From: an uncultured Porphyromonadaceae bacterium
Lineage (GTDB): Bacteria; Bacteroidota; Bacteroidia; Bacteroidales; Muribaculaceae
Reading direction: 5' to 3'
Length of the DNA: 40,841 bases
NCBI GenBank assembly: GCA_947175205.1
Contig: CAMWLS010000021.1
Coordinates: 1 to 40,841 of the forward strand
Shown here in pieces: positions 1-40,841 of the stretch (position 1 is the stretch's first letter; every line of letters starts with the position of its first letter). The position numbers were made by a program, and so were the translations under genes. The notes under the pieces were generated by a model that was not told the origin of the DNA, searched no databases, and was given only the letters and a program-made list of their open reading frames with translations.

Positions 1-64
1 CTCCCACTTCTCCCATTACTTCCACCACTCCCACTCCCCCCACCACCCCTGCACCTCTTTTTTT
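1..64. other. C/T-rich low-complexity tract at window edge
   Basis: The first 64 bases are almost only C and T with scattered A, ending in a run of T. I see no gene in it. It may be the 3' end of a feature outside the window or a simple-sequence spacer upstream of the pfkA promoter. Confidence 0.4.
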
Positions 65-85
65 TCAAGTCTCAATATTTTGTGT

Positions 86-93
86 TATCTTTG
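86..93 (+). promoter_or_regulatory. pfkA -7 promoter element (TATCTTTG)
   Basis: TATCTTTG matches the Bacteroidetes -7 consensus TAnnTTTG and lies 102 bp before the pfkA start. No good TTTG -33 element is seen at the standard distance; that position falls in a T-run. Confidence 0.55.
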
Positions 94-194
94 CGCATTA
101 ATACACACATCTTGCGCTATACTCATAATAACAGCGTAAAATACATCCTTTAATTACTTCATTTTTTAGATTTACCAGAAAAAAACATATAACC

Positions 195-1175
195 ATGGCA
201 GAGATTAAATGTGTAGGTATTCTCACATCCGGAGGTGATGCCCCGGGCATGAATGCAGCTATCCGTGCGGTAACACGCGCCGCCATTTTCAGCGGTCTCA
301 AAGTTAAAGGCATTTATCGCGGTTATCGCGGTCTTATCACTGATGAGATTGTTGACTTCAAGACACAGAACGTTTCCAATATCATCCAGCAGGGTGGTAC
401 CATCCTTAAGACAGCCCGCTGTAAGGAATTCCAGACTCCTGAAGGACGTCAGCTGGCATTTGACAACATCAAGCGCCACGGCATTGACGCACTGGTGGTC
501 ATAGGTGGTGACGGCTCACTCACCGGTGCCCGCATTTTTGCCAATGAGTTCAACTTCCCCATCATAGGTCTTCCCGGTACCATTGACAATGACCTTTACG
601 GTACAGATACCACCATTGGTTATGACACCGCGCTGAACACCATCATGGAGTGCGTGGACAAAATCCGCGACACCGCCACCAGTCATGAGCGCCTCTTCTT
701 CATAGAGGTTATGGGCCGTGACGCAGGCTTCCTGGCCCTCAACGGTGCCATAGCCTCCGGCGCTGAGGCCGCCATCATTCCTGAAATATCCACTGAGGTT
801 GACCAGCTGGCGGAACTCATTGAAAACGGTTTCCGCAAGAGCAAGAACTCATCCATAGTCCTGGTGGCTGAAAGCCCCGTTACCGGTGGTGCCATGGGCC
901 TGGCTGAACGTGTTAAGAATGAATACCCCGGTTATGACGTGCGCGTTTCCATCCTGGGACACCTCCAGCGCGGTGGCTCTCCTACAGCTCATGACCGTAT
1001 TCTGGCCTCACGCATGGGTGCCGCTGCCATTGACGCCCTGATGGAAGACCAGCGCAACGTAATGATAGGCGTAAAGAATGATGAGATAGTTTACGTGCCC
1101 TTCACTAAAGCCATCAAGAACGACAAGCCCATTAACCGCGAGCTTCTCAGCACCCTGCGTCGCCTGTCCATCTGA
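195..1175 (+). CDS. pfkA: ATP-dependent 6-phosphofructokinase
   Basis: Phosphorylates fructose-6-phosphate to fructose-1,6-bisphosphate in cytosolic glycolysis. The 326-residue length fits bacterial PfkA. Visible motifs are the N-terminal GGDAPGMNA nucleotide loop (residues 13-21), GGDGS (104-108) and PGTIDND (127-133), with D131 the expected catalytic base. Glycine in GGDG and in PGTIDND, where pyrophosphate-dependent enzymes usually have Asp and Lys, indicates ATP as donor. Effector and substrate motifs such as MGRDAG and HLQRGG are present. The ATG start directly precedes conserved sequence. It is the first gene in the window and lies 80 bp before the DUF2723 gene on the same strand; a shared transcript is possible but not shown. 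Confidence 0.97.
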
Positions 1176-1255
1176 TTTTGCCCCTTCTTAGCCTCTGACA
1201 CGGGCACGGCGGCTCACAGCAGCCCCATACCGTCATATCGCTTAAATCTCATTTA

Positions 1256-4200
1256 ATGAAAAGATACAACATCATTAACAACTCGTTGGGGTGGCTCTCT
1301 TTCCTGATTGCCGCCTTAACGTATCTGCTCACCATTGAGCCCACCATAAGCTTCTGGGACTGCCCTGAGTTCATTCTGCAAGGTGCCAAACTGGAAATAG
1401 GACACCCGCCGGGCAATCCCATCTTCATGCTTGCAGCCCGCTTCTGCATCACTCTTACGGGTGGTAATCTTGAAAACGCAGCCGTGGTGGTGAATTCCAT
1501 GTCTGCTCTCCTCAGCGCCGGCACCATCCTGCTGCTGTTCTGGAGCATCACACACCTTATAAAGAGGCTCCTGGTGCCTGACACACAGCAGGCCCCTGAC
1601 GCGTGGCAGATGTTGCTTATCTTTGGCGGTGGCCTCTGCGGCGCTCTGGCTTATACCTGGAGTGACACCTTCTGGTTCTCTGCCGTTGAAGGTGAGGTTT
1701 ACGCATTCTCCTCATTCTGCACCGCTCTGGTGGTGTGGCTTATGTTCAAGTGGGAGAACCGTGCTGACCGGCCGCACAGTGACCGTTATCTGATTCTGAT
1801 AGCATATATCATTGGCGTTTCCATAGCCGTTCACCTTCTTAACCTGCTGTGCATCCCTGCCCTGGGCCTGGTGTACTATTATAGAAAAACCAAGAACGCT
1901 GATGCCAAGGGCTCTCTGATAGCACTGGGTATTTCATGCATCCTGGTGGCACTTATCCTTTACGGACTTGTCCCCGGATTCATAAAAGTGGCACAGTGGT
2001 TTGAACTCGCCGCCGTAAACGGCATGGGAATGAGCTATAACACCGGTGTACTGATTTACGCCATCCTGCTGGTGGGAGTTCTCGTGGGTGCTCTGGTGGT
2101 CCTTGACCGCGCACGTAACGCCATGCTCATGAAGATAATGTTCCTCATCTCTGTGGCTCTCTCAGGCATTCTCTTCATTGGAAGCAGCACTCTGGTGGCT
2201 GTGATACTCTTTGGCGCCGTGGCGGTTTATGTACTTTTCTTCTGCCGCCCCATTCCCACTCGCTTCTTCACCCTGTGTACACTCAGTATTCTGGTGATAT
2301 TCACCGGTTATTCATCTTACGCTCTGCTGCTTATACGCTCCACCGCCGCAACACCCATGAATCAGAATGCCCCTGACAACGTCTTTGACCTCTCAGGCTA
2401 TCTGAACCGCGAGCAGTATGGCTCAGCACCTCTGCTGTACGGCCCCACCATTGCTGATGAAATTATTGAGATTTCTGATGGCGCAGGGACAACATACGTC
2501 CTCATTGATGAGGACGGCATACCCGTTACACAGCCTTTTAACGGCATCCAGTATGACAATGACGGCACAGCACTGAACATGAAAAAACGCTATGCCAAGA
2601 CCGCTAAGGCTGACCCCTCTGAACCTGACCGTTATGTACAGCAGGAAATTTCTGACGGATATGATTTCCTCCCGGAAGTAAAAAAACTCTTCCCCCGTAT
2701 ATATGAGACTCTGGACCCTATTAACGCCCGCCGTTACAAGGACTGGACTGACTACAAGAGTCCTCTGGAAGATATTCCCGCTGACGTACGCGCTGAGTGG
2801 GTACGCAACATTGCCGTCTATCCGGGCACTGATGAGCCCATTTATAATGATAAGCTGGGAGGATATTATGTGAACTCTGACATTGTGCTGCCTTATCTGG
2901 ACATGGCTCAGAGCATTGACCTCACCAAGGGACATACAGGAGCATACACATCTCTTGTTGTACCCACATCGCAGAAAGATAACCTCCAGTACTTCCTGAA
3001 TTATCAGCTGAATTTCATGTACTGGCGTTATTTCATGTGGAACTTTGCCGGACGTCAGAATGATATCCCCGGTAACGGCGAGCCCCACCTGGGCAACTGG
3101 ATTTCAGGCTTTTCAGCTATTGACAATGCCCGTCTGGGCGACCAGTCACTGCTCCCTGATGAGTTCGGCTCCGGAAACAAGGCCCATAACGTTTATTACA
3201 TGCTTCCGCTACTGCTGGGTGTGATAGGTCTGCTGTGGCAGGCACTGGCACGCCACGCCTCAGGAGAAGGGCGTGGTATAGAACAGTTCTGGGTGGTGTT
3301 CTTCCTCTTCTTCATGACAGGTATGGCCATTGTCCTGTACCTGAATCAGACCGCAGGACAGCCTCGTGAACGTGATTACGCCTTTGCCGGCTCATTCTAC
3401 GCCTTTGCCATGTGGATTGGCATGGGAGTTCCGGCCATTGCCGTCATGCTCCGCAAGCTCCTCAAGCGTTTTAAGGTTGACAGCAAGGGTGCCCACTGGG
3501 CCGTGGCAGCCGCTGCATGTGCCATTGGCCTGGCAGTGCCCGTACAGATGGTTTCTCAGACCTGGGATGACCACGACCGCAGCGGCCGCTTCACCGCCCG
3601 GGACTACGGCATGAACTACCTTTCATCCGTAGATGAGAACGGCGTCATCTTTGTTTACGGTGATAACGATACTTTCCCGCTGTGGTATCTCCAGGAAGTG
3701 GAAGGTTACCGCACAGACGTTAAGATTGTAAACCTCTCATACCTTTCCACTGACTGGTACGTCCTCTCTCTGATGCGTCCCACATATGACAGCAAGCCCC
3801 TGCCCATGTTCGGGAAGCCCAAACACTTTGGGCTGGATGAACGTCCCCGCATCTCCATTGGCCCCGCTGACAGTATTCCTGTCACCGCTCAGGTGGCGTA
3901 CACTGACTTCTATGCACATCCCGGAGACCTGTTCCGTAACGCAAACTATTACGTGCCCCTGGACTCACTCCACCTGGCACAGATGTTTGACATAAAACCC
4001 GGTCAGGTAAACTACACCCTCATGTCTGAGGGACGCCTGACTGCTGACGGCGCTATGCCTGAGCGTTTCCCCTCATTCCTTACCCCCGGCTCAACTCTTT
4101 ACCAGAACCAGTTTATAAAACAGGAAGTAGTGGCCAAGAGCGCCACTGACGGCTTTAACAGACCCGTTTACTTTGCCTGCACGGTTCCCGGTGAATACTA

Positions 4201-5107
4201 TGCCGCCATGAACTCATACCTCAAATCCACAGGTATGGCGCGTCAGGTTACTCCATTTAACGGAAGCCAGAGCCCGGTGGTGGACAAGGCTTATGAGAAT
4301 GTGCTCAGCAAGTTCCGCTGGGGAGGGCTGGAGAAAGAAGACTCTGACCGCATTTACGTGGATGAGACCGTGGCCCGCATAATAACAAGCCTCAGATTCT
4401 CACTTCTGGGTATATCAGATGACCTGCTCCGTTCCGCATCACTCCCGGCCTCTGAGTTCGCGGTTAAATACGCACATGAGCATAATGAAACCGTCCCCGC
4501 CACACGCGCTGACATGGCACGCAAGATGCTTCAGACTCTGGAAAAGAATGTCCCCTCTCGCGCCATGCCGTATGAAGGCACTGTGATACAGAGCCTCCTC
4601 CGCCAGTATTTGCTCCTGTACGCACTCACCGGAAACCGTGCCGACCTTGACCATGTTCAGCAGCTGATTGACTCTGAGCTCCCGCGTCACGGACAGCGTG
4701 CGCGTTACGCCATGAGTCTGGACAAGTATAACTTCAACCACCTCGGTGCCGAGTTCCTGAATGACCTTCTGGTACTGGCTTCACTCATGAACGCCCAGAA
4801 TGAGATTGACTTCCTCCTTGCTCATCCTAACCTGGATGCAGAGGAACGCGAGACGGTTAACTCCATCTTTGCCGGGCTCAATGAGAACATCTCACCCGCT
4901 TACGTGGTACTGGGGGCAACCGGACTGGACCTGCTGGGTGAAAATATGAACATGCAGTATTATCCTGAGCTTGACAGCTACAAGACAGTAATTGTGGAAG
5001 GCTTTGGTTTTGACCCGTCAGTAAACGCACGCAAGATGGCCACAAAGGCCGGCGTAGATTACGATGCATGGCGCTCCCTGGTCTTCTCTCTGGCTAACCG
5101 CATGTAA
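1256..5107 (+). CDS. DUF2723 family polytopic membrane protein
   Basis: Large 1283-residue inner-membrane protein of the DUF2723 family, widespread in Bacteroidetes and thought to be distantly related to PMT-type glycosyltransferases; its substrate is unknown. The N-terminus carries FWDCPEF (33-39) and GHPPG (49-53), the family signature region, within the first of many hydrophobic segments (about 13-30, 112-135, 143-165, 177-200, 220-345). A second membrane cluster lies at about 650-765. The remaining C-terminal 500 residues are mostly soluble and probably extracytoplasmic. It appears somewhat longer than the usual family members as I remember them. No frameshift is visible. A role in protein or lipid glycosylation is inference from the family. 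Confidence 0.88.
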   Translation: MKRYNIINNSLGWLSFLIAALTYLLTIEPTISFWDCPEFILQGAKLEIGHPPGNPIFMLAARFCITLTGGNLENAAVVVNSMSALLSAGTILLLFWSITHLIKRLLVPDTQQAPDAWQMLLIFGGGLCGALAYTWSDTFWFSAVEGEVYAFSSFCTALVVWLMFKWENRADRPHSDRYLILIAYIIGVSIAVHLLNLLCIPALGLVYYYRKTKNADAKGSLIALGISCILVALILYGLVPGFIKVAQWFELAAVNGMGMSYNTGVLIYAILLVGVLVGALVVLDRARNAMLMKIMFLISVALSGILFIGSSTLVAVILFGAVAVYVLFFCRPIPTRFFTLCTLSILVIFTGYSSYALLLIRSTAATPMNQNAPDNVFDLSGYLNREQYGSAPLLYGPTIADEIIEISDGAGTTYVLIDEDGIPVTQPFNGIQYDNDGTALNMKKRYAKTAKADPSEPDRYVQQEISDGYDFLPEVKKLFPRIYETLDPINARRYKDWTDYKSPLEDIPADVRAEWVRNIAVYPGTDEPIYNDKLGGYYVNSDIVLPYLDMAQSIDLTKGHTGAYTSLVVPTSQKDNLQYFLNYQLNFMYWRYFMWNFAGRQNDIPGNGEPHLGNWISGFSAIDNARLGDQSLLPDEFGSGNKAHNVYYMLPLLLGVIGLLWQALARHASGEGRGIEQFWVVFFLFFMTGMAIVLYLNQTAGQPRERDYAFAGSFYAFAMWIGMGVPAIAVMLRKLLKRFKVDSKGAHWAVAAAACAIGLAVPVQMVSQTWDDHDRSGRFTARDYGMNYLSSVDENGVIFVYGDNDTFPLWYLQEVEGYRTDVKIVNLSYLSTDWYVLSLMRPTYDSKPLPMFGKPKHFGLDERPRISIGPADSIPVTAQVAYTDFYAHPGDLFRNANYYVPLDSLHLAQMFDIKPGQVNYTLMSEGRLTADGAMPERFPSFLTPGSTLYQNQFIKQEVVAKSATDGFNRPVYFACTVPGEYYAAMNSYLKSTGMARQVTPFNGSQSPVVDKAYENVLSKFRWGGLEKEDSDRIYVDETVARIITSLRFSLLGISDDLLRSASLPASEFAVKYAHEHNETVPATRADMARKMLQTLEKNVPSRAMPYEGTVIQSLLRQYLLLYALTGNRADLDHVQQLIDSELPRHGQRARYAMSLDKYNFNHLGAEFLNDLLVLASLMNAQNEIDFLLAHPNLDAEERETVNSIFAGLNENISPAYVVLGATGLDLLGENMNMQYYPELDSYKTVIVEGFGFDPSVNARKMATKAGVDYDAWRSLVFSLANRM

Positions 5108-5167
5108 TCATCAGAATTACGTTATAACAACTCAAGCACTCTGTAATAATCAAATCCCACGCAGAGA

Positions 5168-5800
5168 ATGTTTATTGAGACTCCCATACTGCCATACCGC
5201 CTCCACTGCCCGGAGGCAGTATGGCAGTTCCCTTGCAGAGAGGGAGAAAAAACAGTTTACCTCACCTTTGACGACGGACCCATCCCGGAAGTAACCCCGC
5301 ATGTGCTGGACATACTTGACACATACCGCATAAAGGCCACCTTCTTCATGGTGGGAGACAACGTACGCCGCAACCCCGCTCTCCTATCTCGTATCCTTGA
5401 AGCCGGTCACAGCGTGGGTCACCACACCATGAATCATCTCCAGGGCATGCGCACAGGCACATTCACCTACCTCCGCAATGCACTGGCAGCCGCGCAGCTC
5501 ACAGGCAGCACACTCTTCCGTCCTCCGCACGGATTCATACGCCGCCGTCAGGCACGCGCACTCAGCCGCCGCTTCACCATAGTGATGCACAGTGTAGTCA
5601 CCAGAGACTACAACAGCTCCCTATCCCCCGAGCACATTTTTGACAACGTGAAACGCTACTGTCACCCGGGAGCCATAATTGTGTTCCATGACTCGCTGCG
5701 GGCATGGCCACGCTTGGAGACAGCCCTCCCCCGGATTATTGAGTGGCTCATTAGTGAAGGATATGAATTCCGCACCATCCATTCAAAAAATGAAAGATAA
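5168..5800 (+). CDS. polysaccharide deacetylase (NodB-like, CE4)
   Basis: 210-residue single-domain NodB/CE4 deacetylase. It has the metal and catalytic motif TFDDGP (33-38, D35 and D36), the second motif HTMNH (H86 and H90), RPPHG (118-122) and a late FHDS motif, so the metal-binding triad Asp-His-His looks intact. The family removes N- or O-acetyl groups from peptidoglycan or other glycans. No signal peptide is evident, which is unusual for an envelope enzyme, so the compartment is uncertain. The last codons run into the 36-bp tandem repeat before queG. It follows the DUF2723 gene by 60 bp on the same strand. Confidence 0.9.
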   Translation: MFIETPILPYRLHCPEAVWQFPCREGEKTVYLTFDDGPIPEVTPHVLDILDTYRIKATFFMVGDNVRRNPALLSRILEAGHSVGHHTMNHLQGMRTGTFTYLRNALAAAQLTGSTLFRPPHGFIRRRQARALSRRFTIVMHSVVTRDYNSSLSPEHIFDNVKRYCHPGAIIVFHDSLRAWPRLETALPRIIEWLISEGYEFRTIHSKNER

Positions 5801-5888
5801 GTGTCCCGCACCATCCACTGGGAAAATGAAGGAAATCTGTCCCGCACCATCCACTGAAAAGATTAAGGTGATGAATTCAAGTCCCTCC
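5763..5888 (+). repeat. 36-bp tandem repeat, about 3.5 copies, at the deacetylase/queG junction
   Basis: Copies of CGCACCATCC start at 5771, 5807 and 5843, and a degenerate copy (AAGTCCCTCC) at 5879, giving an exact 36-bp period. ATGAATTC at 5763 and again at 5871 (three periods apart) belongs to the same array. The first copy encodes the last residues of the deacetylase. In the queG frame each unit encodes 12 residues of the type CPAPSTxKMKx. Confidence 0.85.
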
Positions 5889-6779
5889 ATTGAGACTCTT
5901 GACCCCCTTTTCAGGGAGGCCGGATCAGTGCGCTGGGGCTGCACACGCACAGGGGTGATTTCCCCTACTGACAGGGCCATTTACTCACACTGGATGGCCT
6001 CCGGTTACTACGGAAATATGGCTTTCGTACTAAGAAATAATGACGTAAGAAGCAACCCTGAACTACTGTTGGAGGGAGCTAAAACGCTGTTTTGCAGCGC
6101 TTTCAGCTATAAGAGAGACACTCATCACCCCTTTATCTCAGATTATGCTCTCGGCACAGACTATCACATAGCACTCCGCCAGGCGTTATCTCCTGTGGCT
6201 CAATACATTACGCAGAATTACGGAGGTGAGACCAGAATCTGTATTGACACAGCGCCGTTGCGTGAACGCTACTGGGCGGAGCAGTGCGGTGTAGGGCGTA
6301 ACGGATTGTCAGGCAGGCTTTTAGTCCCCGGGGTTGGAAGCGCAGTGGTATTGGGATTTATACTCTGGACAGGCTCTTTACCAGCATACTCTGAACCCCT
6401 GCAAGATGATGTTTGCCTCCACTGCAAAAAGTGCATAAAAGCTTGTCCCTCAGGCGCTTTGCAGGGCGACGGTAGCGTGGACGCACGCCGCTGCATAGCC
6501 TATCTTACCATAGAGCATCGCGGAGAACTCCCCGCACCCTTGCCGGGCCATTGCGCCTTTGGCTGCGATATATGCCAGAGAGTGTGTCCGGTGGGTGAAC
6601 ACTTGCCCTCACCCGCATGTATTATGACTGAGCGTCAGGACATTATGACACTTGATGAAGAAGCGCTACGCAGCATGTCAGCAGGCGCATACAAGCGCCT
6701 TACCCACGAGACCGCACTGAGCCGTGCTCCCCTGAAACAGCTACTCCGCAACCTCTCCGCCATCAAAAAAAGTCATTGA
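5871..6779 (+). CDS. queG: epoxyqueuosine reductase
   Basis: Reduces epoxyqueuosine to queuosine in the wobble position of tRNA, using cobalamin and two [4Fe-4S] clusters. The 302-residue product has the QueG domain with DTAPLRERYWAEQCGVGRNG, a close version of the DSAP...GLGWIGKN cofactor region, then two ferredoxin-type Cys clusters, CLHCKKCIKACPSGAL and CDICQRVCP. I chose ATG 5871 because AAGGTG lies just before it and the length suits the family. The frame is open upstream with ATGs at 5790 and 5826, but that extension is made of the 36-bp repeats and overlaps the deacetylase. The stop codon lies inside the stem of the amylase terminator on the other strand. Confidence 0.93.
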   Translation: MNSSPSIETLDPLFREAGSVRWGCTRTGVISPTDRAIYSHWMASGYYGNMAFVLRNNDVRSNPELLLEGAKTLFCSAFSYKRDTHHPFISDYALGTDYHIALRQALSPVAQYITQNYGGETRICIDTAPLRERYWAEQCGVGRNGLSGRLLVPGVGSAVVLGFILWTGSLPAYSEPLQDDVCLHCKKCIKACPSGALQGDGSVDARRCIAYLTIEHRGELPAPLPGHCAFGCDICQRVCPVGEHLPSPACIMTERQDIMTLDEEALRSMSAGAYKRLTHETALSRAPLKQLLRNLSAIKKSH

Positions 6780-6803
6780 GGACGAAAAAGCCCTCAATGA
6801 CTT
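6765..6803 (-). terminator. terminator of the amylase gene, overlapping the queG 3' end
   Basis: A 12-bp perfect stem, AAGTCATTGAGG (6770-6781) with CCTCAATGACTT (6792-6803), is followed on the minus strand by seven T (A-run 6765-6771 on plus). Orientation fits the minus-strand amylase gene ending at 6841. The queG stop codon (6777-6779) is part of the stem. There is no T-run on the plus side. Confidence 0.8.
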
Positions 6804-6840
6804 CTGTCATTCATAATATAGTAGCCTGTTAAACAGTAGG

Positions 6841-8217
6841 TTACTTCTTAACTATTATTGCGTGCCCGGGTTCTATGGTGGTATAATCCTGATGGGTTAT
6901 TATATCTCTCATATTCTCAGGCAGTTGGTACGGCTTTTTACCCAGATTGGCATACACCCGAAGGCCTTCCTTACCATCAGCAGATGTACGGTCAAATGCA
7001 ATTACATCACGGCTGCCTGTTTCCACCTTCACAACGGGTGCACCAGCTGCACCGGCGTCAAGCACACGGTTCTCATGCTTTATGTGGCCCATTCTGTTAT
7101 AGAAGTCAGTAAAGGGACTGTCCTTCCACTCAGGAGCCTTATCTTTTTCAAAAAACTGCAGTGCGCGGTCCAGACCTACCTCCTGGCCGGTATATATCAG
7201 CGGCATACCCGGCAGCGTGTATGACAGCACGGCAAAAGCGTACACAAAGTTTCCAAGACGGTGAAACTCAGTACCTTCCCATGAGTTGAGGTCGTGATTT
7301 GTAATCATGTTCATCATATAAGAGTCCACAGGATACTCCGCAGCCTGCTGTTCCAGAAGAACAAATATATCATCAGCATGCTTCTCAGGGAAAATCTTGG
7401 GAGCCGTCTCACCCTCTGCAATGAAAGTGTACTGTCCCTGGTGAGCAGCTATGGCTGAGAAGAGGTCCTTCATGGGCCAGTTATAGGCCATATCAAAGGC
7501 GTTTTTCTCCAGTTCAGGCACAGATGCCTCAGCCAGCATGAAGATGGGCTTTTTCACCTGCTCAAGCTCAGGACGGGCCTCATCCCAGTATCTTGTGGGA
7601 ACCTCGGCAGCCACATCACAGCGGAAACCGTCAATATCCACCTCGCTGAGCCAGAACTTAAGAGCATCCGTCATGGCACGGCGTGTACCGTCATTATTAT
7701 AATTCAGCTTGTACACGTCCGTCCAGTCATAAGGACCGTACATCTTGCCTTCCTTGTTTGTGGCATAGTACTCAGGGTGAGTGGTGACCCACTCGTTGTC
7801 ACAGCCGGTGTGGTTAGGGACCCAGTCTATAATCACCTTCATTCCCATGGCATGAGCCTGCTTCACCATATCCTTGAACTCCTCCAGGGTACCGAACTCC
7901 GGATTTACAGCCTTGTAGTCCTTAACGGCATAATAACTTCCCAGCGTACCCTTGCGGTTAGCCTCAGAGATGGGGTGTACGGGCATGAACCAGAGTATGT
8001 TAACTCCCATCTCGCGCAGACGCTCCATGTGTGGACGGAAAGCTGCTATGGTACCTTCAGGCGTGTACTGGCGCAGGTTCACTTCATAAATAATGGCATC
8101 ACGTGACCACGGCGCATGTGTTACGGTGGTGGTGTCAGTGTTTGTGGCGGCAACTGCCGGCAGAATGGCTATGGCCGAAAGGAAAGAGGCCACCAGCCGC
8201 TTGATTTTCATGTTCAT
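6841..8217 (-). CDS. secreted GH13 alpha-amylase family glycosidase
   Basis: 458-residue glycoside hydrolase family 13 protein acting on alpha-glucans. An N-terminal signal peptide ends near the AVAA motif (about residue 24); no lipobox Cys is seen, so it is probably periplasmic. GH13 signatures are intact: DWVPNH (131-136), GFRCD (197-201, nucleophile D201), acid/base E230 in MLAE, and NHD (307-309). A short C-terminal beta domain ends with the stop at 6841. It starts 9 bp after the Lrp-type regulator gene, so the two are almost certainly one operon. No SusC/SusD pair is nearby, so this is not a classical starch utilisation locus. M3 is an alternative start. Confidence 0.93.
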   Translation of the reverse strand: MNMKIKRLVASFLSAIAILPAVAATNTDTTTVTHAPWSRDAIIYEVNLRQYTPEGTIAAFRPHMERLREMGVNILWFMPVHPISEANRKGTLGSYYAVKDYKAVNPEFGTLEEFKDMVKQAHAMGMKVIIDWVPNHTGCDNEWVTTHPEYYATNKEGKMYGPYDWTDVYKLNYNNDGTRRAMTDALKFWLSEVDIDGFRCDVAAEVPTRYWDEARPELEQVKKPIFMLAEASVPELEKNAFDMAYNWPMKDLFSAIAAHQGQYTFIAEGETAPKIFPEKHADDIFVLLEQQAAEYPVDSYMMNMITNHDLNSWEGTEFHRLGNFVYAFAVLSYTLPGMPLIYTGQEVGLDRALQFFEKDKAPEWKDSPFTDFYNRMGHIKHENRVLDAGAAGAPVVKVETGSRDVIAFDRTSADGKEGLRVYANLGKKPYQLPENMRDIITHQDYTTIEPGHAIIVKK

Positions 8218-8226
8218 ATAGTGGTA

Positions 8227-8685
8227 TTAAACTTTAATGGGTATTACGCGATGAATGGAATTATCAAGTGATATGAGTGTTTCAGTACCGGTTACTCCCT
8301 GAATTTTCTGGATGCGTCCGTTAAGGAGTTCCATGAGGTGCTCATTATCGCGGGCATACACCTTAATAAGCATGGTGTACGGACCGGTGGTGAAGTGACA
8401 TTCCACAATTTCCGGAATCATCTCAAACTCAGGTATTACGTCACGGTACATGGCTCCGCGTTCCAGATTGACCCCGATATATGTGCAGGTGGCATAACCC
8501 AGGACCTTGGGATTTACGTTATATCCTGAACCGGTAATTATCTTCAGCTCTATCATGCGCTGGATACGCTGATGTATGGCTGCACGGCTTACACCACATT
8601 CCACGGCCACGTCCTTACTGGGAATGCGGGCATTACGTGTGATGATGTTAAGTATCTTTCTATCCAGAGAATCAATCTTATCCAT
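8227..8685 (-). CDS. Lrp/AsnC family transcriptional regulator
   Basis: 152 residues: an N-terminal AsnC-type winged HTH (about 1-60, with LDRKILNIITRNARIPSKDV and VSRAAIHQRIQRM) and a C-terminal RAM/AsnC ligand-binding domain (about 70-150). Members form octamers or dimers that bind small ligands, often amino acids. It is the first gene of a likely two-gene operon with the amylase. A 6-6-6 palindrome in its own leader (8717-8734) is a candidate autoregulatory site. The ligand cannot be told from sequence. Confidence 0.93.
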   Translation of the reverse strand: MDKIDSLDRKILNIITRNARIPSKDVAVECGVSRAAIHQRIQRMIELKIITGSGYNVNPKVLGYATCTYIGVNLERGAMYRDVIPEFEMIPEIVECHFTTGPYTMLIKVYARDNEHLMELLNGRIQKIQGVTGTETLISLDNSIHRVIPIKV

Positions 8686-8716
8686 TATAACAAATTAGCA
8701 AGTTTATGGTACAAAC

Positions 8717-8734
8717 TACTCATAAATGTGAGTA
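8717..8734 (-). promoter_or_regulatory. palindromic operator candidate in the lrp-amylase leader
   Basis: On the minus strand TACTCACATTTATGAGTA is a perfect TACTCA-N6-TGAGTA palindrome. It lies between the likely transcription start (about 8747) and the start codon at 8685, a position suited to repression. Binding by the adjacent Lrp-type protein is inference. Confidence 0.5.
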
Positions 8735-8753
8735 AAACTTCATTTAAGGTGCA

Positions 8754-8761
8754 CAAATATA
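8754..8761 (-). promoter_or_regulatory. -7 promoter element of the lrp-amylase operon (TATATTTG)
   Basis: The minus strand reads TATATTTG, matching TAnnTTTG, 69 bp before the regulator start codon. No TTTG is found at the standard -33 distance. Confidence 0.5.
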
Positions 8762-8821
8762 GTAAAAATATTTACAACTTAACACATGTTCAGTATATTA
8801 TTTAACATATTTGCAGTGAAC

Positions 8822-8838
8822 CATGCACTCAATGCATG
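8822..8838. promoter_or_regulatory. perfect palindrome CATGCA-N5-TGCATG
   Basis: A 6-5-6 inverted repeat lies 61 bp upstream of the lrp -7 element. It could be a protein-binding site. No partner is identified. Confidence 0.3.
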
Positions 8839-8894
8839 TGTTTTAATTATGAAAAACACATAAAGAATCATATAAGAAACCATAAAGGCATAAA

Positions 8895-9215
8895 ATTCCA
8901 GAGACAAGGAGTCTCACACAAGATGTAGGTGAAAGTCCTGCAGGAAAGGCTGAGAAAGTTTTCTTATGAGAAAGATTCATTAATCCGGTAAACAGCATTT
9001 TTCCGCAACCCGATTATCAGCATGACCTCCGAATTCCCCGGGGGTTATGCCGGTTTAACGTCATCATGAACCATGACACCGCTCCGGTCAGATGTGAGCT
9101 GTCATAATCAGCCCCTGTTCCCCAATATTTGATAACGCTGGGTAATGGGGTCTAAGATGGGAACTATCATAAAATGAAACCGGATGGTGCAGCCGGGTGT
9201 TATAACTAAAAGATA
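8895..9215 (+). other. non-coding, possibly structured RNA region of unknown type
   Basis: This stretch before the DUF488 gene has no plausible ORF but many local pairings: GAGAC/GTCTC (8901-8915), GTAGG-TGAAAGT-CCTGC (8925-8941), TGAGAAA/TTTCTTA (8951-8966), an ATGACA/TGTCAT pair enclosing an ACCG/CGGT hairpin (about 9070-9105), CCCCA with TGGGG around 9120-9150, and ACCGG/CCGGGT (about 9179-9197). The phrase AGGTGAAAGTCCT is reminiscent of the 5' domain of group II introns, but no GTGYG boundary, domain V or reverse transcriptase is visible. It may be an intron remnant, a long leader of the DUF488 gene, or an unknown RNA. Confidence 0.3.
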
Positions 9216-9225
9216 TACATCTGAC

Positions 9226-9259
9226 ATGAAAGAGATTAAAAAAGATGAAAGAGATTAAA
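9226..9259 (+). repeat. duplicated start-codon segment before the DUF488 gene
   Basis: ATGAAAGAGATTAAA occurs at 9226-9240 and at 9245-9259, a 19-bp offset. Only the second copy is in frame with the gene; the first opens an 11-codon overlapping frame ending in TAA. Confidence 0.8.
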
Positions 9260-9604
9260 CTTAAAAGGGCGTATGAGCCGGCAGAGGCGTCTGACGGGTT
9301 CAGGGTTTACGTGGACCGTCTGTGGCCGCGCGGACTGTCCCATGAGACCTTCAAATACGATTTATGGGATAAGGCCATTGCTCCGTCCACTGAGCTACGC
9401 GAGTGGTACCACGCTAATCCTGAAAAGCTATGGAGCGAATTTGAGGAGCGTTATACGGTAGAACTGTTGGCAAACCCGGCTCTTGATGAGCTGACAGAGG
9501 CCGTTAAGGGACATGACACGGTAACTCTGCTGTTCTCCTCCCATGACACGGAGCACAACAATGCAGTGGTTCTCAGAAATGTGCTTCTGGCAAAAGAAAA
9601 ATAA
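9245..9604 (+). CDS. DUF488 family protein
   Basis: 119-residue cytosolic protein of the DUF488/YeaO family. The family signature YVDRLWPRG is near residue 28, with SHDTEHNNAVVL near the C-terminus. The biochemical function of the family is not established. The start at 9245 is the only in-frame ATG next to the conserved KLKRAYEPA beginning; an out-of-frame duplicate of this start precedes it by 19 bp. The gene is alone on the plus strand, between the non-coding region and the convergent RCC1-like gene. No clear promoter was found; AATATTTG near 9127 is only a partial -7 match. Confidence 0.9.
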   Translation: MKEIKLKRAYEPAEASDGFRVYVDRLWPRGLSHETFKYDLWDKAIAPSTELREWYHANPEKLWSEFEERYTVELLANPALDELTEAVKGHDTVTLLFSSHDTEHNNAVVLRNVLLAKEK

Positions 9605-9654
9605 CGGTTTGAGCAAGAACGGACGGGAATGACGTTGTGCTTACGGCCTGGGGG

Positions 9655-10809
9655 TCACACGGGTTCATCAAGTCTGAAACTGAACCACTTGACTTCTACG
9701 CAGAGTTCGTCATTGAATACCCGGAATTCACCGTCATGGTCAACAGCCACCATGAACTGGGCATAGGTGTCCATGTAACGAAAACTGTCACCCAGCTTCT
9801 CCATGAAGTCCGTTTGGCCGGCGTAGTTCATAGGCCCATAATAAGTAATACAGCTCAGCGCTCCGTTTTTATGACGGGTCCATACGGCATAACCGTTTTC
9901 CACAACATCAGTGACATCACGCTGCGCCCTTATCCTGTTCCAGAATCCCTCACCCTTCCCCCAGAGGTCTCCGTCAACAAGAAGGGCACCTGAAGAATCT
10001 ATTCCGAAGGTCAGGTCATTGGTTTTACCAAACAGTGGAGCTGTCTTTGAAACATAAATCTTTTTAATATCCGTCCACGCTGCCAACGGAGCGCAGGCTG
10101 TCTCTTTCCCCGCGCTCACCACTGTGCCATCCGTCTTCAAACCCACCACATGACGGGGGCCGGCGTCAATCTGTCTTACATTCTGCCACTGAGCCACCCG
10201 GCCTGACACCGAGTCACCGGCATCCCCGCAAAGCGTGATGACCGTGCCGTTTTTCCTGAGGCCGAAGACTTTTCCGCCACAGCCTGCAGCCACACCGCAG
10301 AAGTCAGTGCCTTCAGACAGCTTTCTGATGCAGCTTTCCGACCATACTTCCCTGACTGTTCCGTCCTTTAGCAAAATCACAAACTGCCCGTAAGGGTAAT
10401 CCTTTTCACAACCATCCCGAGGGATAACTGATATTATTTCCGCATCCGTTTCCAGCCCCCACTTGTAATCTTTCGAGTATAATCTGGAGCCGGCAGCTAT
10501 AGCGAAAGTTTTGGCTGTCACCGCAATAACATGCGCTCCATTTTCCTTGCAGTCAAGGATAGGCTGATGCTCATCAGATGCTGGAGAATCATGCCTGACT
10601 TTATAACGTCCATTCTTTTTAAGAAGGCTTACAAACTTTACTTTCTCATCCAGTGACATGTTCTCCATGCGGGCAAGATCCTCCGGATAATACTCCACTT
10701 TCACCCAATGGAACTGTATGTTGGCGGTTTCACTTGCCAACTGACGAGCGTGATTATTCATCTGAGCGGATTTATCTTCCATAATGGCTTTTATACAAGC
10801 GGGTGGCAT
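9655..10809 (-). CDS. RCC1-repeat-like beta-propeller protein
   Basis: 384 residues without signal peptide or membrane segment. The middle contains RCC1-like blades, for example IDAGPRHVVGLKTDGTVVSA, CGGKVFGLRKNGTVITLCGD and YGQFVILLKDGTVREVW, roughly residues 90-330. RCC1-type propellers usually mediate protein interaction; a bacterial function cannot be assigned here. The first 80 residues are charged and helical. ATG at 10809 gives MPPACIKAI; M10 (10782) is an equally possible start. It is convergent with the DUF488 gene and divergent from the transporter, with no operon partner. Confidence 0.75.
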   Translation of the reverse strand: MPPACIKAIMEDKSAQMNNHARQLASETANIQFHWVKVEYYPEDLARMENMSLDEKVKFVSLLKKNGRYKVRHDSPASDEHQPILDCKENGAHVIAVTAKTFAIAAGSRLYSKDYKWGLETDAEIISVIPRDGCEKDYPYGQFVILLKDGTVREVWSESCIRKLSEGTDFCGVAAGCGGKVFGLRKNGTVITLCGDAGDSVSGRVAQWQNVRQIDAGPRHVVGLKTDGTVVSAGKETACAPLAAWTDIKKIYVSKTAPLFGKTNDLTFGIDSSGALLVDGDLWGKGEGFWNRIRAQRDVTDVVENGYAVWTRHKNGALSCITYYGPMNYAGQTDFMEKLGDSFRYMDTYAQFMVAVDHDGEFRVFNDELCVEVKWFSFRLDEPV

Positions 10810-10908
10810 ACTAAGTTATCAGTCTGCTAATTTAGTAAGATAAATGCAAACGGTGGCGGACTCTGACAAAAAAAACGGCGGGAGGATACGGGGTAAGTAA
10901 AAAATATG

Positions 10909-10916
10909 TACCTTTG
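10909..10916 (+). promoter_or_regulatory. -7 promoter element of the transporter gene (TACCTTTG)
   Basis: TACCTTTG matches TAnnTTTG. The in-frame TTG at 10914 lies inside this element, so it cannot be the translation start; this decides for ATG 10947. Confidence 0.6.
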
Positions 10917-10946
10917 CAGACAAATTTTTTTGATTCTAAGGTATAT

Positions 10947-12608
10947 ATGGAATGGTTAGTACAACTTTTAGGGCCCGGTGAGCCGCATATTGCGTCCACT
11001 ATAGCCCTTTACTCATTCGTAATTGCCGCAGGTATATTCATAGGCAAAGTCCGAATTTTCGGGGTTTCCCTGGGCGTGACATTTGTTCTCTTTGTGGGTA
11101 TCCTGATGGGTCATTTAGGATATAAGGTTGACCCTACGGTATTAAAATTTGTCCGTGAGTTCGGACTCATCCTCTTTATTTTTGCTATAGGTCTCCAGGT
11201 GGGCCCGGGATTCTTTTCCTCCTTCAAGCAGGGAGGTGTGCGCCTTAATGTTCTTGCAGTTACGGCCATAGCAATGAACGTACTGATAGTACTGGGTATA
11301 TACCACTGGGGTAACATAAAGGATATCAATGCCTTAGTGGGAGTTATGAGCGGTGCCATCACCAATACCCCCGGCCTTGCGGCAGCTCAGCAGACAGTGT
11401 CTCAGCTTAAAGGCGGAGCAGAGGAGGCCAATATCATGGCAAACGGATATGCAGCGGCATATCCCTTGGGTGTGGTTGGCATCATAGCCTCCATGTTCAT
11501 AATAAAAGGCATCTTCGGCATCAAGGATGACAAAGAAATAGAGCAGCTGGAGCAAGAACAGAATGACAGCACCATGAAGCCCTATCTTATGGACGTGGAA
11601 GTGACAAACAAGCTTGTGAGCGGCCTTACCATACTTCAGCTTCACGATGTAATCCAGACTAACTTTGTAATTTCGCGTATCCTGACTTCAGACGGGCGTT
11701 TTGAGATTCCCAAGTCATCCACAGAGGTGCGCCTTGGTGACCGTCTTCACATAGTGTGCTCCGCACAGGACGCACAGCGCTTCTTAGCAGTCTTAGGGCC
11801 CGAAGTGGAGATGGACTGGGAGTCAACACCGGAACCTGTTTATTCACGGCGTATAGTGGTTACCAAGAGCCAGTATAACGGTGTTCCTCTGGGCAGCCTG
11901 CGCTTACACAACGGTTACCGTCTGAACGCCACCCGCGTAAACCGTGCCGGTGTGGACCTGCTGGCATCTCCCAACCTGCGTCTTCAGATGGGAGACCGCA
12001 TTACAGTGGTAGGTAATCTTGAGGACATAGACCGTCTGGCGCATCGTTTGGGTAACTCCATGAAGCGCCTTAACCAGCCTAACCTGATAACCATTTTTGT
12101 GGGTATTCTGTTTGGTATCATATTAGGTTCCGTGGACCTGGGATTCGGCATGAAGCTGGGTCTGGCAGGCGGTCCGCTGGTGGTGGCCATACTTCTGAGC
12201 CGCTTTGGATATAAGGCAAAGCTGGTTACATACACCTCCACCTCAGCCAGCATGATGCTCAGAGAACTGGGTATATGCCTTTTCCTTGCGTCAGTGGGTA
12301 TCAGCGCCGGAGCCTCATTTGCACGCTGCGTCTTCACTCCTGAAGGCATGTGGTGGGTAATCTGGGGCGTAGTTATCACCATGGTTCCGCTGATAACGGT
12401 GGGTATCATAGCCCGCGCACGCTATAAGATAAATTATCTCAGCATAATGGGTCTCTTTTCCGGTGGGTGTACTGACCCTCCGGCACTTGCGTATGCCAAT
12501 AATTCCACCGGCAATGATGCGCCTGCTGTGGCATACTCCACAGTGTATCCTCTGACCATGTTCTTACGCGTGGTGGCGGCCCAGGCCCTGGTGCTGGCCC
12601 TGAGTTAG
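10947..12608 (+). CDS. AspT/YidE/YbjL-type membrane transporter with TrkA-C domains
   Basis: 553-residue inner-membrane protein of the aspartate:alanine exchanger (AAEx) type. Two homologous membrane halves (about 1-190 and 375-553) flank a soluble centre (about 195-370) with two RCK_C/TrkA-C-like units (for example VRLGDRLHIVCS and LQMGDRITVVGN). The half-repeat signatures are GAITNTPGLAAAQQ and GGCTDPPALAYANN. The family includes aspartate/alanine antiporters, but most members have unknown substrates. AAGGTATAT precedes ATG 10947. It is monocistronic, with its own promoter and a strong bidirectional terminator shared with tcdA. Confidence 0.9.
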   Translation: MEWLVQLLGPGEPHIASTIALYSFVIAAGIFIGKVRIFGVSLGVTFVLFVGILMGHLGYKVDPTVLKFVREFGLILFIFAIGLQVGPGFFSSFKQGGVRLNVLAVTAIAMNVLIVLGIYHWGNIKDINALVGVMSGAITNTPGLAAAQQTVSQLKGGAEEANIMANGYAAAYPLGVVGIIASMFIIKGIFGIKDDKEIEQLEQEQNDSTMKPYLMDVEVTNKLVSGLTILQLHDVIQTNFVISRILTSDGRFEIPKSSTEVRLGDRLHIVCSAQDAQRFLAVLGPEVEMDWESTPEPVYSRRIVVTKSQYNGVPLGSLRLHNGYRLNATRVNRAGVDLLASPNLRLQMGDRITVVGNLEDIDRLAHRLGNSMKRLNQPNLITIFVGILFGIILGSVDLGFGMKLGLAGGPLVVAILLSRFGYKAKLVTYTSTSASMMLRELGICLFLASVGISAGASFARCVFTPEGMWWVIWGVVITMVPLITVGIIARARYKINYLSIMGLFSGGCTDPPALAYANNSTGNDAPAVAYSTVYPLTMFLRVVAAQALVLALS

Positions 12609-12625
12609 AGTAAGAGTTATCACTA

Positions 12626-12674
12626 TAAAAAACATGCCCGTTTGCTTTCCTGACGCAAACGGGCATGTTTTTTA
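12626..12674. terminator. bidirectional terminator between the transporter gene and tcdA
   Basis: A perfect 15-bp stem, AACATGCCCGTTTGC (12631-12645) with GCAAACGGGCATGTT (12655-12669), is flanked by A-run and T-run. It can stop transcription from both convergent genes. Confidence 0.93.
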
Positions 12675-12702
12675 TTCGCAGTAGTATAACAGCTTAAGGG
12701 GC

Positions 12703-13425
12703 TTAATACAGGTCCTGGATGACCAGGCCTGCAAGGGTAAGCCCGAATATGGCAGTGGTGTGAGCAAAGGTACCATTGGCCCTGTCCTGTGATTCTGAAC
12801 GGTTTTTAACCACCTCAGGACTGAAAACGCAGGTAAACTTGTGACGAGGATACTGGCCCAGACGCTTGAAGCGGTTACGGAGAGCTCGGGCCAGCGGACA
12901 GCCGTACACCTTGTAAAATTCGGCAGTCTGAATCATATCTGCATGGAGCTTTAGTGCAGCTCCCATGGATGAGAAAAAGCGTCCTTTCCAGCCCCGGAGG
13001 CCCGTGGCGTGCAGAATCAGATGAGCCTTACAGCTGAGTGAGTCTATGGCATCAATCACGTAATCATACTTTTCCAACTCAAACCTGTCCGCTGTACTGC
13101 TGTCATATACGGCCTGTATGGCGGTAATGTCACAAGCCGGATTAATGTCCCGCAGGCGGCTGCGAAGGACTTCCACCTTGGGCTGCCCTACAGTGGAGTT
13201 AAGAGCCATGAGCTGTCTGTTAATATTAGAGAGTGCCACAGTATCTGAGTCCACTATGCACAGATGTCCTATCCCGCTACGTACAAGAGCCTCAGCACAC
13301 CATGAACCAACGCCCCCCACACCAAAAATTATTACTGAGGTCCGTGACATGCGGTCCATCATTTCCGCACCGGCTATGAGAGAAGTACGCTGAAACACCT
13401 CCGGGTTAAAAATATCTTTTGACAT
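12703..13425 (-). CDS. tcdA: tRNA threonylcarbamoyladenosine dehydratase
   Basis: ThiF/MoeB/E1-like enzyme (240 residues) that makes the cyclic form of t6A37 in ANN-decoding tRNAs, ATP-dependent and cytosolic. GVGGVG (35-40) is the nucleotide loop, followed by VDSDTVALSNINRQ. The family-specific tail with KHKFTCVFSPE-type sequence separates it from MoeB and ThiF. The start at 13425 (MSKDIFNPEV) is chosen because the further upstream ATG at 13458 lies next to a promoter element. It converges on the transporter gene. Confidence 0.9.
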   Translation of the reverse strand: MSKDIFNPEVFQRTSLIAGAEMMDRMSRTSVIIFGVGGVGSWCAEALVRSGIGHLCIVDSDTVALSNINRQLMALNSTVGQPKVEVLRSRLRDINPACDITAIQAVYDSSTADRFELEKYDYVIDAIDSLSCKAHLILHATGLRGWKGRFFSSMGAALKLHADMIQTAEFYKVYGCPLARALRNRFKRLGQYPRHKFTCVFSPEVVKNRSESQDRANGTFAHTTAIFGLTLAGLVIQDLY

Positions 13426-13445
13426 AAAAATGGTATTAAGTATGG

Positions 13446-13453
13446 CAAAATTA
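13446..13453 (-). promoter_or_regulatory. -7 promoter element of tcdA (TAATTTTG)
   Basis: The minus strand reads TAATTTTG, a TAnnTTTG match, 21 bp before the tcdA ATG. This supports a short leader and excludes the upstream ATG at 13458. Confidence 0.55.
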
Positions 13454-13578
13454 GCCAAAAAAGAATAAAGTCATCTCATAAAGTAGTGAAATAGGGTCCA
13501 AAAGTGGCATTTTTAGTTAAAATTTGTTTAAACAGAAAATTTTATGCTCAATTATTATGCTATATAACATAAAAGACA

Positions 13579-13586
13579 TATCTTTG
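13579..13586 (+). promoter_or_regulatory. -7 promoter element of the small RNA (TATCTTTG)
   Basis: TATCTTTG matches TAnnTTTG. TATG at 13556-13559, one mismatch from TTTG, lies exactly 19 bp upstream as a -33 element. Transcription would begin near 13593. Confidence 0.6.
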
Positions 13587-13592
13587 CATCAA

Positions 13593-13658
13593 GTTTTTCA
13601 TGGTATTAGATTTAAGGTAAGAAGATTATTCGTCGGGATGACGAGTAATTTTTTTTTG
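13593..13658 (+). ncRNA. small RNA candidate with a six-codon ORF and its own terminator
   Basis: Between a good promoter and an intrinsic terminator lies an approximately 65-nt transcript. It contains a minimal ORF at 13600-13620 encoding MVLDLR plus TAA, with only about 7 nt of leader. The 3' end is a stem TTATTCGTC (13626-13634) with GACGAGTAA (13640-13648), a GGGAT loop, and nine T. No plus-strand gene follows for 5 kb, so it is not an attenuator of an adjacent gene. The MVLDLR segment looks familiar to me from other Bacteroidales intergenic regions, but I cannot verify that here. Confidence 0.6.
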
Positions 13659-13743
13659 TAAGTATACCTTGGCTATCAAATTGGCGAAATTTTAACAGAA
13701 ATTCCGAGTAGGTATCAAATTAAGCCTCAGGGGATACAGATAC

Positions 13744-13769
13744 GAAAAAAGGCTGTCTCACGACAGCCT
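13744..13769 (-). terminator. intrinsic terminator, minus strand, downstream of the acyltransferase gene
   Basis: On the minus strand GGCTGTC-GTGA-GACAGCC is followed by six T. It lies about 200 bp beyond the acyltransferase stop. The remaining spacer 13660-13969 holds a repeated TATCAAATT (about 13676 and 13716) and a GCATG/CATGC pair near 13860; I see no gene in it. Confidence 0.8.
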
Positions 13770-13969
13770 CAAATCTTCTAAACCAATCATTATCACTTTA
13801 TTTGTTCAATCTTACTCTCTGTAATTAGAACAACGGCAGGGGTAAAAAGGTTTAGGCGGCATGAAAAAAAACATGCTTCAAAAATCTTTTAAGCTGAAAA
13901 CGAAGGAGTATTTCAGCCGAATTCCGTAGCAGGCCGGAGCTTTCCCTGACGCACCGGAACGCTCAGCAT

Positions 13970-15016
13970 TTATTTGAAAAAGTTATACGCTTTCTGCTCA
14001 ATAAGACGGTTACTCAGGAAAGCAAGGAGGGTAACTGAAAGCATGATGACAATAAAGGCCGGTATCTGATGTGCCACAAGACCACTCCACACCACAAGCT
14101 GGATAACGGGTATATGGAAAAGATATATGGAGTAAGAAAAGTTATCCTCAATGGGCATTCTCACCAGTGAACGCGGATAGAGAGAGATACCCAGCACCAC
14201 CATGGAGATTCCTATGGGGGAGGTAATGCGGTGCAGGTAATCTGTGTACATAAGCGGAAAGTAAACAATGAGTACACCAAGGATAATGAAAAGTAACCCA
14301 TGCCGCGCTATAAAGTCGCGGTACAGATAAGCTATTACACCTAAATAAAAATAGGATATGGTACCCATAAACTGCCTTCCCAGAATTTCATATATATTTT
14401 TCCCGGTGGCGTCAAGCATATAAGCAGCCCAAACGGAAAAGCACATGGATACAACTATAATAATGGATGCCAACACTGCAGGCCGCATGCGCAGCCGGCG
14501 GAATATCATGAAATAAAATGGAATGGAGAAATAGAATACCCACTCAACCTTCATGGTCCACAGCGAGCCGTTCACCGCATCAGTAAAGAACTCAGGACCG
14601 TCAAAAACGCCCGGCAATGCCGGCGCAAGCCAGTTAAGGAAAGCCATATTGGCTACCAAATACTTCCAGAAACCGGGCGAAGAAAAATACTGTGACACAG
14701 AGAGGGAGCTGACTGCCACCAAACCCAAGGCGCACGCAAGCACAATGGTAAAATAAGGAGGCAGGATGCGGATGGCGCGGTTACGCAGATATTGCCACAG
14801 GTGAGGTCTCTTCTCAAAGGATGGGTACATCAGGAATCCGCTGATACAGAAAAAACCGCCTACATAATAAAATGGCGTGAGGCAGTGGACCCAGTCCCAC
14901 TGACACAGCGTCAGCGTATGCTCATAAACCACCATGTAAGCGAGCACGTAACGCAGCAGGTCCATATTAGGGTAATATGCGGTCCTGACGGCTGCAGGAC
15001 GGACTGTATCACTCAT
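13970..15016 (-). CDS. acyltransferase 3 family membrane protein (OafA/YrhL type)
   Basis: 348-residue inner-membrane acyltransferase of the Acyl_transf_3 family, with about ten hydrophobic segments. The expected N-terminal region with the conserved His (MDLLRYVLAYMVVYEHT) and the motif NRAIRILPPYF are present. Members O-acetylate cell-surface glycans such as LPS, capsule or exopolysaccharide. No SGNH domain and no glycan genes are adjacent, so the substrate is unknown. It follows yebC on the same strand but is separated from it by a strong hairpin, so it probably has its own promoter, which I could not identify. Confidence 0.9.
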   Translation of the reverse strand: MSDTVRPAAVRTAYYPNMDLLRYVLAYMVVYEHTLTLCQWDWVHCLTPFYYVGGFFCISGFLMYPSFEKRPHLWQYLRNRAIRILPPYFTIVLACALGLVAVSSLSVSQYFSSPGFWKYLVANMAFLNWLAPALPGVFDGPEFFTDAVNGSLWTMKVEWVFYFSIPFYFMIFRRLRMRPAVLASIIIVVSMCFSVWAAYMLDATGKNIYEILGRQFMGTISYFYLGVIAYLYRDFIARHGLLFIILGVLIVYFPLMYTDYLHRITSPIGISMVVLGISLYPRSLVRMPIEDNFSYSIYLFHIPVIQLVVWSGLVAHQIPAFIVIMLSVTLLAFLSNRLIEQKAYNFFK

Positions 15017-15110
15017 AATTGTCAGTAATTAAGATAAACGACTTCAGTTTAAGGACCGGCATTGGGAGCCGCACCGTAATACGTAATATAGGTTATGACG
15101 TTAAAAGATT

Positions 15111-15150
15111 CCGGGCGGTGTGCCGGAAAAAGTCACGGCACACCGCCCGG
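15111..15150 (-). terminator. strong hairpin after yebC
   Basis: A perfect 15-bp stem, CCGGGCGGTGTGCCG (15111-15125) with CGGCACACCGCCCGG (15136-15150). The minus-strand trailer is AATCTTTTAA, a weak U-tract. Position fits termination of yebC. Confidence 0.75.
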
Positions 15151-15164
15151 GTTATCTGCAGGAA

Positions 15165-15902
15165 TTACTCTTCAGTTTCTTCCTCACTCATATTGTGGAA
15201 GACATTCTGAACGTCTTCATCTTCTTCAAGCTTATCCAGCAGTTTGTTAATCTGCTCGCGCTGTTCAGGGGTGACCTCCTTGAGGTCATTGGGGATGCGC
15301 TCAAACTCAGAGGATATAATCTCATAGCCATTATCTTCCAGGTATTTCTGGATATTGCTGTTTTCCTCAAAGGCACCGTAAAGCATGATTTCATTACCTT
15401 CCTCATCATCATGCACCAATTCATCCACACCGTAGTCAATCAGTTCCAGCTCAAGATCTTCCAGTGATACACCTTCCTTGGCCTTAATCTTAAACACACA
15501 CTTGTGGTCAAAGAGGAAGGTGAGCGAGCCCTGAGTCCCCAGTGAGCCGCCGTGCTTGTTAAAATAAGAGCGCACATTGGCCACTGTACGGGTGTTATTG
15601 TCAGTTGCAGCCTCAACGAAAATGGCAATTCCAAAGGGGCCGTATCCTTCATAAGAAATTTCCTTGTAATCACCGGCATCCTTATCTGTGGCCTTCTTAA
15701 TGGCGCGCTCCACGGTGTCCTTGGGCATATTAGCAGCCTTTGCGTTATGCAGCAGCGCACGCAGACGGGGATTGGTGTCAGGATCAGGACCACCGGCTTT
15801 AGCCGCAATGGTTATTTCCTTACCTATGCGGGTAAAGGTACGTGACATATTGCCCCAGCGTTTAAGCTTACGGGCTTTACGGTATTCAAATGCTCTTCCC
15901 AT
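15165..15902 (-). CDS. yebC: YebC/PmpR (TACO1) family protein
   Basis: 245-residue TACO1/YebC family protein, described as a DNA-binding regulator and more recently as a factor helping ribosomes through proline-rich stretches. The conserved MGRAFEYRKARKLKRWGNMS start and the segment KAANMPKDTVERAIKK are present, as is the acidic C-terminus (EEDEDVQNVFHNM). I start at 15902 because MGRAFEYRK is the conserved beginning; the frame is open further upstream into pheT. It lies 43 bp after pheT on the same strand and is probably cotranscribed with it. Confidence 0.95.
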   Translation of the reverse strand: MGRAFEYRKARKLKRWGNMSRTFTRIGKEITIAAKAGGPDPDTNPRLRALLHNAKAANMPKDTVERAIKKATDKDAGDYKEISYEGYGPFGIAIFVEAATDNNTRTVANVRSYFNKHGGSLGTQGSLTFLFDHKCVFKIKAKEGVSLEDLELELIDYGVDELVHDDEEGNEIMLYGAFEENSNIQKYLEDNGYEIISSEFERIPNDLKEVTPEQREQINKLLDKLEEDEDVQNVFHNMSEEETEE

Positions 15903-15945
15903 TTGTAAGTATAATATTTTTAAGTTATTTATTTTTATCTGTCTT

Positions 15946-18432
15946 TCAGCGAAGCTCTGCAGCAAGATCCTTGCGCAGGCGCTCCACTATGCGGTTCATG
16001 GTGTTGTCAATCTGCTTGTCATTCAGCGTCTTTTCCTCATCCTGGAGCGTAATGTTAATGGCGTATGACTTCTTACCCTCAGGCAGCTTGTCACCTTCAT
16101 AGACGTCAAAGAGCTTCACGTCACGCAGGAGTTTCTTCTCAGCCGCTGTCACGGTGTCAGCAATCTGCTGCATGGTGACCGTGTTGTCAATCAGAAGCGA
16201 GAGGTCACGCTTCACGGGTTGTGTCTTAGGCAGCGGGCTGTAAGTGACGGTGTGCTTCAGGGCATTGCGCACCAGACGGTTCCAGTCAAGCTCTGCATAG
16301 AACACTGTCAGTTTAATATCCGCGCGGGCGGCCACGGCAGGGTGAATGATACCCATGGTACCCAGCAGTTCTCCTGAATGTGTGCTTACAGAGAGTGCAG
16401 TGGCGTACATTTTATCAGAGAAAGCGGTGTAGCGCAGGCGCTTCATGTCCAAACCCAGGCGCACCAGAATGTTATCCACGGCTGTGCGCAGATGGAAGAA
16501 CGAGCTTTCCACTGCCTTAGAGACCCATGAGGCCGGAGTGATGTTTCCGGTCATCCACAAAGCCAGACGTGCGCTCTCTGAATATGGTGCCAGAGGAGCA
16601 TCAAGGGTGGACTGCTTGTCAGGGTTACAGCTGTACACATTTCCAAACTCATAAAGGCCAAGGTCAGCTGTCTTACGGTTAACGTTATGCGCAATGGTCT
16701 CAAGGCCACCAAACAGAAGTGTGGCACGCATTACATTGAGGTCCTGACTGAGGGGATTAAGAAGATGCACGCAGTGGTCCGCCGGGAGTTCCGGCATGTC
16801 AAGTGCGGTATAATATGCCTCAGCGGAAAGTGAGTTATTCAGAATTTCAGAGAATCCTGCACCGGTGAGCTGGTCAGCAATGAGGCGCCGGAGGTCATCA
16901 GCGGCGTCAGTGGCTGTCTTATAGCTCAGAGAGCTGTGCAGCTTGTGGCTTATTTCTATATTATTATAGCCGTAAATACGGAGGACGTCTTCAATTACAT
17001 CACAGGGACGGGTGACGTCAACGCGATAAGTGGGTATGGCCAGCTCCATGGCCCCGGAAGGGGTATGACCTTTAACATGCATTTCCAGGGCACGCAGAAT
17101 GACATCAACCTTCTCCGGCTCCAGAGGACGGCCCACCAGACGGTCAATATCCTCATAAGACAGAGTTACATGAGCATCTGTCACAGGCCGGGGATAAATA
17201 TCCACAATATCTCCCACAATGGTACCGCCGGCCAGTTCCTTTACCAAAAGTGCTGCAAGCTTCAGGGCGTACACACATCCGTTGGGGTCCACACCTCTTT
17301 CATAACGGAATGAGGCGTCAGTGCTCAGACCGTGGCGGCGGGCTGTCTTGCGCACACTGGTGGGATGGAAGCAGGCGCTTTCAATGAAAATGGAGGTGGT
17401 ATTCTCAGTGACTCCGGAGTCAAGGCCGCCAAAGACGCCGGCAATGCACATTTCCTTTTCTGAGTCACATATCATCAGGTCTGCGGCATCCAGCTTACGC
17501 TCTACACCGTCAAGGGTGGTAAATGGCGCTCCCTGAGTGGCCTTGCGCACCTTTACGGTACGCCCGGCTATATGGTCCACATCAAAACAGTGGAGGGGCT
17601 GACAGAAGGCATGGAGGATATAGTTGGTTATATCCACAATATTATTAATGGGGCGCAATCCTATGGCAGAAAGGCGGTCACGAAGCCACTGTGGGCTCTC
17701 AGCCACCTTTACGCCCTCCACGGTGAGCCCAGAGTAACGCAGACATGCCTCCGGATTCAGAAGTTCCACATTTACTGCATTGTCAGCCTCAGGACGGTCA
17801 GAGCAGAAGTGGCTTACATCAGGCTTGTGTGCGCGTGTGTGAGCCACGTGGGCGCTAAGATAAGCTGCCAGGTCACGGGCCACGCCGTAATGAGAGGCAG
17901 CGTCAATACGGTTAGGGGTCAGGTCCACCTCCAGGACATAATCATCAGTAAGGCCATAGAAGTCAGCCGCGGGGGTACCGGGAGCGGCGGCTCCGTCTTC
18001 CAGCACTATGATCCCGTCATGCGAGTGTCCCACGCCAATCTCATCCTCAGCACATATCATGCCATAAGACTCCACGCCGCGAATCTTGCTTTTCTTAATC
18101 TTGAAAGAAGTTCCGTCAGGGGCATAAAGGGTGGTGCCTACCGTGGCCACCACCACTGTCTGTCCGGCGGCGACATTAGGGGCTCCGCAAACTATCTGCG
18201 CGGGCTCAGACTGTCCCAGGTCCACCGTGGTTATGTGAAGGTGGTCACTGTCAGGATGCTCAACGCAGGTAAGAACCTTGCCTATGACTATTCCGGCCAG
18301 ACCGCCGGGAATGCTTTCCACTTTCTCCACAGAGCCGGTTTCCAGGCCAATGGATGTGAGTGCTGCCGCCAGCTCATCAGGCGTCAGCGTGGTGTCAATG
18401 TACTGTTTTAACCAGTTATAAGATATATTCAT
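15946..18432 (-). CDS. pheT: phenylalanine--tRNA ligase subunit beta
   Basis: 828-residue beta subunit of the alpha2beta2 PheRS, which charges tRNA-Phe. Domain order: N-terminal tRNA-binding OB-fold (about 40-155, with HPDSDHLHITTVD), B3/B4 editing domain (about 215-400, with NNIVDITNYI), B5 domain (about 410-485), catalytic-like core, and C-terminal FDX-ACB anticodon-binding domain (about 730-828, with YSPLPKTQPVKRDLSLLID). Full length. pheS is not adjacent in the window, as is common in Bacteroidetes. It is divergent from metK and carries its own -7 element at 18471-18478. Confidence 0.97.
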   Translation of the reverse strand: MNISYNWLKQYIDTTLTPDELAAALTSIGLETGSVEKVESIPGGLAGIVIGKVLTCVEHPDSDHLHITTVDLGQSEPAQIVCGAPNVAAGQTVVVATVGTTLYAPDGTSFKIKKSKIRGVESYGMICAEDEIGVGHSHDGIIVLEDGAAAPGTPAADFYGLTDDYVLEVDLTPNRIDAASHYGVARDLAAYLSAHVAHTRAHKPDVSHFCSDRPEADNAVNVELLNPEACLRYSGLTVEGVKVAESPQWLRDRLSAIGLRPINNIVDITNYILHAFCQPLHCFDVDHIAGRTVKVRKATQGAPFTTLDGVERKLDAADLMICDSEKEMCIAGVFGGLDSGVTENTTSIFIESACFHPTSVRKTARRHGLSTDASFRYERGVDPNGCVYALKLAALLVKELAGGTIVGDIVDIYPRPVTDAHVTLSYEDIDRLVGRPLEPEKVDVILRALEMHVKGHTPSGAMELAIPTYRVDVTRPCDVIEDVLRIYGYNNIEISHKLHSSLSYKTATDAADDLRRLIADQLTGAGFSEILNNSLSAEAYYTALDMPELPADHCVHLLNPLSQDLNVMRATLLFGGLETIAHNVNRKTADLGLYEFGNVYSCNPDKQSTLDAPLAPYSESARLALWMTGNITPASWVSKAVESSFFHLRTAVDNILVRLGLDMKRLRYTAFSDKMYATALSVSTHSGELLGTMGIIHPAVAARADIKLTVFYAELDWNRLVRNALKHTVTYSPLPKTQPVKRDLSLLIDNTVTMQQIADTVTAAEKKLLRDVKLFDVYEGDKLPEGKKSYAINITLQDEEKTLNDKQIDNTMNRIVERLRKDLAAELR

Positions 18433-18470
18433 ACGGTGATAAATAAGGCCTTAACGTTTTTTCTAATGTG

Positions 18471-18478
18471 CAAAGGTA
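18471..18478 (-). promoter_or_regulatory. -7 promoter element of pheT (TACCTTTG)
   Basis: The minus strand reads TACCTTTG, 38 bp before the pheT ATG. A TTTG sits only 12 bp upstream, so a correctly spaced -33 element is lacking. Confidence 0.6.
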
Positions 18479-18559
18479 TAAAAAAAATCACAAACCATGT
18501 CCTGATAAGGATAATTCGTGTACAGAAGTATAAAAAATGCAAAAAGAAGTGGTGAGGAG

Positions 18560-18590
18560 TTTGTAATCTGTGCGGATGTATGTACCTTTG
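18560..18590 (+). promoter_or_regulatory. metK promoter (TTTG-N19-TACCTTTG)
   Basis: TTTG at 18560-18563 and TACCTTTG at 18583-18590 are separated by exactly 19 bp, the canonical Bacteroidetes primary sigma spacing. Transcription would begin just before the riboswitch candidate. Confidence 0.85.
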
Positions 18591-18600
18591 CGGCTGAAAA

Positions 18601-18725
18601 ACAGACAGTGGAAAGATTTGGCCGCTTGCAACCACTTGAAAAAATGCTAAAATAGCCCTGCCCGCGCCTGCCAACAGGTGCGTGAACAGGTATCAGGTTT
18701 TTAGCTTCGCACCGTGGTGGCCGAT
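18601..18725 (+). ncRNA. probable SAM riboswitch in the metK leader
   Basis: The leader begins with AGTGG (18607-18611), which pairs with CCACT (18632-18636) around GATTTGGCCGCTTGCAA, then AAAAATGCTAAAATAGC. GGCC...GCAACC...TGCTAA in this order is the SAM-I family core pattern. A second stem, GCGCCTG with CAGGTGC, follows near 18664-18682. GTGGT at about 18713 could pair with ACCAC (18631-18635) as a competing fold. Position upstream of SAM synthetase fits feedback control. The 3' half departs from the textbook SAM-I layout, so the exact class is uncertain. Confidence 0.62.
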
Positions 18726-18770
18726 TTACGCTGCTGCGGTTGTTTTGTTTAACTAAATACCAAATAAGAT

Positions 18771-20057
18771 ATGAATTACTTATTCACTTCAGAATCAGTA
18801 TCAGAAGGGCATCCTGACAAGGTTGCTGACCAGATTTCAGATGCCATACTTGATGAATTCCTTGCCCGCGACGCCAACTCACGCGTTGCCTGCGAGACCC
18901 TTGTAACCACCGGCCAGGTGGTTGTGGCCGGAGAGGTCACCTCAGAGGCCTATGTAAATCTGCCGGATACGGTACGTGAGGTAATCAATGAGATAGGCTA
19001 TAACAGGAGTGAGCTGCAGTTTGACGGAAACTCATGCGGTATTCTTTCAGCGCTCCACGAACAGAGCGCGGACATTAACCGCGGAGTGGACCGCGAAGAA
19101 GCCACTGAGCAAGGTGCGGGTGACCAGGGAATGATGTTTGGCTACGCCACAGATGAGACTCCTATATACCTCCCGCTGCCTCTGGCACTGAGCCATGCCA
19201 TCCTCAAGGAGCTTGCTGCCATACGGCGCGAGGGTGTGGACATGACCTATCTCCGTCCGGACGCCAAAAGTCAGGTGACGGTGGAGTATGATGAGAATGA
19301 TAATCCCGTGCGCGTACACACCATAGTGGTTTCCACCCAGCATGATGAGTTCATAGACGCGGCAGGCAGCGGGTTAAGCCAGGAAGAGGCTGACCGGCGC
19401 ATGGTGGACGCTATAAAACGTGACGTCAAAGATATTCTTATACCCCGCGTCAGGCGCCGTCTGCCTGAGCAGCTTCAGGCCCTGCTGGATGATGATTTCA
19501 TACTTCATGTGAATCCCACGGGTAAGTTTGTTATCGGCGGCCCTCACGGAGATACCGGCCTGACGGGCAGAAAGATAATAGTGGACACCTACGGGGGCCG
19601 CGGTGCTCATGGTGGCGGCGCGTTCTCAGGCAAAGACCCCAGCAAGGTGGACCGCTCAGCAGCTTATGCAGCACGTCACATGGCCAAGAATCTTGTGGCT
19701 GCCGGAGTGGCACGCCGGGCACTGGTTCAGGTGGCATACGCCATTGGCGTGGCACAGCCCGTGAGCCTGTATGTAAATACATACGGGACAGCGGCGGTAA
19801 ACATGACTGACGCAGAAATATCCGCCAAACTCGCAAGCCTTTTTGACCTCACCCCTCACGCCATAAACACAAATCTTAAACTGCGTAATCCCATATACCG
19901 CGAGACTGCCAGCTACGGCCATGTGGGGCGCACACCTCGCACGGTGGTGAAAACCTTTGGTCACAAGGGTGAAAAACAGTTTACCCGTGAGGTGGAGCTG
20001 TTCACCTGGGAAAAGCTGGACCGAGTGGATGATATAAAAAAAGCGTTTCAGCTTTGA
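18771..20057 (+). CDS. metK: S-adenosylmethionine synthetase
   Basis: 428-residue cytosolic enzyme making SAM from methionine and ATP. Motifs: EGHPDK (12-17), GAGDQG (115-120) with MMFGYA, and the glycine-rich loop [20 protein letters not shown] (about 269-288). It is longer than the approximately 384-residue E. coli enzyme, in line with other Bacteroidetes members. ATG 18771 begins the conserved [15 protein letters not shown]. It is transcribed from a canonical promoter through a probable SAM riboswitch, so expression should fall when SAM is abundant. The next gene, the PpiD-like foldase, has its own promoter. Confidence 0.98.
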
Positions 20058-20118
20058 CACAGAAAGACATATCCATTGAGGATTAAAAGCACAAAAAAAT
20101 CAAAATAACCGTAAGTTT

Positions 20119-20149
20119 TTTGTTATCTTACTGAAATAATGTATCTTTG
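20119..20149 (+). promoter_or_regulatory. promoter of the PpiD-like gene (TTTG-N19-TATCTTTG)
   Basis: TTTG at 20119-20122 and TATCTTTG at 20142-20149, with 19 bp between, 88 bp before the ATG. Confidence 0.8.
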
Positions 20150-20237
20150 TACGCTAAATTCCGGCAGGGCACATTGTGCCGGCCGTACAAGTATAGAGAA
20201 AAATTATAACGAAAAACCAATACCAGCACATTAATCA

Positions 20238-22472
20238 ATGGCAACCTTAGAGAAAATCAGAAGCAAGTCAGTGCTCCTTTTTGTAGTAATCATAGGCGCT
20301 TTGCTTGCATTTATTCTGGGTGACTTCTTCACCAACGGCCGAGCACTTTTCGGCGTAGGCAACAAAATGATTGAGGCCAACGGCGTCAAGGTAACATATG
20401 ATGAATATCAGGCCTTTGCAGAAGAACACTCACAGGACCAGCAGGGTGTGGACAATGATGTTCTGCAGCAGCAGATGCTGTATGCTCTCCTGGACAAGAA
20501 GCTCTTTGAGAAAGAATGTGAGGCTATAGGCCTTAACGTGACTGACGCAGAGCTTTCAGTATTCATGAATGACCCCGCCGTGGTAAGTGATATCCTTTCA
20601 CAGACCAATTTTCCCAGCACAGAGGCTCTGTTAGGCGCCATTGCTGACCCGGCCAAGTATAAGCTTACCAATGAAGACGCACAGCAGCTGCGCAATATGT
20701 GGATCAAGCGTGAGAATCAGGTACAGGAAACCATTCAGCAGACAGTGTTCCAGTTCCTGCTCAACGGTCTTTACGGAGCCAATACGCTTGACAGCAAGAC
20801 AGCACTTGCTGACAACGCCAGCATAGCACTGGAGATGGCAGTTGTGGATGCAACCATCATTCCTGACAGTGATGTTAAGGTATCAGATGAGGACCTGGCC
20901 CAGCTGTATGATAAGAATGAGTCAAAATTCATGGTGGAGGAAGATGCAGCCTCAGTGAGCCTGATAGCCATGCCCATTGTACCCTCAGAGGAAGACATTG
21001 AGGCCACCCGTGCTAAGGCAGTGAGCCTTAAGGACGCTCTGGCGGCTTCAGACAATGTGGACCTGAGTCAGTACTCAACCTCACGCAAAACCGTGAGCGT
21101 GGATGCTCTTAACCGCGCTATGAGCAATCAGGCAAACCGTGCTTCCATGAACTTTATTGCCGGGCTGCGCAATATGCTTTCTGACTCAGCTGCCGCCCCC
21201 GGTCTGACCCGCGTGGTAACTGAAACTCCAGATTATTATCAGGTGGCCAAGATTCTGAACATGTCCCAGAAGAAGGACCAGGCCAGCGTCTCAGTCCTGA
21301 TGTTCTCAGAAGATTTAACTCCTGACAGCGCACTGATGGTGGCTAAAGCTAATCCTAACTGGAAGGAGCTGCCCACTGACAGCGTGTACAGCGGTAAATT
21401 CACAGCAGGCGTGAACGCGCATCCCATTTCACTGGTTGAGCGTAGCACCACCATGAACACACAGCGTATGCCCACAGACCTCCAGATGGAGGCTTACCTG
21501 ATGAGCCAGCTGCTGGCCCTGCCTAAGTTCACAGGAGCCCTGGAGAACGCACAGCAGGAACAGGCATTCCTTTACACTGATACCATCAACGGTACTCCTC
21601 TGAACTTCATTTACCGCCTTGACGCCATTCAGGAGCCTGTAAACGTGGCTGAGGTTCTCCGCGTGGATGTTGTAACCTTACCTTCAGCTGCCACAGGTAC
21701 TGCCATCTCAAACAAGGTGCGCAATTATGCTGCCAACAACTCAGATTCAAAGACCTTTAATGATAACGCAGAAAAGGCCGGCCTTGAAATAATACGAGAG
21801 GTGTTTACTCCCAGCACCCCCACTCTGTTTGTAGACGGGGAGGCCATCACCGGCACCCGTCCGCTGATAAAGTGGGCCCTGGAGAACAAGAAGGGTAAAG
21901 TATCACCTGTTGTAAACGGCAAGATAGCCGCTGCGCAGCAGGGTGGCTCTGAGGCGTTCTTCACATCAGTACGCCGCCCGGCAACTGACGTGGTTACCGT
22001 ACTGGCCGTGAACAACCGTTACGATGCCGGTGATGAAATGAAGGCTGATGACCCCTATGCAAAGGCTCAGCTTTCTGCCATGGCCATGAACAGCAAGAAG
22101 GCTGCCAAGCGCGCCGAGGAACTCAAGGGCAAGGGTAACACTGTGGCAGAATATGCAGCTCAGGCAAATGTTCCCGCCCGCAATACCTCAGAGACATTCT
22201 TCAGCACCTCACTGCCCGCTGAAATCATCAGCGCCATAGCTGCCGCTAAGGAAGGTGAAGTTGTGGGTCCGCTGGCAGGTACCAACGGTCGTGTTTATAT
22301 CTTCAAGGTTAACGGTAAGGAGCCCAGCGTGGAAACAGAAGATGTTGCCAAGGGTAATTTTGTACGCCGTTTCTCACCGTTCACCAGTGGTGCCGCAATG
22401 CACAAGGCTCTTGTGGGCAAGCACAAAGTGAAGAACCACTCTACCAAGCAGATGGCAGGTCTTGAAGACTAA
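20238..22472 (+). CDS. PpiD/SurA-type peptidylprolyl isomerase, membrane-anchored
   Basis: 744-residue periplasmic folding factor. A single N-terminal membrane helix (about 11-30) follows a short cytosolic start, MATLEKIRSKS, typical of PpiD. A SurA_N-like helical chaperone region (about 35-200) includes ANGVKVTYDEYQAFAEEHS. The C-terminal part (about 500-720) has PpiC-like features such as AAKEGEVVGPLAGTNGRVYIFKV. Related proteins assist folding of outer-membrane and secreted proteins. Catalytic residues cannot be assigned confidently, and some family members lack isomerase activity. It has its own promoter upstream and a strong terminator downstream. Confidence 0.88.
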   Translation: MATLEKIRSKSVLLFVVIIGALLAFILGDFFTNGRALFGVGNKMIEANGVKVTYDEYQAFAEEHSQDQQGVDNDVLQQQMLYALLDKKLFEKECEAIGLNVTDAELSVFMNDPAVVSDILSQTNFPSTEALLGAIADPAKYKLTNEDAQQLRNMWIKRENQVQETIQQTVFQFLLNGLYGANTLDSKTALADNASIALEMAVVDATIIPDSDVKVSDEDLAQLYDKNESKFMVEEDAASVSLIAMPIVPSEEDIEATRAKAVSLKDALAASDNVDLSQYSTSRKTVSVDALNRAMSNQANRASMNFIAGLRNMLSDSAAAPGLTRVVTETPDYYQVAKILNMSQKKDQASVSVLMFSEDLTPDSALMVAKANPNWKELPTDSVYSGKFTAGVNAHPISLVERSTTMNTQRMPTDLQMEAYLMSQLLALPKFTGALENAQQEQAFLYTDTINGTPLNFIYRLDAIQEPVNVAEVLRVDVVTLPSAATGTAISNKVRNYAANNSDSKTFNDNAEKAGLEIIREVFTPSTPTLFVDGEAITGTRPLIKWALENKKGKVSPVVNGKIAAAQQGGSEAFFTSVRRPATDVVTVLAVNNRYDAGDEMKADDPYAKAQLSAMAMNSKKAAKRAEELKGKGNTVAEYAAQANVPARNTSETFFSTSLPAEIISAIAAAKEGEVVGPLAGTNGRVYIFKVNGKEPSVETEDVAKGNFVRRFSPFTSGAAMHKALVGKHKVKNHSTKQMAGLED

Positions 22473-22516
22473 TCACTGATCTGAAAAAAGTGGCCCGCAA
22501 GGGCACAAGAATAAAA

Positions 22517-22561
22517 CGGGTCTGTCATGAACCACTTTCATGCCGGACCCGTTTGTTTTTT
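22517..22561 (+). terminator. terminator of the PpiD-like gene
   Basis: AACGGGTC and GACCCGTT form an 8-bp stem around a 22-nt partly paired loop, followed by TGTTTTTT on the plus strand. Confidence 0.85.
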
Positions 22562-22594
22562 ACCTGATATTTTAACCAACAAATCTGAAACGTT

Positions 22595-22834
22595 ATGAAA
22601 GACCGAGGCGAATCTCCGGTGACGGGCTGGGTAACAGTGGAATCATACCAGCATGACTGGCAGGCCGGCATGGCTCAATCAATTCTAAAGGACCATGATA
22701 TCCCATGCGTATTGGGTAATCAGGAATTTGCCTCCATCTATCCCATAGGCTTCAACAGTCTTGGCGCCATAAGTGTGTCTGTGCCTGAGGCGTTTGCGGA
22801 ACAGGCCCGGGAACTTCTTAAGAATCTGAGATAG
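22595..22834 (+). CDS. DUF2007 domain protein (putative signal-transducing protein)
   Basis: 79-residue cytosolic protein with a DUF2007-like fold (about 15-79): VTVESYQHDWQAGMAQSILKDHDIPCVLGNQ resembles the family pattern of a duplicated-ferredoxin-like small domain. The C-terminal PEAFAEQARELLKNLR is the usual helix. Function is unknown. It follows the PpiD-like gene after a terminator. The last codons (NLR and TAG) form the start of a 29-bp tandem repeat that continues downstream. Confidence 0.75.
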   Translation: MKDRGESPVTGWVTVESYQHDWQAGMAQSILKDHDIPCVLGNQEFASIYPIGFNSLGAISVSVPEAFAEQARELLKNLR

Positions 22835-22910
22835 TGATTTGCACTTAGAAACATCTGAGACAGTGACGCGTACTTAGAAATATCTGAGATAGTGATGAGC
22901 GCTTAGAAAT
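22824..22910 (+). repeat. 29-bp tandem repeat, three copies, at the DUF2007 3' end
   Basis: ATCTGAGAYAGTGA begins at 22824, 22853 and 22882, and CTTAGAAA closes each unit, an exact 29-bp period. The first copy contains the stop codon of the DUF2007 gene. Confidence 0.88.
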
Positions 22911-22934
22911 ATTGGCAAAGGGAGCCTAAAATAT

Positions 22935-22965
22935 TTTGTATAAACCAATAAAATGCTTACCTTTG
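22935..22965 (+). promoter_or_regulatory. tRNA-Pro promoter (TTTG-N19-TACCTTTG)
   Basis: TTTG at 22935-22938 and TACCTTTG at 22958-22965, exactly 19 bp apart, 33 bp before the mature tRNA. Confidence 0.85.
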
Positions 22966-22998
22966 CAGCGACTTTAAGCCCAAGCGGCAGCGGGTCAT

Positions 22999-23072
22999 CG
23001 GGGCGTAGCGCAGTCCGGTAGCGCACCTGGTTTGGGACCAGGTGGTCGCAGGTTCGAATCCTGTCACCCCGA
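22999..23072 (+). tRNA. tRNA-Pro (anticodon TGG)
   Basis: A 74-nt cloverleaf without encoded CCA. Anticodon stem CCTGG/CCAGG encloses loop TTTGGGA, so anticodon TGG. The T-arm is GCAGG-TTCGAAT-CCTGT. The acceptor stem CGGGGCG pairs with CACCCCG, leaving a C-A mismatch at the sixth pair. A discriminator A follows. Confidence 0.95.
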
Positions 23073-23086
23073 CAAGACGCCAAGGC

Positions 23087-23123
23087 GAGGGTGTGTCAAA
23101 ATGCCAAATTTTGACACACCCTC
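23087..23123. terminator. perfect 16-bp hairpin after tRNA-Pro
   Basis: GAGGGTGTGTCAAAAT (23087-23102) and ATTTTGACACACCCTC (23108-23123) with a 5-nt loop. The internal T-run is in the stem, not after it. It probably ends the tRNA transcript; similar hairpins seem common in Bacteroidetes, from memory. Confidence 0.7.
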
Positions 23124-23187
23124 TTAAGATATAGCAGAATAGGACATAAGATATAACAGATTAAGAAGAGGAGGCAGGGAGTCCGAG

Positions 23188-23336
23188 ATTGTAAATTAAC
23201 AGTAAGTAAGGGGTTGCCAAACCTACGGCTTACATGCGGCCTTGCCGGAGTGACCGGCAACATGAAGTAGCATCAGGGTTTAAGGTAGGTGTTGACCTAT
23301 AAGTGCTGCGGTTCCGGCTTCAGGTGATTTTACAAT
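23188..23336 (+). ncRNA. four-way-junction structured RNA candidate upstream of malic enzyme
   Basis: A closing stem ATTGTAAA (23188-23195) with TTTACAAT (23329-23336) encloses three arms: GTAAG/CTTAC (23202-23206, 23229-23233) containing GGTT/AACC; a perfect hairpin TTGCCGG-AGTGA-CCGGCAA (23242-23260); and TGAAG/CTTCA (23263-23267, 23318-23322) containing AGCA/TGCT and TAGGT-GTTG-ACCTA (23286-23299). TTAAC at 23196-23200 could also pair with GTTAA at 23338-23342. It is 64 bp before the malic enzyme start. No known riboswitch class is recognised. Confidence 0.5.
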
Positions 23337-23400
23337 AGTTAACCGAGTCTTGTCAAACATTCCCCGCCCCTCTGTGTTAAATAAGAAAAAGCATACTTAC

Positions 23401-24708
23401 ATGGACACATTAAAGGAAAAAGCATTAGCATATCACAGATATCCCATTCCGGGCAAAACAGAGATAGTGGCCACCAAGCCGTACAGTACTCCTGAGGACC
23501 TTTCGCTGGCCTATTCTCCCGGGGTGGCATACCCCTGTCTTGAAATCAAGGAACACGAGGATGAGGCCTATACATATACCAACAAGGGTAATCTCGTGGC
23601 TGTCATCAGTAACGGCACCGCGGTGCTGGGCATGGGGAATATAGGAGCCAGCGCAGCAAAACCCGTAATGGAGGGCAAGGCTCTGCTCTTTAAGATTTTT
23701 GCGGGTATTGACAGCTATGACATTGAGATAAATGAGTCTGATCCTGTAAGGTTTTCTGAGGCCGTTGCTGCCATATCACCCACATTTGGAGGTATTAATC
23801 TGGAAGATATCAAGTCTCCTGAATGTTTTGAGATTGAAGAACGCGTAAAGGCGGTCACTGACATTCCCGTGATGCATGATGACCAGCACGGTACTGCTAT
23901 TGTAACAGGCGCAGCCCTCATAAACGCCCTTAAACTCCAGGGCAAGAAGGCAAGTGACGTCCGCGTGGTGGTAAACGGTGCCGGCGCGGCGGCCATAGCG
24001 TGCACACGCCTGTGGATATCACTGGGAATAAAGCCTGAGAACATTCTGATGTGTGACAGCAAGGGCGTAATCAGAGACTCCCGCACTGACCTGAACAGCC
24101 TTAAAAAGGAGTTCAGCCGCGATACCAAAGCGGAGACACTGGCAGATGCTCTGCGCGGAGCTGACGTATTCCTGGGGCTGTCTGTGGCTAATGTCATGAC
24201 ACCTGAGATGCTTATGTCCATGGCAGAGCGCCCCATAGTATTTGCCCTTGCAAATCCTGACCCTGAAATAGCATACGATGTGGCTAAGGCTACCCGCAAG
24301 GACATGATTTTTGCCACCGGCCGCAGTGACTATCCCAATCAGATAAATAACGTACTTGGCTTCCCGTATATCTTCCGCGGGGCACTGGACACACGCGCAA
24401 CGGACATCAACGAGCAGATGAAGCTGGCAGCGGCTCACGCTATTGCTCAACTGGCCCGCGAGCCTGTTCCCCGTGAGCTTGCACGTTCATATGGTCTGGC
24501 TGACATAAGCTTCGGACCTGAGTATATTCTGCCAAAGCCTTTTGACAAGCGCCTTCTCACCACCGTTGCTCCTGCAGTAGCAAAGAGCGCCATGGAAAGC
24601 GGCGCGGCACGCATGGATATACGCGATATGGACCAGTATAAGCGTCACCTGGCTGCGCTGATAGGCCACAATGATAATTATATCATTGACCTGCTGCAGC
24701 ATCACTGA
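23401..24708 (+). CDS. NAD(P)-dependent malic enzyme, short form
   Basis: 435-residue oxidative malate decarboxylase giving pyruvate, CO2 and NAD(P)H. Visible are [11 protein letters not shown], the malic domain signature [41 protein letters not shown] and a Rossmann loop [12 protein letters not shown]. The protein ends after the NAD-binding domain, lacking the C-terminal phosphotransacetylase-like domain that the approximately 760-residue MaeB-type enzymes of many Bacteroides carry. ATG 23401 ([12 protein letters not shown]) matches the usual family start; the frame is open upstream to 23350. A structured RNA candidate precedes it. Cofactor preference cannot be read safely. Confidence 0.95.
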
Positions 24709-24743
24709 AACGCAAAAAAGCACTCACACCCCTGAGGTATGCG

Positions 24744-25235
24744 TTAGTTGTGAATAATCATATAATCTGAGGCATAGCCCGGAGACACCACATAACGGCG
24801 GAGCCCGTAACCACGCTCAGCGGCTGTTCCTGAAAGGGGATGGCCGCCTAAAGTAAATACGTCATAGGTGCTGTGGCACACCGGGCATACGGCTGTAAGG
24901 GACTCATCATCAATTCTCACCCGGACGTTGTTACGACATTCTACGGGGCAGGCCAGGTCATAAGCTGCCGGTGCACCGTTTACGTCACACACCAGAAGCA
25001 CCCCACCAAAACCGGTGGCTGAGGATGCTATATAAGGAAAGCCGGAGGGGACACGGTCCTGAAGAATGAAATATTTATAATCCATGGCACCTCCAACACC
25101 ATAGAAGTTCCAGTCTGCCACGCTGTGGAAGGCAATGTTGACGGGGTACGGCGGAATGCGGTCATCATCCAGATGATGACAAGCGCTGAGAATGTAGGCC
25201 GCCAATATCATTAATGTAAGTCGTATGATTTTCAT
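24744..25235 (-). CDS. Rieske-like lipoprotein with altered metal ligands
   Basis: 163 residues with a lipoprotein signal peptide (lipobox LSAC, lipidated C19). The C-terminal part (about 75-150) resembles the Rieske [2Fe-2S] fold: AAYDLACPVEC (C96, C100), CPVCHSTYDVF (C117, C120, H121), then GGHPLSG. A true Rieske centre needs CxH and CxxH. Here the first His is absent and the position of the second is Cys, with a His one residue later. The four Cys could bind a different FeS centre or zinc, or be structural. It stands alone on the minus strand between malic enzyme and tRNA-Ser. Similar lipoproteins occur in Bacteroidales but their role is unknown to me. Confidence 0.78.
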   Translation of the reverse strand: MKIIRLTLMILAAYILSACHHLDDDRIPPYPVNIAFHSVADWNFYGVGGAMDYKYFILQDRVPSGFPYIASSATGFGGVLLVCDVNGAPAAYDLACPVECRNNVRVRIDDESLTAVCPVCHSTYDVFTLGGHPLSGTAAERGYGLRRYVVSPGYASDYMIIHN

Positions 25236-25345
25236 ACCTTAATAACCGTAAAAGCAGGCATATATTGTGTGTACAGGTATGGTGAAGTGTGTGGAAGGCA
25301 GTGGTCAAAGGCAATGTTAATAAATACAAAAAGCATCCACTCCCT

Positions 25346-25376
25346 CTTGCAGAACCAAAAAGATGTTATAACTTTG
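25346..25376 (+). promoter_or_regulatory. tRNA-Ser promoter (CTTG-N19-TAACTTTG)
   Basis: TAACTTTG at 25369-25376 matches TAnnTTTG. CTTG at 25346-25349 is a one-mismatch -33 element at 19 bp. Confidence 0.75.
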
Positions 25377-25413
25377 CAAAACGAAAAACGCAGCAGCAGG
25401 CTGCTGACATACT

Positions 25414-25500
25414 GGAGAGGTGGGTGAGTGGCTGAAACCACCAGTTTGCTAAACTGACGTAGGAGCAATCCTACCACGAGTTCGAATCTCGTCCTCTCCG
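25414..25500 (+). tRNA. tRNA-Ser (anticodon GCT)
   Basis: An 87-nt class II tRNA. Acceptor GGAGAGG/CCTCTCC, anticodon loop TTGCTAA (GCT), a long variable arm with GTAGGAGCAATCCTAC, T-arm ACGAG-TTCGAAT-CTCGT, discriminator G and no encoded CCA. Confidence 0.96.
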
Positions 25501-25505
25501 CCTGA

Positions 25506-25538
25506 AAGCTCCGAGCAATTTGCCCGGAGCTTTTTTTG
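25506..25538 (+). terminator. tRNA-Ser terminator
   Basis: GCTCCG/CGGAGC stem with an inner GCAA/TTGC pair, followed by seven T. Confidence 0.9.
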
Positions 25539-25703
25539 TACCCACTTCCGAGCAAGCCATAATGCCTCCAGATGATGATGTAATGACCGGGAATGGGTGT
25601 GAACGGAGGCATATTTCCGGTGCATGTTTGTAAAGCTTATGTTTCGGATGGAAGCGAGGATGAGTTATTTATGGCTCATGTGTGTTGCGGATGTTGCGAA
25701 TGA

Positions 25704-25735
25704 TTTGGCAACTCAGAAAATTATAACTTACTTTG
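25704..25735 (+). promoter_or_regulatory. promoter candidate of the pseudoknotted RNA
   Basis: TTTG at 25704-25707 and TTACTTTG at 25728-25735, 20 bp apart; the second is one mismatch from TAnnTTTG. Transcription would begin near 25742. The preceding stretch 25540-25700 shows nothing recognisable. Confidence 0.5.
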
Positions 25736-25740
25736 CATCC

Positions 25741-26050
25741 AAACATTCTTGAGATACGGCAAAATGTATCTCTGCTACATAATAAAGCGTTCTTGACGCT
25801 TGGTTCTTACCGGACAGAAACTTCGCAACTTTCAATGTTAAGCCAAGAACTGAGCAACAGAGGATGCCCAACCCAGTGTATATGATATACACGCATTCCC
25901 CCGCCCTATGGCGGGGGGAATTGTGCGCATAGTATCTCATAATATACATTAGCGTGGGCCTTCCATCTGTTGACAGTTTCGGCTTAATGGGCAATGCGAA
26001 GGCCTCAGTCTGGTGAAACTGTCAGCAGTCAGGGATTCCCGCGCTTTTTC
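25741..26050 (+). ncRNA. approximately 310-nt structured RNA candidate with a 3' pseudoknot
   Basis: Hairpins in order: GAGATAC/GTATCTC (25751-25772), AAGCGT-TCTTG-ACGCTT (25785-25801), GTGTATAT/ATATACAC (25876-25892) and a G/C-rich ATTCCCCCGCC with GGCGGGGGGAAT (25895-25921). The 3' domain is closed by AGCGTG (25951-25956) with CGCGCT (26040-26045). Inside it GGCCTTC (25957-25963) pairs with GAAGGCC (25998-26004), crossing CTGTTGACAGTTTC (25967-25980) paired with GAAACTGTCAGCAG (26015-26028), which is a pseudoknot. A T-run follows. An 88-codon frame on the opposite strand is best seen as a shadow. Confidence 0.6.
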
Positions 26051-26123
26051 TTTATCTTAATTTCACTCTCAGGGGAATCAGAGTGCTGCAATCTTACACA
26101 TTAATAAAACAGACTATCACACG

Positions 26124-26348
26124 ATGAAAGCACTGGGAGAAATCATCCGCGACGAGCTCAGAGAACAGGAGCGCCCTATAACCTGGTTTGCACGCAAGTT
26201 ATGCCTTGACCGGTCAAACGTTTACCGTTTATTTCAGAAAAACAGTATAGACACAGACTTACTGATGCGTATTTCCCGTGTCCTAAACCGCGATTTCTTT
26301 GCACTTCTAAGTCAGGAATTAGCCAGTAAGCAAAGAACGCAACAGTAA
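26124..26348 (+). CDS. small HTH (XRE-like) protein
   Basis: 74 residues, nearly all one helix-turn-helix domain: ITWFARKLCLDRSNVYRLFQKNSIDTDLLMRISRVL reads as a Cro/C1-type HTH with an N-terminal amphipathic helix MKALGEIIRDELREQE. No second domain is present, so it may act as a dimeric DNA-binding protein. Its targets are unknown. It starts about 75 bp after the structured RNA, with no clear promoter of its own, so RNA and gene might be linked. The gap contains a small CACTCT/AGAGTG hairpin near 26065. Confidence 0.78.
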   Translation: MKALGEIIRDELREQERPITWFARKLCLDRSNVYRLFQKNSIDTDLLMRISRVLNRDFFALLSQELASKQRTQQ

Positions 26349-26372
26349 GCTGTCATTATCGCTACAGACATT

Positions 26373-26405
26373 TTTGAGCGGACATTTTCTTTCACCGTAA
26401 CTTTG
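26373..26405 (+). promoter_or_regulatory. promoter candidate of the large lipoprotein gene
   Basis: TTTG at 26373-26376 and TAACTTTG at 26398-26405, spacing 21 bp. This implies a leader of about 155 nt that is A/T-rich and shows no clear structure. Confidence 0.6.
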
Positions 26406-26567
26406 CAAGAGATAATCCGGCAAGGCTTCTTTGCTTTTGAGCCGAATAGGAAAAGAGTCATTATTACCATAATTAACACATAATATTATATATAAAGGAA
26501 GACATATCACTTACAAAGTGAAATTAAAGACAACAAATTTTCTAAATATTTACCAACATTATTTTCT

Positions 26568-29444
26568 ATGAACAAAAGATTTTTGAGCATTGCACTTCTG
26601 ACTGCTATCTGTACTGCTGTACCGGTGGCATTCACATCGTGCTCAGATTACGATGACGACATCAACAATCTGCAGTCACAGATTGACGCCATCAACTCTA
26701 CTGTTGCCGATCTTCAGAAGCTTGTAGCTGAAGGAGTAATCATAACATCTGTAGAGAAGACAGCTGATGGCATCATTGTCAAGACCTCAACAGGCGAGAC
26801 CTTTAACATCATCAACGGAAAAGACGGCGCTGCCGGCAAGGACGCTGATGTATGGACCATAGGTTCAGACGGTTACTGGTACAAGAACAATGAGAAGACC
26901 GCTTATCGCGCGGTGGGTGAAACCGGTCCCCAGGGTCCTCAGGGCGAGACAGGTGCCACAGGCCCCCAGGGTCCTCAGGGCGAGACGGGTGCCACAGGTG
27001 CTCAGGGTCCTCAGGGTGAAACGGGTGCTACCGGTAACTTCTACCGTCCCAACATTGAGACCGGATGTTTTGAAATCTGTGACTCAGAGGGTAACGTTCT
27101 GGAGCAAACAAACATCCCCTACACTGCAGCCGGCGGTAATATGTCAGCGGTATATACCGGTAACAAGATTATCTTCACCGGCGTAAGCGGTGCAGAAGGT
27201 CCAGTAGAAATCCTTGTGGGTACTCCCGTAGGCAGTCTGGTATTCATTCCCAGTGTAATGAGCTCTACTCTGCCTTATCCTACAACTGACGAGCCTTTCT
27301 ACTATCTGGCTTCTTATCTTGATGAGACCAAGTATAATCCTCAGACCAAGAAGTTTGATCCTCAGTTATGGAACAAGTCAAACGAGGTTACACTGGAATA
27401 CCGCATCAACCCCAAAGAAGCATACGTTGTTGAGAATCCCATTGTAGGCTTCATCAACCGTAACATGACTTCACGCGCAGCCGGAGACAAATCTAACCTT
27501 CTTAACATGGTATCAGCTCAGGCAGCAGCCGGTGAACTTAATGTTAACGCTACTCTGAACCCAATAGGTATGGGCAGCAATAATATTGTTACCGCACGTC
27601 TGCAGAACGGTCAGGATATAGTAACTTCTTCAGACTATATTGCAATAAACGCTTCTGCGGTAAAGGCTCGCATCTACAACAAGCTTGCTTCAGCAAAGCC
27701 CACTTACTTCTACGACCGTGATCAGGCAATAGTAAGCAAGGACAGCGAAACCAGCGATTTCATCAAGCAGTTTGTATCTCTGTCAGACGCTCCCAATGTA
27801 ACCTGCGTATACAATGAATCTTTAGACCTTCAGGCATACGTTGACCTGTGGTGTACTACAGAAAACACACCTCTGTCTGATCTGAACTTCTACGGTGCAA
27901 ACTACAAGTTCTCACTGCCCGCATCATATCTTTCTGATGACGCACAGAAGACTAACCAGCAGTGGTTTGCCGTTCTTAACGGAAGCACCATCAGCGTAAA
28001 CCGCACCAATGTACCTGACCTTACTCCGGCAATCGGCCGTACACCTGTTGTACGTGTGGACGCTTACATGCCTGACAACAACGGCACAGAGCAGATGGTG
28101 GCATCAGCCTACATCAAGGTACAGTTTGACCGCAAGGCTTCTACACCCACTGATGACCGTGATGTCCTGACCATCAACATGGATCCCAAGAGCTTCAACT
28201 ATTCTGCACTTACTTCTAACCTCTCACTGATAGGTCAGATGACATGGCAGAATGTAAACAATCAGATTTACGGTTCACAGCAGCTTTCTGTGGATAACTT
28301 CTGGAGCAACTACAAGCACAACTACTCAGTAGTGGTTTCAGCTACTCCCAAGAGCACAAGCACTCCTGTTGTACTGAACCCCACTGATCAGACTGCAACA
28401 GTGAACACTCCGTTCAGCCCCGCATCTCTGGCATCTAACGGTATTTCTGTAAACGTACTGCTGACTAACTCCAGCACTCAGACTTCAGACATAACCTTCA
28501 AGGTTAACAATCTGGCCAAGACTGACGAGACATATGTTGACGGCAAGTACACCATCAAGATTACTCTGACTCCGAATAATCCCAAGGTATACCAGCCCAT
28601 TGAGATTATCCAGGTATTCTACGTGAAGAATGACTTCCAGCCCTACACCTTCAACCCCGTATTCTATAACTCATCAACCGGTTATGTACAGGCTAAGGGT
28701 GAGCCCACAGCAAGCGGCTACTCAATGCAGATGAACATTGCTCAGGCATTTGAAGGTATCAACGGTAAGGACATCTTCCAGTACTACTGTGATCGCTCAG
28801 CAAACATCAAGTTCGGTAACGTAGCAAGCAATCCTGTAATAGCCTTCGGCTTCAGCGGTAACCACGCAGGTGTGGCTTACGGTGCTCCCGATTTCGCCGA
28901 CCACTATGTAGGTCTGACCTCAGCTCTGACTGCTGACTCTAAGCGTGTAACCATGAACTACACCATCAAGCTTGTGAACGGTGAAGTTATCAGCAATCCC
29001 TTCGGTGTTGAGTTCATCAATCCATTCATTGCCGGTGCAGGCAAGACTGTTACCGTGGACGCTTCTGAGCCCGGAACTTACACCAAGTCAGCTAAGCCCA
29101 GTGTTCTGGTTAACGAGCGCAACTCAAACAACGTAATCTACAGCTGGGATGCCTCAGCCAAGAATCTGGTACTGTCATCACGCGCAACAAGCTGGTTCAA
29201 GCTCAAACCCTCACAGGTAATCGTGACGTATGAATGGGATACCACTACTTCTGAATACAAGGAATTCATGAATAATGTAAATGTAGGTAGCAGCAGCCTG
29301 TCTAACCCCGATGCTGACGGTACATTCACATTCTTCACCACCGCTAACCTTGTAAGGAACTACCAGCTGAACATCAAGGCTACTGTAACCTTTGAGAACC
29401 TGTCACAGGTTGTAGTCAACATCCCTGTTCAGTTCAATAAATAA
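26568..29444 (+). CDS. large surface lipoprotein with collagen-like segment (DUF4988-like N-terminus)
   Basis: 958 residues. A signal peptide ends in lipobox FTSC (about C25), followed by a coiled coil (about 28-55, DINNLQSQIDAINSTVADLQKL), then a small domain with INGKDGAAGKDADVWTIG and GYWYKNNEKT, the pattern seen in DUF4988/PL29 N-terminal proteins of Bacteroidales. Residues 117-156 are uninterrupted Gly-X-Y triplets based on GPQGPQGETGAT. The remaining 800 residues look like beta-rich surface domains (Thr, Ser, Asn-rich) without a recognised enzyme motif. Codon use is strongly biased, suggesting high expression. A promoter with a long leader precedes it and a terminator follows. An export or adhesion role is inference. 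Confidence 0.85.
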   Translation: MNKRFLSIALLTAICTAVPVAFTSCSDYDDDINNLQSQIDAINSTVADLQKLVAEGVIITSVEKTADGIIVKTSTGETFNIINGKDGAAGKDADVWTIGSDGYWYKNNEKTAYRAVGETGPQGPQGETGATGPQGPQGETGATGAQGPQGETGATGNFYRPNIETGCFEICDSEGNVLEQTNIPYTAAGGNMSAVYTGNKIIFTGVSGAEGPVEILVGTPVGSLVFIPSVMSSTLPYPTTDEPFYYLASYLDETKYNPQTKKFDPQLWNKSNEVTLEYRINPKEAYVVENPIVGFINRNMTSRAAGDKSNLLNMVSAQAAAGELNVNATLNPIGMGSNNIVTARLQNGQDIVTSSDYIAINASAVKARIYNKLASAKPTYFYDRDQAIVSKDSETSDFIKQFVSLSDAPNVTCVYNESLDLQAYVDLWCTTENTPLSDLNFYGANYKFSLPASYLSDDAQKTNQQWFAVLNGSTISVNRTNVPDLTPAIGRTPVVRVDAYMPDNNGTEQMVASAYIKVQFDRKASTPTDDRDVLTINMDPKSFNYSALTSNLSLIGQMTWQNVNNQIYGSQQLSVDNFWSNYKHNYSVVVSATPKSTSTPVVLNPTDQTATVNTPFSPASLASNGISVNVLLTNSSTQTSDITFKVNNLAKTDETYVDGKYTIKITLTPNNPKVYQPIEIIQVFYVKNDFQPYTFNPVFYNSSTGYVQAKGEPTASGYSMQMNIAQAFEGINGKDIFQYYCDRSANIKFGNVASNPVIAFGFSGNHAGVAYGAPDFADHYVGLTSALTADSKRVTMNYTIKLVNGEVISNPFGVEFINPFIAGAGKTVTVDASEPGTYTKSAKPSVLVNERNSNNVIYSWDASAKNLVLSSRATSWFKLKPSQVIVTYEWDTTTSEYKEFMNNVNVGSSSLSNPDADGTFTFFTTANLVRNYQLNIKATVTFENLSQVVVNIPVQFNK
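26916..27035 (+). repeat. collagen-like 36-bp tandem repeat (Gly-X-Y)
   Basis: About three copies of a 36-bp unit encode GPQGPQGETGAT or close variants, residues 117-156 of the lipoprotein. Reading frame and Gly periodicity are kept throughout. Confidence 0.93.
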
Positions 29445-29499
29445 GTTGAAAAAAAATAGCGTTATAATTACAGGTTAACTGATTAGAACTCAAACAGTT

Positions 29500-29540
29500 G
29501 AAAGAGGCCGGGCCATGATGAATGGCGCGGCCTCTTTTTT
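29500..29540 (+). terminator. terminator of the large lipoprotein gene
   Basis: AGAGGCCG/CGGCCTCT stem with inner GCC/GGC and loop ATGATGAAT, then six T. Confidence 0.92.
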
Positions 29541-29571
29541 GTTCATGTTTAAAAGCAGAATAATTATATCA

Positions 29572-29604
29572 AGAGGGCCCGCAACATACGCTGCAGGCCC
29601 TCTA
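29572..29604 (-). terminator. hairpin after rubredoxin gene
   Basis: AGAGGGCC and GGCCCTCT form an 8-bp perfect stem around a 16-nt loop just after the rubredoxin stop. The minus-strand trailer TGATATAATTATT is A/T-rich but not a clean U-run. Confidence 0.65.
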
Positions 29605-29621
29605 TGTGTGATTAAGCGGCA

Positions 29622-29783
29622 TCAATCAATCTTTTCAAACATGTCCTTACCAACTCCGCATAAAGGGCAGGTATAGTCATCAGGCAGCTCTTCAAAAGGG
29701 GTTCCGGGGGCTATACCGTTCTCGGGGTCGCCTTTCTCGGGGTCGTAGACCCAGTCACATACAGTGCATAAATACTTGTCCAT
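29622..29783 (-). CDS. rubredoxin
   Basis: A 53-residue cytosolic one-iron electron carrier. The minus strand translates to [20 protein letters not shown] at the start, with C6-x2-C9 and, near the end, C39-P-L-C42-G, the two CxxC knuckles that bind Fe(Cys)4. W11, Y13, the [10 protein letters not shown] loop and [14 protein letters not shown] are all typical. Length and spacing equal classical rubredoxin. Rubredoxins in anaerobes pass electrons to rubrerythrin, superoxide reductase or oxygen reductases; none of these is adjacent here. It is easily missed because of its size. No TAnnTTTG promoter was found upstream. Confidence 0.96.
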
Positions 29784-29904
29784 AATGTTGTGTCATTTAA
29801 CGAATTAATATAATGTATATGCTTTAAACATCATGGTATGACTTTTGGTTCACGGAGGATTGCTCCAGTACCGTTGTAAAAAAATGGGACGGTTCTGTGT
29901 GAAA

Positions 29905-29960
29905 AAACTCACCCACAGTTTCCATCTCTATAAAAGACCGTAACCCGTGGGTGAGTTTAT
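29905..29960 (-). terminator. terminator of the outer-membrane receptor gene
   Basis: AAACTCACCCAC (29907-29918) with GTGGGTGAGTTT (29947-29958), a 12-bp perfect stem around 28 nt. On the minus strand it runs into TTTTTTC. Confidence 0.8.
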
Positions 29961-29978
29961 CTCACTTATATGTCCTTA

Positions 29979-32246
29979 TCATTTTCCTTTTGATGAAGAG
30001 CCTGAAGACTGCTCTTTTTCAACATTTGCTGCTGTATGTTTTACTCCGGCCTTTAGACCGCCGAATTTGAAACGGATGCTTAATCCCACGCCCCACTGGC
30101 GAAAACGTCCTTTATAAATCATGTGGATGGTTTCATCATTCTGGACGTATGAGCTGGTTCTATGAGTGGGTAAAAAGTTGTTAGCGCTCAGCTGGAGAGT
30201 GAGGGCTTCATCATTTAACCAAGATCTGCTGAAACCAAGACCATAATAATATCCGTTTTCACCGGCCCTACCCTGAAGGTCAATCCAGGGGGTGTACACT
30301 CCGCCGTAACCGCTGACCCGGAGCTTGAAAGGGAAGGTATAGTTCATATTGGTGTTGAAGTATGTCTGCCAGCCGTGGTTCTTGGCTTTCAGCATCTCAG
30401 AATCAGCCTTCAGATATGAATAATCAGATGCCAGATAAACTGACCAGCGGAGGTCTTTTATTATATTCCAGTCAGCAGAGATGTCAAAGCCGGCGGAATG
30501 ACTGACTCCGGCATTGGCATAAGTAGAGTGCATGAGGCCGTCTTTCATGAAAATTACGTCATTTACCATGTTTCCCACATAGCGGTAATATATCTTTGCT
30601 GAGCCGGAAATTTTACCCTCATAATTAGAATAAGCCAGTGATATATTATGGCTTTTCTGGCTCTTCAGGTCAGGATTACCGTAAGAAATCTGACCCGGTT
30701 TCATGGTATTCACATAGGGATCAATCTGGTTTATGAAAGGTCGGGAAATACGCATCTGATATGCCATGCGCAGACTGCTGGCAGCGCTGAGGTTATAGCT
30801 TATGGCAGCGTTAGGGACGGCATCGTTCAGGTGAGTCATAAAGTCAGGATAGTTTCCTATCTTGTATTTAATTCCCATCCGTGTGTGTTCATATCTGAGG
30901 CCGGTCTTAACATTCCACTTGGCAAAGGTACCAGTGTAACTGCCGTAGAGCGCATAGATATCCTTAATCTGAGTAATCTCCATCATCTCATCCATATCCA
31001 CAACACCGGCTTCAGGGGAAGGTCCGAAAATGGGTGTGTTTAGATTTCCGGCATTGTTAAGATTAATCTTGGCTCCGGCTTCCAGGAGATGCCTTGTGTT
31101 GAAGCGGTTAGAGTAGTCAAACTGAACTATGTGGGATTTGTTTATATTCTTGAGCCGCTCAGAGCTGAAAGGATGCTCATTTATATCCCCGTTTTCACCG
31201 TGGAGGATATAATCAGTCCTGTTCCTACTGTTTCCGTAATCATATTCATAAGACATGACCATATTGTGATCCTCACGGCTGAAGTTGTGCTGGAAGGATG
31301 TCTGGAGGCCAAAGCTGTTGTAAAGTCCGTAACTGTTATTTTCACGGTTTACCTGCCATAGCGGGCTCATGGAGAGGTTATACATGGTGCGGGTTTCTCC
31401 ACCTATACCATTCCAGTTGTTATTTCCGTAGTACAATGAGGCTGTAAAGAGGTTGAGAGTATCCGGTTCCCATGACATGCTGGTATTCACGCCGGTGTAA
31501 TCCCAGGAGTTATCTGAGACTCTGTCAATGAGCTGAAGATGGTTTTCAGAACCGGTGAGGTCCTCAATCACCCAGTTATTGGTATTGCGGTTTTTCCACA
31601 GGTGACCGTTATTATATGAGATGTTAGCATCCAGCATAACATTCTTCACTTTTGTGCGTGCGTTTACAAAACCTCCTGCATTAGTGTTGCTGATCCAGGC
31701 TCCCAGCTGTGTAAGGAAGCCTGACAAAGTGCTGTTGCGGTCAGTGACTATATTAAGTATTCCGCCCACGCCCTCTGCCTCATATTTTGCTCCGGGCTCT
31801 GAGATGACCTCAATTTTCTTAATGGAGGCTGCCGGAATGGATTTGAGGACTGTTTTCAAATCACCTTTCAGCATGGGGTCTTCATGACCGTTCAGGAGGA
31901 TTTTAAAACTGGACTGTCCGTTTACCTTGACATTATCTTCTGCATCCACTGTTACACCGGGGACCTTACGGAGAATGTCCAGAATGTTGGAGCTGCCTGA
32001 TTCCGGGTCTTCCGTGACATTATAAGTCAGTTTGGCGCCGTCACTCTGTACCAGTTTCTGCCGTTCCACCACAGTAAATTCCGCCAGCTGCTGTATGCTG
32101 TCAGCCATCTCCAGGCCAAGGGAGTCCACTTCAATGTCACTGTCATAGGTGCGGTCAGGAGGTGTCTGCTGAGCCTCAGCAACCGCCATAATGGAAGATA
32201 AGAACAGAAAGAGCAGTAAGGTGAGAGGATGGGATGTACGCTTCAT
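29979..32246 (-). CDS. outer-membrane beta-barrel (TonB-dependent receptor-like) protein
   Basis: 755 residues. Signal peptide MKRTSHPLTLLLFLFLSS to about AEAQ (25), then a short linker, a TonB-plug-like domain (about 55-170, with LTYNVTEDPESGSSNILDIL and VISEPGAKYEAEGVGGILNI) and a long beta-barrel of the OMP_b-brl_3 type ending near residue 735; the last 20 residues are a polar tail. It lacks the N-terminal carboxypeptidase-regulatory domain and the SusD partner of nutrient SusC systems. I chose ATG 32246 because a signal peptide begins there; the frame is open for 49 more codons without one. The ligand is unknown. Confidence 0.9.
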   Translation of the reverse strand: MKRTSHPLTLLLFLFLSSIMAVAEAQQTPPDRTYDSDIEVDSLGLEMADSIQQLAEFTVVERQKLVQSDGAKLTYNVTEDPESGSSNILDILRKVPGVTVDAEDNVKVNGQSSFKILLNGHEDPMLKGDLKTVLKSIPAASIKKIEVISEPGAKYEAEGVGGILNIVTDRNSTLSGFLTQLGAWISNTNAGGFVNARTKVKNVMLDANISYNNGHLWKNRNTNNWVIEDLTGSENHLQLIDRVSDNSWDYTGVNTSMSWEPDTLNLFTASLYYGNNNWNGIGGETRTMYNLSMSPLWQVNRENNSYGLYNSFGLQTSFQHNFSREDHNMVMSYEYDYGNSRNRTDYILHGENGDINEHPFSSERLKNINKSHIVQFDYSNRFNTRHLLEAGAKINLNNAGNLNTPIFGPSPEAGVVDMDEMMEITQIKDIYALYGSYTGTFAKWNVKTGLRYEHTRMGIKYKIGNYPDFMTHLNDAVPNAAISYNLSAASSLRMAYQMRISRPFINQIDPYVNTMKPGQISYGNPDLKSQKSHNISLAYSNYEGKISGSAKIYYRYVGNMVNDVIFMKDGLMHSTYANAGVSHSAGFDISADWNIIKDLRWSVYLASDYSYLKADSEMLKAKNHGWQTYFNTNMNYTFPFKLRVSGYGGVYTPWIDLQGRAGENGYYYGLGFSRSWLNDEALTLQLSANNFLPTHRTSSYVQNDETIHMIYKGRFRQWGVGLSIRFKFGGLKAGVKHTAANVEKEQSSGSSSKGK

Positions 32247-32337
32247 TTTTATGCGATGATTACGGGATTTCAGAATGTTGTCATATAGATGACACCCGGC
32301 GTACTGCATTTGTGACAGACAAGCTGCAAAAATTTCT

Positions 32338-33081
32338 TCATGTGCGCGGGCGTTTAAGCCACTGTTTGCGTTCCGGTTCCGGGAAATGCTCAATGGCGTA
32401 ACGCAGTGATGTGCGCGGCATGCGGTGGTAGTTCACCTCAAGATAATCCACCAGGAGCTGTCTGTCTTTTTTCCCTACCTCACGCAGTACCCAGCCTATG
32501 GCTTTGTGAATAAGGTCATGCGGGTGTGCCATGAGTTTATCTGCAATCTCAAATGTGGGTGTGAAAATTCCGTTGCGTATGAGGTCCAGAGTTGTAACCA
32601 CAGCTATACGCTGTTCCCACAGGTTATCACTGTCAGCCAGACGATGCAGAAGGCTGTAATCCTCCGCTCCTGTTAACCGGAGATATGGGCCCAGAATGTA
32701 CGGGCAGGACAGGTCCACCAGGTCCCAGTTGTTGGCCTGCCGGGCGTGCCGGAGATAGAAGGCAGCTAGGGCCGCGCGCTTCTCCGCCGTGGCTGCATCC
32801 GTTTTGGATTTAAGGGCCTTCATCTGTTCCACAAGAAGCAGAAACCCGGCCAGACGTACCTCATGCCAGCGGGAGTACAGCAGTTTCTCAATTTCAGGCA
32901 GGGACACATCATTCCGAAGCTGTTTAACCACGGCGCGTGTCTGAGGTACTTTCAGACCCAGGAACTCATCTCCGAAACCATACTGACCCTCAGCGGTTTT
33001 AAAGAAGCGCATGAGATGCCGGCGCTGGGTTTCATCAGCCATGCCGGCCATCTGCGCCTCAATCTGTGCAGCAGTCACCAT
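32338..33081 (-). CDS. DNA alkylation repair protein, AlkD-like HEAT fold
   Basis: 247 residues, all-helical AlkC/AlkD family DNA glycosylase, which removes bulky alkylated bases such as 3-methyladenine. Typical segments are FLGLKVPQTRAVVKQL, LLYSRWHEVRLAGFLLLV, NNWDLVDLSCPYILGPYL (with the Asp expected to be catalytic in the NWDLVD motif) and the repeated HEAT-type IRNGIFTPTF...LIHKAIGWVLREVGKKD. ATG 33081 is 4 bp beyond the nitroreductase stop, so the two genes are tightly coupled. An upstream in-frame ATG at 33129 would overlap nitroreductase and adds no conserved sequence. Confidence 0.9.
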   Translation of the reverse strand: MVTAAQIEAQMAGMADETQRRHLMRFFKTAEGQYGFGDEFLGLKVPQTRAVVKQLRNDVSLPEIEKLLYSRWHEVRLAGFLLLVEQMKALKSKTDAATAEKRAALAAFYLRHARQANNWDLVDLSCPYILGPYLRLTGAEDYSLLHRLADSDNLWEQRIAVVTTLDLIRNGIFTPTFEIADKLMAHPHDLIHKAIGWVLREVGKKDRQLLVDYLEVNYHRMPRTSLRYAIEHFPEPERKQWLKRPRT

Positions 33082-33085
33082 AAGT

Positions 33086-33838
33086 CTATCTGTCAATAAG
33101 TAGATATCCTCTGCTGCGGAGCGATTCAAGCATGGTGTAATTCATGCCCTCCCTGTAATATCCCAGCATCTCACTCACCCAGTCTGCATCAGAGGCATTG
33201 GTGCTTCTGTGCTGATGATATTCCACAATCCGGGCATCATAATCCAGCAGGCGCTCAGCCATGTCATCCGTGCCGTAGCTGTTTTCAAAGATAACCAGTT
33301 CCCGCGGCTGCTTGGGTTTGAGTTCCGGAATTTCACGCGGAACACCCACAGCCAGGGCGCAAACCACATAAACGTCCTGCGGCAGCCCGAGGAGCTCTGA
33401 AATGGCAGCGGGGTCAACAGTACGTGCATAACCTATGGGACATGTTCCCAGCCCGCGTGACTCTGCGGCCACAATGGCACTCATCATGGCCAGGGCTGCG
33501 TCAACAGTGCCCACTATGAAGCCGTCAACGGTGCGGTTAAACGGAGGCATTTCAAGCCCCTTGGCCTGCGCGGCCACTGATATCTTGTGGAAGTCACTCA
33601 GGAAAATATATACCCTGGCGGAGGTCTTGAGCTGTTTCTGTCCCACCAGAGCTTCCAGTTCTTCTTTCAGGTCCTGATCTGAGATTTCTATAACAGAGAA
33701 TTGCTGTCCGTTATAACTGGTGGGGGTGTTACGGATGGCCTCACGGATAAAGGTGAGGTCTTCTTCCTTAATGCTCTCGCGCTCATAGCGTCTGATGCTG
33801 CGGCGTTCCAGGAGTGTCTGTTCTGTACTTTTAGTCAT
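33086..33838 (-). CDS. nitroreductase family protein (NfsA/FRP-like)
   Basis: 250-residue FMN-dependent NAD(P)H oxidoreductase. The start ERRSIRRYERESI is the FMN-phosphate-binding element; AIVAAESRGLGTCPIGY is the second conserved block, and AVGVPREIPELKPKQPRELVIFENSYG matches the FRP/NfsA-type C-terminal arm. Such enzymes reduce flavins, quinones or nitroaromatics; the natural substrate is not predictable. It forms an operon with the downstream AlkD-like gene (4-bp gap). Confidence 0.92.
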   Translation of the reverse strand: MTKSTEQTLLERRSIRRYERESIKEEDLTFIREAIRNTPTSYNGQQFSVIEISDQDLKEELEALVGQKQLKTSARVYIFLSDFHKISVAAQAKGLEMPPFNRTVDGFIVGTVDAALAMMSAIVAAESRGLGTCPIGYARTVDPAAISELLGLPQDVYVVCALAVGVPREIPELKPKQPRELVIFENSYGTDDMAERLLDYDARIVEYHQHRSTNASDADWVSEMLGYYREGMNYTMLESLRSRGYLLIDR

Positions 33839-33907
33839 AGGCTTTGTGTTATGCGGGAAGGCGGAGCCGGTAATGTATTAAGCACTTACGGCAAGTTACC
33901 CGCATGT

Positions 33908-34714
33908 TTATGAATTCTTTTTATGCTTGGCATAGGCATTTGCCAGACGGGTGTGGTAGCCACGTGAGGCGTAACTGGGGCCGTTGTATCCGCGCGCAAA
34001 GGCGGACCAATTTTTGTTCTTGAGATGCTTAAGGAGTCCGGCCTGGGTGATAAACTCAGCAAAGAGTTCCAGCTGGTCCCGCTCAGAACGCGACATGAGC
34101 ATTACAAATTCTTCAGGCGATGATGCGCCGCAGCGTTTCCAGTTAAATCCTCCAATCTGGAACATCCCCCAGAAAGTACCCTGCATGGCTGTGAGGTAAT
34201 CTATCTCCATGGCGGCGTCAAGACGTGCCTGCTGGCCGGCTTGCTGGGAGCCGTATTTTTTGACATTAGGGCGTGAGAAAATCACACTGTGGCTGCCGGT
34301 GTATTTGCTGAGGTTAATCTTGTTACGCGCTGCCATCTGGCGGAACATGGTAAGGTCAAAATTAATCAGTGGCTTACCTTCTTTCCAGAATCCTTTATGG
34401 CCTGCGCCGGCTTCAATGTCCACCACGGCTTTTATTGCCGCCACTTCCACGCCTAACTCGCGTGCCACTTCCTGATAATCCTGCTCAGTAAGCGGACCAT
34501 GGCGCTTAAGGGGGTCCTGATAGAGGAAAACTGTGTCACCGTCAGCAACTACAAATTCAGCAGAACCGGCACGCTCTACCGCAAGATGGTCTATGGGCAG
34601 ATATGTGGCTATGGTATCCGCTGCCTTTGGAGTCTTGGCAGTGGCATGACTGTGATGAGATATACATCCGGTGAGTATTAATGTCAGAATGAGGATGAGA
34701 TAGTTTTTTTTCAT
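33908..34714 (-). CDS. N-acetylmuramidase-family (DUF3380-like) lipoprotein
   Basis: 268 residues. Signal peptide with lipobox LTGC (C17). The domain from about 80 to 262 resembles the N-acetylmuramidase family (PF11860): VAAIKAVVDIEAGAGHKGFW with a likely catalytic Glu in IEAG, KPLINFDLTMFRQM, and QGTFWGMFQIGGFNW. C-terminal FARGYNGPSYASRGYHTRLANAY is typical of the family. It probably cleaves the peptidoglycan glycan strand in the periplasm, anchored to a membrane by lipid. It lies between pepD and nitroreductase on the same strand, each separated by 65-70 bp. Confidence 0.88.
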   Translation of the reverse strand: MKKNYLILILTLILTGCISHHSHATAKTPKAADTIATYLPIDHLAVERAGSAEFVVADGDTVFLYQDPLKRHGPLTEQDYQEVARELGVEVAAIKAVVDIEAGAGHKGFWKEGKPLINFDLTMFRQMAARNKINLSKYTGSHSVIFSRPNVKKYGSQQAGQQARLDAAMEIDYLTAMQGTFWGMFQIGGFNWKRCGASSPEEFVMLMSRSERDQLELFAEFITQAGLLKHLKNKNWSAFARGYNGPSYASRGYHTRLANAYAKHKKNS

Positions 34715-34728
34715 GTATAGATTAATGA

Positions 34729-34759
34729 GGTATCCCGTGAGTGACCCCCACGGGATACC
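34729..34759 (-). terminator. perfect hairpin after pepD
   Basis: GGTATCCCGTG (34729-34739) and CACGGGATACC (34749-34759), an 11-bp stem. The minus-strand trailer lacks a strong U-run. Confidence 0.65.
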
Positions 34760-34778
34760 GAGAATGTTATATTTTCAG

Positions 34779-36239
34779 TTATTTCTTAAGGTCAGCCACT
34801 TTACTGATGGTGAGCTTCAGCTGACCCCAGAAACGCTCAACGGCCGGGATGTACATGCGTTCACTGGGAGAGTGGACGTCACGCAGTGTAGGACCGAATG
34901 ATACCATGTCCATGTGGGGATGGCTCTGGAGGAAGAGTCCGCACTCCAGACCGGCGTGTATAGCCATAACCTTGGGGCGTACGCCGTAGAGTTCCTCATA
35001 AGCGTCAGACGCAATGTGGAGGATTTTAGAATCCATATTAGGCTGCCAGCCGGGATAACCCTCTCCATGCTTAACTTCAGCTCCTGCAAGTACAAACAGG
35101 GCCTCCACGCGGTTTGCTATATCCCACTTGCGGGACTCAACTGATGAACGCTGTGAGGTGGTGACCACAATCTGGTTCTCCCCCTTCATTTTTACTGAGG
35201 CCAGGTTAGTGGAAGTCTCCACCAGACCTTCTATGTCACGGCTCATGGAAATTACACCGTGAGGCGCGCTGTAAATGGCTTCAATGAGGCGGCGGGTGGT
35301 CTGTGAGTCAACACATACGTCAGGACGCTCCTCAGTGCAGAGTGTGAGCTTCAGAGTGGGTTCAAGACCGGCATACTCGTTCTCAATCTCTGCCACGTAT
35401 TTGTTAAAAGCGGCTGTTACTTTTTCCTTATGTGAGGTGTGCACGCCAAATACGGCATGTGCGGCACGGGGGATGGCGTTACGCAGGTTACCGCCGTCTA
35501 TGCTGCACAGTGATATTTCATATTTCTGAGCCAGGTTCCAGAGGAAGCGTGCCACCAGCTTGTTTGCATTAGCACGTCCCAGATGAATGTCACCACCTGA
35601 GTGTCCGCCCTGTCCACCGGCCACGTCCATCTTGAAATAATGGGAGTCAGTGGGTGACATGGAGCGGTCATAGGTGAATGTACACACGGTGTCTACGCCG
35701 CCTGCACATCCCACAAAAATCTCTGCATCATCCTCGCTGTCCAGATTAATGAGGATATCACCGTCAAGCATGGAGGGCTCCACATTAAATGCACCGGTCA
35801 TGCCGGTTTCCTCATCCATGGTAAAGAGGGCGTTAAGTGGTCCGTGCACCAGGTTTTTGTCAGAGAGCGCAGCAAGAGCGGCAGCCACGCCTATGCCATT
35901 GTCGGCACCGAGTGTTGTACCGTTGGCGCGTACCCAATCACCGTCTACAATGGTTTCAATGGGGTTGTGTTCAAAATCAAAGCTCTTGTCATTGCTCTCA
36001 CACACCATGTCCATGTGGCCCTGCAGAACCACTACAGGTGCATTCTCGTGTCCGGGGGTGGCGTCAACATGCATGTGAACGTTGCCAATGGCGTCAGTGC
36101 GCACCTCTATTCCGTGCTTGGCTGCAAAATCCAGCAGATACTGGCGTATCTTTTCTTCTTTCTTTGAGGGGCGGGGTATTTTTGTGATTTCATCAAAGAT
36201 GGTAAAAACCTCTTTGGGCTCTAAGTCTTTTACTGTCAT
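34779..36239 (-). CDS. pepD: aminoacyl-histidine dipeptidase (M20)
   Basis: 486-residue cytosolic metallodipeptidase of the M20C PepD type, which hydrolyses Xaa-His and other dipeptides. Metal and catalytic motifs are all present: QGHMDMVCESN, TLGADNGIGVAAALA, TMDEETGMTGAF (EE pair), INLDSEDD, and near the end IHAGLECG. The glycine-rich GGQGGHSGGDIHLGRANANK marks the lid domain. Full length. It is divergent from the OmpH-like gene across a 319-bp region. No clear promoter for pepD was found there. Confidence 0.96.
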   Translation of the reverse strand: MTVKDLEPKEVFTIFDEITKIPRPSKKEEKIRQYLLDFAAKHGIEVRTDAIGNVHMHVDATPGHENAPVVVLQGHMDMVCESNDKSFDFEHNPIETIVDGDWVRANGTTLGADNGIGVAAALAALSDKNLVHGPLNALFTMDEETGMTGAFNVEPSMLDGDILINLDSEDDAEIFVGCAGGVDTVCTFTYDRSMSPTDSHYFKMDVAGGQGGHSGGDIHLGRANANKLVARFLWNLAQKYEISLCSIDGGNLRNAIPRAAHAVFGVHTSHKEKVTAAFNKYVAEIENEYAGLEPTLKLTLCTEERPDVCVDSQTTRRLIEAIYSAPHGVISMSRDIEGLVETSTNLASVKMKGENQIVVTTSQRSSVESRKWDIANRVEALFVLAGAEVKHGEGYPGWQPNMDSKILHIASDAYEELYGVRPKVMAIHAGLECGLFLQSHPHMDMVSFGPTLRDVHSPSERMYIPAVERFWGQLKLTISKVADLKK

Positions 36240-36558
36240 AAGGGTTTATATGGATTATTGGTTAGTTAGTAATCAGTGAAGTTCCTTTTAGGACCGGAAC
36301 ATACTTGTATTAACCATTTAAAGCGGGAAAATGTCTATAAATGGGCAATAAAAAATGTAGCAGTATCTCAAAGGATGTTAAAAACATCTTTAACTCGCCC
36401 CCTAAATTACAAAAAACTTTGTTTACCGCAAAAATATTAATCTAACTTTCATATATTTGCACCCGTAAAGGAGCTCTTATTCAAAAATGAAAGTAATCTC
36501 CGGCCTTGTTTAATATCAAACCGAAACAATAAACTTATATCCTTATCACTAAGTTAAG
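36240..36558. other. 319-bp divergent intergenic region
   Basis: An A/T-rich spacer between pepD and the OmpH-like gene. It holds the OmpH-side -7 element (36452-36459) and a small GATGTT/AACATC hairpin near 36374-36388. Nothing else is recognised. Confidence 0.6.
36452..36459 (+). promoter_or_regulatory. -7 promoter element of the OmpH-like gene (TATATTTG)
   Basis: TATATTTG matches TAnnTTTG, 99 bp before the start codon. The nearest upstream TTTG (36418-36421) is 30 bp away, too far for a standard -33 element. Confidence 0.55.
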
Positions 36559-37170
36559 ATGAAAAAAACAGCAACCTTAATACTGGCTTTGCTGGCACTT
36601 GCCCCCATGGCCCTGACCTCCTGCGGCGGCAGTGACTCTGACTCAAAGGCTGACTCTGACAGCATGGCTGCGAAAAAAGCCCCCAAAGCCCTTGCCTTTG
36701 ATACAGAACTTAATATACGTGTTTACCACCCGGACAGCATTGCTCTGGGTTACACTCTGGCAAAAGAAGTAACAGATGAGCTAAATAAGGAAGCGGAAGA
36801 GCTTCAGAAATGGGCTCAGGGACAGCAGCGTTCACTGGAAAACCGCATGAGTTCTCTGCAGCAGAAAGCTCAGAACGGACAGATAACTCAGTCAGAGGCA
36901 GAGACCTCTTACCAGAAAATAATGAATGACTCTCAGGCTTATGAGCGTGAGGCTGCAAAAAGACAGGACGCTCTGCAGACTAAGACCATTCAGCGCATGA
37001 AGCAGGTTAAGGACTCCATCAATAACTTCCTGGTTATCTACAACAATGTTAACAAGGTGGATATCATCATGCCCATAGATACAGCCGGCATGTATCCCAC
37101 CATAACCAATCCGGCGCTGGACATCACTGATGAGATAGTGGATGGCCTGAACGCACGTTACAAGAAATAA
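36559..37170 (+). CDS. OmpH/Skp-like lipoprotein
   Basis: 203 residues with a lipoprotein signal peptide (lipobox LTSC, C22) and a low-complexity SDSDSKADSDS linker. Residues about 60-150 are a long helical coiled-coil hairpin (LNKEAEELQKWAQGQQRSLE and following), and the end (ALDITDEIVDGLNARYKK) is the conserved OmpH tail. Skp/OmpH proteins are soluble trimeric periplasmic chaperones; a lipidated form would be membrane-anchored. It is followed by a strong hairpin and the endonuclease gene on the same strand. Confidence 0.88.
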   Translation: MKKTATLILALLALAPMALTSCGGSDSDSKADSDSMAAKKAPKALAFDTELNIRVYHPDSIALGYTLAKEVTDELNKEAEELQKWAQGQQRSLENRMSSLQQKAQNGQITQSEAETSYQKIMNDSQAYEREAAKRQDALQTKTIQRMKQVKDSINNFLVIYNNVNKVDIIMPIDTAGMYPTITNPALDITDEIVDGLNARYKK

Positions 37171-37200
37171 GGGGCCGCACCACTTCAAAATAAAGACTAT

Positions 37201-37236
37201 ATGCTTGATGCACCCGGCAAAACGGTGTGTCAAGCA
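37201..37236 (+). terminator. hairpin after the OmpH-like gene
   Basis: ATGCTTGATGCACC pairs with GGTGTGTCAAGCAT (14 bp, two G-U) across CGGCAAAAC, then AACTTATTTTC. Confidence 0.7.
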
Positions 37237-37253
37237 TAACTTATTTTCACAAG

Positions 37254-38114
37254 ATGGCACATCAGAAAAGAAATACCGCCAAGAAACGCGGATACAAACG
37301 ACGTCTGTTACCCACTGACAGGCGCACCCTGGCCATACTCCTGGTGCTGGTGCTTCTGTGTGGCTGCATATGGGCTTACAGACGCTATCAGAAGGGAATT
37401 CCGGCCATGTCGCCTAAGGCTGACGCCTCAGTGCTGACTAATGTTATAGCTCCGGCGGGAACACCTTCCGTACTTCTGGACTATGAAGGATTTACCGTCA
37501 GTTATAATCCTCAGCACCGCATACCCAATTACGTCTCGTGGGAACTGACTGCCGCAGAGGCCGCATCACGCGCGGCAGACCGCAAAAATGTGTCATTTGC
37601 AGCAGATGCTGACGTAGAGGGATGCCCGGTGCCTGGTGACTACCGTAAGTCAGGCTTTGACCGCGGGCACATGGCCCCGGCCGGAGACATGCGCTGGAGT
37701 GACAAGGCCATGGAACAGTGCCACTACATGACTAATATAGCGCCGCAGGTGAACAGCCTCAACACGGGGTCATGGAAGAAGCTTGAAGAGGCCACAAGAC
37801 GCTGGGCAGCAGCTGACAGTGCCGTCATAGTGGTGTGTGGACCGGTGCTCACAGACCGCCTAAGCCGCAAGATAGGAGCTTCAGAGGTGACCGTGCCGGA
37901 GCGCTTCTTCAAGGTTATTATGGCCCCGTATGCGCAACCGCCGCGGGCCATAGGCTTTATATTCCACAACAATAATATGCCACAGAGCATGCAGCAGGCT
38001 GTACGCACGGTGGACCAGGTGGAAGAAATTACAGGCCTTGACTTTTTTTCAGCATTGCCTGACGAGATTGAGAATCAAATAGAATCCACATCTTCACTCA
38101 CAGCATGGCACTAA
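37254..38114 (+). CDS. membrane-anchored DNA/RNA non-specific endonuclease (NUC1 family)
   Basis: 286 residues. After a basic N-terminus, one membrane helix (about 26-42, LAILLVLVLLCGCIWAY) anchors the protein with the nuclease domain outside the cytoplasm. The beta-beta-alpha-Me motif DRGHMAP (136-142, H139 general base) and the metal motif NIAPQ...N (161-170) are intact. The family cuts DNA and RNA without sequence preference. ATG 37254 is chosen over the GTG at 37227, which lies inside the preceding hairpin. The 3' end overlaps mnmE by 10 nt, suggesting translational coupling. Confidence 0.93.
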   Translation: MAHQKRNTAKKRGYKRRLLPTDRRTLAILLVLVLLCGCIWAYRRYQKGIPAMSPKADASVLTNVIAPAGTPSVLLDYEGFTVSYNPQHRIPNYVSWELTAAEAASRAADRKNVSFAADADVEGCPVPGDYRKSGFDRGHMAPAGDMRWSDKAMEQCHYMTNIAPQVNSLNTGSWKKLEEATRRWAAADSAVIVVCGPVLTDRLSRKIGASEVTVPERFFKVIMAPYAQPPRAIGFIFHNNNMPQSMQQAVRTVDQVEEITGLDFFSALPDEIENQIESTSSLTAWH

Positions 38115-39463
38115 ATCAGGAAACCATATGCGCCATCTCCACCCCCGCCGGGACGGGTGGCATTGCGGTGGCCCGAATTTCAGGACCGGAAAAAGAGATA
38201 CATGCCATTCTTAACAAATGCTGGACCGGCGTGCCTGCTGAGAAGATGACCAGCCACAGCGCACACCTGGGTACGGTCACTGACCCCCAGGGACAGCCTC
38301 TGGACCAGGCCGTACTGACATTGTTCCGGGAACCACGCTCATTCACCGGCCAGACTGTTGCGGAAATATCCGTACATGGGTCGCTTTACATTCAGCGCAT
38401 GCTGCTGCAGACCCTCATGAACGCCGGAGCACGCATGGCCCGGCCGGGCGAATTCACTGAACGGGCGTTCCTGAACGGACGCATGGACCTGGCGCAGGCT
38501 GAGGGCGTGGCGGATATGATTGCAGCAAACAGCGCGGCAGCTCACAAGCTGGCCATGGCCCAGCTGCGCGGCACTTACTCACAGCACCTCAAGGAGGTGC
38601 GCGACCAGCTGCTGGAACTGGCGGCACTGCTGGAATTGGAGCTGGACTTCTCAGAGGAGGATGTGGAATTTGCTGACCGTACCAAGCTTATAGAACTGGC
38701 ACAGGGTCTGTTGGAGACACTGAACCGTCTCACAGCCTCATTCAAGGCCGGGAACGCCATCAAGAACGGCATTCCCGTGGCCATAGTGGGACCGACAAAT
38801 GCCGGCAAGTCATCACTTCTCAATGCACTCTTAGGAGAGCAGCGCGCCATTGTATCCAACATCCACGGCACCACGCGCGACACGGTGGAAGACCATCTGG
38901 AGATAGGTCCTTACATGTATCGCTTCATAGACACGGCGGGTATCAGAGAAACCACAGACCCCATAGAAAAACTGGGAATAGAACGCTCAGAAAAAGCCAT
39001 GAGTAATGCCGCCATACGTCTGTATATGGTGGATGCCCTTGACCCGGTGATACCCGTACAGCTGCCCTCTGACACCATTCTGGTGATTAACAAGACAGAT
39101 GCCGCAGCCGCACCCCGGGAGCTGCCGCGGGAAGCTCCGGTGGTAACTATCTCAGCCCTGCACGGCAGCGGCCTGGACACCCTACGCACAGCCCTGACTG
39201 CCATGACAGAGAAGATGCAGAACAGCACAGGAATGAATTACTCAGAAGCGATCCTTGTGACCAACGCCCGTCATGCCCAGGAACTGGAAGAAGCCGCTAC
39301 AGCAGCCTCCAGAGCCCTGGACGGACTGCAAAACCAACTACCCGCAGACCTCGTGGCTCAAGACCTCCGCCAGACCATCCACCACCTTGGAGCCATCACC
39401 GGCACCATCACCACCCCCCAAATCCTCTCCCACATCTTCCAGAACTTCTGCATCGGCAAGTAA
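38105..39463 (+). CDS. mnmE: tRNA modification GTPase
   Basis: 452-residue MnmE/TrmE, which with MnmG installs cmnm5U at the tRNA wobble position. The N-terminal tetrahydrofolate-binding domain (about 1-120) is followed by a helical domain containing the G domain: G1 GPTNAGKS (229-236), G2 GTTRDT (255-260), G3 DTAG (276-279) and G4 NKTD (about 330). The C-terminal catalytic CIGK (449-452) is present. ATG 38105 overlaps the endonuclease stop. The last 18 bp (39446-39463) form a candidate attachment site; the gene stays complete. Confidence 0.98.
   Translation: MALNQETICAISTPAGTGGIAVARISGPEKEIHAILNKCWTGVPAEKMTSHSAHLGTVTDPQGQPLDQAVLTLFREPRSFTGQTVAEISVHGSLYIQRMLLQTLMNAGARMARPGEFTERAFLNGRMDLAQAEGVADMIAANSAAAHKLAMAQLRGTYSQHLKEVRDQLLELAALLELELDFSEEDVEFADRTKLIELAQGLLETLNRLTASFKAGNAIKNGIPVAIVGPTNAGKSSLLNALLGEQRAIVSNIHGTTRDTVEDHLEIGPYMYRFIDTAGIRETTDPIEKLGIERSEKAMSNAAIRLYMVDALDPVIPVQLPSDTILVINKTDAAAAPRELPREAPVVTISALHGSGLDTLRTALTAMTEKMQNSTGMNYSEAILVTNARHAQELEEAATAASRALDGLQNQLPADLVAQDLRQTIHHLGAITGTITTPQILSHIFQNFCIGK
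39446..39463 (+). other. candidate attL core at the mnmE 3' end
   Basis: TTCTGCATCGGCAAGTAA encodes FCIGK and the stop. As I recall, SGI1-type islands integrate at the same place in trmE, in a nearly identical 18-bp site. Here mobile-element genes start 250 bp later. The second copy (attR) would lie outside the window. Confidence 0.5.
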
Positions 39464-39535
39464 TTAGTTGATTATCAATGACTTGTATTGATGGTAATTG
39501 ACTGTTACTGAGCGATAAAACTTAATACATTCAAG

Positions 39536-39578
39536 AACGCCTAATGCTGATAACTGTCAGTGTTAGGCGTTTTTATGC
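39536..39578 (+). terminator. terminator downstream of mnmE
   Basis: AACGCCTAA and TTAGGCGTT form a 9-bp stem with a 16-nt loop, followed by TTTAT. Confidence 0.85.
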
Positions 39579-39585
39579 ACCATTT

Positions 39586-39602
39586 TGTACGGATTCTGTA
39601 CG
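39586..39602 (+). repeat. TGTACG direct repeat with 11-bp period
   Basis: TGTACG at 39586-39591 and 39597-39602, about one helical turn apart; possibly paired protein-binding sites at the element end. Confidence 0.35.
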
Positions 39603-39648
39603 ACAGCGACTCATTTCACCCCTCGCGTCAGCAAGGTGGTGGAGAAAG

Positions 39649-39665
39649 TTGACAATAGTTGTCAA
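39649..39665. promoter_or_regulatory. perfect palindrome TTGACAA-TAG-TTGTCAA
   Basis: A 7-3-7 inverted repeat 47 bp before the HTH-repeat gene; a likely operator or recombination accessory site. Confidence 0.55.
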
Positions 39666-39667
39666 TG

Positions 39668-39687
39668 GTTTACGAACATTTACAAAC
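39668..39687 (+). repeat. 10-bp direct repeat RTTTACRAAC, two copies
   Basis: GTTTACGAAC (39668-39677) is followed directly by ATTTACAAAC (39678-39687). The one-turn phasing suggests binding of a repeated-domain protein. Confidence 0.45.
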
Positions 39688-39712
39688 AACGGAGAAATCT
39701 CCACAAAAAGAA

Positions 39713-40606
39713 ATGAGTAGCAACATTAGAATTGAGAAAATTTGTGAGTGGTGCGGAAAACAATTTACCGCCCAGACCACCGTTACCCGCTTCTGTTCAA
39801 AGCGGTGCTCAGAACACGCCTACAAGGAAAGACTGAGGCAGCAAAAAATCCAATTGGCAAAGGTTGTGCCTTCTCCTAAGAATTCTGAACTTAAAGAGAA
39901 AGACTATCTCACCGTAGCCGAGGCCGGGCAGATTCTTGGCATGACAAGACAAGGTGTGTACAAGCTTATCCATCGAGGTTCTTTAACTGCATCAAAACTC
40001 AGCTCCCGTCTTACTTTGATAAAACGGACAAGCATAGAGTTGATGCTTGACGGTTCCCCATATAGAAAGAGACAACCGAAGGAGCAAACTGTAATCACCG
40101 AACTTTATACCCGCGCTGACATCCGGGAGAAATACGGCGTAAAAGATTCGTGGATTTACAAGGTGGTCGCTGAGAACAATGTGCCGAAGACCATCATCAG
40201 AGGAAAGGCATATTTCAGTAAGTCGCATATCGACCGCCTTTTCTCAGCGAGAAAGGAAAATCCGGAAATTGCAGAGTGGTATTCGGTAGAGGATATTCAG
40301 TCTAAATATGGAATGACACTGTCAGCTATCTACTGCCTTGTTTCGAAAGTCGGTATCCCCAAACGTAAGGAGGGATCCAAAGTCTATTATTCCAAATATC
40401 ACTTTGATGTGGCGAAAGGCACCAAATCTGCCGAAGACGTTGAGTTTATTTCAGTGGCGGAAGCTATGGATAAATACTCGCTCACACGCGACCAACTCTA
40501 TCACTACGTCAAGACATACAAAATAACCAAGCTGAAAAGCGGAAAGTATGTTAAACTGAATGCCAAAGAGTTAGAGGCGTTATTCAATCCCAAGATAGAG
40601 TTATAA
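39713..40606 (+). CDS. mobile-element DNA-binding protein with four excisionase-type HTH repeats
   Basis: 297 residues from ATG 39713; the frame is open to a TTG at 39659 that overlaps the palindrome, so the later ATG before MSSNIRIEKI is preferred. An N-terminal zinc knuckle (C11, C14, C28, C32) is followed by four MerR/excisionase-like (HTH_17) units at about 65-112, 132-177, 190-233 and 246-291, each of the type YxxxDIxxKYGxxxxxIYxxV...KxYxSKxxxD. Proteins of this type usually precede integrases of Bacteroidetes integrative elements. Codon use is more A/T-rich than mnmE. Its likely role is regulating or assisting excision; this is inference. Confidence 0.85.
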   Translation: MSSNIRIEKICEWCGKQFTAQTTVTRFCSKRCSEHAYKERLRQQKIQLAKVVPSPKNSELKEKDYLTVAEAGQILGMTRQGVYKLIHRGSLTASKLSSRLTLIKRTSIELMLDGSPYRKRQPKEQTVITELYTRADIREKYGVKDSWIYKVVAENNVPKTIIRGKAYFSKSHIDRLFSARKENPEIAEWYSVEDIQSKYGMTLSAIYCLVSKVGIPKRKEGSKVYYSKYHFDVAKGTKSAEDVEFISVAEAMDKYSLTRDQLYHYVKTYKITKLKSGKYVKLNAKELEALFNPKIEL

Positions 40607-40674
40607 TCCGGTGATTTTACTCACTGGGCAACCACCAATTACCATTAACCATTATAAAACAAAAACATACAAAT

Positions 40675-40841
40675 ATGGAATCAGCAACTATCGTAAAAGT
40701 AACCCTCCGTCAGGAGAAACTGCGCAGCGGCAAAGTGTCGCTCTACCTCGACTACTACCCTCCTATCTGGAATCCGCACATCAAGAAGATGAGCCGACGG
40801 GAGTTCCTCGGGCTGTATCTCTACGGCGAACCGAAAGACCG
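40675..40841 (+). CDS. tyrosine recombinase/integrase, N-terminal part (cut by window end)
   Basis: Partial frame of 55 codons, open to the window end. It starts MESATIVKVTLRQEKLRSGK and continues with VSLYLDYYPPIWNPHIKK and MSRREFLGLYLYGEPKD. This is the arm-type DNA-binding start of Bacteroidetes tyrosine integrases as I know them; the catalytic domain lies beyond the window. It begins 68 bp after the HTH-repeat gene on the same strand. Together they mark the left end of an integrated element next to mnmE. Confidence 0.82.
   Translation, partial: MESATIVKVTLRQEKLRSGKVSLYLDYYPPIWNPHIKKMSRREFLGLYLYGEPKD

Follow-up and report, generated by a model that had tools for sequence, protein, structure and literature searches.

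Within the window, meaning the whole stretch of 40,841 nucleotides of contig CAMWLS010000021.1 from an uncultured Porphyromonadaceae bacterium, the element under study is the structured front end (5' leader) of an mRNA on the + strand and is not a protein gene. As read from the sequence, it is a compact RNA of approximately 310 nt that extends from a promoter-like box at 25728-25735 to a T-run at 26045-26053. It is most likely a 5' leader that acts in cis and carries a terminator of its own, rather than a free-standing non-coding RNA, and its best reading, to which a probability of about 0.75 was assigned, is a riboswitch-like transcription attenuator with two predicted alternative folds. Comparison of sequences among the copies supports the position in cis, the T-run, the preference of strands for their own partners in both folds, and the overlap of the folds.

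Structure of the element

The 310-nt RNA had a minimum free energy (MFE) of -126.3 kcal/mol, compared with -82.0 (sd 5.1) for 100 shuffles (z -8.7, no shuffle as good), and its folding is therefore beyond chance. The MFE fold was a long rod formed by pairing of the 5' third with the 3' third. In the terminator helices of 60 copies, G-U pairs numbered 143 and the mirror-image A-C cells 1, an asymmetry that indicates an RNA on the + strand. The first-pass annotation of this DNA had proposed a widely repeated RNA candidate of approximately 310 nt behind a promoter-like element (the box TTACTTTG, upstream of the RNA), with no protein function to explain the locus, and these proposals held. It had drawn the candidate as a stand-alone pseudoknot RNA with crossing 14-bp and 7-bp helices; the locus is instead one copy of a dispersed family of leader RNAs with a terminator, and both helices were absent from the MFE fold. 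The parts of the window copy are as follows.

25728..25735 (+): promoter-like box TTACTTTG, with one mismatch to TAnnTTTG, the Bacteroidota promoter box
25785..25801 (+): hairpin H1, AAGCG-TTCTTGA-CGCTT, from the inverted-repeat listing, where it is seen from the - strand
25802-25808 with 25845-25851 (+): Pa, stem of the local 5' hairpin in the hairpin fold, from the best-register computation
25807-25815 (TTACCGGAC) with 26008-26016 (GTCTGGTGA) (+): Pb2, rod fold, from the MFE fold
25817-25820 (GAAA) and 26002-26006 (GCCTC) (+): segments adjoining Pb1
25821-25827 (CTTCGCA) with 25995-26001 (TGCGAAG) (+): Pb1, the core word, from the MFE fold
25838-25844 (TTAAGCC) with 25981-25987 (GGCTTAA) (+): Pc, rod fold, from the MFE fold
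25855-25870 with 25955-25972 (+): Pd, putative antiterminator pairing with the 5' half of the terminator, from the MFE fold
25875..25950 (+): variable apical hairpin, from the MFE fold, with a sequence that differs between copies
25952-25959 (AGCGTGGG) with 26038-26045 (CCCGCGCT) (+): Pf, closing stem, followed by TTTTTCTTT
25967..26028 (+): Pe, upper terminator stem, from covariation; this is the 14-bp helix of the first-pass annotation, with strands CTGTTGACAGTTTC (25967-25980) and GAAACTGTCAGCAG (26015-26028)
26045-26053 (+): T-run of the predicted intrinsic terminator, spanning 25952..26053 together with Pf
26064..26085 (+): hairpin 3' of the T-run, CACTCT-CAGGGGAATC-AGAGTG
26073-26079 (GGGAATC) with 26034-26040 (GATTCCC) (+): Ph, contact between the loop of that hairpin and the complementary terminator segment
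26124..26348 (+): first gene behind the leader, a small HTH-like protein of 74 aa, from the ORF list
26568..29444 (+): second gene, a lipoprotein-like protein (by eye) with DUF4988 and collagen-like repeats

Copies of the element and their distribution

A nucleotide search returned matches in 17 of 49 genomes of the genus (own genome included), which consisted of two conserved blocks with a variable middle, and a pattern assembled from parts of the two blocks was found in at least 115 stretches among public genome contigs. Among the 80 matches listed, all titles read as Bacteroidales (Candidatus Liminaster after a look-up) except that of one uncultured Lachnospiraceae bin (L065), which is possibly misbinned. 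Cultured carriers include Bacteroides clarus YIT 12056 and Xylanibacter rarus (copies L044 and L047). The order searched subsequently was taken to be Bacteroidales on the basis of these titles. With a covariance model of the 3' part (R1, built from 60 copies), a kind of search that the first-pass annotation had proposed, 81 of the 392 genomes searched in the order (own genome included) and 42 of 204 genera had matches at E <= 0.001, with up to at least nine matches per genome, nine being the number scored. The genome of the window contained eight copies at E < 0.001, and the same eight were recovered with a second model (R2) that had been trained on seven of them and on five loci from another order. 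A ninth copy (C4:3405-3501, E 0.024) was confirmed on visual inspection of its helices and of the lipoprotein-like gene that follows. The collection of copies comprised 146 rows, from which L146 was removed to leave 145 (139 distinct); four ran off their contigs, and the remaining 141 were reduced to 132 without near-duplicates. Of these 132, 60 made up one alignment, and a further sequence set, A3, contained 22 sequences.

Outside the order, a draw of 296 genomes from the phylum, searched using R1 with strict filters, gave the own genome and one other (L155, E 0.004). A draw of 40 genomes from the class gave the own genome together with L185 and L186, both of which were judged false. In the genus to which L155 belongs, 41 genomes were searched and 6 had matches at E <= 0.05; the architecture is kept at five of these six loci (L155, L217, L219, L220, and L221); L218, which is coding, was dropped as a false match, as was L235. 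In the family of L155, R2 gave 10 matches at E <= 0.01, spread over 6 of 41 genomes; one was L155 itself, and the other nine were new loci that keep the architecture. The T-run was present in all 14 other-order copies, and the span from Pb2 to the T-run was 126-148 nt in these as against 191-234 nt in the 132 copies. Compact relatives occur in another order.

Pb1 read CUUCGCA/UGCGAAG in 151 of the 168 copies tallied, most of which had been found by that very word, and in 22 of the 37 loci found by covariance model. Different complementary words occupied the same place in L016, L149, L150, L153, L154, L155, L181, L219, and L233, for example CTTAGGA/TCCTAAG (L016), TCTGGCA/TGCCAGA (L150), GTACCA/TGGTAC (L153), ATCGCCA/TGGCGAT (L154), and CCTGGAA/TTCCAGG (L181), and six different core words were present among the nine copies of the genome of the window. 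Automatic picks of the core word were off or empty in L151, L153, L155, L157, L169, L178, L179, L182, and L184, and the words of L153 and L155 were read from the sequences instead. The flanks of Pb1 were near-constant, reading (G)AAA next to its 5' strand and CCU(C) next to its 3' strand; departures were seen in L149 (GGAA), L233 (GCCAC), and L244 (GGCTTC).

Terminator helices

Covariation was assessed in an alignment of 60 of the 132 dereplicated homologs. Ten of the pairs of Pe and seven pairs of Pf were formed in 97.9% of cells (97.6% for Pe alone and 98.3% for Pf alone), two-sided changes occurred in 14 of the 17 pairs, and none of 500 shuffles reached any of the five measures used. When the helices were slid out of register, the fraction of paired cells fell to 43-53%. 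Pe was also paired in 98.2% of cells in the whole-core alignment (90.5% shuffled). The corresponding figure for Pf in this gap-rich alignment (60.7% versus 58.5% shuffled, 326 cells) showed no excess and was taken as misalignment, given the 98.3% obtained from the separate alignment of 60 copies. An alignment-free comparison, in which the pairing of a strand with its own partner is set against its pairing with the same strand of other copies, gave -17.6 versus -14.1 kcal/mol for Pe and -12.5 versus -10.7 kcal/mol for Pf (132 copies). A T-run followed the element in 130 of 132 copies, and the G+C-rich stem with the T-run behind it has the form of an intrinsic terminator. A simple inverted-repeat scanner of the window did not list it because its loop is longer than 8.

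The long helix and the closing stem of the first-pass annotation are thus both accounted for: the strings of the 14-bp helix are present, covary, and belong to the terminator, and the closing stem is present as 25952-25959/26038-26045 with seven covarying pairs. The 7-bp helix that was said to cross the long one is present as strings (GGCCTTC at 25957-25963 and GAAGGCC at 25998-26004) but does not covary, being paired in 79.3% of cells in the whole-core alignment and in 79.3% of the shuffles, with no two-sided change. Compensatory changes, which had been suggested as support for both crossing helices, therefore occur in the 14-bp helix and not in the 7-bp one. The own-partner score of the latter (-6.24 versus -6.02 foreign) is uninformative since one strand hardly varies, and the helix rivals a better-supported one that uses the same GCGAAG. 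The H-type pseudoknot as drawn was rejected for want of compensatory changes in GGCCTTC/GAAGGCC, and the suggested second pseudoknot, TCTTG with CAAGA, was paired in 56.4% of cells against 56.2% when shuffled. The antisense frame of 88 codons fared no better, as an open minus frame was kept in 25 of 132 copies and an open plus frame in 23 of 132, with approximately three stops per frame on average, and an antisense protein-coding gene was rejected.

Rod helices and overlap of the two folds

The same comparison was applied to the helices of the rod and the 5' hairpin in the 132 copies, together with percentages of paired cells from the whole-core alignment. Pb2 scored -7.05 kcal/mol with its own partner and -2.43 with foreign ones (91.4% paired versus 50.7% shuffled), and Pc scored -9.42 and -3.32 (65.4% versus 42.9%). 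For Pa the values were -11.4 and -7.5, with a moderate excess in the alignment (71.5% versus 64.6%). Pd scored -22.6 versus -18.7, and -26.8 versus -19.1 in 20 divergent copies, but its conserved block GCAAC/GTTGC had little excess covariation (97.1% versus 95.8%). The hairpin H1, with AGCGT/ACGCT paired in 96.2% of cells against 92.7% and no preference for its own partner (-3.63 versus -3.42), is weakly supported. The 20 divergent copies (14 from the other order and six from the own genome) were anchored by hand on their core words, so that in these only the neighbors of Pb1 were assessed. The own partner was the best of 20 for Pb2 in 19 copies, for Pc in 13 (among the best three in 19), for Pd in 10, for Pe/Pf in seven, and for Pa in four.

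The best registers of Pa and Pb2 shared nucleotides in 115 of 132 copies and those of Pd and Pe in 119 of 132, both counted without a control. In the window, Pd at 25966-25972 directly overlaps Pe at 25967-25980. Given these overlaps, an RNA that completes the rod helices Pb2, Pb1, Pc, and Pd cannot at the same time complete the hairpins Pa, Pe, and Pf. An antiterminator in competition with the terminator is accordingly what the overlap in the window, the shared registers, and the own-partner preference point to, with little excess in the conserved block.

The closest rival to this reading is one compact fold in which all helices form together as far as shared nucleotides allow and the loops of the Pa and Pe hairpins make kissing contacts by way of Pb2, Pb1, and Pc. 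The RNA would then be a static, perhaps protein-bound, element with an embedded terminator and no two-state switch. Both sets of helices do have comparative support in the same copies, and a loop-loop contact of this kind is topologically possible. We nevertheless regard it as unlikely, since the overlaps of Pa with Pb2 and of Pd with Pe, seen in most copies, keep one fold from holding all pairs at once, and since closing both loops over so long a helix looks strained, which is an argument and not a computed result.

With regard to the two-fold attenuator, further relations between competing strands were considered. The likeness between the 5' strand of Pd and the 3' strand of the terminator was weak (5.67 own, 5.40 foreign, and 5.07 shuffled; 132 copies). 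In several copies of the other order, the competing antiterminator and terminator strands repeat one word, GATAAG occurring twice in L155 and L217 and ATAGATAGG/ATAAATAAGG in L221. A leader word, GCAGAAGCC, can pair with GGCTTCTGC of the terminator in many copies (own -20.1, foreign -17.3, with 40 of 132 beating 90% of foreign partners); no word of this type was seen on reading the leader of the window.

Position in front of genes

The downstream ORF was on the same strand in 118 of the 125 copies with a called ORF (out of 139 distinct copies), and the orientation of the upstream gene was near random (71 + and 57 -). The start codon, taken from the longest ORF with its start within 420 nt, lay a median of 80 nt past the T-run (quartiles 67-177; 117 copies), with the position of the T-run set at the anchor plus 52. 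Of the 132 copies, 121 had an exact TAnnTTTG at 45-170 nt upstream of the core anchor, against 10 of 122 for an equally long control stretch, and a promoter box between the T-run and the gene was found in only 3 of 132.

Many copies have a hairpin 5-60 nt behind the T-run, with stems identified by eye, the loop of which complements the 3' strand of the terminator. This contact, Ph, scored -11.3 kcal/mol with its own partner and -8.9 with foreign ones, and 41 of 130 copies beat 90% of foreign partners (approximately 13 expected); the next 55 nt gave no such excess (12 of 130). Ph can form only in read-through RNA, and its effect there may be on translation or to lock the open state.

An independent, trans-acting small RNA whose end is the T-run, with the downstream gene reached by leaky read-through, would have the promoter-like box and T-run that are observed, and the pairing of the terminator 3' strand with the loop of an mRNA hairpin in Ph is what a seed might do. 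The orientation of the downstream gene, its spacing, and the second box in only 3 of 132 copies fit a leader instead, and we hold the trans-acting alternative to be somewhat less probable again than the single compact fold. It is partly compatible with an attenuator, as a leader released by termination could have a trans activity too, and the odds given to the various readings are in part non-exclusive and need not sum to one. A mobile repeat or recombination site acting at the level of DNA would be dispersed and multicopy with partly inverted arms, as the element is, and the tRNA-Ser next to the window copy is unique in comparison with 29 other loci of the genus, some cut by contig ends, but the 143 G-U pairs to one A-C cell, the promoter box, the T-run, the gene orientation, and the scan of 2.9 million viral contigs, with a single pattern match (L146) that by eye lacked the other features, make this highly improbable. 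On the outcome of that scan of viral contigs, a viral origin was also rejected. The tRNA-Ser, present only in the locus of the window among the 30 fetched, carries little weight on the question of a mobile island at tRNA-Ser, as several of these are cut by contig ends; the malic-enzyme gene (Pfam) upstream occurs in 45 of the 48 genomes compared within the genus, the own genome among them.

By eye, many of the downstream proteins have N termini like those of secreted proteins or lipoproteins. Family searches were performed on 104 of the 117 called downstream ORFs, 13 being omitted as spurious-looking. Among the best 25 of 80 Pfam families, BspA-type leucine-rich repeats were commonest (12), followed by DUF4988, PEGA, and CarboxypepD-like domains (four each) and LytTR and collagen (two each). 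NCBIfam added adhesin models (among the best 25 of 78 families), and PADLOC gave a few single matches (among the best 25 of 56). No shared pathway was seen among these best 25 families from Pfam, PADLOC, and NCBIfam, and an anti-phage reading was rejected since only a few single defense-like proteins were present.

For the window, Pfam identified the second gene as DUF4988/collagen-like and matched the first to HTH_3 at E 0.003, below the cut-off. HTH-like proteins of 72-93 aa, alike by eye, lie directly behind the leader in L045, L070, L121, and the window (26124-26348). A HaeIII-type restriction enzyme lies behind the leader in L021 (299-1261, - strand), where the next frame is methyltransferase-like by eye, and a UvrD-like helicase does so in L063. 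The downstream proteins of L147, L150, and L095 (the first two translated by eye) start with a P-loop-like motif, a putative assignment. In the other order, a lipoprotein-like protein with collagen-like repeats (by eye) lies behind the leader of L219, and short proteins of 79-122 aa, alike by eye, follow L239, L243, L245, and L246 in one genome.

Proposed mechanism and energetics

In the rod fold, the 5' domain would pair with the 3' domain through Pb2, Pb1, and Pc, and Pd would hold the 5' half of the terminator, so that RNA polymerase would continue transcribing through to the gene. In the hairpin fold, Pa would close the 5' domain on itself and Pe and Pf would form the terminator, with a stop at 26045-26053. 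The gene would be turned off when Pa is stabilized or the 5' strands are kept from pairing, and on when the rod is favored; in the simplest version, read-through would be the default and a signal or kinetic effect that keeps Pa would let the terminator form. Termination, the interconversion of the folds in the cell, and a signal (small molecule, protein, or RNA) that chooses the fold, as well as its sign, are what we infer here, and the reverse sign of the switch is possible.

Using nested folding only, the rod was favored by approximately 18 kcal/mol over purely local folds. Pb1 was present in 104 of 132 full-length MFE folds (28 were without it) and Pe or Pf in none of the 132, while the two terminator helices appeared together in 79 of 132 copies when the 3' half was folded by itself. 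The rod was favored even before the 3' strand of the terminator had been made (Pb1 in 107 of 132). Given this lead in energy, read-through would be the default, and the off state would need help or kinetics. Several results count against an attenuator, namely the full-length MFE folds without Pe or Pf, the little excess for the Pd block, the moderate excess for Pa, and the lack of any for Pf in the whole-core alignment, as do the weak likeness between the 5' strand of Pd and the 3' strand of the terminator, downstream genes without a metabolic theme, and the lack of an evident place for Ph in the scheme.

A wider proposal, which we consider possible but put forward only tentatively, is that the leader represents a new class of RNA sensor in Bacteroidia. 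Such two-state leaders would read one shared cellular or host signal through the GAAA/CCU(C) internal loop and would jointly switch surface adhesins, lipoproteins, small regulators, and some defense genes in many copies per genome, with the covarying helices preventing cross-pairing between copies. The leader occurs in approximately one fifth of the sampled genomes of the order (81 of 392), often in several copies and at times before adhesin-like or lipoprotein-like genes, and would open a regulatory layer in the choice of surface by gut bacteria. The covariation points to precise mutations, and the conserved internal loop offers a defined place for a ligand or protein. Compared with Firmicutes or Proteobacteria, Bacteroidota have, to our knowledge, few recognized regulatory RNAs.

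Relation to known RNA families

No Rfam 15 family reached its cut-off in the locus of the window, where the only matches up to E 10 were two on the minus strand (E 4.6 and 8.8) with scores far short of the cut-off, and no gathering score was reached inside the element in 41 further loci (20 + 11 + 10). Matches inside elements were at chance level, such as mir-92 in L021 (21.7 of 47 bits) and Phe_leader in L244 (28.4 of 55). Transcription-attenuating riboswitches consist of a 5' leader with a large conserved fold, an intrinsic terminator, and an antiterminator that sequesters the 5' half of the terminator. The leader described here has in common with them its position, large fold, terminator, and putative antiterminator strand, but differs in its length of approximately 310 nt and its one long-range rod with no separate aptamer and expression platform, in downstream genes without a common pathway, and in a ligand that is only putative. 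6S RNA is likewise rod-shaped, but acts in trans by binding RNA polymerase, whereas the leader is multicopy and lies in cis with a gene behind it; no 6S family was among the Rfam matches of the window and the 41 loci.

The Bacteroidales-1 family (RF01693), which the first-pass annotation had named as the first to be checked, did not match the window up to E 10 or the 41 further loci at E up to 1 or 2. Bacteroidales-1 is listed as a structured RNA of Bacteroidales (PMC2864571), which is the likeness to the leader; the difference is that the leader is unmatched by its model. Flavo-1 (RF01705) is reported to be a computed motif that is widespread in Flavobacteriaceae, with several instances in 5' regions and matches in sense and antisense alike (PMC9723704); the leader differs from that description in its fixed orientation, and none of the 14 other-order copies matches Flavo-1. 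A set of 3161 candidates of 27-219 bp is reported in another study (PMC8040213), and fragments of the leader RNA may be among them. No paper that contains the conserved strings or names the leader RNA was found in the literature covered, a scope outside which subscription papers, preprints, and supplements fall; the firm claim is accordingly that the leader is unlisted in Rfam 15, and that it is wholly undescribed is not claimed firmly.

Other structured RNAs were noted in the course of these comparisons. The window itself contains a FopS RNA (RF04319, a Bacteroidetes family of paralogous sRNAs) at 13591-13658 (+) and a SAM-II long-loop riboswitch (RF01726) at 18602-18660 (+); FopS had no match at gathering score inside the elements of the window and the 41 loci. 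Among those loci, gathering scores were reached outside the elements only, by a Bacteroidales small SRP RNA (RF04183) at 2460-2566 (+) of L017, in the same 2.7-kb locus as the leader copy, and by a DUF805b RNA (RF02914, 48.8 bits, E 3.6e-11) at 1622-1656 (+) of L244. The latter lies between the T-run and the gene, so that this other-order copy has two putative cis RNAs in tandem, the leader and then DUF805b.
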